64,000 bases of DNA, taken from NCBI RefSeq assembly GCF_030815955.1, contig NZ_JAUSXK010000001.1, forward strand, positions 2,976,001 to 3,040,000. The letters are read 5' to 3'. Below the pieces are notes generated by a model. The model did no database searches. It saw only the letters and a list, made by a program, of their open reading frames with translations, and was not told the origin of the DNA. The position numbers and the translations under genes were made by a program. This DNA comes from Microbacterium murale. Its GTDB lineage: Bacteria > Actinomycetota > Actinomycetes > Actinomycetales > Microbacteriaceae. Position 1 is the first letter of the stretch, and every line of letters starts with the position of its first letter. Shown here piece by piece: positions 1 through 64,000 of this stretch.

Positions 1-1089
1 CGTGCGCCACCGCATGAGCACATGAGCGGCCGCGGCCGGGGCGTCCTGCAGCGCGACGGTCGGGCCGAGAAAGCCCCGATGGATCGCCACTTTCTTGTCA
101 CTCGCAAGCAATCGCAGCGGTACACCGTCGCGCACCACTCTGAGGGCGGGTTCCTCACGCGCGGCGTCATCCGGGTCTGCAAGCACTCTGACCACGTCGG
201 GGAGGGGGATGCCCGCCAGACGTGCAAGTGCACTGGAGGCCGCAGCATCCCCAGCGAAGGCGAGTTCGGCGACCCAGCGTGCCGTGTCGTCGCCGTGCGT
301 GTCCTGCGCCCTGGTCGTGAGCAGCCGAAGGAGGGCGACGGCAGTCAGCGCCAGCTGCCGATCCGATCGCGCCAGTGGGCGGCCCGCTCCAATCGCCACC
401 GCGCCGAGCGTACGCTCGCCCTCAGAGACGGAGTGCGCGACGACGGCCGAACCATGAGACAGGAATGACGCCGCGGCGACGCCCGGCCTCAGCAGGGATC
501 GCTCCACGTCTGTCTGGACAGCCGGAAGCAGACCCTCGAGCGCCGGTGGATGAAACAACGCCTTCGGCGCCCGCGGGTCGAGAGGTATCCACGCCACCCA
601 GCCGCCGATCGCCTGGGCCATCAGTCGCACGACGGCGCGCAGGGGATCAGCGCCTGTCGCCGCCTGAGCCAGACGTGTGTGCGCATGCGCAGACCGCAGA
701 GCCTCGTCCTGCTGGTCGCGGCCGTTGATGCCCCAGAACGCGCGGGAGATATCGAGGAACGGGGCACCGTCGGGGACGATGAACAGCGGAACTGCCGCGT
801 TCCGACAGTGTTCGAGCAGCCCCGGTGGCGCTGCGTCCCACCCTTCTCCGAGGCCGACGCCCAGAGCGCCGACGCCCTGGTCTGCGATGCGCGCCACGTA
901 ATCGGCATCCTCGGCACGTCCGGTGAGAGGGATCCCCGTCGTCAGGAGCAGCTCACCGCCGTCGAGATATCTGCCGGGGTCGCCCAGTTCGGAGACATGC
1001 ACCCCGCTGATCTCGCGCGCGGCGTCGAACGGCATGAGCGGATGCAGCGAGGAACCGGCTGTCCGTACGAGATCCCCTAACGATGTCAT
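1..1089 (-). CDS. PucR/CdaR-type transcriptional regulator (N-terminal part, cut by window start)
   Basis: Reading the minus strand from the ATG at 1089-1087 gives an open frame of 363 codons that runs off the window. It begins MTSLGDLVRTAGSS and continues with a region typical of the PucR N-terminal domain (HVSELGDPGRYLDGGELLLT, then GVGALGVGLGEGWDAAP). The middle part looks like the GAF-like linker of this family. The C-terminal PucR helix-turn-helix would lie outside the window, so DNA binding cannot be confirmed here. It is divergent from the aminotransferase operon, 88 bp away, with an inverted repeat between them. PucR-family proteins often sense amino-acid, purine or amine catabolites, so it most likely controls that operon; this is inference. 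Confidence 0.85.
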   Translation of the reverse strand, partial: MTSLGDLVRTAGSSLHPLMPFDAAREISGVHVSELGDPGRYLDGGELLLTTGIPLTGRAEDADYVARIADQGVGALGVGLGEGWDAAPPGLLEHCRNAAVPLFIVPDGAPFLDISRAFWGINGRDQQDEALRSAHAHTRLAQAATGADPLRAVVRLMAQAIGGWVAWIPLDPRAPKALFHPPALEGLLPAVQTDVERSLLRPGVAAASFLSHGSAVVAHSVSEGERTLGAVAIGAGRPLARSDRQLALTAVALLRLLTTRAQDTHGDDTARWVAELAFAGDAAASSALARLAGIPLPDVVRVLADPDDAAREEPALRVVRDGVPLRLLASDKKVAIHRGFLGPTVALQDAPAAAAHVLMRWRT

Positions 1090-1094
1090 GTCTA

Positions 1095-1139
1095 CAGCAT
1101 GCAACATGCACAGTCAGGATCAAACACTCATGCATGCTG
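1095..1139. promoter_or_regulatory. Inverted repeat in the pucR-gabT intergenic region, candidate regulator site
   Basis: CAGCATGCA at 1095-1103 is an exact inverted copy of TGCATGCTG at 1131-1139, with 27 bp between the arms. A further ACATGCA lies at 1104-1110. It is the only striking symmetry between the two divergent genes and is AT-richer than its surroundings, so it is a good candidate binding site for the PucR-type regulator. No binding consensus is known to me for this protein. Confidence 0.45.
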
Positions 1140-1177
1140 CCCGAGGCGGCAGATGCGAGGGATCTAGTCTCGTGCCC

Positions 1178-2503
1178 ATGACTTCAGTACCGCACCTCGT
1201 CACCGAGATACCCGGCCCCCGATCCCGAGAGCTGCACGCCCAGCGCGCCCGAGCTGTCGCTTCCGGCTTCGGCGTCGCCCTGCCGGTCTTCGTCGCCGGC
1301 GCAGATGACTCGACGCTCCGGGATGTCGATGGGAACACGCTGATCGACTTCGCTTCCGGGATCGCCGTGACGAGCTTCGGAGCGGCCAATCCGCGTATCC
1401 GCGAGAATGTCGGCGAGCAGCTCGAGAAGTTCACGCACACGTGCTTCATGGTCACCGAGTACGAGGGCTTCGTACGCGTTGCGGAATGGTTGAACGCACA
1501 CACCCCCGGCGACTTCGAGAAGCGCACCGGCCTGTTCAGCACCGGAGCCGAAGCCGTCGAGAACGCCGTCAAGATCTCTCGCGCGCACACCGGTCGCCCC
1601 GGAGTGCTCGTCATCGACGAGGCGTATCACGGTCGCTCGATGCTCACGATGGCCATGACGGCGAAGGAGCACCCGTACAAGACCTCGTTCGGGCCGTTCT
1701 CCTCCGATGTCGTCCGCGGTCCGAACGCCAACCCGTTGCGCGGTGCAGGGGCCGACGAGGCTCTCGGCGAGATCGACCGGCTCATCGCCGAGCACGGCGG
1801 CGAATTCTTCGCTGCCATCGTGGTCGAACCCATCCAGGGTGAGGGCGGATTCATCGTCCCCGCTCCCGGTTTCCTCGCCGGGCTCCGTCGCATCGCCGAC
1901 GAGCACGGCATCGTCCTCGTGATCGACGAGATCCAGGCCGGTCTCGGCCGTACCGGCCGCCTCTTCGCGAGTGAGTACGACGGCGTCGCAGGAGACATCA
2001 CGCTCACCGCCAAGGCACTCGGTGGCGGACTCCCACTCAGCGCGGTGACCGGGCGGGCGGAGATCATGGATGCCGCGCACGTCGGAGGGCTCGGCGGCAC
2101 GTATGCGGGGAATCCGCTGGCGTGCGCAGCGGCGCTCGCCGTCTTCGACATCCTCGATGACCCGGATACCCTGCCCCGTGTGGCGACGATCGAAGACACG
2201 ATCCGACGCCACCTGGAACCGCTGGCTTCGGAGATCGCCACGATCGCCGAAGTGCGCGGCCGCGGCGCGATGATGGCGATCGAGTTCGCCGAGCCTGGCA
2301 CGCTCGAACCCCGCGCCGATCTCGCGCAGCGCATCTCCGCGGAGTGCCACGCCGCCGGGGTCCTCACGCTCACGTGCGGCACCCACGGCAACGTCATCCG
2401 TCTGCTTCCGCCGCTCGTGATCGATCTCGACGTCCTGGAGACCGGGCTCGAGATCCTCGCCGCAGCCGTCCGCTCCGTCGCAGCCGAGGAGGCAGCAGCA
2501 TGA
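1178..2503 (+). CDS. gabT: Class-III aminotransferase, 4-aminobutyrate/omega-amino acid transaminase
   Basis: The protein is 441 aa, a normal length for GabT-type PLP enzymes. It shows the class-III signature VLVIDEIQAGLGRTG and the PLP-binding lysine in TAKALGGGLP (about Lys279), plus FSTGAEAVENAVKISR in the substrate/cofactor region. The reaction would move an omega-amino group from 4-aminobutyrate or 5-aminovalerate to 2-oxoglutarate. The ATG at 1178 was chosen because the family homology starts right after it; an in-frame GTG at 1172 has the better spacing to GAGG at 1157-1160. The last codons overlap the next gene by ATGA, so the three genes are one operon. Exact substrate is not settled by sequence. 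Confidence 0.9.
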   Translation: MTSVPHLVTEIPGPRSRELHAQRARAVASGFGVALPVFVAGADDSTLRDVDGNTLIDFASGIAVTSFGAANPRIRENVGEQLEKFTHTCFMVTEYEGFVRVAEWLNAHTPGDFEKRTGLFSTGAEAVENAVKISRAHTGRPGVLVIDEAYHGRSMLTMAMTAKEHPYKTSFGPFSSDVVRGPNANPLRGAGADEALGEIDRLIAEHGGEFFAAIVVEPIQGEGGFIVPAPGFLAGLRRIADEHGIVLVIDEIQAGLGRTGRLFASEYDGVAGDITLTAKALGGGLPLSAVTGRAEIMDAAHVGGLGGTYAGNPLACAAALAVFDILDDPDTLPRVATIEDTIRRHLEPLASEIATIAEVRGRGAMMAIEFAEPGTLEPRADLAQRISAECHAAGVLTLTCGTHGNVIRLLPPLVIDLDVLETGLEILAAAVRSVAAEEAAA

Positions 2504-3684
2504 CCATCGTTCCCGATCTGCTTGATTTCGACGAACTCCTGAGCGACGAGGAACGCTCGACCCGTGACCGCGTTCGTGCCTTCGTCGACGAGCGCATCCG
2601 GCCGAACATAGCCGACTGGTACGACCGCGCTGTGTTCCCGACCGAACTCGTGCCTGAGCTCGCGGAGCTCGGGGTTCTGGGAATGCATCTGTCGGGATAC
2701 GGCTGCCCGGGCAGGAGCGCCGTGGAGTACGGCCTGGCAGCCCTTGAACTCGAAGCCGGCGACTCCGGTCTGCGCACTTTCGTCTCTGTGCAGGGTTCCC
2801 TTGCAATGAGCGCCATCCACAAGCACGGCAGCGAGGAGCAGAAGCAGCGCTGGCTGCCGCAGATGGCCCGCGGCGAGATCATCGGATGCTTCGGCCTCAC
2901 CGAGCCCAACTCCGGCTCCGACCCCTCGAGCATGACGACTTTCGCGCGTCGCGATGGCGACGGCTGGGTGCTCAACGGCGCCAAGCGATGGATCGGCCTC
3001 GCCTCGATCGCGCAGATCGCGATCATCTGGGCGCAGACCGACGAGGGCGTGCGCGGATTCATCGTCCCCACCGAGACCGAGGGGTTCGTCGCCACCCCGA
3101 TCGCTCCGAAGCTGTCGATGAGAGCGTCGATCCAGTGCGACATCGCGCTCACCGATGTACGCCTCCCCGCCGACGCGCTCCTCCCTGAAGCTCGCGGCCT
3201 GCGGGCACCGTTCTCCTGCCTGAACGAGGCCAGGTACGGCATCGGCTGGGGTGTGATCGGGGCCGCACGCGACAGCTACGCGACTGCCTTGTCGTACGCG
3301 AAGACGCGCGTGCAGTTCAACCAGCCGATCGCTGGATTCCAACTCACCCAGCAGAAGCTCGTCGACATGGCCGTCGAGATCGAGAAGGCACAATTGCTCG
3401 CGTTGCGGCTGGGGCGGCTGAAGGACGCGGGGAAGCTCCTGCCTCACCAGATCTCGGTGGCGAAGCTCAGCAACACCAGAGCGGCGATCGCGATCGCCCG
3501 CGAGGCGCGGACGATCCTCGGTGGCAACGGCGTATCCGGCGACTACTCACCGCTGCGTCACGCCGCGAACCTCGAGTCGGTCCGCACCTATGAGGGCACG
3601 GATGAAGTCCACACTCTTGTGCTCGGCGCGCACATCACCGGCATCTCCGCCTTCCGAGGCGCTGCGACAGAAGGAGCATCATGA
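2500..3684 (+). CDS. Acyl-CoA dehydrogenase, glutaryl-CoA dehydrogenase-like
   Basis: A 394-aa flavin enzyme of the acyl-CoA dehydrogenase family. FGLTEPNSGSDPSSM is the family FAD/substrate signature. Near the C-terminus, RTYEGTDEVHTLVLG followed by HITGISAF closely matches the glutaryl-CoA dehydrogenase pattern NTYEGTHDIHALILG, including the catalytic glutamate (about Glu365). Known GcdH enzymes oxidise and decarboxylate glutaryl-CoA to crotonyl-CoA. It is translationally coupled to the aminotransferase before it (ATGA) and to the aldehyde dehydrogenase after it (ATGA). A glutaryl-CoA step would make sense if the operon degrades 5-aminovalerate from lysine, but no CoA transferase or ligase is present here. 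Confidence 0.85.
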   Translation: MTIVPDLLDFDELLSDEERSTRDRVRAFVDERIRPNIADWYDRAVFPTELVPELAELGVLGMHLSGYGCPGRSAVEYGLAALELEAGDSGLRTFVSVQGSLAMSAIHKHGSEEQKQRWLPQMARGEIIGCFGLTEPNSGSDPSSMTTFARRDGDGWVLNGAKRWIGLASIAQIAIIWAQTDEGVRGFIVPTETEGFVATPIAPKLSMRASIQCDIALTDVRLPADALLPEARGLRAPFSCLNEARYGIGWGVIGAARDSYATALSYAKTRVQFNQPIAGFQLTQQKLVDMAVEIEKAQLLALRLGRLKDAGKLLPHQISVAKLSNTRAAIAIAREARTILGGNGVSGDYSPLRHAANLESVRTYEGTDEVHTLVLGAHITGISAFRGAATEGAS

Positions 3685-5129
3685 CCATCACCGCACTTCG
3701 CCACTTCATCGACGGTGCCTGGACCGAGGGCTCAGGAGAACCGCTCATCGATGTGAACCCCAGCCGACCGGATGACATCGTCGCCGAGGGGGCCGGTGCC
3801 TCGAACGAGGACGTGGCTCGGGCCTTCGACGCGGCCCGTGCCGCGTTCGACGGCTGGCGGCGGACTCCCGCCCGCTCCAGGGCGGCGATCCTGCTCCGCG
3901 CCGCCGACATCATCGATGCGCATCGGGACGAGTGGGGGCGGGAGCTGGCTCGAGAGGAGGGCAAGACTCTCGCCGAAGCCATCGCAGAGACGGGACACTC
4001 CGCGAACATCCTGCGCTTCCACGCCCAGGAGGCGGACCGGGCGAGCGGGAGCGTGTTCGAATCCCCGACACCGGGCGAGCGCATACTCGTCGTACGGCGG
4101 CCGGTCGGCGTGATCGGTGCTATCACACCGTTCAACTTCCCGATCTCGATCCCGGCGTGGAAGCTCGCCCCGGCGCTCGTGTGGGGGAACACGATCGTCT
4201 GGAAGGCCGCGACCTTCGTGCCTCTCCTCGCCATGCGTTTCGCCCAGGCTCTGAAGGAAGCCGGCCTCCCGAAGGGTGTGCTCAATCTCGTGAACGGTGC
4301 CGCTGCGGTCGGCGAAGCCATCGTCTCCCACCCTGACGTGGATGCTGTGACCTTCACCGGCTCGACCAAGGTCGGGCGGCTCATCGCGGCCGAGCTCGCT
4401 GCACGAGGAGTTCCGTTCCAGGGAGAGATGGGCGGGAAGAACGCCTCGCTCGTGCTGGCGGATGCTGACCTCGATGTCGCAGTGGAACAGGTCGCCATCG
4501 GCGCCTTCCGCGCGGCAGGACAGAAATGCACGGCCACATCCCGCGTGATCGTGCATCATGACGTGGCGGAAGAGTTCCTCCGCCGCCTCGCCGAGCGCAC
4601 GCAGCGCATGGACGTCGGCGACGCGCTCGCCGATGGGGTCGAGGTCGGGCCGGTCGTGGACGCCGTGGCCCGTGACCGCGTCGTTGCTGCTCTCGGACGT
4701 GCGAAGGCATACGCCACGCCCGTCTACGCGCCGGAGCCCTACCAGGATGGCGCGCTTGCCGATGGCTTCTTCGTGCCGCCGTCGATCTTCGAGCTCTCGG
4801 ATGACGCTCCCGGCGAGCTGTGGAGTGAAGAACTGTTCGGCCCCGTGGTCGGTGTTCGTCGAGTGGCGTCCGCTGCGGAGGGCATCGCCCTCGTGAACGA
4901 CAGCGAGTACGGTCTCTCGACCGCCGTCTTCACGACGAACCTCGCGCACGCGTTGGCGGCCATCGAAGACATCCGAGTGGGCGTCGTGCACATCAACTCG
5001 GCATCTGCCGGCGCAGACCTTCACGTGCCTTTCGGGGGCAGCGGGGCGAGTGCGCTCGGACCGAAGGAACAGGGTGCTGCGGCCAGAGATTTCTTCACGG
5101 AGACGGCGACGGTCTACCTGCAGGGGTGA
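3681..5129 (+). CDS. NAD(P)-dependent aldehyde dehydrogenase
   Basis: The 482-aa product carries the complete aldehyde dehydrogenase apparatus: FTGSTKVG cofactor loop, general-base Glu in GEMGGKNASLVL (about Glu249) and nucleophile Cys in AGQKCTATSR (about Cys283). The GQKCTATSR wording is more like 2-oxoglutarate-semialdehyde dehydrogenases and related enzymes than like the GQTCVCANR of typical GabD/DavD. It would oxidise the semialdehyde made by the aminotransferase encoded first in the operon, giving succinate or glutarate. It starts in an ATGA overlap. Its last 35 bp overlap the 3' end of the convergent ABC gene at 5095. Confidence 0.9.
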   Translation: MTITALRHFIDGAWTEGSGEPLIDVNPSRPDDIVAEGAGASNEDVARAFDAARAAFDGWRRTPARSRAAILLRAADIIDAHRDEWGRELAREEGKTLAEAIAETGHSANILRFHAQEADRASGSVFESPTPGERILVVRRPVGVIGAITPFNFPISIPAWKLAPALVWGNTIVWKAATFVPLLAMRFAQALKEAGLPKGVLNLVNGAAAVGEAIVSHPDVDAVTFTGSTKVGRLIAAELAARGVPFQGEMGGKNASLVLADADLDVAVEQVAIGAFRAAGQKCTATSRVIVHHDVAEEFLRRLAERTQRMDVGDALADGVEVGPVVDAVARDRVVAALGRAKAYATPVYAPEPYQDGALADGFFVPPSIFELSDDAPGELWSEELFGPVVGVRRVASAAEGIALVNDSEYGLSTAVFTTNLAHALAAIEDIRVGVVHINSASAGADLHVPFGGSGASALGPKEQGAAARDFFTETATVYLQG

Positions 5130-6774
5130 CTTCAGGATCTGCGAGGTCAATTCGCCGGGAACCGAGACGCACCTGGCGATCCGCTGCCGCGATGGTTGCG
5201 GCTCGGTGCGCGATGAGCAGGATCGCCCTGTCCTCGTCGTGACGCAGGAGTTCGAGGATCGCTTCGTCGGCCTCCGGATCGAGGGAAGCCGTGGCCTCGT
5301 CGAGCACGAGCACCCGAGGGTCTCGGAGCAGCGCACGAGCGATCGCGACGCGTGCCCGCTGACCGCCCGAGAGCCCTGTGCCGTGCTCGCCGATCGGCGT
5401 CTCCAGCCCGAGAGGCAGCGTCGATTCCACGGCGAGCAGCCCGGCGGCCGCAGCCGCACGTCGTATCGACTGCTGCGTGGCATCCGGTTGGCCCAAAGCG
5501 ATGTTGGAACGGATCGTCCCTCGCAGCAGCGGTGACGACTGCGGCACGACGGCGACGAGACGGCGCAGATCGCGATCCGCCAGTGATCGGATGTCGATTC
5601 CATCGACGCGGACCGCACCGGCATCCGGATCCCACAGGCGCAGCACCAGCCGCGCCGCAGTGGTCTTTCCTGCACCGGACGGTCCGATCAGCGCTACGGT
5701 CTCGCCGGGGCGAACGTGCATATCGAGACGGTCGAGCACAGCCGTGGTCCCGTCATAGCTGAAGCCGACGCCGTCGAACACCAGGCCCTTCTCCTCGCGG
5801 GGTTCTGCCGTCGGTGAAAGTACAGCTGTCGAAGCCGGTTCGTCGAAGGCCTCCACGATCCTCTCTGCCGAAGCGCGGAGCATTCCGGCGCCGCGGAGCA
5901 GATCGATGATCTGTGCAGCCGGCCCCAATCCGGCCACGGACACCGCGACAGCCAACGGGATGTCGGCCGGGGCGAGGTGCGCGCCCGCGAAGAGGGCGAT
6001 GCCGACCGCGCCGATGGCGGCAGCGGCGAGTGTCAGGTCGGCGATGCCGCGCTCCATCCCCACGCGAGAGGCTTCCCGTATCTGAATGCGCGCCAGCGCG
6101 CGTACCTCATCGCTGATGTGATCCATCCGCGCCTCGAGCGCATCGGCGCCGCGCAGTTCCCGCAGTCCGCGCATCGTGTCGAGGAGCTCGGAGCGGACGC
6201 GACCGGCTCCCGAAGCGAGCGCTGCACCATTGCGCGCGGCGATGCGCGCTGTGCACAACGGGACGGCGACACCGACGACCAGCAGCGGAAGCCACACCGC
6301 CAGCAACGCCGGATTGATCGCTGAAGAGACGGCGGCGCTCGCGGAGAGCACCAGTACCGCGGAGAGGGTCTGCGCCACGGTGTGGGCGTAGAGCCACTCC
6401 AAGGTCTCTATGTCCGTCACCAGCGTGGATACCAGATCCCCGGTGCGTCGCTGCCTGCGCCGTGAGGGCAGCGCACGGCGCAGCGACGTGAAGACGCGAC
6501 CTCTGAGCACGCCGATGAGACGGTAGGCGAGGTCGTGCGAAACCCAGGATTCGCGCCAGGTGGATGCGGCCACGACCACGCAGAGCAATGAGAGGACGAC
6601 GGCGAACGATGGCAGATCGTCGCCTGCGCCGGTGATGACGCGTCCGACGACGACGGCGAGGCCGAGCGTGATCGCCAGTATGGCGCCCTGCACGACGATG
6701 CTCCAGAGCACGGTTTCGATGAAGCGGCCGCGGTGCGTGGCGATCACCGGGAGCAGACGGCGGATCGCTTTCAT
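5095..6774 (-). CDS. ABC transporter, fused membrane/ATPase subunit (partner of the next gene)
   Basis: A 559-aa half transporter: six predicted membrane helices in the first 300 residues (for example IVVQGAILAITLGLAVVVG) and a complete nucleotide-binding domain with Walker A GPSGAGKTT, signature LSGGQRARVAIARA and Walker [12 protein letters not shown]. Start taken at the ATG at 6774, which overlaps the upstream stop by ATGA. The two consecutive half transporters resemble CydC/CydD and also the iron-siderophore pair IrtA/IrtB and YbtP/YbtQ. Because they follow a FecBCD-type system behind a Fur-like box, a role in siderophore or metal import is the better guess; a CydDC-type thiol/heme exporter is the alternative. 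Confidence 0.85.
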   Translation of the reverse strand: MKAIRRLLPVIATHRGRFIETVLWSIVVQGAILAITLGLAVVVGRVITGAGDDLPSFAVVLSLLCVVVAASTWRESWVSHDLAYRLIGVLRGRVFTSLRRALPSRRRQRRTGDLVSTLVTDIETLEWLYAHTVAQTLSAVLVLSASAAVSSAINPALLAVWLPLLVVGVAVPLCTARIAARNGAALASGAGRVRSELLDTMRGLRELRGADALEARMDHISDEVRALARIQIREASRVGMERGIADLTLAAAAIGAVGIALFAGAHLAPADIPLAVAVSVAGLGPAAQIIDLLRGAGMLRASAERIVEAFDEPASTAVLSPTAEPREEKGLVFDGVGFSYDGTTAVLDRLDMHVRPGETVALIGPSGAGKTTAARLVLRLWDPDAGAVRVDGIDIRSLADRDLRRLVAVVPQSSPLLRGTIRSNIALGQPDATQQSIRRAAAAAGLLAVESTLPLGLETPIGEHGTGLSGGQRARVAIARALLRDPRVLVLDEATASLDPEADEAILELLRHDEDRAILLIAHRAATIAAADRQVRLGSRRIDLADPEVTPAGRPSPSP

Positions 6775-8465
6775 CGAGCGCTCCCGATGTGGATCCGGGC
6801 ATGCGGTCGACCACGCGCAGGAGGAGGTCCGTCTCCCGACGAGGAGATGCCGCCCTGGTCGAGGGCGATCCAGCGATCGGCGTGAATGCATGCGCTCTCG
6901 CGGTGGGCGATGAGGATCGTCGTGCGTCGCGGATCGTGAGCGTCGACGCCGTCCATGACGCGCCGCTCGGTCTCGGCGTCGAGCGCAGACGTCACCTCGT
7001 CGAGGATGAGGACGGGTGCGCGGGCGACCAGGGCGCGCGCGATCGCCAGGCGCTGCCGCTGACCGCCGGACAGTTGATCGCCGTTCTCGCCGAGGACGGT
7101 GTCATATCCCTCGGGGAGGTCGCGGATGACCTGGTCGATGTCGGCCGCGACCGCCGCCTGCTGCATCTCGGCATCGCTCGCATCCTGCCGGTACAGCCGA
7201 AGATTCTCCTGCACTGACCACGCGAACAGCACCGGATCCTGGGGGACCGTCACCACGCTCCGCGCGAGGGCCGATCTCGTGCGCTGCGGCAACGGGATGC
7301 CGTCGAGCAGGATGTCGCCTTCATCCGGGTCGACCTCCCGCTCGAGCAGGCGTCCGAGCGTGCTCTTGCCTGATCCGGATGCGCCGAGGATCGCGACGGT
7401 CTCGCCCGATTCGATCTCAAGCGTGATCCCGCGGATTCCGCTGTCGGTACCCGGGTATCTGTACGTCAGATCGCGGATGGCGATCGCTGCGCCCTCCGCC
7501 GCGGGTGTGGTGACGGTGCCGTCATCGGGCACCGTCGCGTGCAGCGAGAGCAGCCGGTCGAGCCCATCGACGGCAGTGAGTCCGAGGTAGCCCGCATGCC
7601 AATGCGTGCTCAGTTCGGAGAGCGGGCGGAAGCACTCTCGCGACAGCAGCAGCACGACGATCGCTGTCGTCGCGGGGCTTCCGGTGAGTACAGCGGATGC
7701 CGCGGCGAGGACGGCGAGGACGGTCCCCAGATGCATCGCCAGCGCGCTCAGTCCGCTCTCAATCAGAGAGACGCGCATCTGCGCCATGGTCGACAGGCGC
7801 AGTGCTTCGGCCCGCTGCTCGAGTCCGGTTCCGAATCTCTCGGCGGCTCCGAACGCCCGCAGCAGCGGGATCGACTGCAGCGATTCGACGTAGTCGCCGG
7901 ACAGTCGAGCGAACGCAGCCCAGCGGGATCGTCCGTTGCGCAGCAGGCGGGCGTCCCAGAACCGTGGGACGATCACCGCCGTGGCACCGGCGACCGCGAG
8001 CACGGCCCCTGCGCCGACATCCTGAGCAGACACCAGCGCGATGATCGTCGCGGGCACCAGGAGCACCACGACGAGCTGCGGCAGGTAGCGCGTGTAGTAG
8101 GCATCGAGGCCGTCCACGCCGTCGATGACCGTCGCCGCCGTGTCTCCGGAGCGGCGCTCCGCTGCGGCGATGTCGGCTGTCCTCGCCAGCAGACGCCTGC
8201 GCAGCGCGATGCGCACTGACGCGCCGATCCGTGCCGCAAGCGGTTCGCGCAGCCAGATCACACCTGCTCTGGCGAGCGCCACGACCACGAGGACGATCAG
8301 CGCGAAACCGACGTCTCCTTCTCCACGAACCAGTGCAGCGATCACTGCCGCCGTGACGAAAGCGAACGTCACATGCAGCGCGGAGATCAGCACTCCCACG
8401 GCGGCGAGCGCCGCGATCGCGCCCGGCACCGCGCCGGCGAGCTGGAGGAGGCGTCGGTGGATCAC
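6771..8465 (-). CDS. ABC transporter, fused membrane/ATPase subunit (first of the pair)
   Basis: A 564-aa half transporter with hydrophobic helices from residue 10 (ALAAVGVLISALHVTFAFVT) to about 290, then an ATPase domain with Walker A GASGSGKST, Q-loop VPQDPVLF, signature [14 protein letters not shown] and Walker B LILDEVTSALD. Both catalytic motifs are intact, as in its partner, so this would be a heterodimer with two normal ATP sites. The ATG lies 3 bp after the stop of the binding-lipoprotein gene and the stop overlaps the next start, so it is in the middle of the five-gene operon. The C-terminus is Pro/Arg-rich (GDGPPPARGRPHARIH) without obvious function. Confidence 0.85.
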   Translation of the reverse strand: MIHRRLLQLAGAVPGAIAALAAVGVLISALHVTFAFVTAAVIAALVRGEGDVGFALIVLVVVALARAGVIWLREPLAARIGASVRIALRRRLLARTADIAAAERRSGDTAATVIDGVDGLDAYYTRYLPQLVVVLLVPATIIALVSAQDVGAGAVLAVAGATAVIVPRFWDARLLRNGRSRWAAFARLSGDYVESLQSIPLLRAFGAAERFGTGLEQRAEALRLSTMAQMRVSLIESGLSALAMHLGTVLAVLAAASAVLTGSPATTAIVVLLLSRECFRPLSELSTHWHAGYLGLTAVDGLDRLLSLHATVPDDGTVTTPAAEGAAIAIRDLTYRYPGTDSGIRGITLEIESGETVAILGASGSGKSTLGRLLEREVDPDEGDILLDGIPLPQRTRSALARSVVTVPQDPVLFAWSVQENLRLYRQDASDAEMQQAAVAADIDQVIRDLPEGYDTVLGENGDQLSGGQRQRLAIARALVARAPVLILDEVTSALDAETERRVMDGVDAHDPRRTTILIAHRESACIHADRWIALDQGGISSSGDGPPPARGRPHARIHIGSAR

Positions 8466-8468
8466 CTG

Positions 8469-9485
8469 TCAGAACCTCTCGGGGTAGAGGTGCTCCGCGA
8501 TCTGGCGCACGACGCTGATGTTGCCGAGCGTCCCGGGGAACATGTCGGCGCTGGCGACGGCGATCAGTCGGTCTTCCTTCACAGCGGGCATATCGGGGAA
8601 GGTGGTCGTGAGGTACGCGCGCACCGCGGCTTCGTGCTCCGCATCGTGCACGGAGAACACGACTGCGTCCGGCCGCTCCGCGGCCAGCGACTCCGGTGTG
8701 ATGGTCGCGGCGAAGAAATCGGCGAAGGCGGGTTGGTCGGGCGAGTACACGGCGTCCGAACCTGCGAGGGTCAGGATGTCATGCTCCACGCCGGCGCCGA
8801 TAGCGGACAGCGTCGTGCCCTCGACATAGACCTCGGCGACCCGAAGCCGGTCGACGCCCTCGATCGCGGCGGCGACCTCGGCGAGATCCGACCGCGCGTC
8901 ATCGATGAGCTCTGCCGCCGCGTCCTGCACCGCGAAGATCTCGCCGAGGTTCTCCAGGTCGATGAACAGGTCCGCCACTTCGCCGCTCATGCGACGGTCG
9001 AAGCATCCGCCGGTGGCGACGTACACCGCTGCCCCCGCTCCCTCGAGCTGCTCGATGCTGGCGAAGCCCTGCTCGGCGGTGAACTCGTAGGTCGTGGGCG
9101 AGTACACGAAGTCGGGCGCGACTGCCAGCAGATCCTCACGACTCGGAGGTGTGAGCCCGGCGAGCACCGGAACGTCTGCGGCGAGGGAGGCGACATCGTC
9201 CGGCAACGCCAGGGCGGTGGCCTGCGCCTGTCCTACGAGCCGATCCGCGAGGCCGAGGCGCAGCAGGAGTTCCGTCTGCGAGGGATGCATCCCGACGACG
9301 GCCTCCGGTGCACCGTCGACGACGATCTCACGACCGCAGTTCTGCAGGCTCGTCCGCTGCGCGTCGGCGGCGTCGGCGGCGGGCGTCGACGCGACGGAGG
9401 AGCCGCAGCCGGTGGCGAGCAGCGCCGCGACGGCGAGGGTGGATGCCCCGGCGACGCGAAGCGCGATGGAGGAAGAGGAAGTCAT
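8469..9485 (-). CDS. FecB/BtuF-type metal-siderophore binding lipoprotein
   Basis: The 338-aa product has a lipoprotein signal peptide ending in the lipobox LLATGC, then the two-lobed periplasmic-binding fold typical of cluster A-II (siderophore, heme, cobalamin): VVGMHPSQTELLLRLGLADR in the first lobe, a long central helix, and GAGVEHDILTLAGSDAVY in the second lobe. It would sit on the outer face of the membrane and deliver ligand to the FecCD-like permease. Only two further cysteines (NCGREIV and GGCFDRR) are present and may form a disulfide. Its start overlaps the ATPase stop (ATGA). Confidence 0.88.
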   Translation of the reverse strand: MTSSSSIALRVAGASTLAVAALLATGCGSSVASTPAADAADAQRTSLQNCGREIVVDGAPEAVVGMHPSQTELLLRLGLADRLVGQAQATALALPDDVASLAADVPVLAGLTPPSREDLLAVAPDFVYSPTTYEFTAEQGFASIEQLEGAGAAVYVATGGCFDRRMSGEVADLFIDLENLGEIFAVQDAAAELIDDARSDLAEVAAAIEGVDRLRVAEVYVEGTTLSAIGAGVEHDILTLAGSDAVYSPDQPAFADFFAATITPESLAAERPDAVVFSVHDAEHEAAVRAYLTTTFPDMPAVKEDRLIAVASADMFPGTLGNISVVRQIAEHLYPERF

Positions 9486-10297
9486 GGTCGGACACTTTCT
9501 GTTCGGGTGGTCAATGGCACGAGGTCGGGCCGTTCTTCGTTCTGGCGGTGGAAGGCGAGCACCTGGCCGGCGGGGTCGCCTATGAGGCGTGCATCGACGC
9601 CGAATGTCGCGCGGATGAGGTCGGGAGTCAGGATCTCTGACGGTGGGCCTTGAGCAACGACACCGCCATCGGCGAGTACCACGACGCGGTCGCAGTACTG
9701 AAGTGCGAGATTCAGATCGTGCAGGGCGGCGATCACCGTGCGCCCCAGTCCGCGGACGATGCTCATCAGCTCGAGCTGGTGTCGGATGTCCAGATGATTG
9801 CTCGGCTCATCGAGCACGAGAACCGGTGTCTGCTGGGCGAGCGCCCTGGCCAGCATGACGCGCTGCCGCTGGCCGCCCGACAGCGTGGCTGCCATCCGCT
9901 CCGCAAGATCGCTCACGTCGACGCTGCGCATCGCCTCGTCGACGATCCGCAGGTCCTCGGCACTGTCGCGTCCGAATGAGGCCCGGTGCGGCGCACGCCC
10001 GAGCAGCACGAGCTCGTGGACGGTGAGATCGAAATCAGTGTGCGGATCCTGAAGCATGACGGCGACGGCACGGGCAGATTCCCGTCCACTGAGGCGGTGC
10101 ACATCCGTACCGTCGACGCGTATCTGGCCCTCTCGTGGACGCACGGCACGGTACAGGGTCCGCAGCAGGGTGGACTTTCCGCTGCCGTTCGGGCCGATCA
10201 GGCCCACGACGCTTCCGGAGTCAGCGGTCAATGATGCTTCGCGCACGATGTCACGGCCGCCCAGGGCGACGGTGACACCATCGAACTCGACCTTCAT
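9482..10297 (-). CDS. FecE/FhuC-type ABC transporter ATPase
   Basis: A 271-aa cytoplasmic ATPase of the iron-siderophore importer class. Walker A is GLIGPNGSGKSTLLRTL, Q-loop MLQDPHTDFDLTV, signature [17 protein letters not shown], Walker B VLVLDEPSNHLDI, and the switch histidine lies in ALHDLNLALQYCD. The SNHLD/ALHDLN wording is typical of FecE/FhuC/BtuD. It overlaps both neighbours by four bases (ATGA), so stoichiometric expression with permease and binding protein is likely. Confidence 0.92.
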   Translation of the reverse strand: MKVEFDGVTVALGGRDIVREASLTADSGSVVGLIGPNGSGKSTLLRTLYRAVRPREGQIRVDGTDVHRLSGRESARAVAVMLQDPHTDFDLTVHELVLLGRAPHRASFGRDSAEDLRIVDEAMRSVDVSDLAERMAATLSGGQRQRVMLARALAQQTPVLVLDEPSNHLDIRHQLELMSIVRGLGRTVIAALHDLNLALQYCDRVVVLADGGVVAQGPPSEILTPDLIRATFGVDARLIGDPAGQVLAFHRQNEERPDLVPLTTRTESVRP

Positions 10298-11418
10298 CGG
10301 CCGAACCCGGCCTGCTCGGCGCCGCTTCGACGCATCAGCCAGAGGAAGAAGGGGGCGCCGACGAATGCGGTGAGGATCCCCAGCGGAATCTCGGTCGGCA
10401 TGGCGACGGTGCGAGCGAGAAGGTCGGCGATCATCAGGAAGACCGCCCCGCCGAGTACGGTCACCGGCAGCATCCGTCGGTGATCAGCCCCCACCACTAT
10501 GCGCGCGATGTGCGGGATGACGAGGCCGACGAAGCCGATGCCGCCTGCCACGGCGACGACAGCTCCGGTGAGGAGCGACGCCATGACGAGCATCAGCGCC
10601 CGCAGCCGCGAAGGATTCACGCCGAGCGATATCGCGGATTCATCTCCGGTCATGAGGGCGTTGAGCGAGCGCGAGAGGAACATCGCCACGACGATCGCGA
10701 CACCGAGAGCGATCGCCGGCCCGAGGAGGCTCGGCATAGTCGCGGCCGAGACACTGCCGAGGAGGAAGAACAGGACGCTCACGACGTTCTGCGCGTCGGT
10801 CGAGATCGTGAGGTAGCTCGTGATCGCGCTGAAGAGCGTTCCGAGGGCGACACCGGCGAGGATCATGCGCGTCGGGGACAGCGCGCCGTCCTTCCTCGCC
10901 ATCACGGCGACGCAGGCGCACGCGATGACAGCCCCGATGAAGGCGGCGATGTTGAGCGAGAGGCCGCCCAGCGTCGCCGATCCCAGCACGATGACGAGTA
11001 CCGCGCCCACGCTCGCGCCGGAGGAGACGCCGAGGATGTACGGCTCGGCGAGCGGGTTGCGCACGGTGACCTGCATGAGTGCCCCGGCGAGAGCGAGTCC
11101 GGCGCCGGCGAGGCCCGCCAGAAGGGCGCGGGGGAGGCGGAACTGCCAGACGGCCTGGTCCTGCAGCGGGGTCAGTGAGCCGTCCGACATCCACGTCATG
11201 CCGGGAAGCAGATGCCCCAGGACGATCTGTGCGGCCTGCACGGCATCGACATGAACCGCCCCGACCGCGCCGGAGACGATCACGAGCAGCACGATCACCA
11301 AACCCAGCGCGACGCTGATCCACGAGGAGCGGCGAGCTAGCCGGCGCCCGGGGCGCGGGGTGCTCTCGCGGTGCGGAGGACCGACGTGCAGTGATGGCGG
11401 TTCGGTGAGGTGGGACAC
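10294..11418 (-). CDS. FecCD-family siderophore/metal permease
   Basis: The 374-aa protein has about ten hydrophobic helices and the FecCD hallmarks RLPRALLAGLAGAGLALAG, NPLAEPYILGVSSGASVG and GFVGLVIPHIARIVVG (the coupling region contacting the ATPase). There is one permease gene, so the channel is presumably a homodimer. Start codon is GTG at 11418 with AGGGTGAG about six bases upstream. It is the first gene of the operon; a perfect GATAATGATTATC palindrome lies 17 bp before the start. The first 33 residues are polar and Arg-rich before the first helix. Confidence 0.9.
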   Translation of the reverse strand: MSHLTEPPSLHVGPPHRESTPRPGRRLARRSSWISVALGLVIVLLVIVSGAVGAVHVDAVQAAQIVLGHLLPGMTWMSDGSLTPLQDQAVWQFRLPRALLAGLAGAGLALAGALMQVTVRNPLAEPYILGVSSGASVGAVLVIVLGSATLGGLSLNIAAFIGAVIACACVAVMARKDGALSPTRMILAGVALGTLFSAITSYLTISTDAQNVVSVLFFLLGSVSAATMPSLLGPAIALGVAIVVAMFLSRSLNALMTGDESAISLGVNPSRLRALMLVMASLLTGAVVAVAGGIGFVGLVIPHIARIVVGADHRRMLPVTVLGGAVFLMIADLLARTVAMPTEIPLGILTAFVGAPFFLWLMRRSGAEQAGFGR

Positions 11419-11434
11419 AAGCGCTCACCCTACT

Positions 11435-11447
11435 GATAATGATTATC
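11435..11447 (-). promoter_or_regulatory. Fur-type iron box before the uptake operon
   Basis: GATAATGATTATC is a perfect 13-bp palindrome and matches the core of the classical Fur box (GATAATGATAATCATTATC). It lies 17-29 bp upstream of the GTG of the FecCD permease, where it would cover the -10 region of a short-leader promoter. Metal-dependent repression of the operon follows from known Fur-family behaviour. Which protein binds (Fur, Zur or a DtxR-type regulator) cannot be told from the site alone; DtxR/IdeR boxes usually look different. Confidence 0.7.
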
Positions 11448-11544
11448 GAATTCAATACGACGGATTCGGGAGTCCTGCGAACGTCAGCACTGCCGTGTCC
11501 GATTTCCGCGAGCCAGCGGCATTCGGACGTGTCAGAGTGGAGGC

Positions 11545-13038
11545 ATGACCTTCCCCTCGCTGAGCACGATGAGCTTCGATGAGCGATACCGGGCGATCGA
11601 TGCGCGCGACATCCGCTTCGACGGCCAGTTCGTCACGGCCGTGCACTCGACCGGCATCTACTGCCGCCCGTCGTGCCCGGCGCGCACGCCGAAGCGGGAG
11701 AACGTCAGCTTCTATCCGACGAGCGCCGCAGCGCATGAAGCCGGTTTCCGCGCCTGCAAGCGCTGCCTGCCTGAGGCGGCACCCGGATCGCCTGCGTGGG
11801 ACCTTCGCGGCGACGCGGCCGCGCGCGCCATGAGGCTCATCGCCGACGGCGTCGTCGAGCGGGAAGGGGTCTCCGGGCTCGCCGCGCGGCTCGGCTACTC
11901 CTCTCGTCACCTCACCCGACTGCTGACCGCTGAACTCGGAGCCGGACCACTCGCCCTCGCTCGTGCGCATCGTGCCCACAACGCGCGGATGCTGCTCGTC
12001 GGCACTGACCTGCCGATCTCTGACATCGCCTTCTCTGCCGGATTCGCCAGCATCCGCCAGTGCAACGACACGATCCGAGAAGTGTTCTCGCTGACCCCCA
12101 CCGAATTGCGTGCACGGCGAAAGATCTCGCCGGTCGCGATGCCGGGGACGATCGACCTGCTCCTCCCGCATCGCGAGCCGATGGATGCTGCCGGCATCTT
12201 CGCGTGGATGGCTGCACGGGCCCTGCCCGGGGTGGAGAACGCGACCGCGACTTCGTTCTCCAGGCACCTGCGCATGCCAGGCGGCCCCGCGTGGTTCGAG
12301 GTGCGCCAGGATGGTGCTTCCACGCTGCGCCTGCGCGCTCGAGTAGCCCACCTCGGCGACCTCGCCCCGCTCGTCGCGACCGCTCGTCGAATTTTCGATC
12401 TGGATGCCGACCCGATCGCCGTCGACGCTGCGCTGTCTTCGCACCCGCTGCTCGCTCCGCTCGTCGAGCGCGTGCCCGGCATCCGCGTGCCCGGCGCGGC
12501 CGACCCGCATGAGATGCTCATCCGGGCGATGGTCGGTCAGCAGATCACGGTCGTCGCGGCGCGCACGGCGCTCACGGCGCTGGCCGTGGCGCTGGGGGAG
12601 AAGGTCGAGGACGGGCACCTCTTCCCGACGATGTCTGCGATCGCCGAGCGCGGAGCGGAAGTACTGCGCGGTCCGGCCGCGCGCATCAGAGCCATCACCG
12701 GTGCCGCTGCGGCTCTCGCCGACGGCTCGCTGACGCTCACGGTCGGAGACGACCGTTCGGCGCAGCGTGCGGCGCTCCTCGCCATGCCGGGGATCGGCCC
12801 GTGGACAGCGGACTACGTGCGGATGCGCGTGATCGGCGACCCGGATGTCTTCCTCCCGGGCGACGTCGCCGTACGCGCCGGGGCCGCGGCATCCGGACTC
12901 CCGTCAGATCCGAAACCTCTCACCGCCTGGTCCGAGCGCATCGCGCCCTGGCGCAGCTATCTCACCGCGCACCTGTGGCGCGCGGCGCCCGTTCGCACTC
13001 CCAAGAAAATGAAGACGACCATCAAGGAGCTCTCATGA
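11545..13038 (+). CDS. alkA: Ada-AraC-AlkA fusion: DNA-3-methyladenine glycosylase with methylation-sensor N-terminus
   Basis: The 497-aa protein has four parts. Residues about 1-75 form the Ada zinc/methyl-acceptor domain (YCRPSCPAR and FRACKRC, four cysteines). Residues about 85-190 are an AraC-type helix-turn-helix ([12 protein letters not shown]). Residues about 195-310 resemble the AlkA N-terminal domain, and residues about 315-490 the HhH-GPD glycosylase fold with [18 protein letters not shown] and the probable catalytic Asp in [11 protein letters not shown]. It should both sense methylphosphotriesters and excise alkylated bases. ATG at 11545 is used, but GGAGG is only one base away; ATG at 11569 ([11 protein letters not shown]) is the usual family start. 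Coupled by ATGA to the next repair gene. Confidence 0.92.
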
Positions 13039-13529
13039 CCGCTCTCATCCAGACCATCGACACCCCCGACGGTGCCTTCACCCTCCTCGTGGACAGCGCA
13101 CAGCGCGTGCTCGCCTCCGGCTGGACCGCCGATCACGACTCGATCCTCACCAGGCTGGCCGAGCGCATGCGCCCGGCCGACATCCGAGAGGGCGAGACCG
13201 ATGCCGCGGCCGCCGTCCACGCCTATTACGACGGAGATCTCGCGGCCATCGACACCGTGCCGGTGAGCCAGTTCGGCACCGAGATGCAGCAGACGGGATG
13301 GAGCGCGCTGCGCAGCATCACCCCGGGGGAGCCGCTGACCTACACAACCTTCGCCGCAGGGCTCGGCAATCCGCGGGCGGTGCGCGCCGCGGCATCCATC
13401 TGCGCGCGCAACGCGCCGGCGCTGTTCGTGCCGTGCCACCGCGTGCTGCGCTCCGACGGTTCACTCGGCGGCTTCGCCTGGGGTCTGCCGGTGAAGGAGT
13501 CACTGCTCGCCAGGGAGGCTGCGGCCTGA
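13035..13529 (+). CDS. ogt: Methylated-DNA--protein-cysteine methyltransferase
   Basis: A 164-aa suicide repair enzyme that takes the methyl group from O6-methylguanine. The acceptor cysteine is in [14 protein letters not shown] (about Cys134), followed by [14 protein letters not shown]; the helix-turn-helix with the arginine finger is in [15 protein letters not shown]. Start at 13035 because it overlaps the previous stop (ATGA) and has AAGGAG six to eleven bases upstream. It forms an alkylation-damage operon with the Ada-AlkA fusion, which probably activates both. Confidence 0.93.
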
Positions 13530-13567
13530 TCTCGTCGCACGACCTCGACACGTCGGGGGAATGACTC

Positions 13568-13597
13568 TTGCGTCCAGCTGGTTCACAGCAATAGGCT
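13568..13597 (+). promoter_or_regulatory. Candidate promoter of the leader ORF / ABC exporter transcript
   Basis: TTGCGT at 13568-13573 and TAGGCT at 13592-13597 are separated by 18 bp, a reasonable sigma-70-like arrangement. Transcription would start near 13604, leaving a leader of about 200 nt before the exporter start at 13802, with room for the small ORF and the hairpins described next. Confidence 0.4.
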
Positions 13598-13648
13598 GGA
13601 GGGCTGTCGCACCGACCGGGCGACGATGCCGAGCCTGAGGAGGACACC

Positions 13649-13711
13649 ATGATTTCGATCGCCGCTGCGCAGATCACCGTTCCTGGCTCGAACCCGGTGT
13701 ACCGCGGATAG
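13649..13711 (+). CDS. Putative 20-residue leader peptide upstream of the ABC exporter
   Basis: ATG at 13649 opens a 20-codon frame (MISIAAAQITVPGSNPVYRG) ending in TAG at 13709-13711. It has a near-perfect Shine-Dalgarno, GAGGAGG at 13637-13643, five bases before the ATG, much stronger than that of the exporter gene. A short stem (GCGGA/TCCGC) overlaps its stop codon and a longer hairpin follows before the exporter start. The arrangement resembles known leader-peptide control of drug exporters such as bmrB-bmrCD in Bacillus. It could also be a small free-standing protein. No homologue can be named from sequence reading alone. Confidence 0.5.
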   Translation: MISIAAAQITVPGSNPVYRG

Positions 13712-13737
13712 CGTTCCGCCCCGCACCACAGCTTCCA

Positions 13738-13761
13738 GGCTCCCGGCCGCATGGCCGAGCC
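13738..13761 (+). promoter_or_regulatory. Hairpin between leader ORF and ABC exporter, possible attenuator or start-sequestering stem
   Basis: GGCT-CC-CGGCC-GCAT-GGCCG-AGCC folds into a nine-base-pair stem with a two-base bulge and a four-base loop. It lies 26 bp after the leader ORF stop and 40 bp before the chosen exporter ATG. No U-tract follows, so it is not a classical intrinsic terminator; it may hold the ribosome or RNA polymerase in check depending on translation of the leader ORF. Confidence 0.4.
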
Positions 13762-13801
13762 CGTCTCACTCCTCTTCCGCATCGAAACTCGTCTGAGAGT
13801 C

Positions 13802-15703
13802 ATGTCTTCCTCGTCATCGCAGAAACAGTCCTCTTCGCTGTCCACTCCCGCCGCGCTCTGGCGCCTCGCACCCTTCGTCCGACCCGTGGTCTGGCGGTTC
13901 GTGGGCGGCGCCGCGAGCGCGCTCGCCGCGGCCGTCATCGCCTTGATGATCCCGCTCGTCCTCGAGCAGATCGTGCAGGGACCGATCCGCACGGGCTCGG
14001 TCGGCCTGATCATCCTCGGCGCCGTCGCCGTGCTCTTGCTGGGGTTCGGCGAAGCGCTCATGGTGTGGTTGCGCCGCTGGTTCATCCTGAAGCCGTCCAC
14101 CGAGGTCGAGTACCGCATGCGCACGCAGCTCTACGCGCGCCTGCAGACCCTTCCGGTCGCCTTCCACGACCGCTGGCAGTCCGGCCAGCTGCTCAGCCGC
14201 ATGATGCAGGACATCGGCCTGATCCGTCGCTGGCTGGCCTTCGGCCTGATCCTTCTCGTCGTCAACCTGCTCACGATCATCATCGGAGCGGTGCTGCTGT
14301 TCCGCTGGCACTGGCTGCTGGGCACGATCTTCATCGTCACGGCGATTCCGCTGTGGATCACCGGCTACCGCTTCGAGAAGCGGTACGGACGCCTCGCACG
14401 ACAGAGCCAGGATCAGGCGGGCGACCTCGCCACCAGCGTCGAGGAGAGCGTGCACGGCATCCGCGTGCTGAAGGCCTTCGGGCGTGGAAAGCACGCCCTC
14501 ACCCGCTTCAGCACGCAGGCCGAGTCGCTGCGCACGACCGAGCTCAGCAAGGCGCGCGCCGTCGGATCCATCTGGTTCTGGCTCGACCTCATGCCGCAGG
14601 TCGCGTTCGGCCTCAGCCTGATGTCCGGCATCTGGCTGATCTCGCAGGGCGCGATCGAGCTGCCCGAACTGTTCGCATTCTTCGCCATGGCGACGGTGCT
14701 GCGCTGGCCGATCGAGTCGATCGGGTTCCTGTTCTCGTTCATGCTCGACGCGCGCACCGCCTCTGACCGCGTGTTCGACATCTTCTCCGAGACGAACAGC
14801 ATCACCGACCCGGAGCAGCCCGTGCGCCTCGAAGCACCCCGCGGCGAACTCGTCTTCGAGAACGCCCACTTCCGGTATCAGGATGCCGGTGCTGCAGAGC
14901 GCGATCTGCTCGACGGCATCGACCTGGTGCTGCGCCCGGGTGAGACCATGGCACTCGTCGGCCTCACCGGCAGCGGCAAGACCACGCTCACGACGCTGCC
15001 CACGCGTCTGTATGACGTGACGGGAGGACGCGTCACGCTCGACGGCGTCGACGTGCGCGACATGACGCTCGTGGAGCTGCGTCGTCACATCGCGATGGCG
15101 TTCGAGGACGCCACGCTGTTCTCAGCGTCCGTCAGGGAGAACGTTCTTCTCGGCCGCGCTGAACTCGACATCCACAGTGAGGAGGGTGAGCGCGTGCTGC
15201 GCGAAGCACTCGACGTCGCGCAGGCGAACTTCGTCGACGCGCTGCCTGAGGGCGTGGAGACGGTGATCGGCGAGGAGGGGCTCAGCCTCTCGGGCGGACA
15301 GCGACAGCGACTCGCGCTCGCACGCGCCGTCGCCGCCAATCCGAGGGTGCTGGTGCTGGACGACCCGCTCTCGGCACTGGATGTCGACACGGAGGCCCTC
15401 GTGGAGGAGGCCCTGCGTCGCGTGCTCGCCGACACCACGGCGATGATCGTCGCGCATCGCCCGTCGACGGTCGCGCTCGCCGACCGGGTCGCACTGCTGG
15501 AGCGAGGCCGCATCACCGCTGTCGGCACGCACTCCGAGCTGCTGCGCACCAGTGCGCACTATCGGCACGTGATCTCCAGCCTCGAGGCAGAGGAGGCCGC
15601 GCGCACCGGAGCCATCCCGATCATCACCGATGAAGACCTCGAAGCGAGAGTCGAGGTCACCGCAGACGAACACCGAACCACCGAGAAGGAGGTGCAGGCA
15701 TGA
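13802..15703 (+). CDS. Heterodimeric ABC exporter subunit with degenerate ATP site
   Basis: A 633-aa half transporter: six membrane helices over about residues 30-320, then an ATPase domain with Walker [13 protein letters not shown] and signature [14 protein letters not shown]. The residue after Walker B is Asp rather than the catalytic Glu ([12 protein letters not shown]), and the Q-loop glutamine is replaced (FEDATLF). These changes mark the degenerate site of asymmetric exporters such as TM287/288 or BmrC. Start placed at ATG 13802 (MSSSSSQKQ); the longer frame from 13751 begins inside a hairpin loop. Overlaps the partner gene by ATGA. Drug or lipid export is likely; the substrate is unknown. 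Confidence 0.88.
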
Positions 15704-17514
15704 GCGCGGCACTGACCGGAACCGAGGGCGAAGACCGCTCCAACTACACCCGCGAGGAGAGCAAGGCGATCCGCCAGCGCTCGCTGAGACTGCTCGGCTC
15801 TCTCGTGACACCGCTGCGGGCGCAGATCGTCCTCGCGGCGATCGTGCTCGTGATCTCGACGGCGCTGCAGGTGGCCGGCCCGATCCTCATCAGCATCGGC
15901 CTCGACTGGGCGCTGCCTGCGGTGATCGAGAATGCCGACTGGATGCCGACGTTCGGTATCGGTCTCATCTACCTCGTCGCCGGTGGTGCCGCTGCGGCAC
16001 TGATCGGCTGGTACGTCGTGATCGCTGCGCGCATCACGCAGGCGGTGCTGATCGACCTGCGCAAGCGGATCTTCCTGCACACGCAGCGGCTGAGCCTCGA
16101 GTTCCACGAGTCTTACACCTCCGGACGCATCATCTCCCGCCAGACGAGCGATTTGGACTCGATCCGGGAGCTCCTCGACGGCGGCCTCAACAACCTCGTC
16201 TCCGGTGTGCTGTTCGGCGCGTTCACCTTCATCACGCTGCTCGTGTGGGACTGGCAGTCCGGTGTGATCCTGTTGATCGCGCTCGTCCCGCTCTTCCTGC
16301 TCATGCGCTGGTTCTACTCGCGTTCGCAGGTCATCTTCCGCGAGTCGCGCGTCGTCAGCGCCAGAGTGATCGTCCAGTTCGTGGAGACGATGACGGGCAT
16401 CCGCGCCGTCAAGGCGTTCCGCAAGGAGCCCCGCAACGATGTGACCTTCCAGAAGGTCGCCGGAGACTACCGCGACGTCAACCGACGCTCGATGCTGCTG
16501 TTCGGCACGTTCGAGCCAGGGCTCATGACCGTGGCCGCGTTCACGCTCGGCCTCGTCGTGCTCTGGGGTGGCATCCGTGTATCGACCGGGGCGCTGACAG
16601 TCGGTGTGCTGCTGTCTGCCGTGCTGTACGTGCGCAACTTCTTCGCACCGATGCAGGAGATCGCGATGTTCCTGAACTCCTACCAGTCCGCCACTGCGGC
16701 GCTGGAGAAGGTCTCGGGCGTGCTCGACGAGGTGCCGACGGTTCCGGACCCCGAGAAGCCGGTCGACCTCTGGGAGTCGCGCGGGCACGTGAAGTTCGAC
16801 GAGGTGACGTTCGGATACTCGGGGGAGAAGACGATCCTGCCGAACTTCTCGCTCGACATTCCTGCGGGGCAGACGATCGCGTTGGTCGGAACGACCGGTG
16901 CCGGCAAATCGACGCTCGCGAAGCTGATCTCGCGCTTCTACGACCCGTCGCTCGGCAATGTCACCCTGGATGGTGTGGACCTGCGTTCGCTGCATCCGAA
17001 GGATCTTCGACGCGCGATCGTCATGGTCACGCAGGAGGCGTATCTGTTCAGCGGGACGGTTGCGGACAACATCGCGCTCGGAAAGCCGGATGCCACGTTG
17101 GACGAGATCCGCGCAGCGGCGAAGGCCGTCGGTGCGGACGAGTTCATCTCGGCGCTGCCCGACGGATACAGCTCGGACGTGAACAAGCGCGGCGGCCGCG
17201 TCTCGGCGGGCCAGCGGCAGTTGATCTCGTTCGCGCGTGCGTTCCTTGCCGACCCTGCGGTGCTGATCCTCGACGAGGCGACGGCTTCGCTCGACATCCC
17301 TTCGGAGCGGCTCATCCAGGATGCGCTGCAGACTCTGCTCGCCGACCGGACCGCGATCATCATCGCTCACCGGCTGTCGACCGTTGCCATCGCCGACCGC
17401 GTGCTCGTGATGGAGCACGGCAAGATCATCGAGGACGGCACGCCTGAGACGCTGATCAGCGGCACCGGCAAGTTCGCACAGCTGCACGCGGCGTGGCAGG
17501 AGACGCTGGTCTAG
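15700..17514 (+). CDS. Heterodimeric ABC exporter subunit with consensus Walker B
   Basis: The 604-aa partner of the preceding subunit. It has six membrane helices, Walker [15 protein letters not shown]-loop [10 protein letters not shown] and Walker [13 protein letters not shown] with the catalytic Glu. Its own signature is [14 protein letters not shown], a changed LSGGQ. In heterodimers this subunit's Walker site pairs with the partner's intact LSGGQ, so one full ATPase site is formed from this Walker B and the partner signature, while the other site is degenerate on both sides. ATGA coupling with the previous gene supports equal synthesis. Confidence 0.88.
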
Positions 17515-17579
17515 CCTCGCGGGTCGCGGAAGTTGATGCGAAGGGGTCGCTGCGGTGTCAAGCTGGTTACCATGAAGGA

Positions 17580-18470
17580 GTGGATCCCCTCTTACTGGCA
17601 GTCGAGTGGTGGTGGATCGCTCCGGCCGTGGTCGGAGCGGGCGCTGTGACAGCTGTCGGAGCGCGCAGACGCGGGAGCGCGAGCGGACGTCGGCTGGCAT
17701 TCGATGCCGCCAGGGACGACCTGAAAGAGGCGCAGTACAAGGCGGCGGAGCGTCGACGGGCGGTCAAGCTCGCCCAGGCGGAGCATGCGCGCCTGGTCGC
17801 CGAGCGCATGGCCTCGCGCGCGTCGACAGCGGAGGTCTCGAGCGCCAGACGCGTGCTCAAGCAGGCGGAACAGGATGCCAGGGCCGCTGCCGCCGACGTG
17901 CGTGCACGTCGCGTGCAGCTGAACGTGGCGCGGGCGGAGATTCCCCTGGCATCCAAGCGCGAGCGTTATCCGCTGGCACGTCTGCACCGGGCACACGATG
18001 CGATCACCGCACGCTGGATGGAGTACGAGACCGATCCGGCGAAGCTCATCGCCTACCCGACCATGAGCGACGCCAAGGATCCAGCGACTGCGGCGTTCCT
18101 CAGCGCCTCGAGGCACGCACAAGACCTGCGACCAGCGGTCGGGACGCGAACGACCACTGAGGAGTTCGCGGCGTATCGGGATGCCGTCGCCCAGCTCGAG
18201 CGCACGTTCGACGTCGCCGAATACGCCACCAAGGCGCGCGCGGCCGGCAGAGACCCGAACGCCGCACCGGTCTGGCAGGACACTGCGCAGCAGGTGTTCA
18301 CCCGGTCCGCCGATGCGCTCGACAAGGCGGCAGGCGTGGCAGCATCCGCATTCGCCGCCTGGAACGCGCGCAACCGGCCGAATGCAGATCCCGAGACCGA
18401 CGCACCTGGCACCGAGGAGCCGAAGCCCAAACCCTCGAAGATCTGGCCCGTGCCCCGGCGCGACTCCTGA
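17580..18470 (+). CDS. Hypothetical membrane-anchored coiled-coil protein
   Basis: I do not recognise this protein. From GTG at 17580 it would be 296 aa: one N-terminal membrane segment (about residues 2-28, rich in Trp: [19 protein letters not shown]), then an Ala/Arg/Glu-rich stretch of about 100 residues likely to form a coiled coil ([19 protein letters not shown]), a conserved-looking middle part and a Pro-rich tail ending [10 protein letters not shown]. The start is uncertain: AAGGAG directly abuts the GTG, and an in-frame GTG lies at 17493 inside the preceding gene. It follows the ABC exporter in the same direction, 65 bp downstream. Confidence 0.65.
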
Positions 18471-19911
18471 CCGCTACGCCGGAATCGCGCGGGGTGCGCA
18501 CCAGCTCCTGATACCAGCGCCCCGAGTCCTTGACCGTGCGCTCCATCGTGTCGAAGTCGACACGGACGATCCCGAAGCGCTTGGCGTAGCCGTAGCCCCA
18601 TTCGAAGTTGTCCAGCAGCGACCAGACGAAGTAGCCGCGCAGGTCGACGCCGCGCTCGATCGCCCGATGCGCGGCGGTGAAGTGACGACGCAGGTAGTCG
18701 GTGCGCTCAGGATCCGGTACCGAACCGTCCTCGGCGACCTCGTCCTCGAACGCGGCGCCGTTCTCCGTCACCATCAGCGGCTGGTCGGGGAACTGCTCCG
18801 ACAGCGAGACGAGCAGCTCCTCGAGCCCCTCCGGCGCGATGTTCCAGCCCATGGCCGTGTACGGTCCCGGCTGCTGCACGAACTCGACGGCCTGGTCGCT
18901 TCCCGGCCATGCGGTGCCTGCCGACGTGCCTTTGTGCCCGTCGTTCTGCTGCCTCTCGGACACACCGTCCCACAGTCGGACGGTCGCGGTCGAGTAGTAG
19001 TTGACTCCGAGCACATCGATCGGCTGGTTGATGGTCTGAAGGTCGCCGTCCTGCACGAACGACCAGTCGGTCACTTCGGCCGTATCGGCCAGCAGATCTG
19101 CGGGGTACTCACCGAGCAGCATCGGATGAGTGAACGCACGGTTCGCGAGGCCGTCGATGCGACGCATCGCCTCCGCCGCCCCGTCGCCCTGGCCGCGCAG
19201 CACGTGGAAGTTCAGAGTGACGGAGTAGTCAGGGTCTCCGGTCGACGCCGTCCGCAGCGCCTGCACGGCGCGGCCATGCGCGAGGTTCAGATGATGCACC
19301 GCCGACAGTGCCGATGCGGGTTCCGTACGGCCGGGAGCATGCCCGCCCTGGCCATACCCGAGGTATGCCGAGCACCAGGGCTCGTTCAGCGTCGTCCAGG
19401 TGTGCACCCGGTCACCGAGCGCCGTGCCCATGATCTCGGCGTAGCGTTCGAAGGCATCGGCCGTCGCACGCGAGGTCCAGCCGCCGGCGTCTTCCAGATA
19501 CTGCGGCAGGTCCCAGTGGTACAGCGTCGCCACAGGGCGGATGCCGCGTTCGAGCAGCCCGTCGACCAGATGTGAGTAGAAGTCGATGCCGGCCTGGTTG
19601 ACCCCACCGTCGGCGGTCGGCTGGATTCGCGGCCACGCGATCGAGAAGCGGTACGCCTCCAGCCCGAGCTCCTTCATCAGATCGAGATCCTCGTCGACGC
19701 GATGGTAGTGATCGCACGCGACGTCGCCGGTGTCGCCATTCCAGACCTTCCCCGGCGTCTTGCTGAACGAGTCCCAGATCGATGGTGTGCGGCCGTCTTC
19801 TGATGCGGCGCCCTCGATCTGATACGAGGCGGTCGCGGAACCGAAGGTGAAAGACGGCGGGAAGACGAGACCGGAGTCGCGGTAGTCGGCGGAGCCTGTC
19901 GTGGGGGTCAT
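18298..19911 (-). CDS. GH1 beta-glucosidase, with a probable frameshifted C-terminus
   Basis: A cytoplasmic family-1 glycosidase of 537 aa as encoded. Acid/base Glu is in [15 protein letters not shown] (about Glu177) and the nucleophile in [13 protein letters not shown] (about Glu383); the sugar-binding [15 protein letters not shown] is intact. The family normally ends soon after RWYQELVRT. Here about 55 Arg-rich residues follow that are read antisense through the neighbouring gene. Removing one base from the G-tract at 18491-18494 would end the protein as VRTRAIPA with a stop at 18474-18476, 3 bp from the convergent gene. This suggests a recent or artefactual +1 insertion. The start overlaps the GH31 stop (ATGA). 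It would release glucose from imported beta-glucosides. Confidence 0.88.
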
Positions 19912-22145
19912 CCGGTGATCTCCTCGAGGTCTGCGGTGTAATCGCGGCTGGTACTGTCCGGCGCGGTGACGGTGATCGAGTGACTGCCCGATCCGCCGCG
20001 GAACACCCGTAGCGTCAGTCCGTCATGGTAGTCGTAGTCGGGACGGTCCTCGCGAGCGCCCCAGGGGAGTACCGTGCCCGGACGCACATACAGCGGCAGG
20101 GACATGTAGTCGTGCGTCTCGCGCAGCCAGCGTCCTCCCTCAACGGCTTGGCCGGTCAAGAGCGAGGTCCACTCGCCCTCAGGCAGATAGAACTCCACCT
20201 CACCCGAGTCGGAGAGGACCGGTGCCACCAGCAGGTCCGGGCCGAGCATGTACTGCCGGTCGAGGTGCGCGACAGCCGGATCGTCGGGGAACTCCAACTG
20301 CATCGGTCGCATGACCGGCGCACCTGTGCGAGTCGCTTCCACGCCCAGCTGAAACAGGTACGGCATCAGACGCATCTTGAGGTGCGTGAAGTGCCGTGTC
20401 ACCTCGACGGCCTCGTCGTCGAACGCCCACGGCACCCGGTAAGACGACGAGCCGTGGAAGCGCGAATGCGAACCGAGCAGGCCGAACGCCGTCCAGCGCT
20501 TGAACACACCGGCATCCGGCATGCCCTCGAAGCCGCCGATGTCGTGGCTCCAGAACGCGAAGCCGCTGAATGCGAGTGAGAGTCCGCCGCGCAGGGTCTC
20601 AGCCATCGAGGCGAACGTCGACGTCGAGTCGCCGCCCCAATGCACTGGCATGCTCTGACCGCCGGCAGTCGCGGACCGGGCGAACAGCACCGCCTCGCCC
20701 GCGCCTCTTGCGTCGTTCAGAACGTCGAACACCGCGCGGTTGTAGAGATCGGTGTAGAGGTTGTGCATGCGCTCCGGGTCGGAGCCGTCCGCCCAGACGA
20801 CGTCGGTCGGAATCCGCTCACCGAAATCGGTCTTGAAGCAGTCGACTCCCTGATCGATGAGAGCACGCAGCTTCGCCTGGTACCAGGCGGTCGCGGCGGG
20901 ATTCGTGAAGTCGACGAGTCCCATTCCGGCTTGCCAGAGATCCCACTGCCAGATCGATCCGTCCGCGCGCTTGACGAGATAGCCGGCGTCGCCCGCTTCG
21001 CGGAACAACGGCGAACGCTGTGCGATGTACGGGTTGATCCATACCGACACGCGCAGATCCTTGTCGTGCAGGCGCCCGAGCATTCCCGTCGGATCGGGGA
21101 AGACACGAGGATCCCATTCGAAATCGCACCAGTTGAACTCGCGCATCCAGAAGCAGTCGAAGTGGAACACGGACACGGGCAGTTCGCGCGCCGACATCTC
21201 GTCGATGAACGAGTTGACCGTCTGCTCGTCGTAATCGGTCGTGAAGCTCGTCGACAGCCAGAGGCCGTATGACCACGCCGGCACGACCGGCGGACGACCG
21301 GTCAACGCGGTGTACCTGCCGAGCACGTCTTTCGGAGTGGGGCCGGCGATGACGAAGTACTCCAGTACCTCGCCGGGCACGGAGAACTGCACTCGCTCGA
21401 CGGACTCGGAGCCGATCTCATACGAGACATGACCAGGGTCGTTGACCAGGATGCCGTAGCCGCGGTTCGACAGATGGAACGGGATGTTCTTGTACGCCTG
21501 CTCGCTGGAGGTGCCGCCGTCGGCGTTCCAGATATCCACCGTCTGACCGTTCTTCACCAGCGGACCGAAGCGCTCGCCGAGGCCGTAGATGAGTTCGCCG
21601 ACTCCGAGGTCGAGCTGCTCGTGTACGAACGTGGTGGAGGTGGGGACCGCCCCGCCGTCACGGGCGTTGCGCACGATGCCGGGATCGACCGACGCATCCG
21701 GTGCGAGTTTCAGGTAGCCCTGCGCCTTGTTGCCGCTACCGGTGACACGGCGCCCTTCGACCTCGAATGCGAGGTCCCAGGGCGCGCCGGGAGCGATCCT
21801 TGCGACGAGCGATCCCGCATTCAGTTCGCCGCCGGTCGCCGACACCTTTGTGGATGCGGTGGAAGGCGCCGCCGCTCCTGCCAGGGGGAAGCCGCCGTGC
21901 CAGTTCCTCCCCGTGTGATGCGCGATCCGCACGCGGATCACACCCTCAGCCGGGGAGGACAGCGTGGTGGTGAGGACCGGCCGATTGAGCACATCGCCGC
22001 GCTTGGCGATCACGGTAGTCGGCGCGGTGATCATGATCCCGGATCCATCGGGGGTGTCAGTGACCTCGGCGATGTCGTACGCTTCCTGCGCGTACAGGGC
22101 GGTGACTCCTGGACGCAACTGCCAGAACCCGTCGGTGAACTTCAT
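19908..22145 (-). CDS. yicI: GH31 alpha-xylosidase, YicI-type
   Basis: The 745-aa enzyme closely follows E. coli YicI (772 aa). The nucleophile is the Asp in [15 protein letters not shown] (about Asp440) and the acid/base the Asp in [12 protein letters not shown] (about Asp506); their 66-residue spacing equals that in Yic[12 protein letters not shown] and [17 protein letters not shown] are also family signatures. It has no signal peptide and should remove alpha-linked xylose from imported xyloglucan fragments such as isoprimeverose inside the cell. ATG at 22145 shares its A with the permease TAA stop. Followed by the GH1 gene with an ATGA overlap. Confidence 0.93.
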
Positions 22146-23032
22146 TACTTGACTGCTCCTGCCGTGATGCCGCGTGTCAGCGTGCGCTGGAAGATGAGGA
22201 AGAAGATGAGCGTGGGAATGATGCCGAGGAGGGCCGATGCGCTCGTAGTGGTGACGTCCATCAGCCGGTCGCCCTGCAGCACGCTGATGGCCACCGGCAC
22301 GGTCTGGTTCGCGTTCGACGCCAGGAAGGTCAACGGGATGAGGAATTCGTTCCATGTCCAGATGAAGAAGAAGATCAGCAGCACCGACAGCGTCGGTCGG
22401 CTGATCGGGAAGACGACTCGCCACAGGATCTGCCAGCGCCCCGCACCGTCGAGCGACGCCGCCTCGAGGATCTCCTTGGGGAACGTGCCGTAGACCGATG
22501 ACAGCAGGTACGTACCGAACGCGGCTTGGATGACGGTGAACACGATGATCACCGACCAGACGTTGTCGTAGAGGCCCACCGATTTGAACATGTAGTAGAG
22601 CGGGTACAGCAGCGCCTCCTGCGGCAGGAGGTTCGCCAGCAGGAAGAGCAGCACGATCCAGCTGCGACCGCGAACGCGCCCGATGCCGATCGCGAACGCG
22701 TTCAACATGGAGATCACGACGGCGGCCACGGCGACGACACCGGAGATGAAGATCGAGTTCCAGACCTTCTCCGGGAAGTTCACCCGCTCCCAGAACTTGA
22801 TGATGCCGCCGAAGTCGAGTGTTTCGGGGAGAGCGAGCGGCCCGGATGTGGCGTAGTCGACCGGCGACTTGAACGAGTTCACGAGCACAAGGTAGAACGG
22901 CGCCACGATCAGCAGAGCGCCGATGACGACGAGCGCGAGCAGAAGCCAGTCGACCGGCCGCTTCTTGGTCATGCCGCCGCGCGGGCGGCTCTTGGCCGGC
23001 TTTCCGGTGACGATGGCAGTGGTGGCATGCAT
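22145..23032 (-). CDS. CUT1 sugar ABC permease, MalG-type
   Basis: A 295-aa inner-membrane permease with six helices. The coupling loop that contacts the ATPase is EAASLDGAGRWQILWRVVFP, the EAA motif of the family. The N-terminal 25 residues are basic and polar. It overlaps the MalF-type gene before it (ATGA) and the alpha-xylosidase after it (TAATG). It pairs with the other permease and the lipoprotein to import oligosaccharides, probably xylosylated glucans given the enzymes that follow. Confidence 0.92.
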   Translation of the reverse strand: MHATTAIVTGKPAKSRPRGGMTKKRPVDWLLLALVVIGALLIVAPFYLVLVNSFKSPVDYATSGPLALPETLDFGGIIKFWERVNFPEKVWNSIFISGVVAVAAVVISMLNAFAIGIGRVRGRSWIVLLFLLANLLPQEALLYPLYYMFKSVGLYDNVWSVIIVFTVIQAAFGTYLLSSVYGTFPKEILEAASLDGAGRWQILWRVVFPISRPTLSVLLIFFFIWTWNEFLIPLTFLASNANQTVPVAISVLQGDRLMDVTTTSASALLGIIPTLIFFLIFQRTLTRGITAGAVK

Positions 23033-23994
23033 CACAGTCCTGCCCTTTCCTTGCGCTCGAGGGAGTTCTGGACGCGGATGAAGATGATCGACACGATGAC
23101 CACGACGATCGTGAGCACAGTCGCGATCGTGGCGCCGTAGCCGACGTTCCGCTTCGTGAAGAATTCCTGGTACGCGTAGTAGGCGGGCACGAGAGTCGAG
23201 CCTGCGGGGCCACCACGCGTGATGATGTAGACCGGACCGAAGACCTTGAGGGCTGCGATCGTGCACGTCAGCGTCACGACGAAGATCTCTGGCCGGATGA
23301 TGCTCATCGTGATGGCAGAGAAGCGCTGCAGCCAATTCGCCCCATCGAGCTCTGCCGCCTCGTACAGCTCCGGGTCGACGCGCTGCAGTGCGGCCATGAA
23401 GACGACGACGGGGTAGCCGAGCTGTACCCAGACCATGACGACCATCAGCACGATGAGCGCGGAGGGCATCTGTCCGAGCCAGTCGTAGGCGGGAATGCCG
23501 AACGCTCCGAGGATCTGGTTGAGCGCACCGTCCCCGCCCGGTCGCACGATCCATCCGATCACGATGCCGGCGACGGCGATGGGCAGGATCTGCGGCAGAT
23601 AGTAGGTGGCACGCAGGAAGCTGCCGACCTTGCCGCCGAACTTGCGTCCGACGACGTCGAAGAGAAGCGCCGCAACGATCAGGCCGACGATCGTCGGCAC
23701 GACGACCATTGCCAGGATCATCCACACCGAGTTGGTGAAGGATGTCCAGAAGTCGCCGTCGGTGAGGATCTTCTGCCAGTTCTCGAGTCCGATGAACTCC
23801 GGCGCGCGTACGCCCTTCCACTTCGTGAAGGTCAGATACACATTCCAGACGAGTGGGACGATGACGATGACGAGCAGCAGCGCGAAGCCGGGAAGCAGGT
23901 ACATCCAATACGCACCGGTTCCGCCGCTGCGCTGCGGGATCGACGGTTGTTCAGGTGGCAGCTTCGTGCGGCCCCGTCGTGTGTCAATTGACAT
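23032..23994 (-). CDS. CUT1 sugar ABC permease, MalF-type
   Basis: A 320-aa permease with a hydrophilic N-terminus and six helices; EAAELDGANWLQRFSAITMS is the EAA coupling loop. ATG at 23994 is chosen because GGAG lies six bases upstream; a TTG six bases earlier is possible. It is second in the operon, 55 bp after the binding-protein gene, and overlaps the MalG-type gene. No ATPase gene accompanies the set. Confidence 0.92.
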   Translation of the reverse strand: MSIDTRRGRTKLPPEQPSIPQRSGGTGAYWMYLLPGFALLLVIVIVPLVWNVYLTFTKWKGVRAPEFIGLENWQKILTDGDFWTSFTNSVWMILAMVVVPTIVGLIVAALLFDVVGRKFGGKVGSFLRATYYLPQILPIAVAGIVIGWIVRPGGDGALNQILGAFGIPAYDWLGQMPSALIVLMVVMVWVQLGYPVVVFMAALQRVDPELYEAAELDGANWLQRFSAITMSIIRPEIFVVTLTCTIAALKVFGPVYIITRGGPAGSTLVPAYYAYQEFFTKRNVGYGATIATVLTIVVVIVSIIFIRVQNSLERKERAGL

Positions 23995-24049
23995 GTTCAA
24001 CTCCAGAGGGGTGCGGTGACGGCCGACATGCGGCCGCCACCGCGGACGA

Positions 24050-25354
24050 TCAACGGAATTCTGCAGTACCTTCGTCGTACTGCTCGCCGAGGTTGGCGTT
24101 GGTCGTCTGGACGTCCTGAACCCCGGTGATCAGACCCTGGAGTTCCTGCACGAGGACGTCGTAGAAGCCGGGGGCGGGCCAGTCAGGGTAGAACGAGAGC
24201 CCGTCGGCATCGAGGATGCCGTTGAACGTCTCGATCAGCTCTGCGCTCTTCGCGTCCGTGATGTCGGCGGCATCGACTGCGACCGGAAGACCACCGTTGT
24301 TGCCGATGAGCGCCTGGATCTCGGGGCGCATGGTGATGTCGATGAACTCGTACGCGAGTTCCTTGTTCGCGGCGTTCTCCGGTACGACCCATAGGTTGCC
24401 GGAGGAGCCGAGCGACAGGTCGGAGCCGGGGAACGCGGCGAGGGTCCAGTCGAATCCGGTCGCCTCAGCGACGAAGCGGCCGAACCACCACGAACCCGAG
24501 ACGAAGATCGGGGCGGTGCCGTTGATGAACGAGACTCCGGCATCCTCGGCCTTGACGGATGAGACGTCAGAGGCGATGTAGCCCTTGTCGACGTACTCCT
24601 TGAGCGTCTCGGTCGCGGAGGTGACTTCAGGCCCTTCCCAATCGACAGGGTTCTCGTACAGCTGATAGTCGTCGACGAACCCACGATCACCCTCGAGCAG
24701 AGCGAGCTGGTACCAGAGCTGACCGAGCGGATACTCTGCTCCCGCTTCAGCCAGCGGTGTGATGCCCTTGGCGACGAAGGCATCCAGCACGTCGACGAAC
24801 TCCTCGTACGTGGTGGGAATCGCCAGGCCCGCCGCGGCGAAGGCGTCCGTGTTGTAGTAGACACCGACGAATTCGCCGTAGTTCGGGATGCCGTACCACG
24901 CGTCTCCGCCCATGACACCGTCTTCGCTGTACTTGGCCGTCGTCTGCAGCGAGGGCGCCAGCTTCTCATCCCAGCCGTACTCGGACACGGCATCGGAGAT
25001 GTCGGTGATCAGACCGGTCGATGCCAGGAAGCCAGCCGTGGCATTGCCCTTGTTGAACTCCATCAGGTCGGGCGCGGCATCGGTGTCGAGAACCTGGCTG
25101 GCGGTCTTCTGGATCTGCTCGAACGACTTCTCCTCGAACTCGACCGTCGCGCCGGTCTCCTCCTCGAAGGTCTCGATCGCTTGCGCCCAAGCGATTCCCA
25201 TTGCGCTGTCGGCACCCTCGTAATGCCACAGCTTGAGCGTGTCGCCGTCGCCGCCGCTCGTGGAGCCGGATGTGCATCCGCTCAGGGCGACCCCGGTAAC
25301 GGTCAATGCCGCCAACAGGGCGAGTGACTTCTTTCCTCGGGTGATGCGTGCCAT
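24050..25354 (-). CDS. Oligosaccharide-binding lipoprotein of the ABC importer
   Basis: The 434-aa protein has a lipoprotein signal peptide with lipobox VALSGC and then the cluster-D sugar-binding fold (LKLWHYEGADSAMGIAWAQ, AWYGIPNYGEFVGVYYNTDA, FVSGSWWFGRF). Several aromatic residues (WYGIPNY, SWWFGR) suit stacking on sugar rings. ATG at 25354 has AGGAG eight bases upstream; a longer frame from 25381 lacks one. It is first in the xyloglucan-type operon, downstream of two LacI-like operators. Confidence 0.92.
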   Translation of the reverse strand: MARITRGKKSLALLAALTVTGVALSGCTSGSTSGGDGDTLKLWHYEGADSAMGIAWAQAIETFEEETGATVEFEEKSFEQIQKTASQVLDTDAAPDLMEFNKGNATAGFLASTGLITDISDAVSEYGWDEKLAPSLQTTAKYSEDGVMGGDAWYGIPNYGEFVGVYYNTDAFAAAGLAIPTTYEEFVDVLDAFVAKGITPLAEAGAEYPLGQLWYQLALLEGDRGFVDDYQLYENPVDWEGPEVTSATETLKEYVDKGYIASDVSSVKAEDAGVSFINGTAPIFVSGSWWFGRFVAEATGFDWTLAAFPGSDLSLGSSGNLWVVPENAANKELAYEFIDITMRPEIQALIGNNGGLPVAVDAADITDAKSAELIETFNGILDADGLSFYPDWPAPGFYDVLVQELQGLITGVQDVQTTNANLGEQYDEGTAEFR

Positions 25355-25428
25355 CGTCGGCACTCCTTTCTTGGTGGCCATTGGCCAGACACTTCAATGG
25401 GTCGTTCTCCCGTGTGCAATGCGGAGCC

Positions 25429-25442
25429 TCGAAGCGCTTCGA
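25429..25442. promoter_or_regulatory. LacI-type operator 1 of the xyloglucan operon
   Basis: TCGAAGCGCTTCGA is a perfect 14-bp palindrome with the central CG step typical of LacI-family operators. It lies in the transcribed leader, about 75 bp before the ATG of the binding-protein gene. The second copy 100 bp upstream shares the half-site TCGAAGCG, so both are probably bound by one repressor. Confidence 0.6.
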
Positions 25443-25540
25443 TGACCGGCGGGCGGACAGGGTGGTCCCGTGTTCTCATCCCGAGGCGGTGCGATGGATC
25501 CGTGAGGGATCATTCCATCGATGCAGCTCGTAGAAGTGTC

Positions 25541-25556
25541 ATCGAAGCGTTTCGAT
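25541..25556. promoter_or_regulatory. LacI-type operator 2 of the xyloglucan operon
   Basis: ATCGAAGCGTTTCGAT has inverted arms ATCGAA/TTCGAT around GCGT and differs from symmetry at one pair. It lies just downstream of the promoter at 25572-25600, at about the transcription start, a usual place for a repressor. Its spacing of roughly 113 bp to operator 1 would allow DNA looping. Confidence 0.6.
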
Positions 25557-25571
25557 AGCGGCTCTCCAGCG

Positions 25572-25600
25572 ATGGTAGACAATCGCGTCGGCGTGCGCAA
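25572..25600 (-). promoter_or_regulatory. Candidate promoter of the xyloglucan operon
   Basis: On the minus strand TTGCGC (25600-25595) and TACCAT (25577-25572) are 17 bp apart. The start site would fall close to 25565, immediately before operator 2. It gives an untranslated leader of about 210 nt in front of the binding-protein gene. Confidence 0.45.
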
Positions 25601-25691
25601 CCTTTTTGTGGTTTCGTCCAACAAACTGGACCGAGCGGCTGGAAGCCGCGCATGACCGTGCCGCGTCAGTGAGGCGACTTCAAGGCGACGA

Positions 25692-25720
25692 GGCCTCGGT
25701 GGGGGAGGGGATCCGAGGCC
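25692..25720 (-). terminator. Terminator-like hairpin after the acetyltransferase gene
   Basis: GGCCTCGG at 25692-25699 pairs with CCGAGGCC at 25713-25720 across a 13-base loop, 12 bp beyond the stop of the acetyltransferase gene on the minus strand. There is no U-tract, as is common in high-GC actinobacteria. Confidence 0.4.
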
Positions 25721-25732
25721 CCGCCGCCGGTC

Positions 25733-26191
25733 TCACGGTGCGAGGCGGATCTCCGCGATCACCTCGGCGTACTCGGTCTCACCCACCGGCGTGAAGCCGA
25801 CGCGGTGGAAGAAGGCTTCAGGGCCGTTGTCGCCGGCCTCGTAGATCACGTTGACGTGATCCATGTCGCGTTTGCGCGCCTCGTCGAGAAGATGCTCGAC
25901 CGCGAAACGACCGACACCGCGACCTTGATCGTCGGCGTCGACGTTGATGCGCCACAGCACGGAACGGAAATGCTCCTCCGGGGCCTCGGGATCGAAGCTG
26001 GCGCTCACGAACCCGACGACTTCGTTGCGATCGAGGATCACACGCTGCCATGAGGTCTGGGGGTTGATCACGGTCGCCGCGATCCCATACGAGACCGGAG
26101 CGAGGTACTGCTCCTGTCCCGGCTTGAGCGACAGGTTGTTCACGGCGACGATCGTCGCAGCGGAGAGTTCGACCACGCGCAGTTCCGTCAT
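25733..26191 (-). CDS. GNAT-family N-acetyltransferase
   Basis: A 152-aa acetyl-CoA-dependent acetyltransferase. The acetyl-CoA loop is VDADDQGRGVGRFAVEHLL (Q/RxxGxG/A), followed by the C-terminal EAFFHRVGFTPVGETEYAE common in the fold. The opening NNLSLKPGQEQYLAPVSYG resembles diamine/polyamine acetyltransferases of the BltD/PaiA kind, but the acceptor cannot be fixed. Start at ATG 26191, where the beta-strand TELRVVELS begins; the longer frame to 26254 is Arg/Ser-rich and looks non-coding. Monocistronic and divergent from icd. Confidence 0.8.
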   Translation of the reverse strand: MTELRVVELSAATIVAVNNLSLKPGQEQYLAPVSYGIAATVINPQTSWQRVILDRNEVVGFVSASFDPEAPEEHFRSVLWRINVDADDQGRGVGRFAVEHLLDEARKRDMDHVNVIYEAGDNGPEAFFHRVGFTPVGETEYAEVIAEIRLAP

Positions 26192-26310
26192 ACGCCCAGG
26201 GTAACCTCTCCGCGCGCTGCGTGCGCCGAAAGATGACGGCGAACGCCGCACCACCCACTCAGGTATCTTGGTATCGAGACAGATTTGACTCGTGAACGGA
26301 GAATCTCCCG

Positions 26311-28527
26311 GTGACCGACGACGCCATCATCTACACCTACACGGACGAGGCACCGGCTCTCGCCACCGCATCGCTCCTCCCGATCGTCCAAGCCTATGCA
26401 GGCAAGGCCGGGGTCCAGATCGAGACCCGCGACATCTCGCTGGGAGGACGGATCCTCGCCGCGTTCCCTCAGAGGCTCACCGCCGAGCAGGAAGTGTCCG
26501 ACGCGCTCGCCGAGCTCGGCGGCCTCGCGACGCTTCCCGAGGCCAACATCATCAAACTGCCGAACATCTCGGCATCCATTCCGCAGCTCAAGGCAGCCAT
26601 CGCCGAACTGCAGGGCCAGGGATACGACATCCCGAGTTTCCCGGACGAGCCGTCCTCGCTCGAGGAGAAGGACATCCGCGCCCGTTACGACCGCATCAAG
26701 GGGTCTGCGGTGAACCCCGTTCTGCGCGAGGGCAACAGCGACCGCCGGGCTCCGCTCGCCGTGAAGAACTACGCGAAGAAGCACCCGCACCGCAACAAGG
26801 CGTTCGCCGAGGGGTCTAGGACCCGCGTCGCCACGATGGGCCACGACGACTTCAAGGCCAATGAGAAGAGCTGGCTGTCCCCGGGTGACGACGTGCTCAC
26901 GATCCAGCACATCGCAGAGGACGGCACCACCACCGCGCTCAAGGAGAACCTGAAGGTGCTCCCTGGCGAGATCGTGGATGCCACGTTCCTCTCGGCCGCG
27001 GCCCTCGATGCCTTCCTCGCTGAGACCCTCGCCACGGCCAAGGCCGATGACGTGCTGTACTCGGTGCACCTCAAGGCCACGATGATGAAGGTCTCCGACC
27101 CGATCATCTTCGGTCACGTCGTGAAGGCCTACTTCGCGGACGTGTTCGCGCAGCACGGTGACACGCTTGCCGCCGCCGGTCTCAGCGCCAACGACGGACT
27201 GGGGTCGATCCTCTCCGGTCTCGCCGACCTCGAAGGCGGCGAAGCGATCGCCGAAGACTTCTTCCGTGCGATCGAGAGCGGCCCTCGCCTCTCGTACACC
27301 AACTCTGACAAGGGCCTCACGAACCTGCACGTCCCCAGCGACGTCATCGTGGATGCGTCGATGCCGGCGCTCGTCCGCAACGGCGGAAAGCTCTGGGGCG
27401 TGGACGGTGGAGAGGATGACACCCTCGCCGTCATCCCCGATTCCTCCTACGCGGGTGTCTACGAAGCAACGATCGAGGATGTCATCGCGAACGGTCCGCT
27501 GGACCCGGCGACCATCGGCACCGTTCCGAACGTGGGCCTGATGGCACAGGCGGCCGAGGAGTACGGCAGCCACGACAAGACCTTCGAGGTGGCTTCTGCC
27601 GGCCGGATCCAGGTCGTGAACTCGGCCGGTGACGTCGTGCTCGAGCACACCGTGCAGCCGGGCGACATCTGGCGTGCCACGCAGACCAAGGACATCGCCG
27701 TGCGTGACTGGGTGAAGCTCGCCGTCACCCGTGCCCGTGCGAGCGCCACGCCCGCCGTGTTCTGGCTCAACGCGGCGCGTGCGCACGATGCCGCGCTCAT
27801 CGCGAAGGTGAACGAGTATCTGAAGGACCACGACACCGATGGTCTGACGATCGAGATCCTCACGCCGGAAGACGCCACACGCTACTCGCTGGAGCGTCTG
27901 CGTCGTGGCGAGGACACCATCTCCGTCACGGGCAACGTGCTGCGCGACTACCTGACCGATCTGTTCCCCATCCTCGAAGTGGGCACGAGCGCCAAGATGC
28001 TCTCGATCGTCCCGCTGCTCGCCGGTGGTGGGCTGTTCGAGACCGGTGCGGGCGGATCCGCCCCGAAGCACGTGCAGCAGCTCGTCGAAGAGAACTACCT
28101 GCGGTGGGACTCGCTGGGCGAGTTCTTCGCGCTGGCCGCCTCGCTCGAGCACTTCGCTGATCGCAAGGGCAACGACAAGGCTCGTGTGCTCGCCGAGACG
28201 CTGGATGCCGCGACAGGTACATTCCTGGAAGAGGACCGCTCGCCCGGACGCAAGCTCGGCACGATCGACAACCGCGGCAGCCACTTCTACCTGGGGCTGT
28301 ACTGGGCGCAGGAACTCGCCGCGCAGACGAAGGACGCCGAGCTCGCCGCGGCCTTCGCGCCCGTGGCTGCGGAACTTGCCGCAAAAGAGCAGGAGATCGT
28401 CTCCGAGCTCAACGGCGCACAGGGCTCAGCTGCCGACATCGGCGGCTACTACCGTCCTGACGTCGCGAAGGTCGAGAAGATCATGCGCCCGTCGACGACG
28501 TTGAACGGGATCATCGACGCGATCTGA
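26311..28527 (+). CDS. icd: Monomeric NADP-dependent isocitrate dehydrogenase
   Basis: The 738-aa length and sequence match the monomeric class of isocitrate dehydrogenase found in Corynebacterium and Azotobacter (about 740 aa): [20 protein letters not shown] at the start, [18 protein letters not shown] with the isocitrate-binding residues, [20 protein letters not shown], and HYFYLG-like [11 protein letters not shown] near the end. It converts isocitrate to 2-oxoglutarate and makes NADPH in the TCA cycle. GTG start at 26311 with CGGAG upstream. A strong bidirectional terminator follows. Confidence 0.96.
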
Positions 28528-28538
28528 CGATGACACGG

Positions 28539-28571
28539 AAAAGGCCGGATGCTGTGTGCATCCGGCCTTTT
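28539..28571. terminator. Bidirectional intrinsic terminator between icd and the L,D-transpeptidase gene
   Basis: AAAAGGCCGGATGC (28539-28552) pairs perfectly with GCATCCGGCCTTTT (28558-28571) over a five-base loop. The 14-bp stem with flanking A and T runs works in both directions and sits between the two convergent stops. Confidence 0.92.
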
Positions 28572-28607
28572 CGCGTCCCGCCCTGTCGAAGCGACGAGTA
28601 AGGGTGC

Positions 28608-30068
28608 TCAGTAGTGGACGTAGACGTTGACGCCTTCAGGAGCCCAGTTGTAGAGCCACTGCGCGGCGTACTCGGGCATGCCCACGCATCCGTGGCTCAT
28701 CGGAGTTCCCCAGTTGCTGTGCCAGTAGACACCGTGAAGGGCCTCGTCACCGTTGAAGTACATGACCCACTTGACGTCCGGCTGGAAGTAGTTGGGCGCC
28801 TGGCTCAGATCCCTGTTGCCCATGTTCTGGCTGGAAGTCTTCCAGCCGATCTGGAATGAGCCGGTGTGGGTGGCGAACTCACCGGCACCGGAGGAGACGC
28901 TCCAGGAGTCGACGACGACGCCGTTCTCGATCGCGGAGACGGTCTGGTTCGCGAGATTGATGTCGATCTCGCGCGTGAGGGTCGTACTCGCGAACGGCGT
29001 TTCGCTGACCTCGATCGGCTGGACGGAGTTGCCGGCCTCCAGCTGCTCGGCGAAGTCGGATGCGACCGTGCTGGTGTCGCCGAGCGTGCGGCCGCTGACG
29101 CCCACGGTCAGTTCTTCCAGCACGTCTCCGCCTGCATTGACGATGCTCTCGGCATTCACCGGTGCGCGGTTGACAGCGGCGGGCAGGGCATCGACGGTCG
29201 CCTGGATGGCGGCTTCGTCGGCCACGATGTTCAGCTCGCCGTCCTGATCGACGACCTCGAGCCAGGTCGCGGCGACCGCGGGGGCGATCGGCACCGTGCG
29301 CTCATCACCGACGTAGAAGCCGATCGTGGTGAGCATCGTGTTGAGCTTCTCTGCAACGCCGGCGGCGTCTTCATCGCTCACCGGTGCGGGAGCCTCGGCC
29401 GGGTCACCCGAGTACGTCAGAGCGTCGCCGCCGTCGGCGAGCGCGGAGGTCAATGCACCGGTCAGACCATCCAGATCGACACCGGTGCCCGGCACCGCAG
29501 GAGTCGTGACATACGTCGCGCTGGCCGCGTCGAACCCGACGGTGGCGTCGACGGCGTCTTCATAACTGGACGGGACCATCTCGCGCAGCGTGTCGTGTGC
29601 GAGGTCGGTGTCGAGGGTGATGGTGCCGACGATGGGTTCTGGCATCCACGCGCCGATGTTCCACATCGGGTGCGACGCGAACGCCTCGTCTGCGAGCCCG
29701 CGTGCGTCGATCGACGCGCCGAGGTCAGAGCCGGTCACCACCTGATCTCCACCGGCATCGGTCAACGTGATCTCTGTGTTCGCGAGGTGGGCGGTGACGA
29801 CGTCTGCCGCGGCGCCCGGCGTGAGGCCGCCGACAGGGACGCCGGCGATCGTGGTACCGGGGGCGATGAGGATCGTCGACGCTGCGGCTGCCCCCAGAGC
29901 GAGCACGCCGACGGCGACGCCGACCCAGAGTCCGATGCGACGCTTCTTGGGAGCGGGCTCGCGCGGAGCCCATTCGAGTGAGCGATCGCCGCCGTTCGGC
30001 GGCAGTGCTTCAGTGACGACAGCGGTCTGCGCAGTGTTCGCGTCAGGTGCTTCGATAAGACCAGTCAC
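28608..30068 (-). CDS. L,D-transpeptidase with peptidoglycan-binding repeats
   Basis: The 486-aa protein has a cytoplasmic N-terminus, one membrane anchor (about residues 45-70, LWVGVAVGVLALGAAAASTI) and an extracellular part. Residues about 80-340 contain two PG_binding_4/VanW-linked type repeats (GSDLGASIDARGLADEAFAS is a typical core). The C-terminal YkuD catalytic domain has HGVYWHSNWGTPMSHGCVGM with His and the nucleophile Cys. It would cross-link or anchor peptidoglycan through 3-3 bonds. Most homologues have Asn or Arg after HGC-h, here GM. GTG start at 30068 follows GGGGGGTGAG. Confidence 0.92.
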   Translation of the reverse strand: MTGLIEAPDANTAQTAVVTEALPPNGGDRSLEWAPREPAPKKRRIGLWVGVAVGVLALGAAAASTILIAPGTTIAGVPVGGLTPGAAADVVTAHLANTEITLTDAGGDQVVTGSDLGASIDARGLADEAFASHPMWNIGAWMPEPIVGTITLDTDLAHDTLREMVPSSYEDAVDATVGFDAASATYVTTPAVPGTGVDLDGLTGALTSALADGGDALTYSGDPAEAPAPVSDEDAAGVAEKLNTMLTTIGFYVGDERTVPIAPAVAATWLEVVDQDGELNIVADEAAIQATVDALPAAVNRAPVNAESIVNAGGDVLEELTVGVSGRTLGDTSTVASDFAEQLEAGNSVQPIEVSETPFASTTLTREIDINLANQTVSAIENGVVVDSWSVSSGAGEFATHTGSFQIGWKTSSQNMGNRDLSQAPNYFQPDVKWVMYFNGDEALHGVYWHSNWGTPMSHGCVGMPEYAAQWLYNWAPEGVNVYVHY

Positions 30069-30161
30069 CTACTCACCCCCCGTGATTTCAGTGTGACCAA
30101 CTCCTTTATCATACCGGGCGTCAGATAACGACAAGGCAACGGTTGTCGCATCAGAAACGGA

Positions 30162-30195
30162 AAAGCCCCGCGACCGAGCATGGTCGCGGGGCTTT
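30162..30195 (-). terminator. Intrinsic terminator of the small lipoprotein gene
   Basis: AAAGCCCCGCGACC (30162-30175) pairs with GGTCGCGGGGCTTT (30182-30195) across a six-base loop. On the minus strand the stem is followed by a T-run, 14 bp after the lipoprotein stop. Confidence 0.88.
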
Positions 30196-30208
30196 CGGAG
30201 TTCAGAGG

Positions 30209-30682
30209 TCAGCTGCAGAGCTCCTGGAGCGCCGTGGCCGACTCGGTCATGTCGGTGGTGATGGTGCCCATGTTCTCGGCGGCGGACAGGTCCTGATCGA
30301 TCAGCACCTTGGAGAGCACGTCGCTGAGGGCGACGAAGTCCTCGTGAACGGCAGCGGTTGCTTCCTGCACCTCGACGTTGGAGACGCTGTCCGCGGCTTC
30401 GCCGAACGCATCGACGACCGTGTTGAACTGGTCAACGGTGGTCTGGGGGTCGGTGGCACCGGTCGTGTCGATCTCACCGGCAGCGCTGCTGGCCTCCTGC
30501 AGCTTCGGCAGGACGATCCCACAGGCCTCCTCGACGGACTGGTCGGTGTTCGTCTCCTCGACGGGCGCGGAATCGCCGGAGTCGGTGGACTTGTCGTCCT
30601 CAGCGGCTGGCGCGCCGGAGCACGCAGTCAGGCCGAGCACGGCGACGGCGGCGATGGTCCAAGCGGCGATACGGCGGTTCAT
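30209..30682 (-). CDS. Small secreted lipoprotein of unknown function
   Basis: A 157-aa protein with a clear lipoprotein signal (MNRRIAAWTIAAVAVLGLTAC) and an acidic Asp/Glu/Ser/Thr-rich linker up to about residue 50, followed by a mainly helical domain with two cysteines near its ends (EEACGIVLPKLQEA and the terminal LQELCS) that could form a disulfide. I do not recognise the family. ATG at 30682 is preceded by GAGGGG. Single gene with its own terminator. Confidence 0.82.
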   Translation of the reverse strand: MNRRIAAWTIAAVAVLGLTACSGAPAAEDDKSTDSGDSAPVEETNTDQSVEEACGIVLPKLQEASSAAGEIDTTGATDPQTTVDQFNTVVDAFGEAADSVSNVEVQEATAAVHEDFVALSDVLSKVLIDQDLSAAENMGTITTDMTESATALQELCS

Positions 30683-30796
30683 AGGTTTCCCCTCAATCAC
30701 GGCACCGCGAACTGCGGTGCGATTCTCCGGTCGTGCGACCAGTCAAACATATTCTGGCGACGCTCCACGATGGGGAGAAGGACCCATGAGGTGCGA

Positions 30797-31204
30797 TCAC
30801 TGCTCGACGATGGCGATGCCGTCGATCTCCACGAGCATCTCCTCACGGGGCAGGCCCGTGAACACGGTGGTGCGCGACGGCAGAACGCCGCTGGGCGTGT
30901 GGGCGGTGACGAATTCGCCGTATGCGTCGTTCATGGTCGCGAAGTCCTCGCGCTTGGTGAGGTAGACGCGCAGCATCACGACGTCGTCGAACGTCGCACC
31001 CGATGCCTCGACGATGGCCTTGACGTTCTCGAGCGTGCGGGTGGTCTGCGCGGCGACATCACCGGGGAAGAGATACTCGTTGGTCGTGGGGTCGACAGGA
31101 CCCTGACCGGAGACCTGGACGAACCCTCCTTTGCGGACACCCTGCGAGAAAGTGTGCGCCGGCGCAGGAGCGGAATTGGTCGTGACTCGTGTCTTCGTGC
31201 TCAT
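30797..31204 (-). CDS. RidA-family reactive imine/enamine deaminase
   Basis: A 135-aa member of the YjgF/YER057c/UK114 family, which forms homotrimers and hydrolyses 2-aminoacrylate and related imines. The key arginine is in LPSRTTVFTGLPREEMLVEI and the substrate Glu in VEIDGIAIVEQ. QVSGQGPVDPTTNEY is the usual N-terminal motif. It is divergent from the D-aminoacylase-GH20 fusion with only 25 bp between starts, which may mean co-regulation through shared promoter DNA. Confidence 0.9.
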   Translation of the reverse strand: MSTKTRVTTNSAPAPAHTFSQGVRKGGFVQVSGQGPVDPTTNEYLFPGDVAAQTTRTLENVKAIVEASGATFDDVVMLRVYLTKREDFATMNDAYGEFVTAHTPSGVLPSRTTVFTGLPREEMLVEIDGIAIVEQ

Positions 31205-31222
31205 ACGACCAGCCTAGTAGCC

Positions 31223-31241
31223 TTGTTAGATGCCTCAACAA
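31223..31241. promoter_or_regulatory. ROK-type operator candidate in the ridA / fusion-gene promoter
   Basis: TTGTT at 31223-31227 and AACAA at 31237-31241 are inverted with 9 bp between them. The extended left half TTGTTAG equals the inverted right half of the site before the ROK repressor gene (CTAACAA). The site lies in the 25-bp gap and over the first codons of the fusion gene, so binding would block both divergent genes. Confidence 0.35.
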
Positions 31242-34200
31242 ATGTCGGAGCCGACGCTCGCTCACGTATCACTGAGCGCAGAACAGGCCGCAGCCGGGCG
31301 CGTACGCGTATACCGGGACGCGACCGTGGTCGATGGCACCGGAACGTCTCGTTACGTGGCGGATGTCGTGGTCGAAGGTGCACGGATCGTCGCGATCGTT
31401 CGCGAGGGCGACACCAGGACGATCGAGATCGAGCGCGGAGCCGTCGACCTCGAAGCTGTCGAGGTCGACGCGCACGGACTCATCCTCGCGCCCGGCTTCA
31501 TCGACATGCACGCGCACAGCGATCTGGCCGTATTGGAGGGGCCGGCGCATCGGGCCAAGATCCTGCAGGGGGTCACGACCGAGGTGATCGGGCAGGACGG
31601 CCTCGGCTATGCGCCGCTCGACGATGCGGTGGCATCCGTCATTCCCGCGCAGATCGCAGGCTGGAACGGCCTGCCCGCAGTCGCTCCCTGGCGCACGATG
31701 GGCGATCTGCTCGACGCGATCGACGCGGCGACGGTCGCGAACGTCGCCGTGCTCGTGCCGCAGGGCAATCTGCGCATGATGACGGTCGGTCACGAGAACC
31801 GCCCGGCGACACGCGCAGAGCTGCGGCAGATGACCGATCTGCTCGGCGCTGCACTCGATGCAGGCGCGTTCGGGATGTCGAGCGGCCTCACCTACACGCC
31901 CGGGATGTACGCCTCAACCTCAGAGCTCGAGACGCTGTGCCGCGTTGTCGCCGAACGCGGCGGCTACTGGGCGCCGCACACCCGAAGCTACGGCGCCACA
32001 GCACTGGACGCCTATCGCGAAGCGCTCGACATCGGTCGCCGCACCGGATGCCCCATCCACCTCACGCACGCCACCATGAACTTCGTACCGAACCGCGGTA
32101 GAGCCGATGAACTGCTCGCGCTGATAGATGAGGCCATCGCCGACGGCGTCGATGTCACGCTCGACACCTATCCGTATCTGCCGGGCGCGACCACTCTGAC
32201 GGCGCTGCTGCCGAGCAGGCTCGCCGAGGGTGGCGACCTCATCGCCGCGATCAGGGAGCTGGACGCTGACGGCCGAGAGGGGGTTCGGGTCGAACTCGAG
32301 GAGATCGGCTCCGACGGATTCCACGGCGAGCGCGCGGATTGGTCGAGCATCGAGATCGTCGGTACCGCGAACTCGGCTCTCGAGCCTCTCGTCGGCAGGA
32401 CGATCGCACAGATCGCGGAGGAGGACGGAAAGCGCGCGGTCGATGTCGTGCTCGACACGATCATCGCGGATGCCGGAGCCACCGGCATCCTGATGCACAT
32501 CGGCGACGAGGACAACGTGCGGGCGATCATGCAGCACGATCGTCACACCGGTGGCAGCGACGGTATCCTGATCGGCGCGAAGCCGCATCCGCGTGGGTTC
32601 GGCGCATTCACCCGCTATCTCGGTCACTACGTGCGCGACCTCGGAGTGCTGACGCTCGAGGAGGCGGTCCGGCATCTCTCCGGCACACCAGCAGCTCGTC
32701 TCGGCCTGCACCGCGGTGACGCGCCGCGCGGAGTGATCCGCGAGGGCGCGACCGCAGATCTCGTGCTGTTCGATCCCGACGCCGTCGCGGCCGGTGCGAC
32801 GTTCGACGCGCCGCGCACAGCACCGGTCGGGGTCGTCGAGGTGGCGGTCGCAGGCGTGCTCGTCGTCGCGGACGGCGTCGTCACGGGAGAGACTCCAGGG
32901 CGCGCTCTGCGGATGCCGCCAGCACCCCACCGCGCCACGGTGCCGTTGCTCGAGGCGCATATCGATCCTGCGGCCGCGTCATTCGTCTGGACACCGGACA
33001 CTCCTGTGCATGCTCCGGATGAGCTGGTAGCGGTCGCCGCGTTGCTGAAGCCGGGCGTTCCTGGCAGCGACATCGCAGGCGGTGGCGAGGCCGGTGCGCC
33101 GGCGATCACATTGGTCCTGGATGCAGCGGTGGGGGAGAGCGCGACCGCTGCCGGGCGCATCGGTGCCGAGGCGTTCCGCATCACTGCGGCGTCCGGCGGA
33201 ATCGAGGTGCGCGGGGCATCGGCGCAGGGTGTCTTCCGAGGCATCACGGCGCTGCAACAGCTGCGTCCACCAGGAGACGAGGTCGCTCGCATCCCTGCCG
33301 GAGGGTGGCAGGGTTCGCCTGCGTACGGCTGGCGAGGCGCGATGCTCGACGTCGCCAGGCACTTCCGACCCGCCGCCGACATCCGTCGCCTGATAGATCT
33401 GCTGGCGCTACACCAGCTGAACATCCTGCACCTGCACCTCACCGACGATCAGGGCTGGCGGTTCGAGGTGCCCGGCTTCCCGCGGCTCGCCGAGATCGGC
33501 TCGCGCAGAGAGGCGACGCAGCGGGGTCACGGTCCACTCGCCACCGTCGAAGCCGGCGTGCACGAGGGGTTCTACTCGACCGCGGAACTCCGCGAACTCG
33601 TCGAGTACGCGGCTGCGCGCTTCATCACGATCGTGCCTGAGGTCGAATTGCCGGGGCACGTGCAGGCAGCGCTCGCCGCCTACCCCGCTCTCGGGAACAC
33701 CGACATCTCCGGTTCCGACGGCGCAGGAGCGGTCACGTCTCCCTGGGAGCGCTTCGGAGTCAACCCCCGAACACTCGCACCCACGGATGAGTCGTTGGCC
33801 TTCGGACGCGCGGCGATCGACGCGCTGTGCGACATCTTCGACTCTCCATGGATCGGCATCGGCGGGGACGAGGTGCCGGTCACCGAGTGGGCGGAGAGCC
33901 CCGCGGCGGCACTGCGCATGCGCGAGCTCGGACTCGCGTCGCCTCGAGACGTGCAGCCCTGGTTCACCGCTCAGTTCGTCGATCACGTGCGCACGCACGG
34001 ACGCACAGCGCTGGCCTGGGACGAGGTACTCGAGGGGGATGTCCCTGACGGAGTGCGGATACTCGCATGGCGCGGTCCGGTCGCCCTTGAAGAGGCCATC
34101 CGCCGCGGCATCCCGGTCGTCGGCTGCCCGGATCTTGAGACCTATCTCGATTATCGGCAGTCCGAGTCAGGCGACGAGCCGGTGCCGGTGGGGCCGCCGC

Positions 34201-34589
34201 TGACCCTTGAGCACGCCTACACCCTGCGCCTTCCTCCCGGCGTGGTCGGTGGCCAGACCAACGTCTGGACCGAGCATCTGCCGACCCGTGACCGCGTCGA
34301 CTTCGCCATGTTCCCGCGACTCAGCGCGATCGCCGAGCGGCTCTGGGCGGGTGGCGACCCGGGAGACGGCACGGAGTTCCTGCGTCGCCTTGCCACGCAT
34401 CTGCGTCGCTTGACCGAGGCGGGGGTGCGATATCGTCCTCTCGACGGGCCTACACTCGATCAGCGGCGACCGGGCATCCCCGGAAAGCCGATGACGGTCG
34501 CCGCGCGGGAGCAGATCGTCGCCGATCTTGTTCACGGGCTGCGGGCACCCTCGCCGGACTCGTCGGAGCGAGGCGAGAATGAAAAGTAA
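31230..34589 (+). CDS. Fusion protein: N-acyl-D-amino-acid deacylase-like amidohydrolase plus GH20 beta-N-acetylhexosaminidase
   Basis: A single 1119-aa frame joins two enzymes. Residues about 20-560 are a D-aminoacylase-type amidohydrolase: metal ligands in GFIDMHAHSDLAVL (His94/His96), YWAPHTRSYG and PIHLTHATMNF, and the catalytic Asp in HTGGSDGILIG (about Asp444). The metal-bridging Cys of Alcaligenes D-aminoacylase is replaced (VIGQDGLGYAP). Residues about 590-1090 are GH20: YGWRGAMLDVARHF, HLHLTDDQGWRFEV and the catalytic pair in WIGIGGDEVPVTEW (Asp880-Glu881). There is no signal peptide, so both act in the cytoplasm. ATG at 31230 or 31242; neither has a Shine-Dalgarno. It heads an operon with ROK repressor, ROK kinase and nagB. 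Confidence 0.9.
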   Translation: MPQQMSEPTLAHVSLSAEQAAAGRVRVYRDATVVDGTGTSRYVADVVVEGARIVAIVREGDTRTIEIERGAVDLEAVEVDAHGLILAPGFIDMHAHSDLAVLEGPAHRAKILQGVTTEVIGQDGLGYAPLDDAVASVIPAQIAGWNGLPAVAPWRTMGDLLDAIDAATVANVAVLVPQGNLRMMTVGHENRPATRAELRQMTDLLGAALDAGAFGMSSGLTYTPGMYASTSELETLCRVVAERGGYWAPHTRSYGATALDAYREALDIGRRTGCPIHLTHATMNFVPNRGRADELLALIDEAIADGVDVTLDTYPYLPGATTLTALLPSRLAEGGDLIAAIRELDADGREGVRVELEEIGSDGFHGERADWSSIEIVGTANSALEPLVGRTIAQIAEEDGKRAVDVVLDTIIADAGATGILMHIGDEDNVRAIMQHDRHTGGSDGILIGAKPHPRGFGAFTRYLGHYVRDLGVLTLEEAVRHLSGTPAARLGLHRGDAPRGVIREGATADLVLFDPDAVAAGATFDAPRTAPVGVVEVAVAGVLVVADGVVTGETPGRALRMPPAPHRATVPLLEAHIDPAAASFVWTPDTPVHAPDELVAVAALLKPGVPGSDIAGGGEAGAPAITLVLDAAVGESATAAGRIGAEAFRITAASGGIEVRGASAQGVFRGITALQQLRPPGDEVARIPAGGWQGSPAYGWRGAMLDVARHFRPAADIRRLIDLLALHQLNILHLHLTDDQGWRFEVPGFPRLAEIGSRREATQRGHGPLATVEAGVHEGFYSTAELRELVEYAAARFITIVPEVELPGHVQAALAAYPALGNTDISGSDGAGAVTSPWERFGVNPRTLAPTDESLAFGRAAIDALCDIFDSPWIGIGGDEVPVTEWAESPAAALRMRELGLASPRDVQPWFTAQFVDHVRTHGRTALAWDEVLEGDVPDGVRILAWRGPVALEEAIRRGIPVVGCPDLETYLDYRQSESGDEPVPVGPPLTLEHAYTLRLPPGVVGGQTNVWTEHLPTRDRVDFAMFPRLSAIAERLWAGGDPGDGTEFLRRLATHLRRLTEAGVRYRPLDGPTLDQRRPGIPGKPMTVAAREQIVADLVHGLRAPSPDSSERGENEK

Positions 34590-34638
34590 CGTTTCGGTAA
34601 CCCTCCCACCCTGGCGGTGGGTCGCAGGTTGCGGAATT

Positions 34639-34663
34639 TTTGTTCGTAAGGTCTACTAACAAA
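34639..34663. promoter_or_regulatory. Inverted repeat over the promoter of the ROK repressor gene
   Basis: TTTGTT (34639-34644) and AACAAA (34658-34663) are exact inverted arms with 13 bp between; the arms equal the inner arms of the Bacillus XylR (ROK family) operator. The site ends one base before the ATG at 34665. TACTAA at 34654-34659 is a plausible -10 for a leaderless transcript starting at the ATG. Autorepression by the ROK protein is inferred. Confidence 0.5.
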
Positions 34664-34664
34664 T

Positions 34665-35852
34665 ATGTCCGAATCGGATGAGTTGAGTCAACCGGCACCG
34701 GCCGACTACGCGGGTGCCAGTTCGCACGCCTTCGGACCGTCCCGCCACCTGCGGTCGCGCTCAAAAGTGCTGCCCGAGCACGCCCGCGGACACAATCGCG
34801 CCCTCGTGCTGCAGACGCTCTACCACTCCGGTGCGATGAGTCGCGCCGACCTGTCACGCGAGACCGGATTGACCAGAGTGACGATCTCCGACCTCGTGGC
34901 GGAGTTCATCGCCGACGGGATCGTCGTCGAACTGGGCGTACGTGAGACTGCGGGCCCCGGCAAGCCTCCGATCCTCATCGACATCAACCGCCTCGGCCAC
35001 CAGATCATCGGTCTGGACCTCTCGGACGCCGAGTCTTTCAGAGGAGCCGTGCTGAACCTCGACGGCGAAGTGCTGGAGCGGCGTGAGCTCACCCGGCCCG
35101 AGCAGCCTGACGGCGACGCGGCATACGCCGCCCTGCTCGAGCTCGCCCGCAGTCTGATCGCCTCCGCGACCGCGCCGCTGCTCGGCGTCGGCGTCGGAAC
35201 GCCGGGCGTGGTGCGCCCTGACGGTGTGGTGCTGAGTTCACCGAACCTCGGCTGGACCGACTTCCGGCTCGAAGCGCAGCTCGGTCGTGACCTCGATCTC
35301 CCCGTGCTCGCCCGCAACGATGCCAATGCCGCCGTACTCGCCGAGTACACCTTCGGTGATGCAAGGGCAGACTTCATGCTCATCAAGATCGGTGTGGGAG
35401 TCGGCGCCGGGCTCATCGCCGGAAGCCAACCGCTGGTGGGCAGCCGCTTCGCCGCGGGGGAGATCGGTCACGTCGTCGTCGGCACCGACGGCGGCCCGCG
35501 CTGCGTCTGCGGCCGCGACGGCTGTCTGGAGGCCTGGCTGAGCGTCACGCGCCTTCGGGATGCGGTCGACGCGCAGCCCGCAGCGCGCGATGAGATCCTG
35601 CGCGATGCCGGCACCCGCATGGCAATCGCGATCGCGCCGATCGTGACAGCACTGGATCTTTCGGAGGTCGTGCTCTCCGGGCCCGCAGATCTTCTTGACG
35701 GCGTACTCATCGACGCGGCCACTTCCACCCTGCGGGAGCGCACGCTCGAGGGCGTCTTCGACGACGTCGTGATCAGGCTCACGGGTCAAGGCGACATCGT
35801 GCTGCGCGGCGCTGCGGTCATGGTTCTCTCCGCGCAGCTGGGAGTCTCATAG
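34665..35852 (+). CDS. ROK-family transcriptional repressor (NagC/XylR type)
   Basis: A 395-aa regulator. Residues about 35-105 form the winged helix (RGHNRALVLQTLYHSGAMSR, LTRVTISDLVAEFI); the rest is the ROK sugar-kinase-like fold with zinc motif CVCGRDGCLEAW and GEIGHVVVG for sugar contact. The kinase catalytic Asp position reads ARNDANAAVLAEYTFG, so sugar-binding residues are kept. It probably releases DNA on binding GlcNAc or GlcNAc-6-phosphate, given the genes around it. The stop and the next GTG share one base (TAGTG). Confidence 0.9.
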   Translation: MSESDELSQPAPADYAGASSHAFGPSRHLRSRSKVLPEHARGHNRALVLQTLYHSGAMSRADLSRETGLTRVTISDLVAEFIADGIVVELGVRETAGPGKPPILIDINRLGHQIIGLDLSDAESFRGAVLNLDGEVLERRELTRPEQPDGDAAYAALLELARSLIASATAPLLGVGVGTPGVVRPDGVVLSSPNLGWTDFRLEAQLGRDLDLPVLARNDANAAVLAEYTFGDARADFMLIKIGVGVGAGLIAGSQPLVGSRFAAGEIGHVVVGTDGGPRCVCGRDGCLEAWLSVTRLRDAVDAQPAARDEILRDAGTRMAIAIAPIVTALDLSEVVLSGPADLLDGVLIDAATSTLRERTLEGVFDDVVIRLTGQGDIVLRGAAVMVLSAQLGVS

Positions 35853-36817
35853 TGGTATCGGCAGTACAGGCCGGTCGTGTCGGCCGGTCCGTTCGCGTGG
35901 GCCTCGACATCGGCGGGACGAAGACGGATGCCGTCGCAGTGACGGACGGCGGCGAGATCATCGGACGCATCCGCCGACCCACCGGCTACGGTGACGAGGC
36001 CGTGGTCGCCGACGTCGTGGAGAGCGTGCGAGAGCTGCGCGCGGAGTTCGACATCTCAGCGTCCGATGTGATGAGTGTCGGCGTCGGAATTCCCGGTCTC
36101 GTCGACACGGCGAACGGCCGAGTGCTGCACGCGGTGAATCTGGGCGTCGAATCCCTCGACCTCGCGGCGCGGGCGTCGGAGCGCATCGGAGTGCCGGTCA
36201 TCGTCGAGAACGATGTGAAAGCCGCTGCCCTCGGTGCCGCCGCGTTGCGCGGTGACGCCCTGTCGATGGCCTATCTGAACCTCGGCACCGGCGTCGCCGC
36301 CGGTATCGTGATCGACGGCGGGATCTGGCGTGGATCACGTGGCACCGCCGGTGAGGTCGGGCACATCTCCGTCGACCCGAACGGCCGCGTCTGCGGCTGC
36401 GGGCAGCGCGGGTGCATCGAGACGCTCTGCGGCGGCGGTGCGCTCGCCCGTGCGTGGGGGCGCCCCGGGGCGCTGCCTGTCCGTGACATCTTCGACGCCG
36501 CGGACCAGGGCGACACCGACGCGCTCCTGCTCCGCGGTGACCTCGCGCGTGGGGCGGCGGCGGCGGTGCGCGTGCTCGTGCTCAGCGTCGACGTCGAGAC
36601 CGTCGTCATCGGCGGCGGTCTCACGGCTCTCGGCGATCGTCTCGGCGACAGCATCCGCGCTGCGCTCATCGCCGATGCGGCAGGGTCGCCGTTCCTGCGA
36701 TCGCTGCACCTGGATGAGAGAATCGAACTGCTTCCCCCCGGTTCCCCTGCGGCCGCTCTAGGTGCCGCGCTGGTCGGAGTGCACACACCCCAAAAGGAGA
36801 TCGCCACCCATGGCTGA
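35852..36817 (+). CDS. ROK-family sugar kinase, probable N-acetylglucosamine or glucose kinase
   Basis: A 321-aa kinase with the phosphate-binding GLDIGGTKTDAVAV, the catalytic Asp in VENDVKAAALGAAALRG, the sugar-contacting TAGEVGHISVD and zinc motif CGCGQRGCIETLCGG. It lacks a DNA-binding domain, unlike the gene before it. Position between an amino-sugar repressor and nagB suggests N-acetylglucosamine kinase activity that feeds NagA. GTG start in a one-base overlap; its 3' end overlaps nagB by 8 bp. Confidence 0.9.
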   Translation: MVSAVQAGRVGRSVRVGLDIGGTKTDAVAVTDGGEIIGRIRRPTGYGDEAVVADVVESVRELRAEFDISASDVMSVGVGIPGLVDTANGRVLHAVNLGVESLDLAARASERIGVPVIVENDVKAAALGAAALRGDALSMAYLNLGTGVAAGIVIDGGIWRGSRGTAGEVGHISVDPNGRVCGCGQRGCIETLCGGGALARAWGRPGALPVRDIFDAADQGDTDALLLRGDLARGAAAAVRVLVLSVDVETVVIGGGLTALGDRLGDSIRAALIADAAGSPFLRSLHLDERIELLPPGSPAAALGAALVGVHTPQKEIATHG

Positions 36818-37589
36818 AGTCGTCATCGTCGAGAACGCCGCCGCTGCGGGGGCACTGGTTGCAGACGAGATCGTGCGGCTCATCGTCGGACGTCCTGATG
36901 CGGTGCTGGGACTGGCGACGGGCTCGACGCCCTTGCCCGTCTACGAAGCGCTGCACGGCCGACTCGCCGGTACCGACGTCTCGCAGGTTCGAGGTTTCGC
37001 GTTGGACGAGTATGTGGGCATCGATCCGAAGCATCCCGAGAGCTACCGCTCCGTCATCGCACGCGAGGTCGTCGAGCCGCTCGGCCTGAACCCCGACCAG
37101 ATCCACGTACCGAACGGCGCGATCGAAGGCATCGAGCATGCCGGCCCCGACTATGAGGCCGCGATCGAAGCCGCCGGCGGTGTCGACCTGCAGATCCTCG
37201 GAATCGGCACCGACGGGCATATCGGTTTCAACGAACCAGGGTCGTCATTCGCTTCGCGTACCCGTGTGAAGACTCTCACCTCGCAGACCCGCGAGGACAA
37301 CGCCCGTTTCTTCGACTCGATCGATCAGGTTCCCATGCACTGCATGACGCAGGGTCTCGGCACGATCCTGCAGGCTCGTCATCTGGTGCTGCTCGCCTTC
37401 GGCGAAGGCAAGGCTCAGGCTGTCGCCGACGCGGTCGAGGGACCTTTGACCGCGATGCTGCCCGGATCGGCGATACAGCTGCACCCGCACGCGACGGTCG
37501 TCGTCGATGAGGCGGCCGCGTCGAAGCTCAAGCTCGCCGACTACTATCGCTACACGTTCGAGAACAAGCCCGCGTGGCAGGGGCTCTGA
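36810..37589 (+). CDS. nagB: Glucosamine-6-phosphate deaminase
   Basis: The 259-aa enzyme converts glucosamine-6-phosphate to fructose-6-phosphate and ammonia. Signatures: VLGLATGSTPLPVYEAL for phosphate, FALDEYVGIDPKHPESYR with the catalytic Asp, GIGTDGHIGFNEPGSSF, and the C-terminal DYYRYTFENKP. ATG at 36810 has AGGAG ten bases upstream; the frame extends further 5' only inside the kinase gene. Last gene of the amino-sugar operon that starts with the fusion protein. Confidence 0.96.
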   Translation: MAEVVIVENAAAAGALVADEIVRLIVGRPDAVLGLATGSTPLPVYEALHGRLAGTDVSQVRGFALDEYVGIDPKHPESYRSVIAREVVEPLGLNPDQIHVPNGAIEGIEHAGPDYEAAIEAAGGVDLQILGIGTDGHIGFNEPGSSFASRTRVKTLTSQTREDNARFFDSIDQVPMHCMTQGLGTILQARHLVLLAFGEGKAQAVADAVEGPLTAMLPGSAIQLHPHATVVVDEAAASKLKLADYYRYTFENKPAWQGL

Positions 37590-37612
37590 GCACTCTCTGA
37601 CGCGCGTCGCTC

Positions 37613-38017
37613 CTAGACAGCGCCTGGCCAGGCCAGGGGGAGCAGATGCTCCACGCTGAGCGGCGCCAACGGCAGGGTGTCCAGGTCGGCCGGCGTGATC
37701 CAGCGCAACTCTGCGAGCTCGGCCTGCACAGTGACGGTGTCGGCCTCGATCGTGAGGGCGAAGGCGTCGGCGACGACGCGGTGACCAGGTTCGTTCGCGG
37801 CGGCGGAGATGAAGCGACCGAGCGGGCGCAGTCCCGCCTCGTCGACCTTGAGGCCGAGCTCCTCATCCAGCTCGCGCGCCAGGGTCTGCGCGGCGTTCTC
37901 CCCGGCCTCGGGTTTACCGCCCGGCTGCATGAACTTCGTCGTACCGTGCTTGCGCACCACCAGCACGCGGCCGTCCTCGTCGTGGATGATCGCGGCGCTC
38001 ACATGGATATCAGGCAC
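37613..38017 (-). CDS. NUDIX hydrolase
   Basis: A 134-aa NUDIX protein with the full box GGKPEAGENAAQTLAREL followed by DEELGL (GX5EX7REUXEEXGU). The family hydrolyses nucleoside diphosphate-linked substrates with Mg2+; the exact substrate is unknown. GTG at 38017 overlaps the end of the upstream oxidase gene by 8 bp, so it is translationally linked to it. Convergent with nagB, 23 bp between stops. Confidence 0.85.
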   Translation of the reverse strand: MPDIHVSAAIIHDEDGRVLVVRKHGTTKFMQPGGKPEAGENAAQTLARELDEELGLKVDEAGLRPLGRFISAAANEPGHRVVADAFALTIEADTVTVQAELAELRWITPADLDTLPLAPLSVEHLLPLAWPGAV

Positions 38018-39371
38018 GGGTGAAGACCTTTCCGGGGTTGAGGATGCCGAGCGGGTCGAACACGGCCTTGATCTGACGCTGCAGCTGCCACTGGTCGTCG
38101 CCGAGCTCTTCTGCGAGCCAGCGGCTCTTGAGCATGCCGATGCCGTGCTCCCCGGTGAGCGTGCCGCCGAGCCGGATCGCGGATCGGAACAGATCGTCTG
38201 CAGCCGCCCAGATGTTCTCCGGCACGACATCGCCGTCGAAGATGAAGTTCGGATGCAGATTGCCGTCGCCGGCGTGCGCAACGGTGGGGATGGCGAGGTT
38301 GTAGGCCACCTCGATGCGCGCGATCTCGTCGTACATCGCCGGCAGTGCGCTGCGCGGCACGGAGACGTCTTCGATGAGCGTGGTGCCGAGAGCGGCCATT
38401 GCGCCATGCATCGAACGCCGGATGGCGAGCAGCCGCTCACCTTCGTCGCGATCGTATGTCAGCGTGACCTCGCCGCCGCATTCCTGCAGGATCGCTGCGA
38501 TGCGGTCGGCCTCGGCCCGCGCCGCGGGACCGTCGGTCTGGATCGTGAGCTGCGAGGTCCCGGCAGAGGGAGCAGGCAGAGACAGGAGGGCGTGCACGGC
38601 TGTGAGCGCCTTCGCATCCATCAGCTCCATGATCGCGGGCTGAACGCCGGATGCCGTGACCGCCGTGGACCCAGCGGCCGCAGTACGCACGTTCGGGAAC
38701 AGTGCCGTGAGGGTGCAGATATCGCCGACGACAAGGCGCCGCAGCTTCAGGGTGGCCCCGACCACCACGCCGAGAGTGCCCTCTGACCCGATCATGAGAG
38801 AGGTGAGATCGAGCCCGGTGACGCCCTTCACGCTGCGATGGCCGAGGTGCAGGAGGCGCCCGTCAGCGAGCACGACGTCGACGCCGAGCACAGCATCGCG
38901 CACGACGCCGTACTTCGCGCACAACAGCCCACCGGCGCCGGTGGCTATGTTGCCGCCGACGCTCGAGATGTCACGACTGGCAGGGTCCGGTGGCCACCAC
39001 AGGCCGTGTGCGGCGAGCAGGGTGTTCAGCTCCGCGTTCAGGATGCCGGGCTCGACCACCGCGAACAGGTCGTCCGGCCGCACTTCGATCACACGATTCA
39101 TGCGCATCATCGACAGGACGATCTCGCCTGGGCCGGCGTTGGCCCCTCCGGCGAGCCCTGTGCCGGCGCCGCGGACCACGACTGGAGTACGGGTGTCGGT
39201 CGCGATCCGCATGGTCTGCTGGACATGTTCGACGGACTCCGCGTGCACGACGGCGAGCGGGCGGCCGACAGAGGAATGCCCTGAGCGGTCTGCGCGCGCT
39301 GCCTCCAGGGCGTTCTCGGTGACGTCGACGACGTCACCGAGCGCATTCCGCAGAGCCGCGGCGATCGTCAT
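38010..39371 (-). CDS. FAD-linked oxidase, GlcD / D-2-hydroxyacid dehydrogenase type
   Basis: A 453-aa flavoprotein of the VAO/PCMH family. TPVVVRGAGTGLAGGANAGP is the FAD-binding signature, DISSVGGNIATGAGGL and LMIGSEGTLGVVV are the second FAD region, and the C-terminal cap has TVAHAGDGNLHPNF and TGEHGIGMLKSRWL, typical of glycolate/D-lactate dehydrogenases. It probably oxidises glycolate, D-lactate or a similar acid at the membrane. D-lactate would be a product of muramic acid breakdown, but the gene is not in the amino-sugar operon. ATGA overlap with the preceding small membrane-protein gene. Confidence 0.9.
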   Translation of the reverse strand: MTIAAALRNALGDVVDVTENALEAARADRSGHSSVGRPLAVVHAESVEHVQQTMRIATDTRTPVVVRGAGTGLAGGANAGPGEIVLSMMRMNRVIEVRPDDLFAVVEPGILNAELNTLLAAHGLWWPPDPASRDISSVGGNIATGAGGLLCAKYGVVRDAVLGVDVVLADGRLLHLGHRSVKGVTGLDLTSLMIGSEGTLGVVVGATLKLRRLVVGDICTLTALFPNVRTAAAGSTAVTASGVQPAIMELMDAKALTAVHALLSLPAPSAGTSQLTIQTDGPAARAEADRIAAILQECGGEVTLTYDRDEGERLLAIRRSMHGAMAALGTTLIEDVSVPRSALPAMYDEIARIEVAYNLAIPTVAHAGDGNLHPNFIFDGDVVPENIWAAADDLFRSAIRLGGTLTGEHGIGMLKSRWLAEELGDDQWQLQRQIKAVFDPLGILNPGKVFTRA

Positions 39372-39739
39372 CGCAAGTCTCGCCTGCCGGCGAAGAGTCC
39401 GGAGGTGACGGCGACTATGGCGAAGCCGAGGCCGACCCAGGCCTGATCCATCGACCACCAGGCGAGCGTCACGCCCGCGTAGATCAGCAGTTCGACGGCC
39501 GCCCGCACGAACGGATGCAGATTCAGCACCGGCCTCGGTGAGAGGAAGAGTGCCCACACCAGAAGGACGAGCAGTGGAGCGCCGATCCCGAGAACGATGT
39601 TCCACGGGAAAGGCCAGGTCGCAAAGCCCCAGAGCGCCAGCGATGCGATCGCGGCGACGAGGATGACAGCCCGGATGATGTCGAGCGGAGCGATGTTCGG
39701 ACGGTTGACGCCGGGGACGGCATCGGGAGCTTCGGGCAT
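39368..39739 (-). CDS. YrdB/DUF2568-type small membrane protein
   Basis: A 123-aa protein with four predicted membrane helices. LALWGFATWPFPWNIVLGIG and APLLVLLVWALFLSPRPVL resemble the DUF2568 (YrdB) family of unknown function. The N-terminal 20 residues are polar. It starts 10 bp after the ECF sigma-factor stop and overlaps the oxidase gene (ATGA). Confidence 0.75.
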   Translation of the reverse strand: MPEAPDAVPGVNRPNIAPLDIIRAVILVAAIASLALWGFATWPFPWNIVLGIGAPLLVLLVWALFLSPRPVLNLHPFVRAAVELLIYAGVTLAWWSMDQAWVGLGFAIVAVTSGLFAGRRDLR

Positions 39740-39748
39740 GCTCCCAGT

Positions 39749-41770
39749 CTATTCGGCGGGTGCGTTGTCCTCGGCCGGGACCGTGAAGCGGGAGCCATCT
39801 CCGAGCACGGTGCTTTCAGCGGGGGAGCCGGCTTCACCGGCCGGAGTCGGAACGGCTTCCGACACGACCTCTTCGACGACGGTGTTCGTGGCCGGGCTCT
39901 CGATCGGCGTTTCGACGACAGGTGCCTCCGCGGGCGGCTGCTCCTGCGTGGCCGGCTCGTCAACGGCGGGCGCATCCGTTGCCGGCTCGTCCCCTGTGGT
40001 CGGGGCAGAGCCCGCAGGAGTCTCAGCGTCATTCGCATCGTCATTCGCGTCGTCGTCGCGAAGATGTTGCAGATGCCTGATGAACGAGAACTTCGGCCCG
40101 GCATCCGTCACGTACTGGAATACGACGGGTCGGTTGCTCTCCCAATTGGTCGGAATCAGCGTGATGGTGCCGCTTCCTGTGCTGTCGAGCACTGTGCGGG
40201 CAGATCCGGCTTCGTCGCCGTTGATCGCTGCTTCGAAGGTCGCTCCCGGGGCGCCGGACACAGCGATGACGATGTGGACGCCATCGACCCATTGGATGAT
40301 GCCAAGCGTCGCGGCTTCGGTAGGTTCCGTGGGAGTGCCGGGATCGGTGGGGTCGGTCGGGTCCGTCGGGTCGGTGGGATCCGTGGGATCGGTGGGATCG
40401 GTGGGATCCGTGGGGTCGGTCGGGTCGGTCGAGCCTTGATCACCGTCTCCACCGCTGCCGTCACCGGGAGCCGCCGGGGCCGCAGGCGGCATCGTCATCA
40501 ACGGTGGTGCCGGTTGGGCAGTAGTAGGCACATTGTCGTTCAGCGGTGTCTTGGCCTCAGGCGTCTTATCGACGTCGTCGGGAGCCTTCGGGTTCTCTTC
40601 GGGGATCTCGAGGATGAACTTCTCGTCATTCATCTCGGTTCCGGGCGTGAGCTCCGAGGAGATCGACGAATCGCCGGCTTCGCTCGCGCTCGGCAACGAG
40701 GTCACCGGGCTCGCCTCGAGCAGCCCGGGAACGATCGTCGCGGCGGCCACGACGCCGGCGACCACGAGCGCCGCGGAACCGGCGCCTACCAGAGCGCCGA
40801 TGCCCGTCACCGCTCCAGTTGAGGACGTGGAGCCCCCGGCAGCACCGCCAGCCGAGCCGCTGCCCTTGTCAGCGAGTACGCCGACGGCTCCATTCGCGCC
40901 AGCACCACTGACGACGACTCCGCCTTCGACGACGCTCGAGGGCATCGCTGCCAGCGCCACGATCGGGGCGCTGCCCGATTGCAGCATGGCGGTGTATCCG
41001 GCCGCACCTGATATGCCGAGGACGAGCGGGAGCAGAACGAGAGCGAGGCGGTTGGAGACATCCTTCGCCTCGGCGACGACGATCATGCACCGAGCGCATT
41101 CCTCGATGTGCTCGTCGAGGCGCTTCTGATCTCGTGCGCTGAGGTTTCCGCGTGAATAGGCGCCGAGGTGCTCGATGGTCCATTGGCATTCCGACCCGGG
41201 CTCGGCGCTGCGCAGATGGGCCTGGATCCATGCCTCGCGCAATCCCTCGCGCGCACGGAATGCGAGCTGCGAGACTGCTCCGGCCTTCATACCGAGCAGC
41301 GGAGCGACCGCTGCCGGCTTCATCTGCTCGATCTCGGTGTACCAGAGCACTTCCTGCCACCGGGTGGGGAGGGAACGGAACGCCTGCGCGGTCAGGCTGC
41401 GGTCGAGCGCCTCGTCAGTCGCCTGCTCCGTGCTGTCCGGATCGACGACGGTCTCGAGTTCGTCCATCGCGGTCTCACGCCGCGAACGGCCCCACGCCGC
41501 CGCGGTGTTGCGGATGCTGGTGAACAGATATGCGCGGAACGAGCCGTTCGGGCCGCCGCCCTTGATGATCGCCTGGTAGATGCGGGTGTACGCCTCTTGT
41601 ACAAGGTCGTCGGGGTCGATGCTCGACGTGATCGAACGGGCGACAGAGATCCCGGAGGGATAGTGACGTCGCCAGAGTTCGCCGAACGCATCTGCGTCAC
41701 CCGAACGGGTGCGCAGGATCAGGTCGGCATCAGCTGATGCCCCGGTTGCGGTGTCGTCGTGGTTGTGCAC
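39749..41770 (-). CDS. ECF sigma factor fused to zinc-finger anti-sigma-like domain, membrane segments and a TDP-repeat extension
   Basis: A 673-aa protein with an unusual layout. Residues about 20-95 are sigma region 2 (SIDPDDLVQEAYTRIYQAI) and about 125-185 region 4 (LPTRWQEVLWYTEIEQMKP). Residues about 195-235 are a zinc-binding anti-sigma-like domain (HIEECARCM, H-x3-C-x2-C). Two hydrophobic stretches follow (LALVLLPLVLGISGAAGY and LVGAGSAALVVAGVVAAATI), then a Pro/Glu-rich linker, about ten Thr-Asp-Pro triplets and a domain LGIIQWVDGVHIVIAVSG. It looks like a membrane-tethered, self-inhibited sigma factor. Whether the tail is outside depends on both segments spanning the membrane. GTG start at 41770. 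Confidence 0.85.
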   Translation of the reverse strand: MHNHDDTATGASADADLILRTRSGDADAFGELWRRHYPSGISVARSITSSIDPDDLVQEAYTRIYQAIIKGGGPNGSFRAYLFTSIRNTAAAWGRSRRETAMDELETVVDPDSTEQATDEALDRSLTAQAFRSLPTRWQEVLWYTEIEQMKPAAVAPLLGMKAGAVSQLAFRAREGLREAWIQAHLRSAEPGSECQWTIEHLGAYSRGNLSARDQKRLDEHIEECARCMIVVAEAKDVSNRLALVLLPLVLGISGAAGYTAMLQSGSAPIVALAAMPSSVVEGGVVVSGAGANGAVGVLADKGSGSAGGAAGGSTSSTGAVTGIGALVGAGSAALVVAGVVAAATIVPGLLEASPVTSLPSASEAGDSSISSELTPGTEMNDEKFILEIPEENPKAPDDVDKTPEAKTPLNDNVPTTAQPAPPLMTMPPAAPAAPGDGSGGDGDQGSTDPTDPTDPTDPTDPTDPTDPTDPTDPTDPGTPTEPTEAATLGIIQWVDGVHIVIAVSGAPGATFEAAINGDEAGSARTVLDSTGSGTITLIPTNWESNRPVVFQYVTDAGPKFSFIRHLQHLRDDDANDDANDAETPAGSAPTTGDEPATDAPAVDEPATQEQPPAEAPVVETPIESPATNTVVEEVVSEAVPTPAGEAGSPAESTVLGDGSRFTVPAEDNAPAE
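40341..40432. repeat. In-frame 9-bp tandem repeat encoding Thr-Asp-Pro triplets
   Basis: About ten copies of a 9-bp unit close to GGGATCGGT (plus-strand reading) lie in the ECF sigma-factor gene and encode a run of TDP. Copies differ mainly at third positions (GGATCC/GGGTCG), which suggests expansion followed by drift. Copy number may vary between strains without changing frame. Confidence 0.85.
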
Positions 41771-42133
41771 TGGCTTCCATCTGTCGTGAGCGTCGAGTGA
41801 GCCCTCACATGAAGAGACGCGTGATCAGGTAAATCCTCACGCGCCCGGACCATTCTCCCTCGAAATTCCCGGCGAGGCCAGCCCTGTGGACAACTCGGAG
41901 CCAACTCTCAAAAGTTTTTCCCGGATTCGCGTGATGAATCAGGAGAGATGCCGTCTCATCAATGAGAGACAGCCAACAGAACTCCACCGGGGGGCGGAGT
42001 TCGGCATCGGTGCGGGGGCTTTGCACCGGTCGGGTGACTCGGTACCTCGGGGGAGGAGTTCCGGGTCACCCGCTCTCATCACGGGGAGAGACGAGGTCGC
42101 CGCACTGGGGAGCGGCGACCTCTCACCCGCCGT
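41771..42133. other. Intergenic region between the ECF sigma gene and nagA
   Basis: This 363-bp gap holds no frame with convincing coding character. It contains the upstream region of the ECF sigma-factor gene, with a 12-bp palindrome GTGAGCCCTCAC at 41797-41808, an AT-richer stretch near 41905-41925 (AAAAGTTTTTC), and the nagA terminator at 42093-42122. The promoter of the sigma-factor gene should be here, but I cannot pick it with confidence. Confidence 0.5.
42093..42122 (-). terminator. Hairpin terminator after the GH20-nagA operon
   Basis: GAGGTCGCCGC (42093-42103) pairs perfectly with GCGGCGACCTC (42112-42122) around an eight-base loop, 12 bp beyond the nagA stop on the minus strand. 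There is no U-tract. Confidence 0.65.
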
Positions 42134-43282
42134 TCAAGAGAGCGGTGCGCCGGTCTGCACATGCACGACCCGAAGCTGCGCGTCCAGCAGCACGGCGTCG
42201 CCGAGGTACCCGGGCGAGAGCCGGCCGAGCCGTGCACCGAGGCCGATCGCCGCCGCCGGCGTCTGCGTGAGTGCGCGCACAGCCTCGACCAGTGTCGCGC
42301 CGGCCCCCACGGCACGTTGCAACGCGACGTCCTGCGTCAGCGTCGAACCGGCGATGGATCCGGTGTCGTCGGCGCGCGCGATGCCGTCGGTCACTGTGAC
42401 CTTGACTGCGCCCAGATCGTACTCGCCGTCGGCACTGCCGGCTGCGGCCATCGCATCCGTCACCAACGCGACCCGGCCGGGAGCCGTGTCGAAGATCAGC
42501 TTGACCACGTGCGGATCGAGGTGCACGTCATCGGCGATGGCTTCGAGCACGACGCGATCGTCGGCTGCAGCGGCGAGCACAGGCCCCGGCGCGCGGTGAT
42601 GGATGCCCGGCATCGCGTTGAATGCATGCGTGAGGATCGTCGCACCCGCCTCGAAAGCCTCAACGGCTGTCGCGGCATCAGCGCTCGTGTGGCCGACGGC
42701 CGCGGCCGCGCCCGCGGCGACGACCAGCCGGATCGCTTCGAGACCTCCGGGAAGCTCCGGAGCGATCGTGACCTGGCGCACGGTACCGCGGCCTGCGTCG
42801 AGCAGGCGCTGCACATCGGTGGCGGCCGGTTCGCGCAGCAGCGAGGGTTCATGCGCGCCGTGGTGGGCGGGGTCGAGGAATGGGCCTTCCAAGTGCGAGC
42901 CGAGGATGTCGGCATCCGTCGTCATGAGGTCGGCGATCTCGCTGACTCGGCGCGCGAGATCGTCGAGCGGAGCGGTGACGAGCGAGACCACCGCGCGCGT
43001 CGTACCGTGTGCGCGGTGCAGATCGCGTGCGGTGCGGATGGCGTCGATCCCGTCATCGAAGGATGCGCCGGCGCCGCCGTGGCCGTGGATGTCTATGAAT
43101 CCGGGCGTGAGGATCGCCCCTTCGCCCGCGAGATCGGTCGCGTCGATCACCGTTTCTGCGTCTGCCCAGTCGGCGCCCGTGCCGGTCGCGGCCACGTGGC
43201 CGGCCTCGAAACGCACCCAGGCATCCGCTGTCTCGACGCCGTCGGTGATGAGTCGGGCAGAGTGGATCAGAGTCGTGGTCAT
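42134..43282 (-). CDS. nagA: N-acetylglucosamine-6-phosphate deacetylase
   Basis: The 382-aa amidohydrolase removes acetate from GlcNAc-6-phosphate. Metal site GFIDIHGHGGAGAS, HLEGPFLDPAHHGAH, VGHTSADAATAVEA and THAFNAMPGIHHR, plus the catalytic Asp in ALVTDAMAAAG, are all present. ATG at 43282 overlaps the GH20 stop (ATGA). Together with the kinase and nagB at 35.8-37.6 kb it completes GlcNAc catabolism in this window, though in a separate operon. Confidence 0.95.
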   Translation of the reverse strand: MTTTLIHSARLITDGVETADAWVRFEAGHVAATGTGADWADAETVIDATDLAGEGAILTPGFIDIHGHGGAGASFDDGIDAIRTARDLHRAHGTTRAVVSLVTAPLDDLARRVSEIADLMTTDADILGSHLEGPFLDPAHHGAHEPSLLREPAATDVQRLLDAGRGTVRQVTIAPELPGGLEAIRLVVAAGAAAAVGHTSADAATAVEAFEAGATILTHAFNAMPGIHHRAPGPVLAAAADDRVVLEAIADDVHLDPHVVKLIFDTAPGRVALVTDAMAAAGSADGEYDLGAVKVTVTDGIARADDTGSIAGSTLTQDVALQRAVGAGATLVEAVRALTQTPAAAIGLGARLGRLSPGYLGDAVLLDAQLRVVHVQTGAPLS

Positions 43283-44778
43283 CGGGCGCTCCAAGCGATC
43301 TCGGTAGGGCGGTGGCCTTCCCATCCTGCGGCATCCCACACGGCGCCGAGGGCGCCGACGCGGTCGCGGAACGACACCCACTCGCGTGTCTCGGCCGGCG
43401 ACCAGGCCACCTCGGCGATCGCCGCGACGCGCGGGAAGATCAGCTGGTCGATGTCGTCGAGCGTCTCGATGGTCTCCGACCACAACGGCCCTTCGACGCC
43501 GAGGATCGCCTCGGACGGCAGACCATCGACGATCGTGGTCGGCTCCCACTCGTAGGCGGTCTGCAGGTCGATCAGCGCGGCCCAATCGAGTCCGAGCGGG
43601 AAGTCCGCATCGTACTTCTGGTCGAGGTAGGCGGTGTTCGACGGCGACATGATGACCGATCCGCCGCGCTCCGCGAAGCGGCGGGCGTCATCCGCGTGTG
43701 TGCCCGCCGGGGTCGTGCTGCCCCAGTACTGGCCGATCGTGCCTTCGGCGACCTGGGCGGAGCCCGCCTCGTGCCAGGCGATCGGCGTCTTGCCGAGCTC
43801 GGTGGTCAGCGCGGTGACCCGCTCGATGAACGAGTCGAAGTCCGCCTGTGCCGTGCCGAGGCATTCGTCGCCGCCGACGTGAAGATACGGACCGGGGGTG
43901 AGCTCTGCGAGTTCGGTGAGGACATCGCGCAGGAATTCCCACGTCGCACCCCCATGAATCTTCACGGAGGAGTGCCCGACGCCCCAGCCGAGGTACGGCT
44001 CGCCTGCCACGGGAAGCGGCTGCTCGAGCGCGCTCGACTGCGCGAGGAGGCCGTCGTTCATGACCGGCGCCTCGACGATCTCGGGATACGCGAGGCCGAT
44101 CGCGTGCGTGTGGCCGGGCAGATCGATCTCCGGCACCACGACCATGTGGTGCGTGGACGCGTACCGCACGATCTCACGGAAGTCGTCCTTCGTGTAGAAA
44201 CCGCCTGGGCGTCCCAGTACCGCCGTCGTCGAGCTGCGCTCGGCGAGCAGCGGCCGGCTGTCGATCTGCAGCCGCCAGCCCTGGTCGTCCGAGAGATGCA
44301 GGTGAAGGTGATTGAACTTGAGCGATGACGCCCGATCGATGAACGCCTTGACGGTATCGACGTCGAAGAACGTGCGGGCGACGTCGAGCATGACGCCGCG
44401 ATAGGAGAAGCGCGGAGCGTCGTCGATCTCGACGTGGGGGAGTCGCCCGCCCTCGCCGTCGGTCGCCAGCAACTGCCCCAGTGTCTGGATGCCGTAGAAG
44501 AGGCCGGCATCCGACCCCTCGAGCTGCACCTCCTCACCGATGCGCAGACTGTACTTTTCGCCCTGGCGGGTCGTGCGGCGCACGACGATGTCACCGGGCT
44601 GAACCGTGTCGACCGTGACCGCAGGGCGCAGCCCGGTGCGTTCGGCGAGCATGTCGGCGAGGACGGATGCCGCGGCATCCGCATCGTTCTCGACGATGAT
44701 GCGGGTCGCCGTCGTCAGTGACAGCGCTCCGGTCGACTCCGTGACGGATGAGGGCAGCGGAACAAGTGGTAGGACCAT
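43279..44778 (-). CDS. GH20 beta-N-acetylhexosaminidase (stand-alone)
   Basis: A cytoplasmic 499-aa GH20 enzyme. The small N-terminal GH20b domain covers about residues 1-120, then the barrel: FSYRGVMLDVARTFFDVD, HLHLHLSDDQGWRLQI, VPEIDLPGHTHAI and the catalytic Asp-Glu in YLHVGGDECLGTAQ. WSETIETLDDIDQL is the late barrel signature. It removes terminal GlcNAc or GalNAc from imported chitobiose or similar sugars. ATG at 44778 with TAGGTT six bases upstream suggests a leaderless mRNA; the longer TTG start at 44784 is less likely. It has no signal peptide. Confidence 0.93.
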   Translation of the reverse strand: MVLPLVPLPSSVTESTGALSLTTATRIIVENDADAAASVLADMLAERTGLRPAVTVDTVQPGDIVVRRTTRQGEKYSLRIGEEVQLEGSDAGLFYGIQTLGQLLATDGEGGRLPHVEIDDAPRFSYRGVMLDVARTFFDVDTVKAFIDRASSLKFNHLHLHLSDDQGWRLQIDSRPLLAERSSTTAVLGRPGGFYTKDDFREIVRYASTHHMVVVPEIDLPGHTHAIGLAYPEIVEAPVMNDGLLAQSSALEQPLPVAGEPYLGWGVGHSSVKIHGGATWEFLRDVLTELAELTPGPYLHVGGDECLGTAQADFDSFIERVTALTTELGKTPIAWHEAGSAQVAEGTIGQYWGSTTPAGTHADDARRFAERGGSVIMSPSNTAYLDQKYDADFPLGLDWAALIDLQTAYEWEPTTIVDGLPSEAILGVEGPLWSETIETLDDIDQLIFPRVAAIAEVAWSPAETREWVSFRDRVGALGAVWDAAGWEGHRPTEIAWSAR

Positions 44779-44790
44779 GAACAAAACCTA
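44760..44790 (-). promoter_or_regulatory. Leaderless promoter of GH20-nagA with GAACAA direct repeats
   Basis: On the minus strand TAGGTT (44790-44785) lies six bases before the ATG at 44778, the right spacing for a -10 box of a leaderless transcript. GAACAA occurs twice on the plus strand (44760-44765 and 44779-44784), 19 bp apart. The minus-strand reading TTTTGTTC also occurs before the ROK repressor gene (34638-34645), so the same ROK protein may act here. Confidence 0.35.
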
Positions 44791-44851
44791 TCGCGCGAAG
44801 GCCGGCCCGGCCAGGCCTCGGGCTACTCTGGGTCTTCGGGATTCCGCTATG

Positions 44852-44932
44852 CTCGAACGGTCGCGACTGGCGTCTGGGTGGGTCACCACCGGGGAGCGAC
44901 CGTTACGGAATTCGACCGCGCGCCTGGGCCGA
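44852..44932 (+). promoter_or_regulatory. ZTP riboswitch (pfl motif) upstream of glyA-folD
   Basis: The sequence has the conserved parts of the pfl/ZTP motif in order: stem AACGGTCGC (44856-44864), GACTGGCG (44865-44872), a small hairpin, CCACCGGGGAGCG (44886-44898), the returning stem GCGACCGTT (44896-44904), a short linker, and the 3' element CGCCTGGGC (44921-44929), whose CGCC can form the pseudoknot with GGCG. ZTP riboswitches sense the purine intermediate ZMP/ZTP, which builds up when 10-formyl-THF is short, and commonly control glyA, folD and purH. TATGCT at 44848-44853 may be the -10 box. Confidence 0.9.
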
Positions 44933-44980
44933 TGACATCTACCACCGATGACATTTCATTCCGCAACGAAAGAGGACGAC

Positions 44981-46255
44981 ATGACCGATCCGTACTTCAA
45001 CGCCCCGCTCTCAGAGGTCGATCCCGAGATCGCCGAGGTCCTCGACCGCGAGCTGAACCGTCAGCGCACGTTCCTCGAGATGATCGCCTCCGAGAACTTC
45101 GTGCCCGTCTCGGTTCTGCAGTCGCAGGGCTCTGTGCTCACGAACAAGTACGCCGAGGGCTACCCCGGACGCCGCTACTACGGTGGCTGCGAAGAAGTTG
45201 ACGTCGCAGAGTCGCTGGCGATCGAGCGCGTGAAGTCGCTGTTCGGCGCCGAGTTCGCGAACGTGCAGCCGCACTCCGGCGCCACCGCCAACGCCGCCGT
45301 GCTGCACGCCATCGCCCGTCCCGGCGACACGCTGCTCGGGCTGTCGCTCGACCACGGCGGTCACCTCACCCACGGGATGAAGATCAACTTCTCCGGGCGC
45401 CTGTACAACATCGTCGCCTACGGCGTGAACCCCGAGACCTCGCTCGTCGACATGGACGAGGTGCGTCGCCTCGCGATCGAGCACAAGCCGAAGGTCATCG
45501 TCGCCGGCTGGTCGGCATACCCACGCCACCTCGACTTCGCCAAGTTCCGCGAGATCGCCGACGAGGTCGGAGCACTGCTCTGGGTCGACATGGCGCACTT
45601 CGCCGGACTCGTCGCCGCAGGCGTGCATCCGAGCCCCGTGCCGCACGCGCACGTCATCTCCTCGACCGTGCACAAGACGATCGGCGGCCCCCGCTCTGGC
45701 TTCATCCTCACCAACGACGCCGACCTCGCCAAGAAGATCAACACGGCGGTCTTCCCCGGCCAGCAGGGCGGCCCGCTCATGCACGTGATCGCCGCCAAGG
45801 CGACCGCGTTCAAGCTCGCAGCGACGCCGGAGTTCAAGGACCGCCAGGTGCGCACCCTCAGCGGCGCACAGATCCTCGCCGAACGCCTCACGCAGCAGGA
45901 CGTGGCGGATGCACAGATCAAGGTCCGTTCCGGCGGCACCGATGTGCACCTCGTCCTCGTCGACCTGCGCGACGCGGCGATCGACGGCAAGCAGGCCGAA
46001 GACCTGCTGCATGACATCCACATCACGGTGAACCGCAACGCCGTCCCGAACGACCCCCGCCCTCCGATGGTCACGTCGGGTCTGCGGATCGGTACCTCCG
46101 CGCTCGCCACACGCGGCTTCGGCGATGCGGAGTTCACCGAGGTCGCCGACATCATCGCCCTGGCTCTGCAGCCTGGAGCTGATGTCGCGGCGCTCAAGGC
46201 CCGTGTCGATGCGCTCGCCGGTGCGTTCCCGCTCTACCCGGAGCTGCAGCAGTGA
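44981..46255 (+). CDS. glyA: Serine hydroxymethyltransferase
   Basis: The 424-aa PLP enzyme interconverts serine and glycine with tetrahydrofolate. It shows [45 protein letters not shown] and the PLP lysine in [13 protein letters not shown] (about Lys232). ATG at 44981 follows GAGG with five bases spacing; an upstream ATG at 44948 has no ribosome site. The leader carries a ZTP riboswitch. It is coupled to folD by a GTGA overlap. Confidence 0.96.
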
Positions 46256-47139
46256 CCGCTGTCGTCCTCGACGGCAAGGCCGCAGCAGCCGAGATCAAGG
46301 CCGAGCTGACCGAACGCGTCGCTGCTCTGCGTGACCGTGGGATCATTCCTGGAATCGCCACGGTGCTCGTGGGGGCCGACCCCGCGTCCCAGCTGTATGT
46401 GGGGATGAAGCACCGGCAGTCCGAGGCGATCGGGATGAACTCGATCCAGCGCGAACTGCCGGCTGATGCCACGCAGGAGCAGGTCGAGGCGCTGATCGAT
46501 GAACTCAACGCCGACCCGACGTGCCACGGCTACATCGTGCAGCTGCCGTTGCCGAAGCACATCGACACCGATGCGATCCTCGAGCGCATCGATCCCGACA
46601 AGGATGCCGACGGTCTGCACCCGACCAACCTCGGCCGGCTCGTGCTGAACGTCAACGCGCCGATCCACACGCCGCTGCCGTGCACGCCTCGCGGTGTCAT
46701 CGAACTGCTGCTGCGCAACGGCTACGACCTGAAGGGCAAGCATGTCGTCGTCGTCGGGCGCGGTGTCACGATCGGTCGCTCGATCGGACTGCTGCTCACC
46801 CGCCGCGATCTCAACGCCACGGTGACGCTCACGCACACCGGCACGGTCGACCTGCCGAGGTACCTGCGCGAGGCTGACGTCGTCGTCGCGGCGGCAGGCG
46901 TCAAGCACCTCGTCCGCGCGGAAGACGTCAAGCCTGGCGCCGCTGTGCTCGACGTGGGAGTCACGCGTGAGGACGACCCTGAGACCGGCAAGTCGAAGGT
47001 GTACGGAGACGTGCACCCAGACGTCGCATCCGTCGCCGGCTTCGTATCGCCCAACCCCGGTGGTGTCGGTCCGATGACCGTCGCACTGCTGATGACGAAT
47101 GTCGTCGAAGCCGCGGAGCGATTCGCAAGCGAAGGCTGA
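46252..47139 (+). CDS. folD: Bifunctional methylene-THF dehydrogenase / methenyl-THF cyclohydrolase
   Basis: The 295-aa protein oxidises the methylene-THF made by GlyA and opens it to 10-formyl-THF. The catalytic Lys lies in [16 protein letters not shown], and the family signatures [24 protein letters not shown] and [15 protein letters not shown] (NADP binding) are clear. [16 protein letters not shown] closes the active site. GTG start in a four-base overlap with the glyA stop. Both genes answer to the same riboswitch. Confidence 0.96.
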
Positions 47140-47140
47140 G

Positions 47141-47707
47141 TTACAGCTCGTTCAGCATCCGTCGCTGTTCGGGGGTGAGCCCGTCATCGAGCTCCTCCCG
47201 GCCAGCGGCGGTCGCCGCGCCTTGTCCAGCGGATGCTCCGGCATCCGAAGCAGCAGTGGTCGAGGTGCGCCCGCCCTTCACCTTCGACTGCACGGTGTCG
47301 AACACCGCGCCCGCCTTCGTCTCGATCCGGTCATCCACCAGGTCGTAGATGACCCAGGCGATCAGCAGGTACAGCGGCGGCAGCACGTATCCCCAGAACC
47401 AGCCGCGCACGTCGACGCCGCTGAGCCACACGGTCAGCACCCACACGACGAGCTCGACGATGAAGACCAGCCCGTACTGGACGACCTTCTCACCGACGTT
47501 CGTGCGTGTCTGGGCGGACTTCGCTGCCGCTCCGCGGAACACCTTGAGCAGCGTCGGTTTGAGTGCAAGCGTCGCCACAGTGAGGATCACGGCTGCCCAC
47601 AGCGCGTTCCAACCGACGCTCACGCTTGACATGAGCAGCCCGATCAGCAGCAGTACGACGACGTTGAACACGTACAGGGAGACGGCGCGGACGGTCCACT
47701 TCTTCAT
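47141..47707 (-). CDS. Hypothetical four-helix membrane protein
   Basis: A 188-aa protein with about four membrane helices in the first 125 residues (AVSLYVFNVVVLLLIGLLM, VVQYGLVFIVELVVWVLTVW) and a cytoplasmic Ala/Gly/Thr-rich tail ending in LTPEQRRMLNEL. I do not recognise the family. Its stop lies one base from the folD stop, convergent. It has no obvious partner. Confidence 0.7.
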   Translation of the reverse strand: MKKWTVRAVSLYVFNVVVLLLIGLLMSSVSVGWNALWAAVILTVATLALKPTLLKVFRGAAAKSAQTRTNVGEKVVQYGLVFIVELVVWVLTVWLSGVDVRGWFWGYVLPPLYLLIAWVIYDLVDDRIETKAGAVFDTVQSKVKGGRTSTTAASDAGASAGQGAATAAGREELDDGLTPEQRRMLNEL

Positions 47708-47751
47708 GCCATCAGCCTAGGGCGATGATTCCCCGTGGGGAACGACCACGA

Positions 47752-48474
47752 TCAGCCGGTGAGGCCAGGTGCCTCGATGCCGACGATCCGAGCGTGCTCG
47801 TCGAAGCGGAACGTGGCAGAGCCGGATGCGTCGGTGACGATGGCGCCGCTGAAGGCCTCGTCGGTCCACTGCAGGTTCCAACCGGCCAGACGCGCGGCGT
47901 CCCACACCGGCGAACGCATATCGCTCAGCGTGAGGCCCGAAAGGATGCGGGGAGCGCTGATCACGGCATCCTGCACCGTCAGCGGCGCGAGCGGCGCGTC
48001 CAGCAGGAACACGGCGCGAGTACCGCCGCCGATCGGAGCCGAGTAGTACGGGGAACGGCCTGTGATCTCGACCGCCACCGTGCCGATCTGGTGCGCGAGC
48101 TGCGCGATCCACGCGTCGAGGTCTGCGCCGGCTTCTTCGGGGAACGCGAGCTCGGCCTGGCTGAGCTCCGCGATGCCGTACTGGGCGCCGTAGTCGCGCA
48201 ACTGTGCGGCCACCCCCTGCGGGTCGCCCTGGGGGTGAGCCCACGCCCACAGCAGGGACCGCGGCCCGGGTGCGATCGTCGCGACCAGGTGGGGGCGTGT
48301 CACCATTTGGTGCGCGGGGTTCGCGTTCGCGGTGAAGGTAAGCGTCCCCGCGGCCATGTCGGCGTCCCAGCGGTGCTCGCCCAGCGCATCGACGGCAGTG
48401 GTGAGCGCGTCCTGGCGGAGTGTGGCGAAGAGTGCTGCGCGATCGGCAAGGGGCTGCAGGGCTGCGAAGGTCAT
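47752..48474 (-). CDS. DUF6882-like protein of unknown function
   Basis: A 240-aa soluble protein. RSLLWAWAHPQGDPQG and SPVWDAARLAGWNLQWTDE resemble the DUF6882 family, for which no biochemical role is established; I am only fairly sure of this link. No signal peptide or membrane helix. ATG at 48474 is taken because upstream residues do not continue the fold. It is 64 bp downstream of the MFS transporter gene in the same direction. Confidence 0.65.
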   Translation of the reverse strand: MTFAALQPLADRAALFATLRQDALTTAVDALGEHRWDADMAAGTLTFTANANPAHQMVTRPHLVATIAPGPRSLLWAWAHPQGDPQGVAAQLRDYGAQYGIAELSQAELAFPEEAGADLDAWIAQLAHQIGTVAVEITGRSPYYSAPIGGGTRAVFLLDAPLAPLTVQDAVISAPRILSGLTLSDMRSPVWDAARLAGWNLQWTDEAFSGAIVTDASGSATFRFDEHARIVGIEAPGLTG

Positions 48475-48537
48475 GGCTCCAGTCTGGCCTGAGATCCTAT
48501 GATTGCGCCAGCTCCCGTCCCGTCGGATCCGCATCCT

Positions 48538-49824
48538 TCAGACGTCGGCCGCATCGACCACTGATGCCCGACCCATCCGCCAGACGCTCGGCACGGCGAG
48601 AGTGGCCAGAGCGCAGCCGGCGTACAGCGCGGCGGAGACCAGGAGCACGATGCCGACGTCGGCATGCGTGATCATCCAGCCGTAGATCAGCGTGCCGATC
48701 GGCATCACCACGAAACTCCCCAGCATGTCGTAGCTGGAGACGCGAGAGAGCTTGTCGCCGGGGATGTTCTCCATCATCGCGACGTTCCACCCCGTGCTGA
48801 AGACCTCGAGTCCCGCACCGGCGATCAGCGCCGCGATCGCCAGGAAGACCACCGCGGGGTGCAGCCCCAGCATCGTCAAAGGGATGGCGAAGAACGCCAT
48901 GCCGATCATGCCGAGTCTGAGCGGACGCTTCAGCGGGAACCACATCAGCAACAGGGTCATGACCAGTACTCCGACGCCCTCGGCACTGATCACCCACCCC
49001 CATCCCGTGATCCCGAGGAGTTCGTTGTTCTTCGCGATGTAGGGGCCGACGACGCCCCAGGCACCGACGTGTATCGCGTTCATGATCATGAACGCGAGTA
49101 CGACGACCCACAACCAGGTGCGGCTGCGGAACTCATCCCACCCGGTGCGCAGATCGCGCAACAGCGTCGACTCGCCGGAACCTGCCGGCGGCGGCAGCTT
49201 CACCAGTGCGAGCACCGGGATGGCGCAGAGCCACCCCGCGACCTGGACCAGCATCGCCCATGCGGGTCCCGCCGTCGCGACCAGGATGCCGGCGATCACC
49301 GGCCCGCCGATCGTGACCGCCGATCGCACGAACGAGAGCATCGCGTTCGCCTGCTGCAAGTGGGCAGGTGTCGTCAGTTGGGGGATGATGCCCTGCATGG
49401 CCGGCAGCACGAACGCCGTCGAGGCACCGTTGACGGCCGCGAGCACGATCATGAGCGGGATCGTTGCCGTGCCGCTGAACAGCAGGGCCGCCATGGCGCC
49501 CATCGAGAGGATGTCGATGACGTAGCAGCTCTGGATGATCAGGGCACGGGGCAGCCGATCCGCGACGACGCCGCCGAACAGCACGAACACGATGTTCGCG
49601 ACGGTGAAGGCGGTGAGGACGTACGAGAGCGAAAGTGCGTCGTTGTCGACCTGCAGCACCGCGAAGGCGAGGGCGATCGACGACATCGATCCGGTGACCA
49701 GTGTGATCGCACGGGCGAGGAAGAACCAGCGGAAGCCCGGGTCCTGCATGGCCTCGAGGCCGCGGATCACGGGCGGGATTTCAACGAAAGCATCCGCCGA
49801 TCTTCTCACGTCGGGCTCGCCCAC
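48538..49824 (-). CDS. MFS transporter, EntS/MFS_3-like
   Basis: A membrane protein of up to 428 aa with about 12 helices, GGVVADRLPRALIIQSCYVI being the loop 2-3 motif of the major facilitator superfamily. The pattern resembles EntS-type exporters and related drug or metabolite efflux proteins. The GTG start at 49824 lies inside one arm of a long inverted repeat; the ATG at 49749 (MQDPGFRWFFLARA) right before helix 1 may be the true start. Function in xylose metabolism is not implied by its location after xylB. Confidence 0.8.
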   Translation of the reverse strand: MGEPDVRRSADAFVEIPPVIRGLEAMQDPGFRWFFLARAITLVTGSMSSIALAFAVLQVDNDALSLSYVLTAFTVANIVFVLFGGVVADRLPRALIIQSCYVIDILSMGAMAALLFSGTATIPLMIVLAAVNGASTAFVLPAMQGIIPQLTTPAHLQQANAMLSFVRSAVTIGGPVIAGILVATAGPAWAMLVQVAGWLCAIPVLALVKLPPPAGSGESTLLRDLRTGWDEFRSRTWLWVVVLAFMIMNAIHVGAWGVVGPYIAKNNELLGITGWGWVISAEGVGVLVMTLLLMWFPLKRPLRLGMIGMAFFAIPLTMLGLHPAVVFLAIAALIAGAGLEVFSTGWNVAMMENIPGDKLSRVSSYDMLGSFVVMPIGTLIYGWMITHADVGIVLLVSAALYAGCALATLAVPSVWRMGRASVVDAADV

Positions 49825-49878
49825 CCGCCGCTGACCCGGTACGAAACGGGGAATGCTCGTGTCAGCGGCGGACGGGCG
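49818..49878. repeat. Long inverted repeat between xylB and the MFS gene, probable terminator
   Basis: CCGCCGCTGAC (49825-49835) pairs perfectly with GTCAGCGGCGG (49861-49871); after a two-base mismatch the pairing goes on with CGCCC (49818-49822) and GGGCG (49874-49878), giving 16 pairs. The loop is 25 bases and has a small CCG/CGG stem. It starts 6 bp beyond the xylB stop on the minus strand, so it should end the xylAB transcript. Confidence 0.6.
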
Positions 49879-49883
49879 AGTGC

Positions 49884-51317
49884 TCAGGGCAGGCGGGTGG
49901 CGTACTGCTCTCGGATGATCGGGCGCGTGTCGCGCTCGAGGCGCGCCGTGATCTCCACCGGCCAGTCGGGTGCAGTGCCACGGAGCCCCCAGGCTGCTTG
50001 CACTGCGGCTCCGAGGGCGACATATTCTCCGGGCGCAGGCACGACCACCGGAGCGTCGAACACCTGGGCCGCGATGCGCGCCACCGCTTCACTCTGCGCG
50101 GCGCCGCCGACGAGCAGAATGCGCTCGGCCCGCACTCCGTGCGCGCGGATGCGATCGAGACCGTCGGCGAGGCCGCAGAGCACGCCTTCGATCGCGGCAC
50201 GTGCGAGATTCTCACGGCTCGTGGAGAGCAGCGTCATGCCGAACAGCGATGCCGTGGCATCCGGCAGGTTGGGCGTGCGCTCGCCCTCGAACCATGGTTG
50301 CAGCACGAGTCCGCCGGCGCCGGGCTCAGCAGCCAATGCGAGGCGGGAGAACTCCCCGTGGTCGACGCCGAGGAGGGATGCCGTGGCATCCAGCACTCGC
50401 GCAGCATTCAGGGTCGCGACCAACGGCAGGAATCCTCCGGCCGCGTCGGCGAAGCCTGCCACTGTGCCGCTCGGGTCCGCGACAGCGACATCGGTGACGG
50501 CGAAGACTGTGCCGCTCGTTCCGATCGAGACGCCGATGTCGCCGCTGCCCGCCCCCATGCCCAGGGCGGCCGCAGCGTTGTCTCCAGCACCGGCGGTGAC
50601 GAGGATGCCGTTCTGGCCCGGCACATGTTCCGCTGGGCCCAGCACGCGCGGGAGCACGACATCGCTCGCGTCACGACGCAGGGCCACGCCGAGCAGTTCG
50701 CGGTCGTATTCGCCTCGTGTCGAGTCGAAATAGGCGGTGCCGCTCGCGTCCGATCGATCGGTGATGAGCTCGTCGAGCACCGGCCCGAGTGGTGATTCGT
50801 CTGCGGGACCGTAGCCGCGCAGACGCCAACTGAGCCAGTCGTGGGGGAGCGCGATCGCCGCGATCCGGGCCGCGTTCTCGGGCTCCGCGTCCGCTACCCA
50901 GCGCACCTTGCTCGCCGTGAACGACGCCACCGGGACGACGCCCGTCCGACGGGCGTACTCCTCTGCGCCGATCTCGGAGATCAGTGCAGCCGCAGCATCC
51001 GCCGACCTGGTGTCGTTCCAGAGCAGGGCAGGGCGGATCACGTGGCCGTCGGAATCGAGTGCGACAAGACCGTGCTGCTGGCCGCCTACGCCGACGGCCG
51101 CGACACCATCCAGCCCGCCTGCATCCGAGATCGCACTCTGCAGTGCCTCCCACCATGCGGCGGGATCGACCTCGGTACCGTCGGGGTGCGCGGCTCGTCC
51201 GGAGCGGATGACCGCTCCGGACGAGAGATCGCGGATGACGACCTTGCAACTCTGCGTCGACGAATCGACGCCGGCGACCAGCGTCTGCGTGCTGGTCACC
51301 GCGGTGTCGGTCGCCAC
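49884..51317 (-). CDS. xylB: Xylulokinase
   Basis: A 477-aa FGGY-family kinase that phosphorylates D-xylulose. N-terminal phosphate loop [15 protein letters not shown], substrate motif [27 protein letters not shown], and the C-terminal ATP-binding [16 protein letters not shown] and [20 protein letters not shown] are all present. The GTG start at 51317 lies 3 bp after the xylA stop, so it is cotranscribed with xylA. Confidence 0.95.
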
Positions 51318-51320
51318 AGC

Positions 51321-52511
51321 TCAGCGAGCGCCGAGCAGGTGCTCGGTGGCGAGCTGCTGCAGGCGGACGAATCCGAAGCCCTTGCCGCCGAGATAGGCGT
51401 CGGCGTCGAAGTCCTCGAAGGCACTGCGGTCGGCGAGGAAGTCGTCGTAGCTCTCGCCGGGGTTCAGTGTCGGCGTCGCGAGTTCGTCGACCTTGGACGC
51501 GGCCAGCGCCTCCTGCACCTCGGGGTCTGCGCGGAAGGCAGCAGCACGCTCCTTGAGGAGCAGATAGGTGCGCATGTTCGCGGCTGCAGAGTCCCAGACA
51601 CCGGTCTCGTCTTCGGTGCGGCTCGGCTTGTAGTCGAAGTGACGAGGACCGTCATAGGCGGGAACGCCGCCGGGGCCGCCGTTCTCGAGCAGGTCGACCA
51701 GGGCGAAGGCGTTGTGCAGGTCACCGTGACCGAAAACGAGGTCCTGGTCGTACTTGATTCCGCGCTGACCATTGAGGTCGATGTGGAACAGCTTCTCGTG
51801 GAAGAGCGCCTGGGCGATGCCGGCCGCGAAGTTGAGTCCTGCCATCTGCTCGTGGCCGACTTCGGGGTTCACACCGAACAGCTCAGGACGCGCGAGAGAG
51901 CCGATGAACGCGATGGCGTGGCCGAGGGTCGGCAGCAGGATGTCGCCGCGGGGCTCGTTCGGCTTCGGCTCGATCGCGAAGCGGATGTCGTAGCCCTTGT
52001 CGGTGACGTAGTCGGCGAGGAGGTTCACGGACTCGCGGTAGCGCTCGAGAGCTTGGCGAACGTCCTTGGCGGAGTCGTACTCGGCGCCCTCGCGGCCACC
52101 CCACATCACGAACGTCTTCGCACCGAGCTCGGCCCCGAGGTCGAGCTGACGGAACACCTTGCGCAGGGCGTAGCGACGCACGTCGCGGTCGTTGGAGGTG
52201 AAGCCGCCGTCCTTGAAGACCGGGGCGCTGAAGAGGTTGGTGGTGACCATCGGCACGATGAGGCCGGTGTCGGCCAGTGCGCCCTTCAGGCGATCGATCT
52301 GCTTCTGGCGCTCAGCGTCGGTGGAGCCGAACGCGAAGAGGTCGTCGTCGTGGAAGGTCAGGCCGTATGCGCCGAGCTCGGACAGCTTCTCCACGGCATG
52401 TACGACGTCGAGACGCGGGCGGGTCGGACCGCCGAACGGGTCGGTTCCGTTGTAGTCGATGGTCCAGAGACCGAAGGAGAACTTGTCGTCGCGGGTGGGG
52501 GTGAGAGACAT
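51321..52511 (-). CDS. xylA: Xylose isomerase
   Basis: The 396-aa enzyme belongs to the short actinobacterial class of xylose isomerases (about 390 aa, as in Streptomyces and Arthrobacter). [20 protein letters not shown] has the catalytic His, [27 protein letters not shown] and [14 protein letters not shown] hold the metal ligands, and [19 protein letters not shown] is the second metal site. It converts D-xylose to D-xylulose. Own promoter upstream (52555-52583). Confidence 0.97.
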
Positions 52512-52524
52512 GAGGGGTCGCTTT

Positions 52525-52558
52525 CAACATCGATGGTGAATTGTTGTGGGTAAAAACA
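52525..52558. promoter_or_regulatory. Overlapping inverted repeats before xylA, candidate operator
   Basis: CAACA (52525-52529) and TGTTG (52542-52546) are inverted over 12 bp, and TGTT (52542-52545) and AACA (52555-52558) are inverted over 9 bp. Both lie between the -10 box and the xylA ATG. TGTT/AACA arms recall ROK (XylR-type) operators rather than the AACGTT core of the neighbouring LacI site. Confidence 0.35.
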
Positions 52559-52583
52559 TATCAGCGCCCAGCGCCCGATGCAA
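52555..52583 (-). promoter_or_regulatory. Promoter of xylAB
   Basis: On the minus strand TTGCAT (52583-52578) and TATGTT (52560-52555) are exactly 17 bp apart. The start site would be near 52548, giving a short leader of about 37 nt before the xylA ATG with GAGGGG-like ribosome contacts. Confidence 0.6.
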
Positions 52584-52603
52584 TCCTGCGAGCGAGCGGT
52601 GCC

Positions 52604-53602
52604 TCAGCGCGTGGGGGGCATCGTCGAACTGCGGGTGATCAGCTCGGCCGGCAGCCGAATGTGCTCCGGCTCACCTCCGTCGAGCATGCTGAGCAGAATG
52701 CGCACGGCGACGGCGCCCATCGTGGCGAGGGGTTGTCGCACGGTGGTCAGCTGCGGAACATTCGACGCTGCTTCTGGGATGTCATCGAAGCCGACCACCG
52801 AGAGGTCCTGCGGTACGCGCAGCCCGCGTTCTGTCCCGACCCCGATCATCTCGATCGCGGAGAGATCGTTCGCCGCGAAGACCGCGGTCGGACGGTCGTC
52901 GAGATCGAGAAGTGCATGAGAACCGGCGGTCGCGCTCGCCGCGCGATATCCGCCTTCCACGACGAGTGCCTGATCGAACGGGATGCCGGCCGCGTCCAAT
53001 GCCGCGCGGTATCCGCGTTCGCGCTGGTGGGCGGATTCCAGGTCGGTGCGACCACGCAGGTGTCCGATGCGTCGATGCCCGAGGGAGATCAGGTGCTCGG
53101 TCGCGGCACGGGCGCCGTCGAAATTGTGCACGGCGACCGTCGCCGGTCCATCTGCTCCGGTGTGCGGGTCGACGGCGACGATCGGCACGCTGGATTGTGC
53201 GGGTGTGCTGGTCGGCGTGACGAGGATCGCGCCGTCGATGAGCGTGCCGCCCAGTCGGGAGAGGGAGCGCCGTTCCCACCCGAGGTGGTCGCCCGAGGAT
53301 ACGGTGCCGGCGTAGGCGAGGACATCGTATGGCGTGTCCTGCAGAGCGGTGGAGACTCCGCGCAGCAGCTGCAGCGCGAAGGGCTCGAACTCCGCTACCA
53401 GGACGCCGATGACGTTGGTCCGGCCTCGTCGCATGGAGGTCGCGACCAGAGAGCTCTCGTAGCCGAGTTCGGCCACCACGCGCAGCACGTGGGCGTGTGT
53501 GGCCGCAGACACTCCGTCGCGGCCGTTGATCGCCTTGGAGACGGTGGCCACCGAGACCCCGGCTGTGCGGGCGACATCGGTGATGGTTGGCCGAGCATTC
53601 AT
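52604..53602 (-). CDS. LacI-family transcriptional repressor
   Basis: A 332-aa regulator. The N-terminal DNA-binding domain is TITDVARTAGVSVATVSKAI, followed by the hinge helix region LVATSMRRGRTNVIGVLVAE and the periplasmic-binding-like sugar domain (FAANDLSAIEMIGVGTERGL, LSVVGFDDIPEA). It is divergent from the ABC importer/GH3 operon, with a near-perfect LacI operator in between, so it most likely represses that operon and itself in the absence of a xylo-oligosaccharide or glucoside inducer. It may also act on xylA just downstream. Confidence 0.93.
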   Translation of the reverse strand: MNARPTITDVARTAGVSVATVSKAINGRDGVSAATHAHVLRVVAELGYESSLVATSMRRGRTNVIGVLVAEFEPFALQLLRGVSTALQDTPYDVLAYAGTVSSGDHLGWERRSLSRLGGTLIDGAILVTPTSTPAQSSVPIVAVDPHTGADGPATVAVHNFDGARAATEHLISLGHRRIGHLRGRTDLESAHQRERGYRAALDAAGIPFDQALVVEGGYRAASATAGSHALLDLDDRPTAVFAANDLSAIEMIGVGTERGLRVPQDLSVVGFDDIPEAASNVPQLTTVRQPLATMGAVAVRILLSMLDGGEPEHIRLPAELITRSSTMPPTR

Positions 53603-53624
53603 GCAGTCAGCCTAGCCGAATAGA

Positions 53625-53644
53625 AAACGTTATCGATATCGTTT
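53625..53644. promoter_or_regulatory. LacI-family operator between the repressor gene and the sugar-import operon
   Basis: AAACGTTATCGATATCGTTT is a 20-bp palindrome with a single mismatched pair, centred on CG. It lies 22 bp before the repressor ATG and its right end overlaps the TTGACA -35 box of the import operon, so bound repressor would block both directions. Confidence 0.75.
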
Positions 53645-53672
53645 GACATCCCCGTGGGCGCGGTGTCAGAGT
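53643..53672 (+). promoter_or_regulatory. Promoter of the second sugar-import operon
   Basis: A consensus -35 box TTGACA (53643-53648) is followed after 18 bp by CAGAGT (53667-53672) as the best -10. The -35 overlaps the LacI operator. The leader before the binding-protein ATG would be about 75 nt. Confidence 0.55.
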
Positions 53673-53755
53673 GGGCCCACGAACACATTGGTGCGGCTGG
53701 CAACAAATATGACGTGTCGCGCTGCACGACAACTCGAAGAAGAGGAGAACACAGC

Positions 53756-55054
53756 ATGAAGATGCGAAAGGCATTGGCGGCAGGTGCTGCGGTCGTCGCA
53801 CTGGGATCGCTCGTCCTGTCCGGCTGCAGCGGCACCAGCGGTGGCGGTGGCGAGGGCGAAGGCGGCGAGACCACGCTCACGATGTGGCACAACTCGACGA
53901 CCGGCGACGGCAAGCAGTACTGGGAAGACGCAGCCGCCGCTTTCAACGAGGCGAACCCTGAGGTCACGGTCAAGGTGACCTCGATCCAGAACGAAGACAT
54001 GGACGGCAAGCTGCAGACCGCCGTCAACTCGGGCGACATGCCGGACATCTTCATGGCGCGCGGCGGCGGGAAGCTCGCCGACATCGTCGAGGCCGGCAAG
54101 GTCAAAGACCTGACGGACCTCATAGACGACGACGTGAAGACCGCCTTCGGTGAGGCTCCGTTCAGCGCATTCACCGTCGACGGCAAGATCTACGGTGTGC
54201 CGAGCGCTGTGCTTCCCGGCGGCATCTTCTACAGCAAGGACCTCTTCGCTCAGGCCGGCATCGAATCAGAGCCGACGTCAGTCGAAGAGCTCGAGGACGC
54301 CGTGGACAAGCTCAAGGCCGCAGGGATCGCTCCCATCGCGCTCGGTGCGAAGGACGCCTGGCCGGCCGCGCACTGGTACTACTTCTTCGCGGTGCGCGCC
54401 TGCGGGCAGGACATCATCGAGAACCTGTCCACCAGTCCCGACTTCACCGATCAGTGCTGGCTGGACGCTGCTGAGAACCTGAACGACTTCACGGCGACCG
54501 AGCCCTTCAATGACGGCTTCCTGACGACGACGGCCCAGCAGGGCGCCAACTCGTCCGCCGGACTCCTTGCCAACCACCAGGCGGCCATGGAACTCATGGG
54601 CGCGTGGGACGTCGGCGTCATCGCCGGTCTCACTCCCGACGGAGAGCCGCTCGCAGACCTCGGCTGGTTCCCGTTCCCCGAGGTCGACGGCGGCGACGGT
54701 GAACCAGGCGCGATGATGGGCGGCGTCGATGGCTACTCGTGCTCGATCGACTCGCCGGCCACCTGCGAGGAGTTCCTCAACTTCGTCGCGTCGAAGGAAT
54801 GGCAGGAGAAGTACGCGGACGCCTTCCAGACGATCCCGGCCAACCAGGACGCCACAGGAGCAGTCACCGATCCGTCGCTGGTTCCGCTGATGGAGGCGTA
54901 CAGCAAGGCGCCGTACGTGTCGCTCTGGCTGGACACGGCGCTCGGACAGAACGTCGGAAACGCGCTGAACACCGGTGTCGTCGAGATGCTCGCAGGTCAG
55001 GGCGATCCGCAGAAGCTCGTCGACAGCATCGCGAACGCCGCGGCGAGGGGCTGA
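53756..55054 (+). CDS. Sugar-binding lipoprotein of the second CUT1 importer
   Basis: A 432-aa lipoprotein: signal MKMRKALAAGAAVVALGSLV with lipobox VLSGC, a Gly-rich linker, then the cluster-D sugar-binding fold (TTLTMWHNSTTGDGKQYWED, GKIYGVPSAVLPGGIFYSKD, MELMGAWDVGVIAG). ATG at 53756 has AGGAG nine bases upstream. Three more cysteines in the second lobe (RACGQD, DQCWLD, YSCSIDSPATCEE) may form disulfides. First gene of the operon with two permeases and GH3; probably binds xylo- or gluco-oligosaccharides. Confidence 0.92.
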   Translation: MKMRKALAAGAAVVALGSLVLSGCSGTSGGGGEGEGGETTLTMWHNSTTGDGKQYWEDAAAAFNEANPEVTVKVTSIQNEDMDGKLQTAVNSGDMPDIFMARGGGKLADIVEAGKVKDLTDLIDDDVKTAFGEAPFSAFTVDGKIYGVPSAVLPGGIFYSKDLFAQAGIESEPTSVEELEDAVDKLKAAGIAPIALGAKDAWPAAHWYYFFAVRACGQDIIENLSTSPDFTDQCWLDAAENLNDFTATEPFNDGFLTTTAQQGANSSAGLLANHQAAMELMGAWDVGVIAGLTPDGEPLADLGWFPFPEVDGGDGEPGAMMGGVDGYSCSIDSPATCEEFLNFVASKEWQEKYADAFQTIPANQDATGAVTDPSLVPLMEAYSKAPYVSLWLDTALGQNVGNALNTGVVEMLAGQGDPQKLVDSIANAAARG

Positions 55055-55062
55055 ACGACGAC

Positions 55063-56079
55063 ATGTCCGAATCTCAGGCGCTGATGACACCCACTGCGTC
55101 TGCGAGGAGCAACCGGGTCGGGGCCGATCGTGCATCGGTCCCGACCCGGGCGCCGCGGCGGCCCGACTGGCGCAAGCGCGGCGAGATCACGCTCCTGGCA
55201 GGACCCGCACTGCTGATCTTCGTCGGCTTCGTCATCCTCCCGGTGATGATGGCCGCGTTCTACGGCTTCTTCAAATGGAACGGTTACGGCTGGCCCACCG
55301 AGTTCGTGGGGCTCGACAACTACGCACTCATGCTGCAGGACGACACGTTCCGCGCGGCCGTGGGGCACAACTTCACGATCGTCGTCCTCTCGCTCCTGAT
55401 GCAGGGGCCGATCGCGATCCTGTTCGCTCTGCTTCTGAATCAGAAGATCCGCGGTCGATCGGTGATCCGTGTGCTGATCTTCGCGCCGTACGTCATCGCC
55501 GAAGTGGTCGTCGGCACGGGCTGGAGCCTCATGCTGCAGGACGCGGGGGCGTTGAACTCTCTGCTCGAGAAGGTCGGCCTCGGAGCACTGCAGAACTCGT
55601 GGATCGCTGATCCGGCGATCGCGATGTGGTCGTTGATGATCATCATCACCTGGAAGTACATCGGCTTCGCCGTGATCCTCATGCTCGCCGGAATGCAGTC
55701 GATTCCCGAAGAGCTCTACGAGGCCGCAGCCATCGACGGCGCCGGGTTCTGGAAGTCGCAGTGGAGCATCACGCTCCCGCTGCTCGGACCGACCATCCGC
55801 ATCTGGGCCTTCCTGTCGATCATCGGCTCGCTGCAGCTGTTCGACCTCGTCAACATCATCTGGGGTCAGTACATCGCGGCAACCGCCGGCACCTCGACGA
55901 TGGCCACCTACATGTACCAGAACGGGCATCTTGCCGGCAGCTACGGCTACGGCAACGCGGTCGCCGTGATGCTCTTCCTCATCTCACTCGTCGTCGCCCT
56001 CGTCTACCAGCGGTTCATTCTCCGCCGTGACACCGAAGGCGCGTTGACGGGGGACGGCAGAAAGGGGCGCCGGCGATGA
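55063..56079 (+). CDS. CUT1 sugar ABC permease, MalF-type
   Basis: A 338-aa permease with a 40-residue polar N-terminus and six membrane helices; the EAA coupling loop is ELYEAAAIDGAGFWKSQWSI. ATG at 55063 lies 8 bp after the binding-protein stop; the longer frame upstream runs through the binding-protein gene and is not used. It overlaps the MalG-type gene by ATGA. Confidence 0.92.
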   Translation: MSESQALMTPTASARSNRVGADRASVPTRAPRRPDWRKRGEITLLAGPALLIFVGFVILPVMMAAFYGFFKWNGYGWPTEFVGLDNYALMLQDDTFRAAVGHNFTIVVLSLLMQGPIAILFALLLNQKIRGRSVIRVLIFAPYVIAEVVVGTGWSLMLQDAGALNSLLEKVGLGALQNSWIADPAIAMWSLMIIITWKYIGFAVILMLAGMQSIPEELYEAAAIDGAGFWKSQWSITLPLLGPTIRIWAFLSIIGSLQLFDLVNIIWGQYIAATAGTSTMATYMYQNGHLAGSYGYGNAVAVMLFLISLVVALVYQRFILRRDTEGALTGDGRKGRRR

Positions 56080-56966
56080 CCGACACTCTGAAGACCTCGG
56101 TGGCCATCCAGGCGATCGGAGCCCGAGGGCGCCGACGCGCACCATCAGGCGTGCGCTGGGGGAGCCCAGGCGTCTACCTGCTCGCGGTGATCCTGATCAC
56201 GATCTGCATCACGCCGATCCTCTACATCATCATCGGCGGGTTCCGCACCAACTCGCAGATCACCAACGACCCGTCGGGGTGGCCCGCACCGTGGGAGATC
56301 GGGAACTACACCAACGTCCTCGGCAGCAGCGAGTTCTGGACGGCGATGGTCAACTCGACGATCTCCGCCGCCGGCACCACTCTCGGTGCGGTCATCCTCG
56401 GAGTGATGGCCAGCTATGTGATCGCCCGCTACGACTTCGGTGGCAAGGGCATCATGTACTCGTTCTTCGCCGCAGGACTGATGTTCCCGATCACCGTCGC
56501 GATCACACCGCTCTACCTGCTGATCCGCAACCTCGGCCTGGTGAACAGCCTCGGGGGCATCATCCTGCCTCAGATCGCGTTCGCCCTGCCGACCACGATC
56601 ATCATCCTGGTGCCGTTCCTGCGAGCGATCCCGAAAGAACTCGAGGAGGCGGCATCGATCGACGGCGCCTCGCGACTCGGTTTCTTCTGGAGGATGGTGA
56701 TCCCGCTGAGCCTGCCCGGAGTCATCACCGTCGGCATCCTCGCGTTCATCGGATCATGGAACGGGTACATGCTGCCGCTGTTCATCCTCAATGACTCCAG
56801 TCTGTTCACCCTTCCGCTCGGGGTGCAGAACTTCTCATCGCAGTATTCGGTCGACACCGCGAAGGTCCTCGCCTACACCTCGTTGTCGATGCTGCCGGCG
56901 CTGATCTTCTTCAGCATGTTCGAGCGTCGAATCGTCGGTGGACTCACCGGCGCGGTCAAGGGCTGA
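56076..56966 (+). CDS. CUT1 sugar ABC permease, MalG-type
   Basis: A 296-aa permease with six helices and the EAA loop ELEEAASIDGASRLGFFWRM. The final residues FERRIVGGLTGAVKG are the usual MalG ending, which reaches into the ATPase dimer. Starts in the ATGA overlap with its partner gene and ends 6 bp before the GH3 gene. Confidence 0.92.
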   Translation: MTDTLKTSVAIQAIGARGRRRAPSGVRWGSPGVYLLAVILITICITPILYIIIGGFRTNSQITNDPSGWPAPWEIGNYTNVLGSSEFWTAMVNSTISAAGTTLGAVILGVMASYVIARYDFGGKGIMYSFFAAGLMFPITVAITPLYLLIRNLGLVNSLGGIILPQIAFALPTTIIILVPFLRAIPKELEEAASIDGASRLGFFWRMVIPLSLPGVITVGILAFIGSWNGYMLPLFILNDSSLFTLPLGVQNFSSQYSVDTAKVLAYTSLSMLPALIFFSMFERRIVGGLTGAVKG

Positions 56967-56972
56967 GCAGAC

Positions 56973-59399
56973 ATGGAAGAGAGATCCGTGACGGATGCCG
57001 GAGCGGGAGTTCCCGCCATGCCCGAGGTGTCAGATCGCGTTCGTGCGCTGCACGCGCAGATGACGCTTGACGAGAAGCTCGCGCAGATCGTCGGATACTG
57101 GCTCGACCAGAACGGCGTGGTCGCCCCGATGCAGTCGGAGATGGCGGCAGGTCAGCCGGATGCCGGACACCTGGAGGACGTGACCAGGAACGGGCTGGGC
57201 CAGTACACCCGCGTGTACGGTACTCGGCCCGTCGATCCGACCGAGCGCGCCGCGTGGCTCTGGGCAGAGCAGCGGCGGCTCAAGAGGGAGACGCGACTGG
57301 GAATTCCTGCGCTCGTGCACGAGGAATGCCTCACCGGGCTGGCGGCATGGAAGGCTGCTGCATTTCCCACCCCGTTGGCCTGGGGGGCGAGCTTCAATCC
57401 GGATCTCGTGCACGAGATGGCCGCGTCGATCGGCGAGTCCATGCGCGAGCTGGGCATCCATCAGGGCCTTGCGCCGGTGCTGGATGTCATCCGCGATCCT
57501 CGCTGGGGACGGGTGGACGAGTGCATCGCGGAGGACCCATACGTCGTCGGCGTGCTCGGCACCTCGTATGTCACCGGTCTGCAGTCAGCCGGGGTGCACG
57601 CCACTCTGAAGCACTTCGTCGGGTACTCGGGGTCCCGGGCCGGGCGCAACCATGCGCCGGTCTCCGCCGGACCGCGAGAGATCGCGGACGTGTTCCTTCC
57701 CCCGTTCGAGATGGCGCTGTTCGACGGCGGGGCGCGTTCGGTCATGAACTCGTACGCCGAGATCGATGGCGTGCCGCTCGGATCCAGCGAGGAGTATCTG
57801 ACGGACCTGCTGCGTGGACGCTGGGGCTTCGACGGCGTGGTCGTCGCCGACTACTTCGCCGTCGCGTTCCTCGAGGTGATGCATGCGATCGCCGCTGACC
57901 GCGGCGGTGCTGCTGCTGCCGCGCTGACCGCGGGGATCGATGTCGAGCTGCCGACGGGCGATGCATACCTCGCACCGCTCGCCGAACGGATCCGCGCCGG
58001 CGAGTTCGACGAGGTCTACGTCGATCGGGCCGTTCTACGTGCGCTCGCGCAGAAGGAGGAGCTCGGGCTTCTCGAGCCCGGTGCTTTCGAGGACGAGCCG
58101 CCGACGCACATCGACCTGGATTCGCCCCGTCATCGCGACATCGCACGGCGTCTCGCTGAACAGTCGGTCGTACTGCTGTCGAACGACGGCATCCTGCCGC
58201 TCGCCGAGTCGACCGTCACTCCATCACGGATCGCCGTGATCGGCCCGAACGCGCATCGTGCCGAAGCGCTGATGGGATGCTATTCCTTCGTCAACCACGT
58301 GCTCGCGCATCACCCTGAGTTCGAGATCGGGTTCGAGATCCCGACGTTCCTGGAGGCGTTCGAGGCCGAGGCCGGCGAGGGCACGGATGTCGTGTACGCC
58401 AAGGGGGCGGATGTCGAGGGCGACGACCGTGCAGGATTCGAGGAGGCCGTCGCAGCGGCGACCGACGCGGACGTCGCGATCGTCGTCGTGGGCGATCAGG
58501 CCGGGCTGTTCGGCCGAGGCACCGTCGGCGAGGGCAATGACTCCGAGACACTGGAACTGCCCGGCGTGCAGCGCGAACTCGTCGAGTCGATCGTCGCCAC
58601 CGGTACGCCGGTCGTGATGATCGCGCTGACCGGCCGTCCGTACGCGATCGGCTGGGCACTGGACGGCGAACACCGACCGGCAGCGGTGCTGCAGACATTC
58701 TTCCCCGGTGAAGAGGGGGCTGCGGCGCTCTCCGGAGTTCTCTCCGGGCGGGTCAACCCCTCGGGGAGGCTGCCGGTTTCGCTCCCGCGTGCGGCCGGCG
58801 CACAGCCGTACACCTACCTGCATCCGCGGCTCGGTGGGGCATCGGATGTCACGGCCACCGATCCCACGCCCGTGCGTCCGTTCGGCTTCGGGCTCTCGTA
58901 CTCGCGCGTCGCATACGGCGATCTCGTGGTGGATTCGGAAGTCACGGCCGGCGAGGCTTTCGCCGCAGCCATCGAGGTCACCAACACCGGATCGCGCACG
59001 GTGGACGACGTGGTGCAGCTCTACGGTCGTGATGTCGTCGCCTCGGTGACGCGCCCGCTCGCGCAGCTGCTCGCCTTCCAGCGCGTGACGCTCGAGCCGG
59101 GGCAGTCCGCGACGGTGACCTTCACGGTGCCCACTCAACGGTTCGCGTTCAGCGATCGGACGATGACGCGTGTGGTGGAACCGGGTGATGTCCAGGTGTG
59201 GGTCGGTGCAGATGCGGCAGCGACCGAAGGCGCAGGAAACGCCACTGCGCGCTCGACGCTCACCGTCACCGGCGCGGTGCATGTGCTCACGACCGCCGAC
59301 CCTCGTCTGGCGACCGCCGAAGTGATGGTGTCCGAAGCATCGGCATCCGATTCGGCGACAGCGGAGATGATCTCGTCGAGCGGAGCCGGCATGCTATGA
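56973..59399 (+). CDS. GH3 beta-xylosidase/beta-glucosidase
   Basis: An 808-aa intracellular family-3 glycosidase with the GH3 N-domain (LGIPALVHEECLTGLAAWKA, ATLKHFVGYSGSRAGRNHAP), the nucleophile Asp in WGFDGVVVADYFAV, the C-domain (AEQSVVLLSNDGILPLAEST, GEGNDSETLELPGVQRELVE) and the fibronectin-III-like end domain (NTGSRTVDDVVQLYGRD). A tail of about 60 Ala/Ser/Thr-rich residues follows. Many close relatives are xylan beta-xylosidases. No signal peptide: it would work on sugars brought in by the ABC system encoded before it. ATG at 56973 lies 6 bp after the permease stop. Confidence 0.93.
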   Translation: MEERSVTDAGAGVPAMPEVSDRVRALHAQMTLDEKLAQIVGYWLDQNGVVAPMQSEMAAGQPDAGHLEDVTRNGLGQYTRVYGTRPVDPTERAAWLWAEQRRLKRETRLGIPALVHEECLTGLAAWKAAAFPTPLAWGASFNPDLVHEMAASIGESMRELGIHQGLAPVLDVIRDPRWGRVDECIAEDPYVVGVLGTSYVTGLQSAGVHATLKHFVGYSGSRAGRNHAPVSAGPREIADVFLPPFEMALFDGGARSVMNSYAEIDGVPLGSSEEYLTDLLRGRWGFDGVVVADYFAVAFLEVMHAIAADRGGAAAAALTAGIDVELPTGDAYLAPLAERIRAGEFDEVYVDRAVLRALAQKEELGLLEPGAFEDEPPTHIDLDSPRHRDIARRLAEQSVVLLSNDGILPLAESTVTPSRIAVIGPNAHRAEALMGCYSFVNHVLAHHPEFEIGFEIPTFLEAFEAEAGEGTDVVYAKGADVEGDDRAGFEEAVAAATDADVAIVVVGDQAGLFGRGTVGEGNDSETLELPGVQRELVESIVATGTPVVMIALTGRPYAIGWALDGEHRPAAVLQTFFPGEEGAAALSGVLSGRVNPSGRLPVSLPRAAGAQPYTYLHPRLGGASDVTATDPTPVRPFGFGLSYSRVAYGDLVVDSEVTAGEAFAAAIEVTNTGSRTVDDVVQLYGRDVVASVTRPLAQLLAFQRVTLEPGQSATVTFTVPTQRFAFSDRTMTRVVEPGDVQVWVGADAAATEGAGNATARSTLTVTGAVHVLTTADPRLATAEVMVSEASASDSATAEMISSSGAGML

Positions 59400-59511
59400 C
59401 ACCGGCTCGGAGAGGTGTCGCTCACCTGCGATACGGCCGCGCCGCGCTTATCGACCGGCGTCTACCGGATATCGTGTCATGAGCAACTTAATGGAGACGG
59501 TGGGGGACACG

Positions 59512-60696
59512 ATGGCGGAGCGGGCATCGAGCGTCGAACGCGTGCGAGCGGCAAATCTCGGCGAGGTGCTGCGGCTCGTGCATCAGCTCGGCCCGCGTTC
59601 GCGTGCGGTCATCACAGCGGAGACCGGACTGAACCGCTCCACTGTCGCGGATCTCGTCGCGGAACTCGCATCGCGCGGGCTCGTCGTCGAGCAGGAACCC
59701 GATCCCACCCGCCGAGTCGGCAGGCCGTCGCCGATCGTCGCGGCAGGCGACGATGTGATCGCCATCGCCGTGAACCCGGAGGTCGACGCGATCGAGGTCG
59801 GCGCTGTCGCCCTGTCAGGACGGGTACGTGAACGGGCTCGTGTCGAATGTGCGGAGGCGCCGAGCATCGAGGAAGTGGTCCGTGTCGTCGAGGGCGTCGT
59901 CGAGGGCTGGAGAGCGGGCACGCTGGCGGAGAGCCGGTTCGTCGGGATCGGCGTCGCCGTTCCCGGCCTCGTCCGTGTCGAAGACGGTCTGGTCAGGCTC
60001 GCTCCGCATCTGGACTGGCACGACGGCGACCTCCGATCTCCGCTCTCTGAGAGGGTCGGGCTTCCGGCAGCGATAGACAACGATGCATCGCTCGGTGCGC
60101 GCGCAGAACGGCTCTTCGGGGCGGCGCGCGAGCACAGGAACGTCGTCTACCTCAACGGCGGTGCCAGCGGTATCGGCGGCGGTCTCATTCTCCAGGGCGC
60201 GCTGATCTCCGGCGCAGGCGGATACGCCGGCGAGTGGGGGCAGACCCGTCCGAGCATCCCCGTCGAGGCCGACAGGCGTACCCGGGGCGGGGTCCTCGAA
60301 GACGAGGTCAACAGGGCAAGGCTGCTGCAGGTGGCCGGCCTGGGATCGGTTGAAGACCCTGCGCTCGCCGCCGCGCTCACCGACATGGATCGTCCGCAGG
60401 TCGCCGAGGAGGTCGTTCGTCAGCGGCGGATCCTGGCCGCGACGCTCGCCAACGCCGTGAACGTGCTCAATCCGTCCATGATCGTGCTCGGCGGATTCCT
60501 CGGCATGCTGAGTGAGAGCGACCCGGAGGGCTTCACTGCCGATGTGCGGGCGAACTCGCTTGCGGCACCCGGCGAGCAGGTGGAGATCCGCCCCGCCGCG
60601 CTGGGGGCCGATCGCCTCCTGATCGGCGCGGCAGAAGCGGCGTTCGCGCCGCTCCTGAACGACCCCGCCCGTACGCTCGACGCGCTCACGGTGTGA
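59512..60696 (+). CDS. ROK-family transcriptional regulator lacking the zinc motif
   Basis: A 394-aa protein with an N-terminal winged helix (NLGEVLRLVHQLGPRSRAVI, LNRSTVADLVAELASRG) and a ROK fold (GIGVAVPGLVRVEDGLVR, IDNDASLGARAERLFGAA, GGASGIGGGLILQGALI). The CxCGxxGCxE zinc site is missing and the usual GEIGH reads GEWGQ, so it may bind its sugar differently. ATG at 59512 is preferred for GGTGGGGG seven bases upstream; 59479 and 59491 are in-frame alternatives. Convergent with the aldarate operon (11-bp overlap), and it may instead control the GH3 operon. Confidence 0.85.
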   Translation: MAERASSVERVRAANLGEVLRLVHQLGPRSRAVITAETGLNRSTVADLVAELASRGLVVEQEPDPTRRVGRPSPIVAAGDDVIAIAVNPEVDAIEVGAVALSGRVRERARVECAEAPSIEEVVRVVEGVVEGWRAGTLAESRFVGIGVAVPGLVRVEDGLVRLAPHLDWHDGDLRSPLSERVGLPAAIDNDASLGARAERLFGAAREHRNVVYLNGGASGIGGGLILQGALISGAGGYAGEWGQTRPSIPVEADRRTRGGVLEDEVNRARLLQVAGLGSVEDPALAAALTDMDRPQVAEEVVRQRRILAATLANAVNVLNPSMIVLGGFLGMLSESDPEGFTADVRANSLAAPGEQVEIRPAALGADRLLIGAAEAAFAPLLNDPARTLDALTV

Positions 60697-62128
60697 TCGG
60701 CACGCCGTCCACACGGCGAGGGATGCGCAGCGGATTCTCTTCGCGCAGTGCGGCCGGCAGCACCGCGTCGGGCGCATCCTGAAAGGCGACGGGCCGCTGG
60801 AAGCGTCGCACAGCCGTGGCTCCGACGGAAGTGAACTGGGTGTTCGTCGATGGCCAGGGTCCGCCGTGCTGCTGCGCCCAGCTGACAGCGACACCGGTCG
60901 GCCACCCGCCGAAGAGCAGACGTCCGGCGAGGGGCTCCAGCCGGTGTACGAGGGCTGCGACATCCTCGCCGGGTGAACTGTGCAGGGTCGCCGTGAGGCT
61001 TCCAGGGAGAAGGCTCAGCGCAACGTCAAGTTCCGCCTCATCGCGATAGCGAACGAGGAGCGTGAACGGACCGAACACCTCTTCCAACAGGGAATCGGTG
61101 TTGACCCGTAGAGTGGCGACGTCGGTCATAGCGACCATCGATGAGGTGCCGTCGGAATCGCCGCTGGTCGCTGATGACATCATCTCGACCCCGCTGACGC
61201 CACGTACGCGCTCACTACCGGTCGTGAACCCGTCAGCGATCCCAGACGTGAGCATGCGCTGCTGCGCGGCGAGGTGGCGGGGCAGTTCCCGTTCCAGTGC
61301 TGAATCATGCGGGACGAGCACGACGCCGGGTTTGGTGCAGAACTGGCCGACGCCGAGCTGGAAAGAGGCAGCGAGTCCCGCTGCCAGGTCGGCACCCTGC
61401 TCCGCATCGGCCGCTGCGGTCACGACCACCGGATTCAGCGAGCCCAACTCACCGTAGAACGGGATCGGTTCCGGCCGCGCCGCGATACGGTCGATGAGCG
61501 CACGGCCGCCCCGCACCGAACCGGTGAACGCGACGGCGCGGATCCCGGCGTGATCCACGAGAGACAGACCCGCGTCGAACCCGGAGACCATGGCGAAAGT
61601 CCCTTCGGGTGCGCCGGATTCGCGCAGCGATTCGGTGACGATCTGCGCGGTCACGTCGGACGTCCGAGGGTGCCCGGGGTGCGCCTTCACGACGACGGGG
61701 CAGCCCACCGCCAGCGCTGATGCCGTGTCACCGCCGGCGATCGAGAAGGCGAACGGGAAGTTGGATGCCGCGAACACCGCGACCGGGCCGATGGGGCGCA
61801 GCACCCGACGCAGGTCGGGGACCGGCGGAGTGGCTGCAGGATTCGGGTGGTCGATCGTCGCCTCGAGGTACGAACCCTCCTCGATGACGTCTGCGAACTG
61901 ACGCAGTTGCGCTGTGGTGCGGGCGAGTTCGCCGGTGAGGCGCGGTATGCGGAGGGCCGTCTCCTCGTCGGCGATCCGGACGAGTTCGCCCGACCGCGCG
62001 TCGAGCGAACCGGCGATCGCCCGCAGCCACATCGCTCGTGTGATGTCCTCCGTACGGGCGAGCAGTGCGGATGCAGCGGCAGCGGAGCGCACTATGTCGT
62101 CGACCTCGCGGGGAATGCTCTCGTTCAT
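60686..62128 (-). CDS. 2-oxoglutarate-semialdehyde (2,5-dioxovalerate) dehydrogenase
   Basis: A 480-aa member of the KGSADH branch of aldehyde dehydrogenases. PIGPVAVFAASNFPFAFSIA, the general-base Glu in YGELGSLNPVVV and the nucleophile Cys in GVGQFCTKPGVVLV are typical of the NADP-dependent type in sugar-acid pathways. It would oxidise 2,5-dioxopentanoate to 2-oxoglutarate, the last step after the KdgD-like enzyme encoded at the far end of the operon. AGGAGG lies eight bases before the ATG. Sixty-one bp separate it from the dehydratase gene, filled by a GTGC-type repeat. Confidence 0.9.
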   Translation of the reverse strand: MNESIPREVDDIVRSAAAASALLARTEDITRAMWLRAIAGSLDARSGELVRIADEETALRIPRLTGELARTTAQLRQFADVIEEGSYLEATIDHPNPAATPPVPDLRRVLRPIGPVAVFAASNFPFAFSIAGGDTASALAVGCPVVVKAHPGHPRTSDVTAQIVTESLRESGAPEGTFAMVSGFDAGLSLVDHAGIRAVAFTGSVRGGRALIDRIAARPEPIPFYGELGSLNPVVVTAAADAEQGADLAAGLAASFQLGVGQFCTKPGVVLVPHDSALERELPRHLAAQQRMLTSGIADGFTTGSERVRGVSGVEMMSSATSGDSDGTSSMVAMTDVATLRVNTDSLLEEVFGPFTLLVRYRDEAELDVALSLLPGSLTATLHSSPGEDVAALVHRLEPLAGRLLFGGWPTGVAVSWAQQHGGPWPSTNTQFTSVGATAVRRFQRPVAFQDAPDAVLPAALREENPLRIPRRVDGVPITP

Positions 62129-62142
62129 GGTGATCCTCCTGG

Positions 62143-62181
62143 TGCGTGCGTGCGTTCGCGCGTGTGTGTGCGTGCGTTCGC
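62143..62181. repeat. Imperfect GCGT/GTGT microsatellite between two operon genes
   Basis: The intergenic stretch is almost entirely made of TGCG, CGCG and TGTG steps, including TGCGTGCGTGCGTTCGCG and its near copy TGCGTGCGTTCGCG. The short alternating purine-pyrimidine run is the only such tract in the window. It ends seven bases before the AGGAGG of the next gene on the minus strand. Confidence 0.7.
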
Positions 62182-62189
62182 GGCGATGT

Positions 62190-63260
62190 TCAGTGGAACC
62201 GGAGTCCGAGTCCGAGTCCCGGTCGGCCCGTGATCCAGCCGTTCGCGATGTCGAGCCCGGTGGGCTCGCTCAACGCTCCGAGTGCGGCGAATCCGGCATC
62301 CTCGACATCCTCTATCCAATTCTGCTCCGGTAGTGCGAAGGCCACCTGTGCCGAGAGCTCGGGGAGCAGATGGGGTGCGAGTTCCACGCGTCTCTCCCTG
62401 GCGAGCTCGGCGATCCGCAGGAACGGGGTGATCCCGCCCACCCGGATGACGTTGGGCTGGACGACGTCCACGGCGCCCGCGTCCAGGAAATCCCGGAAGC
62501 GGTGGACGGTGTGCAGGTTCTCGCCCAGCGCGACCGGCACATCGATGCGTCGGCGCAGCTCGGCATGGCCGGCGAGATCATCAGCGCGCAGCGGCTCTTC
62601 CACCCAGCCGAGGCCATGGACGGACAGCGACTGGATCCGTCGGGTCGCGGTGTCCAGATCCCAGCGCTGATTGGCGTCGACGAGCAGACGGCGATCGGGT
62701 CCGATCACCGATCGCACCGCCGCGACGCGGTCGAGATCCTCCGCAGGGTCGGGCCGGCCGACCTTGATCTTCACAGCCTCATTTCCTGCACTCACCCAGC
62801 GCTCGGTCTGTGCGACCAGCTCATCGAGCGTGTAGTGCAGGTTCACGCCGCTCCCGTACACGGGCAGCCGGCTATGGTTCCGGCCGAGCACTCCTGTCAC
62901 GCTCGTGCCTGCGACTCGCGCCCGTCTGTCCCAGAGAGCGAGATCGACACCGGCGAGTGCGATCGTCGTCACGCCGCCGCCGCCCGCCTCGTGCAGATGC
63001 GCCCACGCGTCACTCCATAGTTCGGGGACCGCCGGCCGACCGCGCAGGAACGGCGCGAGGTCATCGTCGAGCATCGCCTGTACGGCGGTGCCCCCGATCG
63101 ACGGCGTCCACGAGAAGCCGTGCCCATCGCTGCCGTCGTCGCAGACGACGGTCACTTCGACGACACGGATGTCGGTGACATCCTTGCCCCACGGACGACT
63201 CAGCGGAATACGGATGAGTCGGGTTCGGACGTCCGCGATCGCCGGGACTGCATCCGTCAT
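62190..63260 (-). CDS. Enolase-superfamily sugar-acid dehydratase
   Basis: A 356-aa mandelate-racemase/muconate-lactonizing type enzyme. The KxK base pair is in EAVKIKVGRPD, the Mg2+ ligands in RRLLVDANQRW, WVEEPLRADD and PVALGENLHTV, and the opposite base His in LAPHLLPELSAQVAF. It would dehydrate an acid sugar, most likely galactarate, glucarate or a related aldarate, to the 5-keto-4-deoxy acid used by KdgD. ATG at 63260 overlaps the KdgD stop (ATGA); exact substrate cannot be read from sequence. Confidence 0.88.
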   Translation of the reverse strand: MTDAVPAIADVRTRLIRIPLSRPWGKDVTDIRVVEVTVVCDDGSDGHGFSWTPSIGGTAVQAMLDDDLAPFLRGRPAVPELWSDAWAHLHEAGGGGVTTIALAGVDLALWDRRARVAGTSVTGVLGRNHSRLPVYGSGVNLHYTLDELVAQTERWVSAGNEAVKIKVGRPDPAEDLDRVAAVRSVIGPDRRLLVDANQRWDLDTATRRIQSLSVHGLGWVEEPLRADDLAGHAELRRRIDVPVALGENLHTVHRFRDFLDAGAVDVVQPNVIRVGGITPFLRIAELARERRVELAPHLLPELSAQVAFALPEQNWIEDVEDAGFAALGALSEPTGLDIANGWITGRPGLGLGLRFH

Positions 63261-64000
63261 CACGCCACGAGCTCCCTGCCGTCGGCGAGCAGTTGTGCGA
63301 GACGTTCGACCTGCGCGCCCGTCGGATCGATGAGCGGTGCGCGCACCGATCCCACAGGCAGCCCGCCCAGTCGGACCCCGGCTTTGATGAGGGACACGGC
63401 GAAGCCTGGCACCTCATCGCGCAGCGCGATCAGCGGTGAGTAGAAGCCGTCGAGCAGCCGGTGCTGCGCGTCGACATCGCCCGCGCGCAGCGCGGTGAAG
63501 AACGCGACAGCGATCTCGGGTGCCATTGCGAAGACGGCCGATGAGTACATCGGCACGCCGATCGCGGCGTAGGCGGCCTGGGTCATCTCTGCTGTGAGGA
63601 GGCCGTTGAAGAACAGGATGTCGCGACCGGATGCCTGTGCCCGGCGGACGAACTGCTGTGCGACGGCGAGATCGCCGACGCCGTCCTTGATGCCGACGAC
63701 CTGCGGCAGGCGCAGCAGTGCGCCGATCGAATCAGGGTGGAACTGCGCGTTCGCACGGTGATAGACGATGAGCGGCAGTTCGGTGGCGGCGGCGATGCGC
63801 TCCACGTAAGTGATGAGGCCCTGTTGGGGAGCGCCGACCAGATAGGGCGGAAGCACGAGAAGGCCCTCAGCACCCTGCTCCTGCGCTTCCTGCGCACACT
63901 CGATCGCGTGACCGAGCGGGCCGCCGGCGCCGGCGAGCACAGGAACTCTGCCTTTCGACGCTCTCACAGCGGCGCCCACGACTGCGGCGTTCTCACTGGC
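63260..64000 (-). CDS. kdgD: 5-dehydro-4-deoxyglucarate dehydratase-like protein (C-terminal part, cut by window end)
   Basis: The last 246 residues of a DapA-family lyase whose N-terminus lies outside the window. The Schiff-base Lys is in VVGIKDGVGDLAVA, and LPLIVYHRANAQF resembles the VYNRDNA motif of decarboxylating KdgD more than that of DapA or NanA. It would turn 5-keto-4-deoxyglucarate into 2,5-dioxopentanoate, water and CO2. With the enolase-type dehydratase and the semialdehyde dehydrogenase it makes a full aldarate-to-2-oxoglutarate route. A 2-keto-3-deoxypentonate dehydratase (Weimberg route) is the alternative. Confidence 0.85.
   Translation of the reverse strand, partial: ASENAAVVGAAVRASKGRVPVLAGAGGPLGHAIECAQEAQEQGAEGLLVLPPYLVGAPQQGLITYVERIAAATELPLIVYHRANAQFHPDSIGALLRLPQVVGIKDGVGDLAVAQQFVRRAQASGRDILFFNGLLTAEMTQAAYAAIGVPMYSSAVFAMAPEIAVAFFTALRAGDVDAQHRLLDGFYSPLIALRDEVPGFAVSLIKAGVRLGGLPVGSVRAPLIDPTGAQVERLAQLLADGRELVA

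Follow-up and report, generated by a model that had tools for sequence, protein, structure and literature searches.

A fusion of a D-aminoacylase-fold amidohydrolase and a GH20 hexosaminidase in Microbacterium, with a probable role in the use of oxidised chitin

We report a protein of 1119 amino acids in which a D-aminoacylase-fold amidohydrolase is joined to a GH20 hexosaminidase, encoded on the forward strand at 31230..34589 of a 64,000-nucleotide stretch of the Microbacterium murale genome (hereafter the window). Comparison of sequences and gene neighbourhoods leads us to consider it probable that this fusion acts in the cytoplasm on C1-oxidised chitin fragments with two active sites, the amidohydrolase half deacetylating GlcNAc1A.

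Domain architecture and spread of the fusion

The translation of 31230-34589 runs across 1119 codons without a stop. Its N-terminal part, the amidohydrolase (residues ~14-565, with residues 26-565 at 31305..32924, forward strand), contains an Amidohydro_3 match at residues 78-546 above the Pfam gathering score, and the GH20 hexosaminidase occupies residues ~565-1080, with Glyco_hydro_20b at 579-690 and Glyco_hydro_20 at 699-1040, both likewise above their gathering scores (PF00728, 287.5 bits against a cut-off of 22.3; PF02838, 32.1 against 26.1). A linker with GH20 domain 2 (residues 566-698; 32925..33323, forward strand), delimited by Pfam and by conservation, precedes the GH20 catalytic domain (residues 699-1040; 33324..34349, forward strand); among three stretches compared, conservation is lowest at residues 562-644. 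In an alignment of the window protein with eight orthologues, H94, H96 and D444 of the amidohydrolase and the Asp-Glu pair of the GH20 domain (D880-E881) are invariant. On inspection of the translation, the N-terminus displays no hydrophobic signal-like stretch and the protein is probably cytoplasmic. The initial annotation had described from the letters alone one uninterrupted two-enzyme frame bearing these catalytic sets and lacking a signal peptide; it is borne out as to the frame and the catalytic sets, and probably as to the signal peptide.

A first survey of 58 genomes, including that of the window, recovered eight near-full-length orthologues and a further one cut by a contig end, with 73-76% identity. 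Across the genus, a full-length fusion is present in 67 of the 295 genomes, about a quarter (counted by hand from the listing), a figure that includes one split over two contigs (G220), one in two pieces of one frame (G494) and one whose frame is broken in its DNA (G635). These orthologues show that the frame does not arise from a local error; the same domain order, which it had been suggested to seek in other genomes, is evidently not a one-off. The 21 fusions included in a tree form one clade.

The operon and its control regions

The operon is as initially described, Pfam and NCBIfam matches identifying a divergent ridA, a ROK repressor, a ROK kinase and nagB. The ridA gene (30797..31204, reverse strand; PF01042, 3.9e-31), the counterpart of OngD discussed below, occurs at all 13 named fusion loci among the best 80 of the 497 loci of the scan described in the next section. 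Between it and the fusion lies a control region (31218..31241, forward strand), recognized by conservation and pattern count, with a -10-like TAGCCT and a candidate operator, TTGTTAG-ATGCC-TCAACAA. The -10 consensus is TANNNT; here the hexamer ends 6 bases 5' of the fusion start codon, an arrangement of leaderless type, and the candidate operator overlaps that codon. A block of close similarity stands beside ridA in 13 loci (L058-L070), with TCG replacing the ATG in L064 and minor differences elsewhere. With up to two mismatches, the operator pattern has three matches in the window against 0.07 expected, the only exact one being that in this region.

Downstream of the fusion, an inverted repeat, TTTGTT..TAACAAA (34636..34666, forward strand; 13-nt arms, 85% complementary), is a candidate autoregulatory operator 5' of the gene for the ROK-family repressor (34665..35852, forward strand, with a possible start at 34767; PF00480). 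The repeat also occurs in the stretches of relatives and is altered in L058 and L065; the MarR_2 helix-turn-helix match in the repressor falls below its cut-off. There follow, on the same strand, genes for a ROK sugar kinase, probably acting on GlcNAc (35852..36817; PF00480, 7.8e-57), and for the glucosamine-6-phosphate deaminase NagB (36810..37589; NF001684, 399 bits against a cut-off of 326; TIGR00502, 239 against 236.9). Outside the operon, a gene for a NagA-like GlcNAc-6-phosphate deacetylase (42134..43282, reverse strand; TIGR00221, 222.8 bits, just below the cut-off of 225.65) is overlapped by that for a second, unfused GH20 protein (43279..44778, reverse strand), which is 32% identical to the GH20 half of the fusion. 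The fusion itself matches 24 NCBIfam families at 1e-3, and nagA (TIGR00221) is not one of them.

Active site, gene neighbourhoods and competing readings

The amidohydrolase half departs from its characterized relatives at the metal site. In subtype V amidohydrolases a Cys binds the metal, and that of D-aminoacylase aligns with D123 of the fusion (GQDG motif; codon 31596..31598, forward strand); Asp occupies this position in 96 of the 98 aligned rows and in 21/21 fusions. The metal-site His are retained (H250, H280), the Cys/His/His site of subtype V as such is absent, and H94, H96 and D444 are conserved in all 98 rows. Hence, the loss of the bridging Cys noticed at the outset is real and, judged from the alignments, marks a separate amidohydrolase subfamily. 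In fold comparison, the D-aminoacylases tie with OngB (PDB 9kb1, 9kb3; PMC12017989), the Pseudoalteromonas prydzensis enzyme that deacetylates GlcNAc1A but neither GlcNAc nor N-acetyl-D-amino acids. Of the carboxylate-binding set of OngB, Lys254/Tyr285/Arg379, mapped through D-aminoacylase, the fusion keeps Tyr314 and Arg455 and has Thr282 for the Lys. Thus, the pairing of a Cys metal ligand with a carboxylate-binding Lys that typifies D-aminoacylases gives way to D123 and T282. The specificity residues Ser292 and Gln298 of OngB, mapped through D-aminoacylase and N-acyl-D-glutamate deacylase, correspond to Thr321 and Arg330. Arg330 aligns with the side-chain-binding Arg of N-acyl-D-glutamate deacylase; Arg is common to the fusions at this position, which is Trp in 66 of 68 single-domain relatives. 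Going by these alignments, several substrate-binding residues of OngB are replaced in the fusion, and this counts against the oxidised-chitin reading, as does the tie in fold comparison.

For the gene neighbourhoods, we searched named genomes for two peptide motifs taken solely from the amidohydrolase half and used the best 80 of 497 loci; a fusion built on another amidohydrolase would escape this search. Among these loci, an OngC-like, D-serine-dehydratase-like deaminase gene lies directly upstream of the fusion in 11 of 13 cases and directly upstream of single-domain relatives, which share the unusual Asp metal ligand, in 63 of 66. Within six genes of the 66 single-domain relatives we find RidA (64), IclR (59), a PfkB kinase resembling KDG kinase (52) and KDPG aldolase (42), and near 43 of them a gluconate-type GntP permease, together constituting a recurrent actinobacterial operon. 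No PfkB gene was counted at the 13 fusion loci of this set and no GntP-like gene was found there within 8 kb, the latter being expected if the oligosaccharide is imported uncut. An unfused version in genome G042 brings together GH20, amidohydrolase, OngC-like deaminase, RidA, ROK protein, ABC importer, ROK kinase and NagB. The genes around the relatives suggest as substrate an N-acetylated sugar acid, for example the GlcNAc1A of oxidised chitin.

This bears on the reading, along the lines of the original proposal, of an N-acyl-D-amino-acid deacylase recycling D-amino acids or fragments of peptidoglycan or lipoglycopeptides. The fold and most catalytic residues do match D-aminoacylase, Arg330 has its equivalent in N-acyl-D-glutamate deacylase, and D-serine-dehydratase-like enzymes and RidA also act on D-amino acids. 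Nevertheless, neither the metal Cys nor the conserved Lys is retained, and a sugar acid is called for both by the fusion to GH20 and by the genes that flank the single-domain relatives, those for KDG kinase-like PfkB, KDPG aldolase and GntP. We accordingly consider such recycling unlikely; of the two deacylation substrates initially entertained, the N-acyl sugar sits best with the present data and the N-acyl-D-amino acid is disfavoured by the sugar-acid genes. Alternatively, the amidohydrolase half might convert free GlcNAc to glucosamine, for a route through GH20, deacetylase, ROK glucosamine kinase and NagB that bypasses NagA. The operon indeed has a kinase and NagB and no nagA, and Thr282 stands in for the Lys of OngB and D-aminoacylase. 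However, a nagA-like gene lies ~4.5 kb beyond the operon, and this route leaves without a role the OngC-like deaminase and RidA that accompany the amidohydrolase and does not explain the KDG kinase-like, KDPG aldolase and GntP genes of the relatives; we give it little credence.

The deaminase association extends across the genus. At E <= 1e-55, an OngC-like gene is present in 67/67 genomes with a full fusion against 53/228 others (p=1.8e-33, the 295 genomes being treated as independent and shared ancestry ignored); such genes are unspecific, occurring also in 34 of 207 genomes without any match. Operon-type OngC genes comprise 56 matches of 60-100% identity that by coordinates, checked by eye, abut or overlap the fusion; the amidohydrolase barrel is deleted and the GH20 domain kept in 7/18 genomes without one against 0/56 with one (p=1.8e-5, shared ancestry ignored). 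All seven deletion genomes hold an OngC-like gene elsewhere, and in G014 and G022 this distant gene may serve a second, single-domain deacetylase. RidA was not found by tblastn on the locus stretch in six of these seven loci. In four of the seven, this loss is unspecific since NagB and the ROK kinase are missing too; in L175 and L176 alone are RidA and OngC lost with the ROK protein, ROK kinase and NagB retained. In L180 the GH20 domain is lost, the amidohydrolase kept and RidA present; the simple caller used for relatives' genes missed this RidA, which was recovered by tblastn, and gave no gene calls at L184, L185, L186 and L188.

AA10 LPMO genes, which 120 of 394 genomes of the actinobacterial class carry, occur within the 295 genomes in 9/74 with the fusion or its deleted form against 0/221 others (p=2.7e-6, shared ancestry ignored), so that all nine LPMO-bearing genomes have one or the other. 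In the first survey none of the ten genomes with the fusion, that of the window among them, has one, which weighs against the oxidised-chitin reading; the LPMO_10 family also includes cellulose-active enzymes. The association favours chitin over a variant of the same pathway logic in which the substrate is another N-acetyl amino-aldonic acid, for instance of galacto or manno configuration, or in which GH20 acts on a substrate of other linkage. The unconserved hydroxyl-reading residues of OngB, and Arg330 against the Trp of 66/68 single-domain relatives, would suit this variant, which we nonetheless rate as quite improbable.

Proposed pathway and comparison with known systems

In the oxidised-chitin reading, the GH20 half, in which the fold and catalytic pair are present, would first take GlcNAc off chitobionic acid (GlcNAc-GlcNAc1A) or longer oxidised chitooligosaccharides after their import. 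The amidohydrolase half, with its fold and most catalytic residues in place, would then strip acetate from GlcNAc1A to yield D-glucosaminate, at a single metal coordinated by D123, H250 and H280, D444 serving as acid-base. An OngC-like PLP deaminase and RidA would convert glucosaminate to KDG, which KDG kinase and KDPG aldolase would take to pyruvate and glyceraldehyde-3-phosphate, and the released GlcNAc would pass through the ROK kinase, NagA and NagB, with the ROK repressor as the presumptive switch. The window locus has GH20, amidohydrolase and RidA and no OngC-like gene, its operon copy of the deaminase gene having been lost; the conversion of glucosaminate would then depend on a distant homologue encoded next to a KDPG aldolase gene. 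The KDG kinase candidate of this genome (53%) is likewise located away from the operon, and the fusion is its only full-length relative of this amidohydrolase. We see an even chance that GH20 was fused once to the family in Microbacterium, one protein thereby splitting the imported oxidised chitooligosaccharide and deacetylating its acid end in place of extracellular splitting and a GntP importer.

If the oxidised-chitin reading is true, it allows the missing genes of Streptomyces and relatives to be named, and the fusion offers a ready two-step catalyst for GlcNAc-GlcNAc1A. The fusion points to a feeding route so far shown only in quite different bacteria: the full oxidised-chitin pathway is reported from Gammaproteobacteria and one betaproteobacterium (PMC9537276). 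No paper on actinobacterial use of the C1-oxidised end product was found by titles and abstract starts in the open-licence PMC literature.

The ong cluster comprises the GH20 OngA, the D-aminoacylase-like OngB, the deaminase OngC, the RidA OngD and KdgK (PMC9537276; PMC12017989), and the functions of the relatives' operon, the permease apart, are those of this gammaproteobacterial pathway (PMC9537276). OngA shares its cluster with a D-aminoacylase-like enzyme and RidA, as the GH20 half does its locus in the window; unlike that half, it is described as a separate periplasmic protein (PMC9537276). The PhNah20A operon of Paraglaciecola hydrolytica similarly unites GH20, D-aminoacylase, amino acid deaminase and RidA in one predicted operon, albeit as separate proteins of a gammaproteobacterium, with a MurR/RpiR regulator and a sodium:solute symporter against the window's ROK genes and NagB (PMC7014002). 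The top PDB sequence match of the GH20 half, the beta-N-acetylhexosaminidase 3rcn of Arthrobacter aurescens (2.5e-112), is a chain of 543 residues without the amidohydrolase half that the fusion has. D-aminoacylase (1m7j) and N-acyl-D-glutamate deacylase (3gip) have the active-site Cys and Lys that are replaced in the fusion. Finally, OngB, 33% identical over the structural alignment, differs from the fusion in the Asp for its metal Cys, the Thr for its carboxylate-binding Lys and the specificity residues, and lacks the joined GH20 domain. Under the oxidised-chitin reading, the protein described here would be a new variant, with OngA- and OngB-like functions united in one chain.

Recurrence of the fusion and organization of its operon

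The initial annotation described window 31230-34589 (+) as a single uninterrupted frame joining a D-aminoacylase-fold amidohydrolase to a GH20 hexosaminidase, and the recurrence of orthologues in other genomes indicates that this frame is no artefact. A survey of 58 genomes, including the window's own, recovered near-full-length orthologues from eight further genomes (73-76% identity) and a ninth truncated by a contig end. Across 295 genomes of the genus, 88 contain matches; reading the listing by hand, we found the same domain order at full length in 67, including G635, for which the fetched DNA shows a broken frame. A further 7 genomes lack part of the amidohydrolase, 1 has a broken version, 1 matches in the amidohydrolase alone, single-domain relatives account for 9, and 3 match through GH20 only. 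Among the matches listed for 394 genomes of the class, those covering both halves all come from Microbacterium, and fusions in our named collection (the best 80 of 497 loci) belong to Microbacterium or to one unplaced Microbacteriaceae (L058-L071). The 21 fusions included in a tree built from 98 amidohydrolase rows form one group with a support of 100.

At all 13 fusion loci of the named collection (best 80 of 497) we observed ridA and genes for a ROK regulator, a ROK kinase and NagB, and at 11 of the 13 a gene resembling OngC, the deaminase of the gammaproteobacterial oxidized-chitin (ong) pathway, lies between ridA and the fusion. The window lacks such a gene, as do three (G014, G021 and G022) of the eight orthologue loci initially retrieved. 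The fusion in the window uses a start codon and control region that are those of OngC at other loci, the N-termini at the shared start being MPLQIPDP for OngC (loci L022 and L024) and MPQQMSEP for the window's fusion. A promoter/operator-like block enclosing the operon start codon (31218-31241) is found again at each of the 13 fusion loci of the named collection, with the ATG itself altered in L064; as the start codon sits inside this block, leaderless translation of the operon's first gene is suggested. The window's genome, G014, G021 and G022 each have another OngC-like gene (~50% identity) about 2 kb or less from a KDPG aldolase gene. Besides the fusion, the window's genome contains no further full-length relative of this amidohydrolase. 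G014 and G022 encode, in the region of their distant OngC-like gene, an additional amidohydrolase of the same subfamily with a single domain; hence, that OngC-like protein may work with a different partner there. G042 displays an unfused order of genes for a BCCT transporter, GH20, amidohydrolase, OngC-like protein and RidA, followed by a ROK regulator, an ABC importer, a ROK kinase and NagB.

A divergent amidohydrolase active site

Alignment to D-aminoacylase shows that H94, H96, H250, H280, D444, Y314 and R455 are conserved in the fusion. The loss of the metal-bridging Cys, proposed in the initial annotation, is real: Asp occupies position 123, as in 96 of the 98 aligned rows, with Cys confined to the two classical rows. 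The Lys that binds the substrate carboxylate is replaced by T282 (Thr in 21/21 fusions and 64/68 single-domain relatives). Arg occupies position 330 in every one of the 21 fusions, and Trp does so in 66/68 single-domain relatives; the matching specificity position is given in PMC12017989 as Gln in OngB, Leu in D-aminoacylase and Arg in N-acyl-D-glutamate deacylase. Given the retained residues and the changes at 123, 282 and 330, the amidohydrolase half appears to be a functional metal deacylase from a distinct subfamily, and its pocket cannot be inferred from those of known enzymes. A second clade of GQDG amidohydrolases (L037, L038, L040, L049, L051, L032) has His where the Lys was. In L049 and L051 its members accompany OngC-like, PfkB, KDPG aldolase and IclR genes, and therefore some genomes (G014, G022) would possess two deacetylase types.

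Co-occurrence and co-loss suggest two modules

Treating the 295 genomes as independent, an OngC-like gene occurs in 67/67 genomes with full fusions versus 53/228 others (p=1.8e-33). Of these fusions, 56 have the operon-type OngC and 11 only a distant OngC-like gene; 34/207 genomes without any match also code for an OngC-like protein. OngC-less fusions are scattered over several places of the amidohydrolase tree, which suggests that OngC was lost from the operon more than once.

Barrel deletions in the amidohydrolase are found in 0/56 genomes with operon-type OngC versus 7/18 without it (p=1.8e-5, genomes treated as independent), and all seven (loci L174-L179 and L169; genomes G522, G664, G519, G637, G469, G543 and G239) retain a distant OngC-like gene. 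The erosion varies in extent, and the GH20 domain remains in frame throughout; ahead of this domain, L177 and L178 have few recognizable stretches other than the first ~90 residues and one from about residue 475. RidA is missing at 6/7 of these loci and present at one, and NagB and the ROK kinase are likewise lost at four (L169, L177, L178, L179), such that selective loss of OngC, RidA and the barrel beside an intact ROK-kinase-NagB set is seen only in L175 and L176. Conversely, L180, from one genome, retains the amidohydrolase and RidA, with GH20 gone. We read these patterns of co-occurrence and co-loss as two modules, one of the amidohydrolase, OngC and RidA, and the other of GH20 and the GlcNAc genes.

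AA10 LPMO genes are present in 9/295 genomes of the genus, all nine falling among the 74 with fusions or deleted fusions versus 0/221 others (p=2.7e-6, genomes treated as independent); eight of the nine combine an intact fusion with operon-type OngC. No AA10 LPMO match was obtained in the genome of the window, whose organism would therefore rely on fragments produced by others.

Proposed function and relationship to the ong pathway

The 66 single-domain loci among the best 80 of 497 derive from Streptomyces, Kitasatospora, Kribbella, Nocardia, Rhodococcus, Arthrobacter, Saccharopolyspora and others. An OngC-like gene is immediately upstream at 63/66, and within six genes are RidA (64/66), an IclR regulator (59/66), PfkB (52/66) and KDPG aldolase (42/66); a GntP-like gene is nearby at 43/66, and four sampled products are GntP permeases by Pfam. 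Four single-domain loci, L072-L075, mostly from Microbacterium, cluster in the tree and have a GH20 gene in the vicinity; no GntP-like gene was found near them. The scanned OngC-like proteins contain a D-serine dehydratase domain, most with an additional alanine-racemase-type domain, and the best NCBIfam model for the one PfkB protein tested is KDG kinase, with a score under the cut-off. In small-genome actinobacteria, L184, L186 and L188 (1.3-1.5 Mb, family f44) have a related amidohydrolase (E about 1e-150) with OngC-like (34-36%) and RidA-like (40-42%) genes within 14 kb by tblastn, a proximity suggesting that the cluster may reach these organisms; of two further genomes of this kind, L187 has RidA-like genes only and L185 neither.

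The best reading of the observed domains, residues, gene order and co-occurrence is that the fusion is a bifunctional cytoplasmic enzyme for C1-oxidized chitin fragments, for which we infer the substrates, step order, cellular location and regulation. The GH20 half would remove GlcNAc from the fragment, and the amidohydrolase half would deacetylate GlcNAc1A. The released GlcNAc would pass through the kinase, NagA (candidate gene at 42134-43282) and NagB, while glucosaminate would be processed by OngC/RidA, KDG kinase and KDPG aldolase. Separately, window 60686-63940 (-) codes for an aldehyde dehydrogenase, an enolase-superfamily sugar-acid dehydratase (best model L-talarate/galactarate dehydratase, under the cut-off) and a third protein resembling, by eye, dihydrodipicolinate-synthase-type aldolases.

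The titles and listings of open-licence PMC papers yielded neither the fusion, the Asp-for-Cys subfamily nor an actinobacterial version of the pathway. The fold family of each half is already known, as is the pathway logic, from ong, whose steps are deacetylation, RidA-assisted deamination, KDG phosphorylation and KDPG cleavage, the functions suggested for the single-domain relatives and their neighbors. PMC9537276 describes the complete pathway from Gammaproteobacteria and one betaproteobacterium, and reports that Pseudoalteromonas prydzensis loses growth on GlcNAc1A upon deletion of the gene for OngB, OngC, OngD (RidA) or KdgK. As several residues expected of OngB are replaced in the fusion, we describe it as working like OngA plus OngB rather than as a member of the OngB family.
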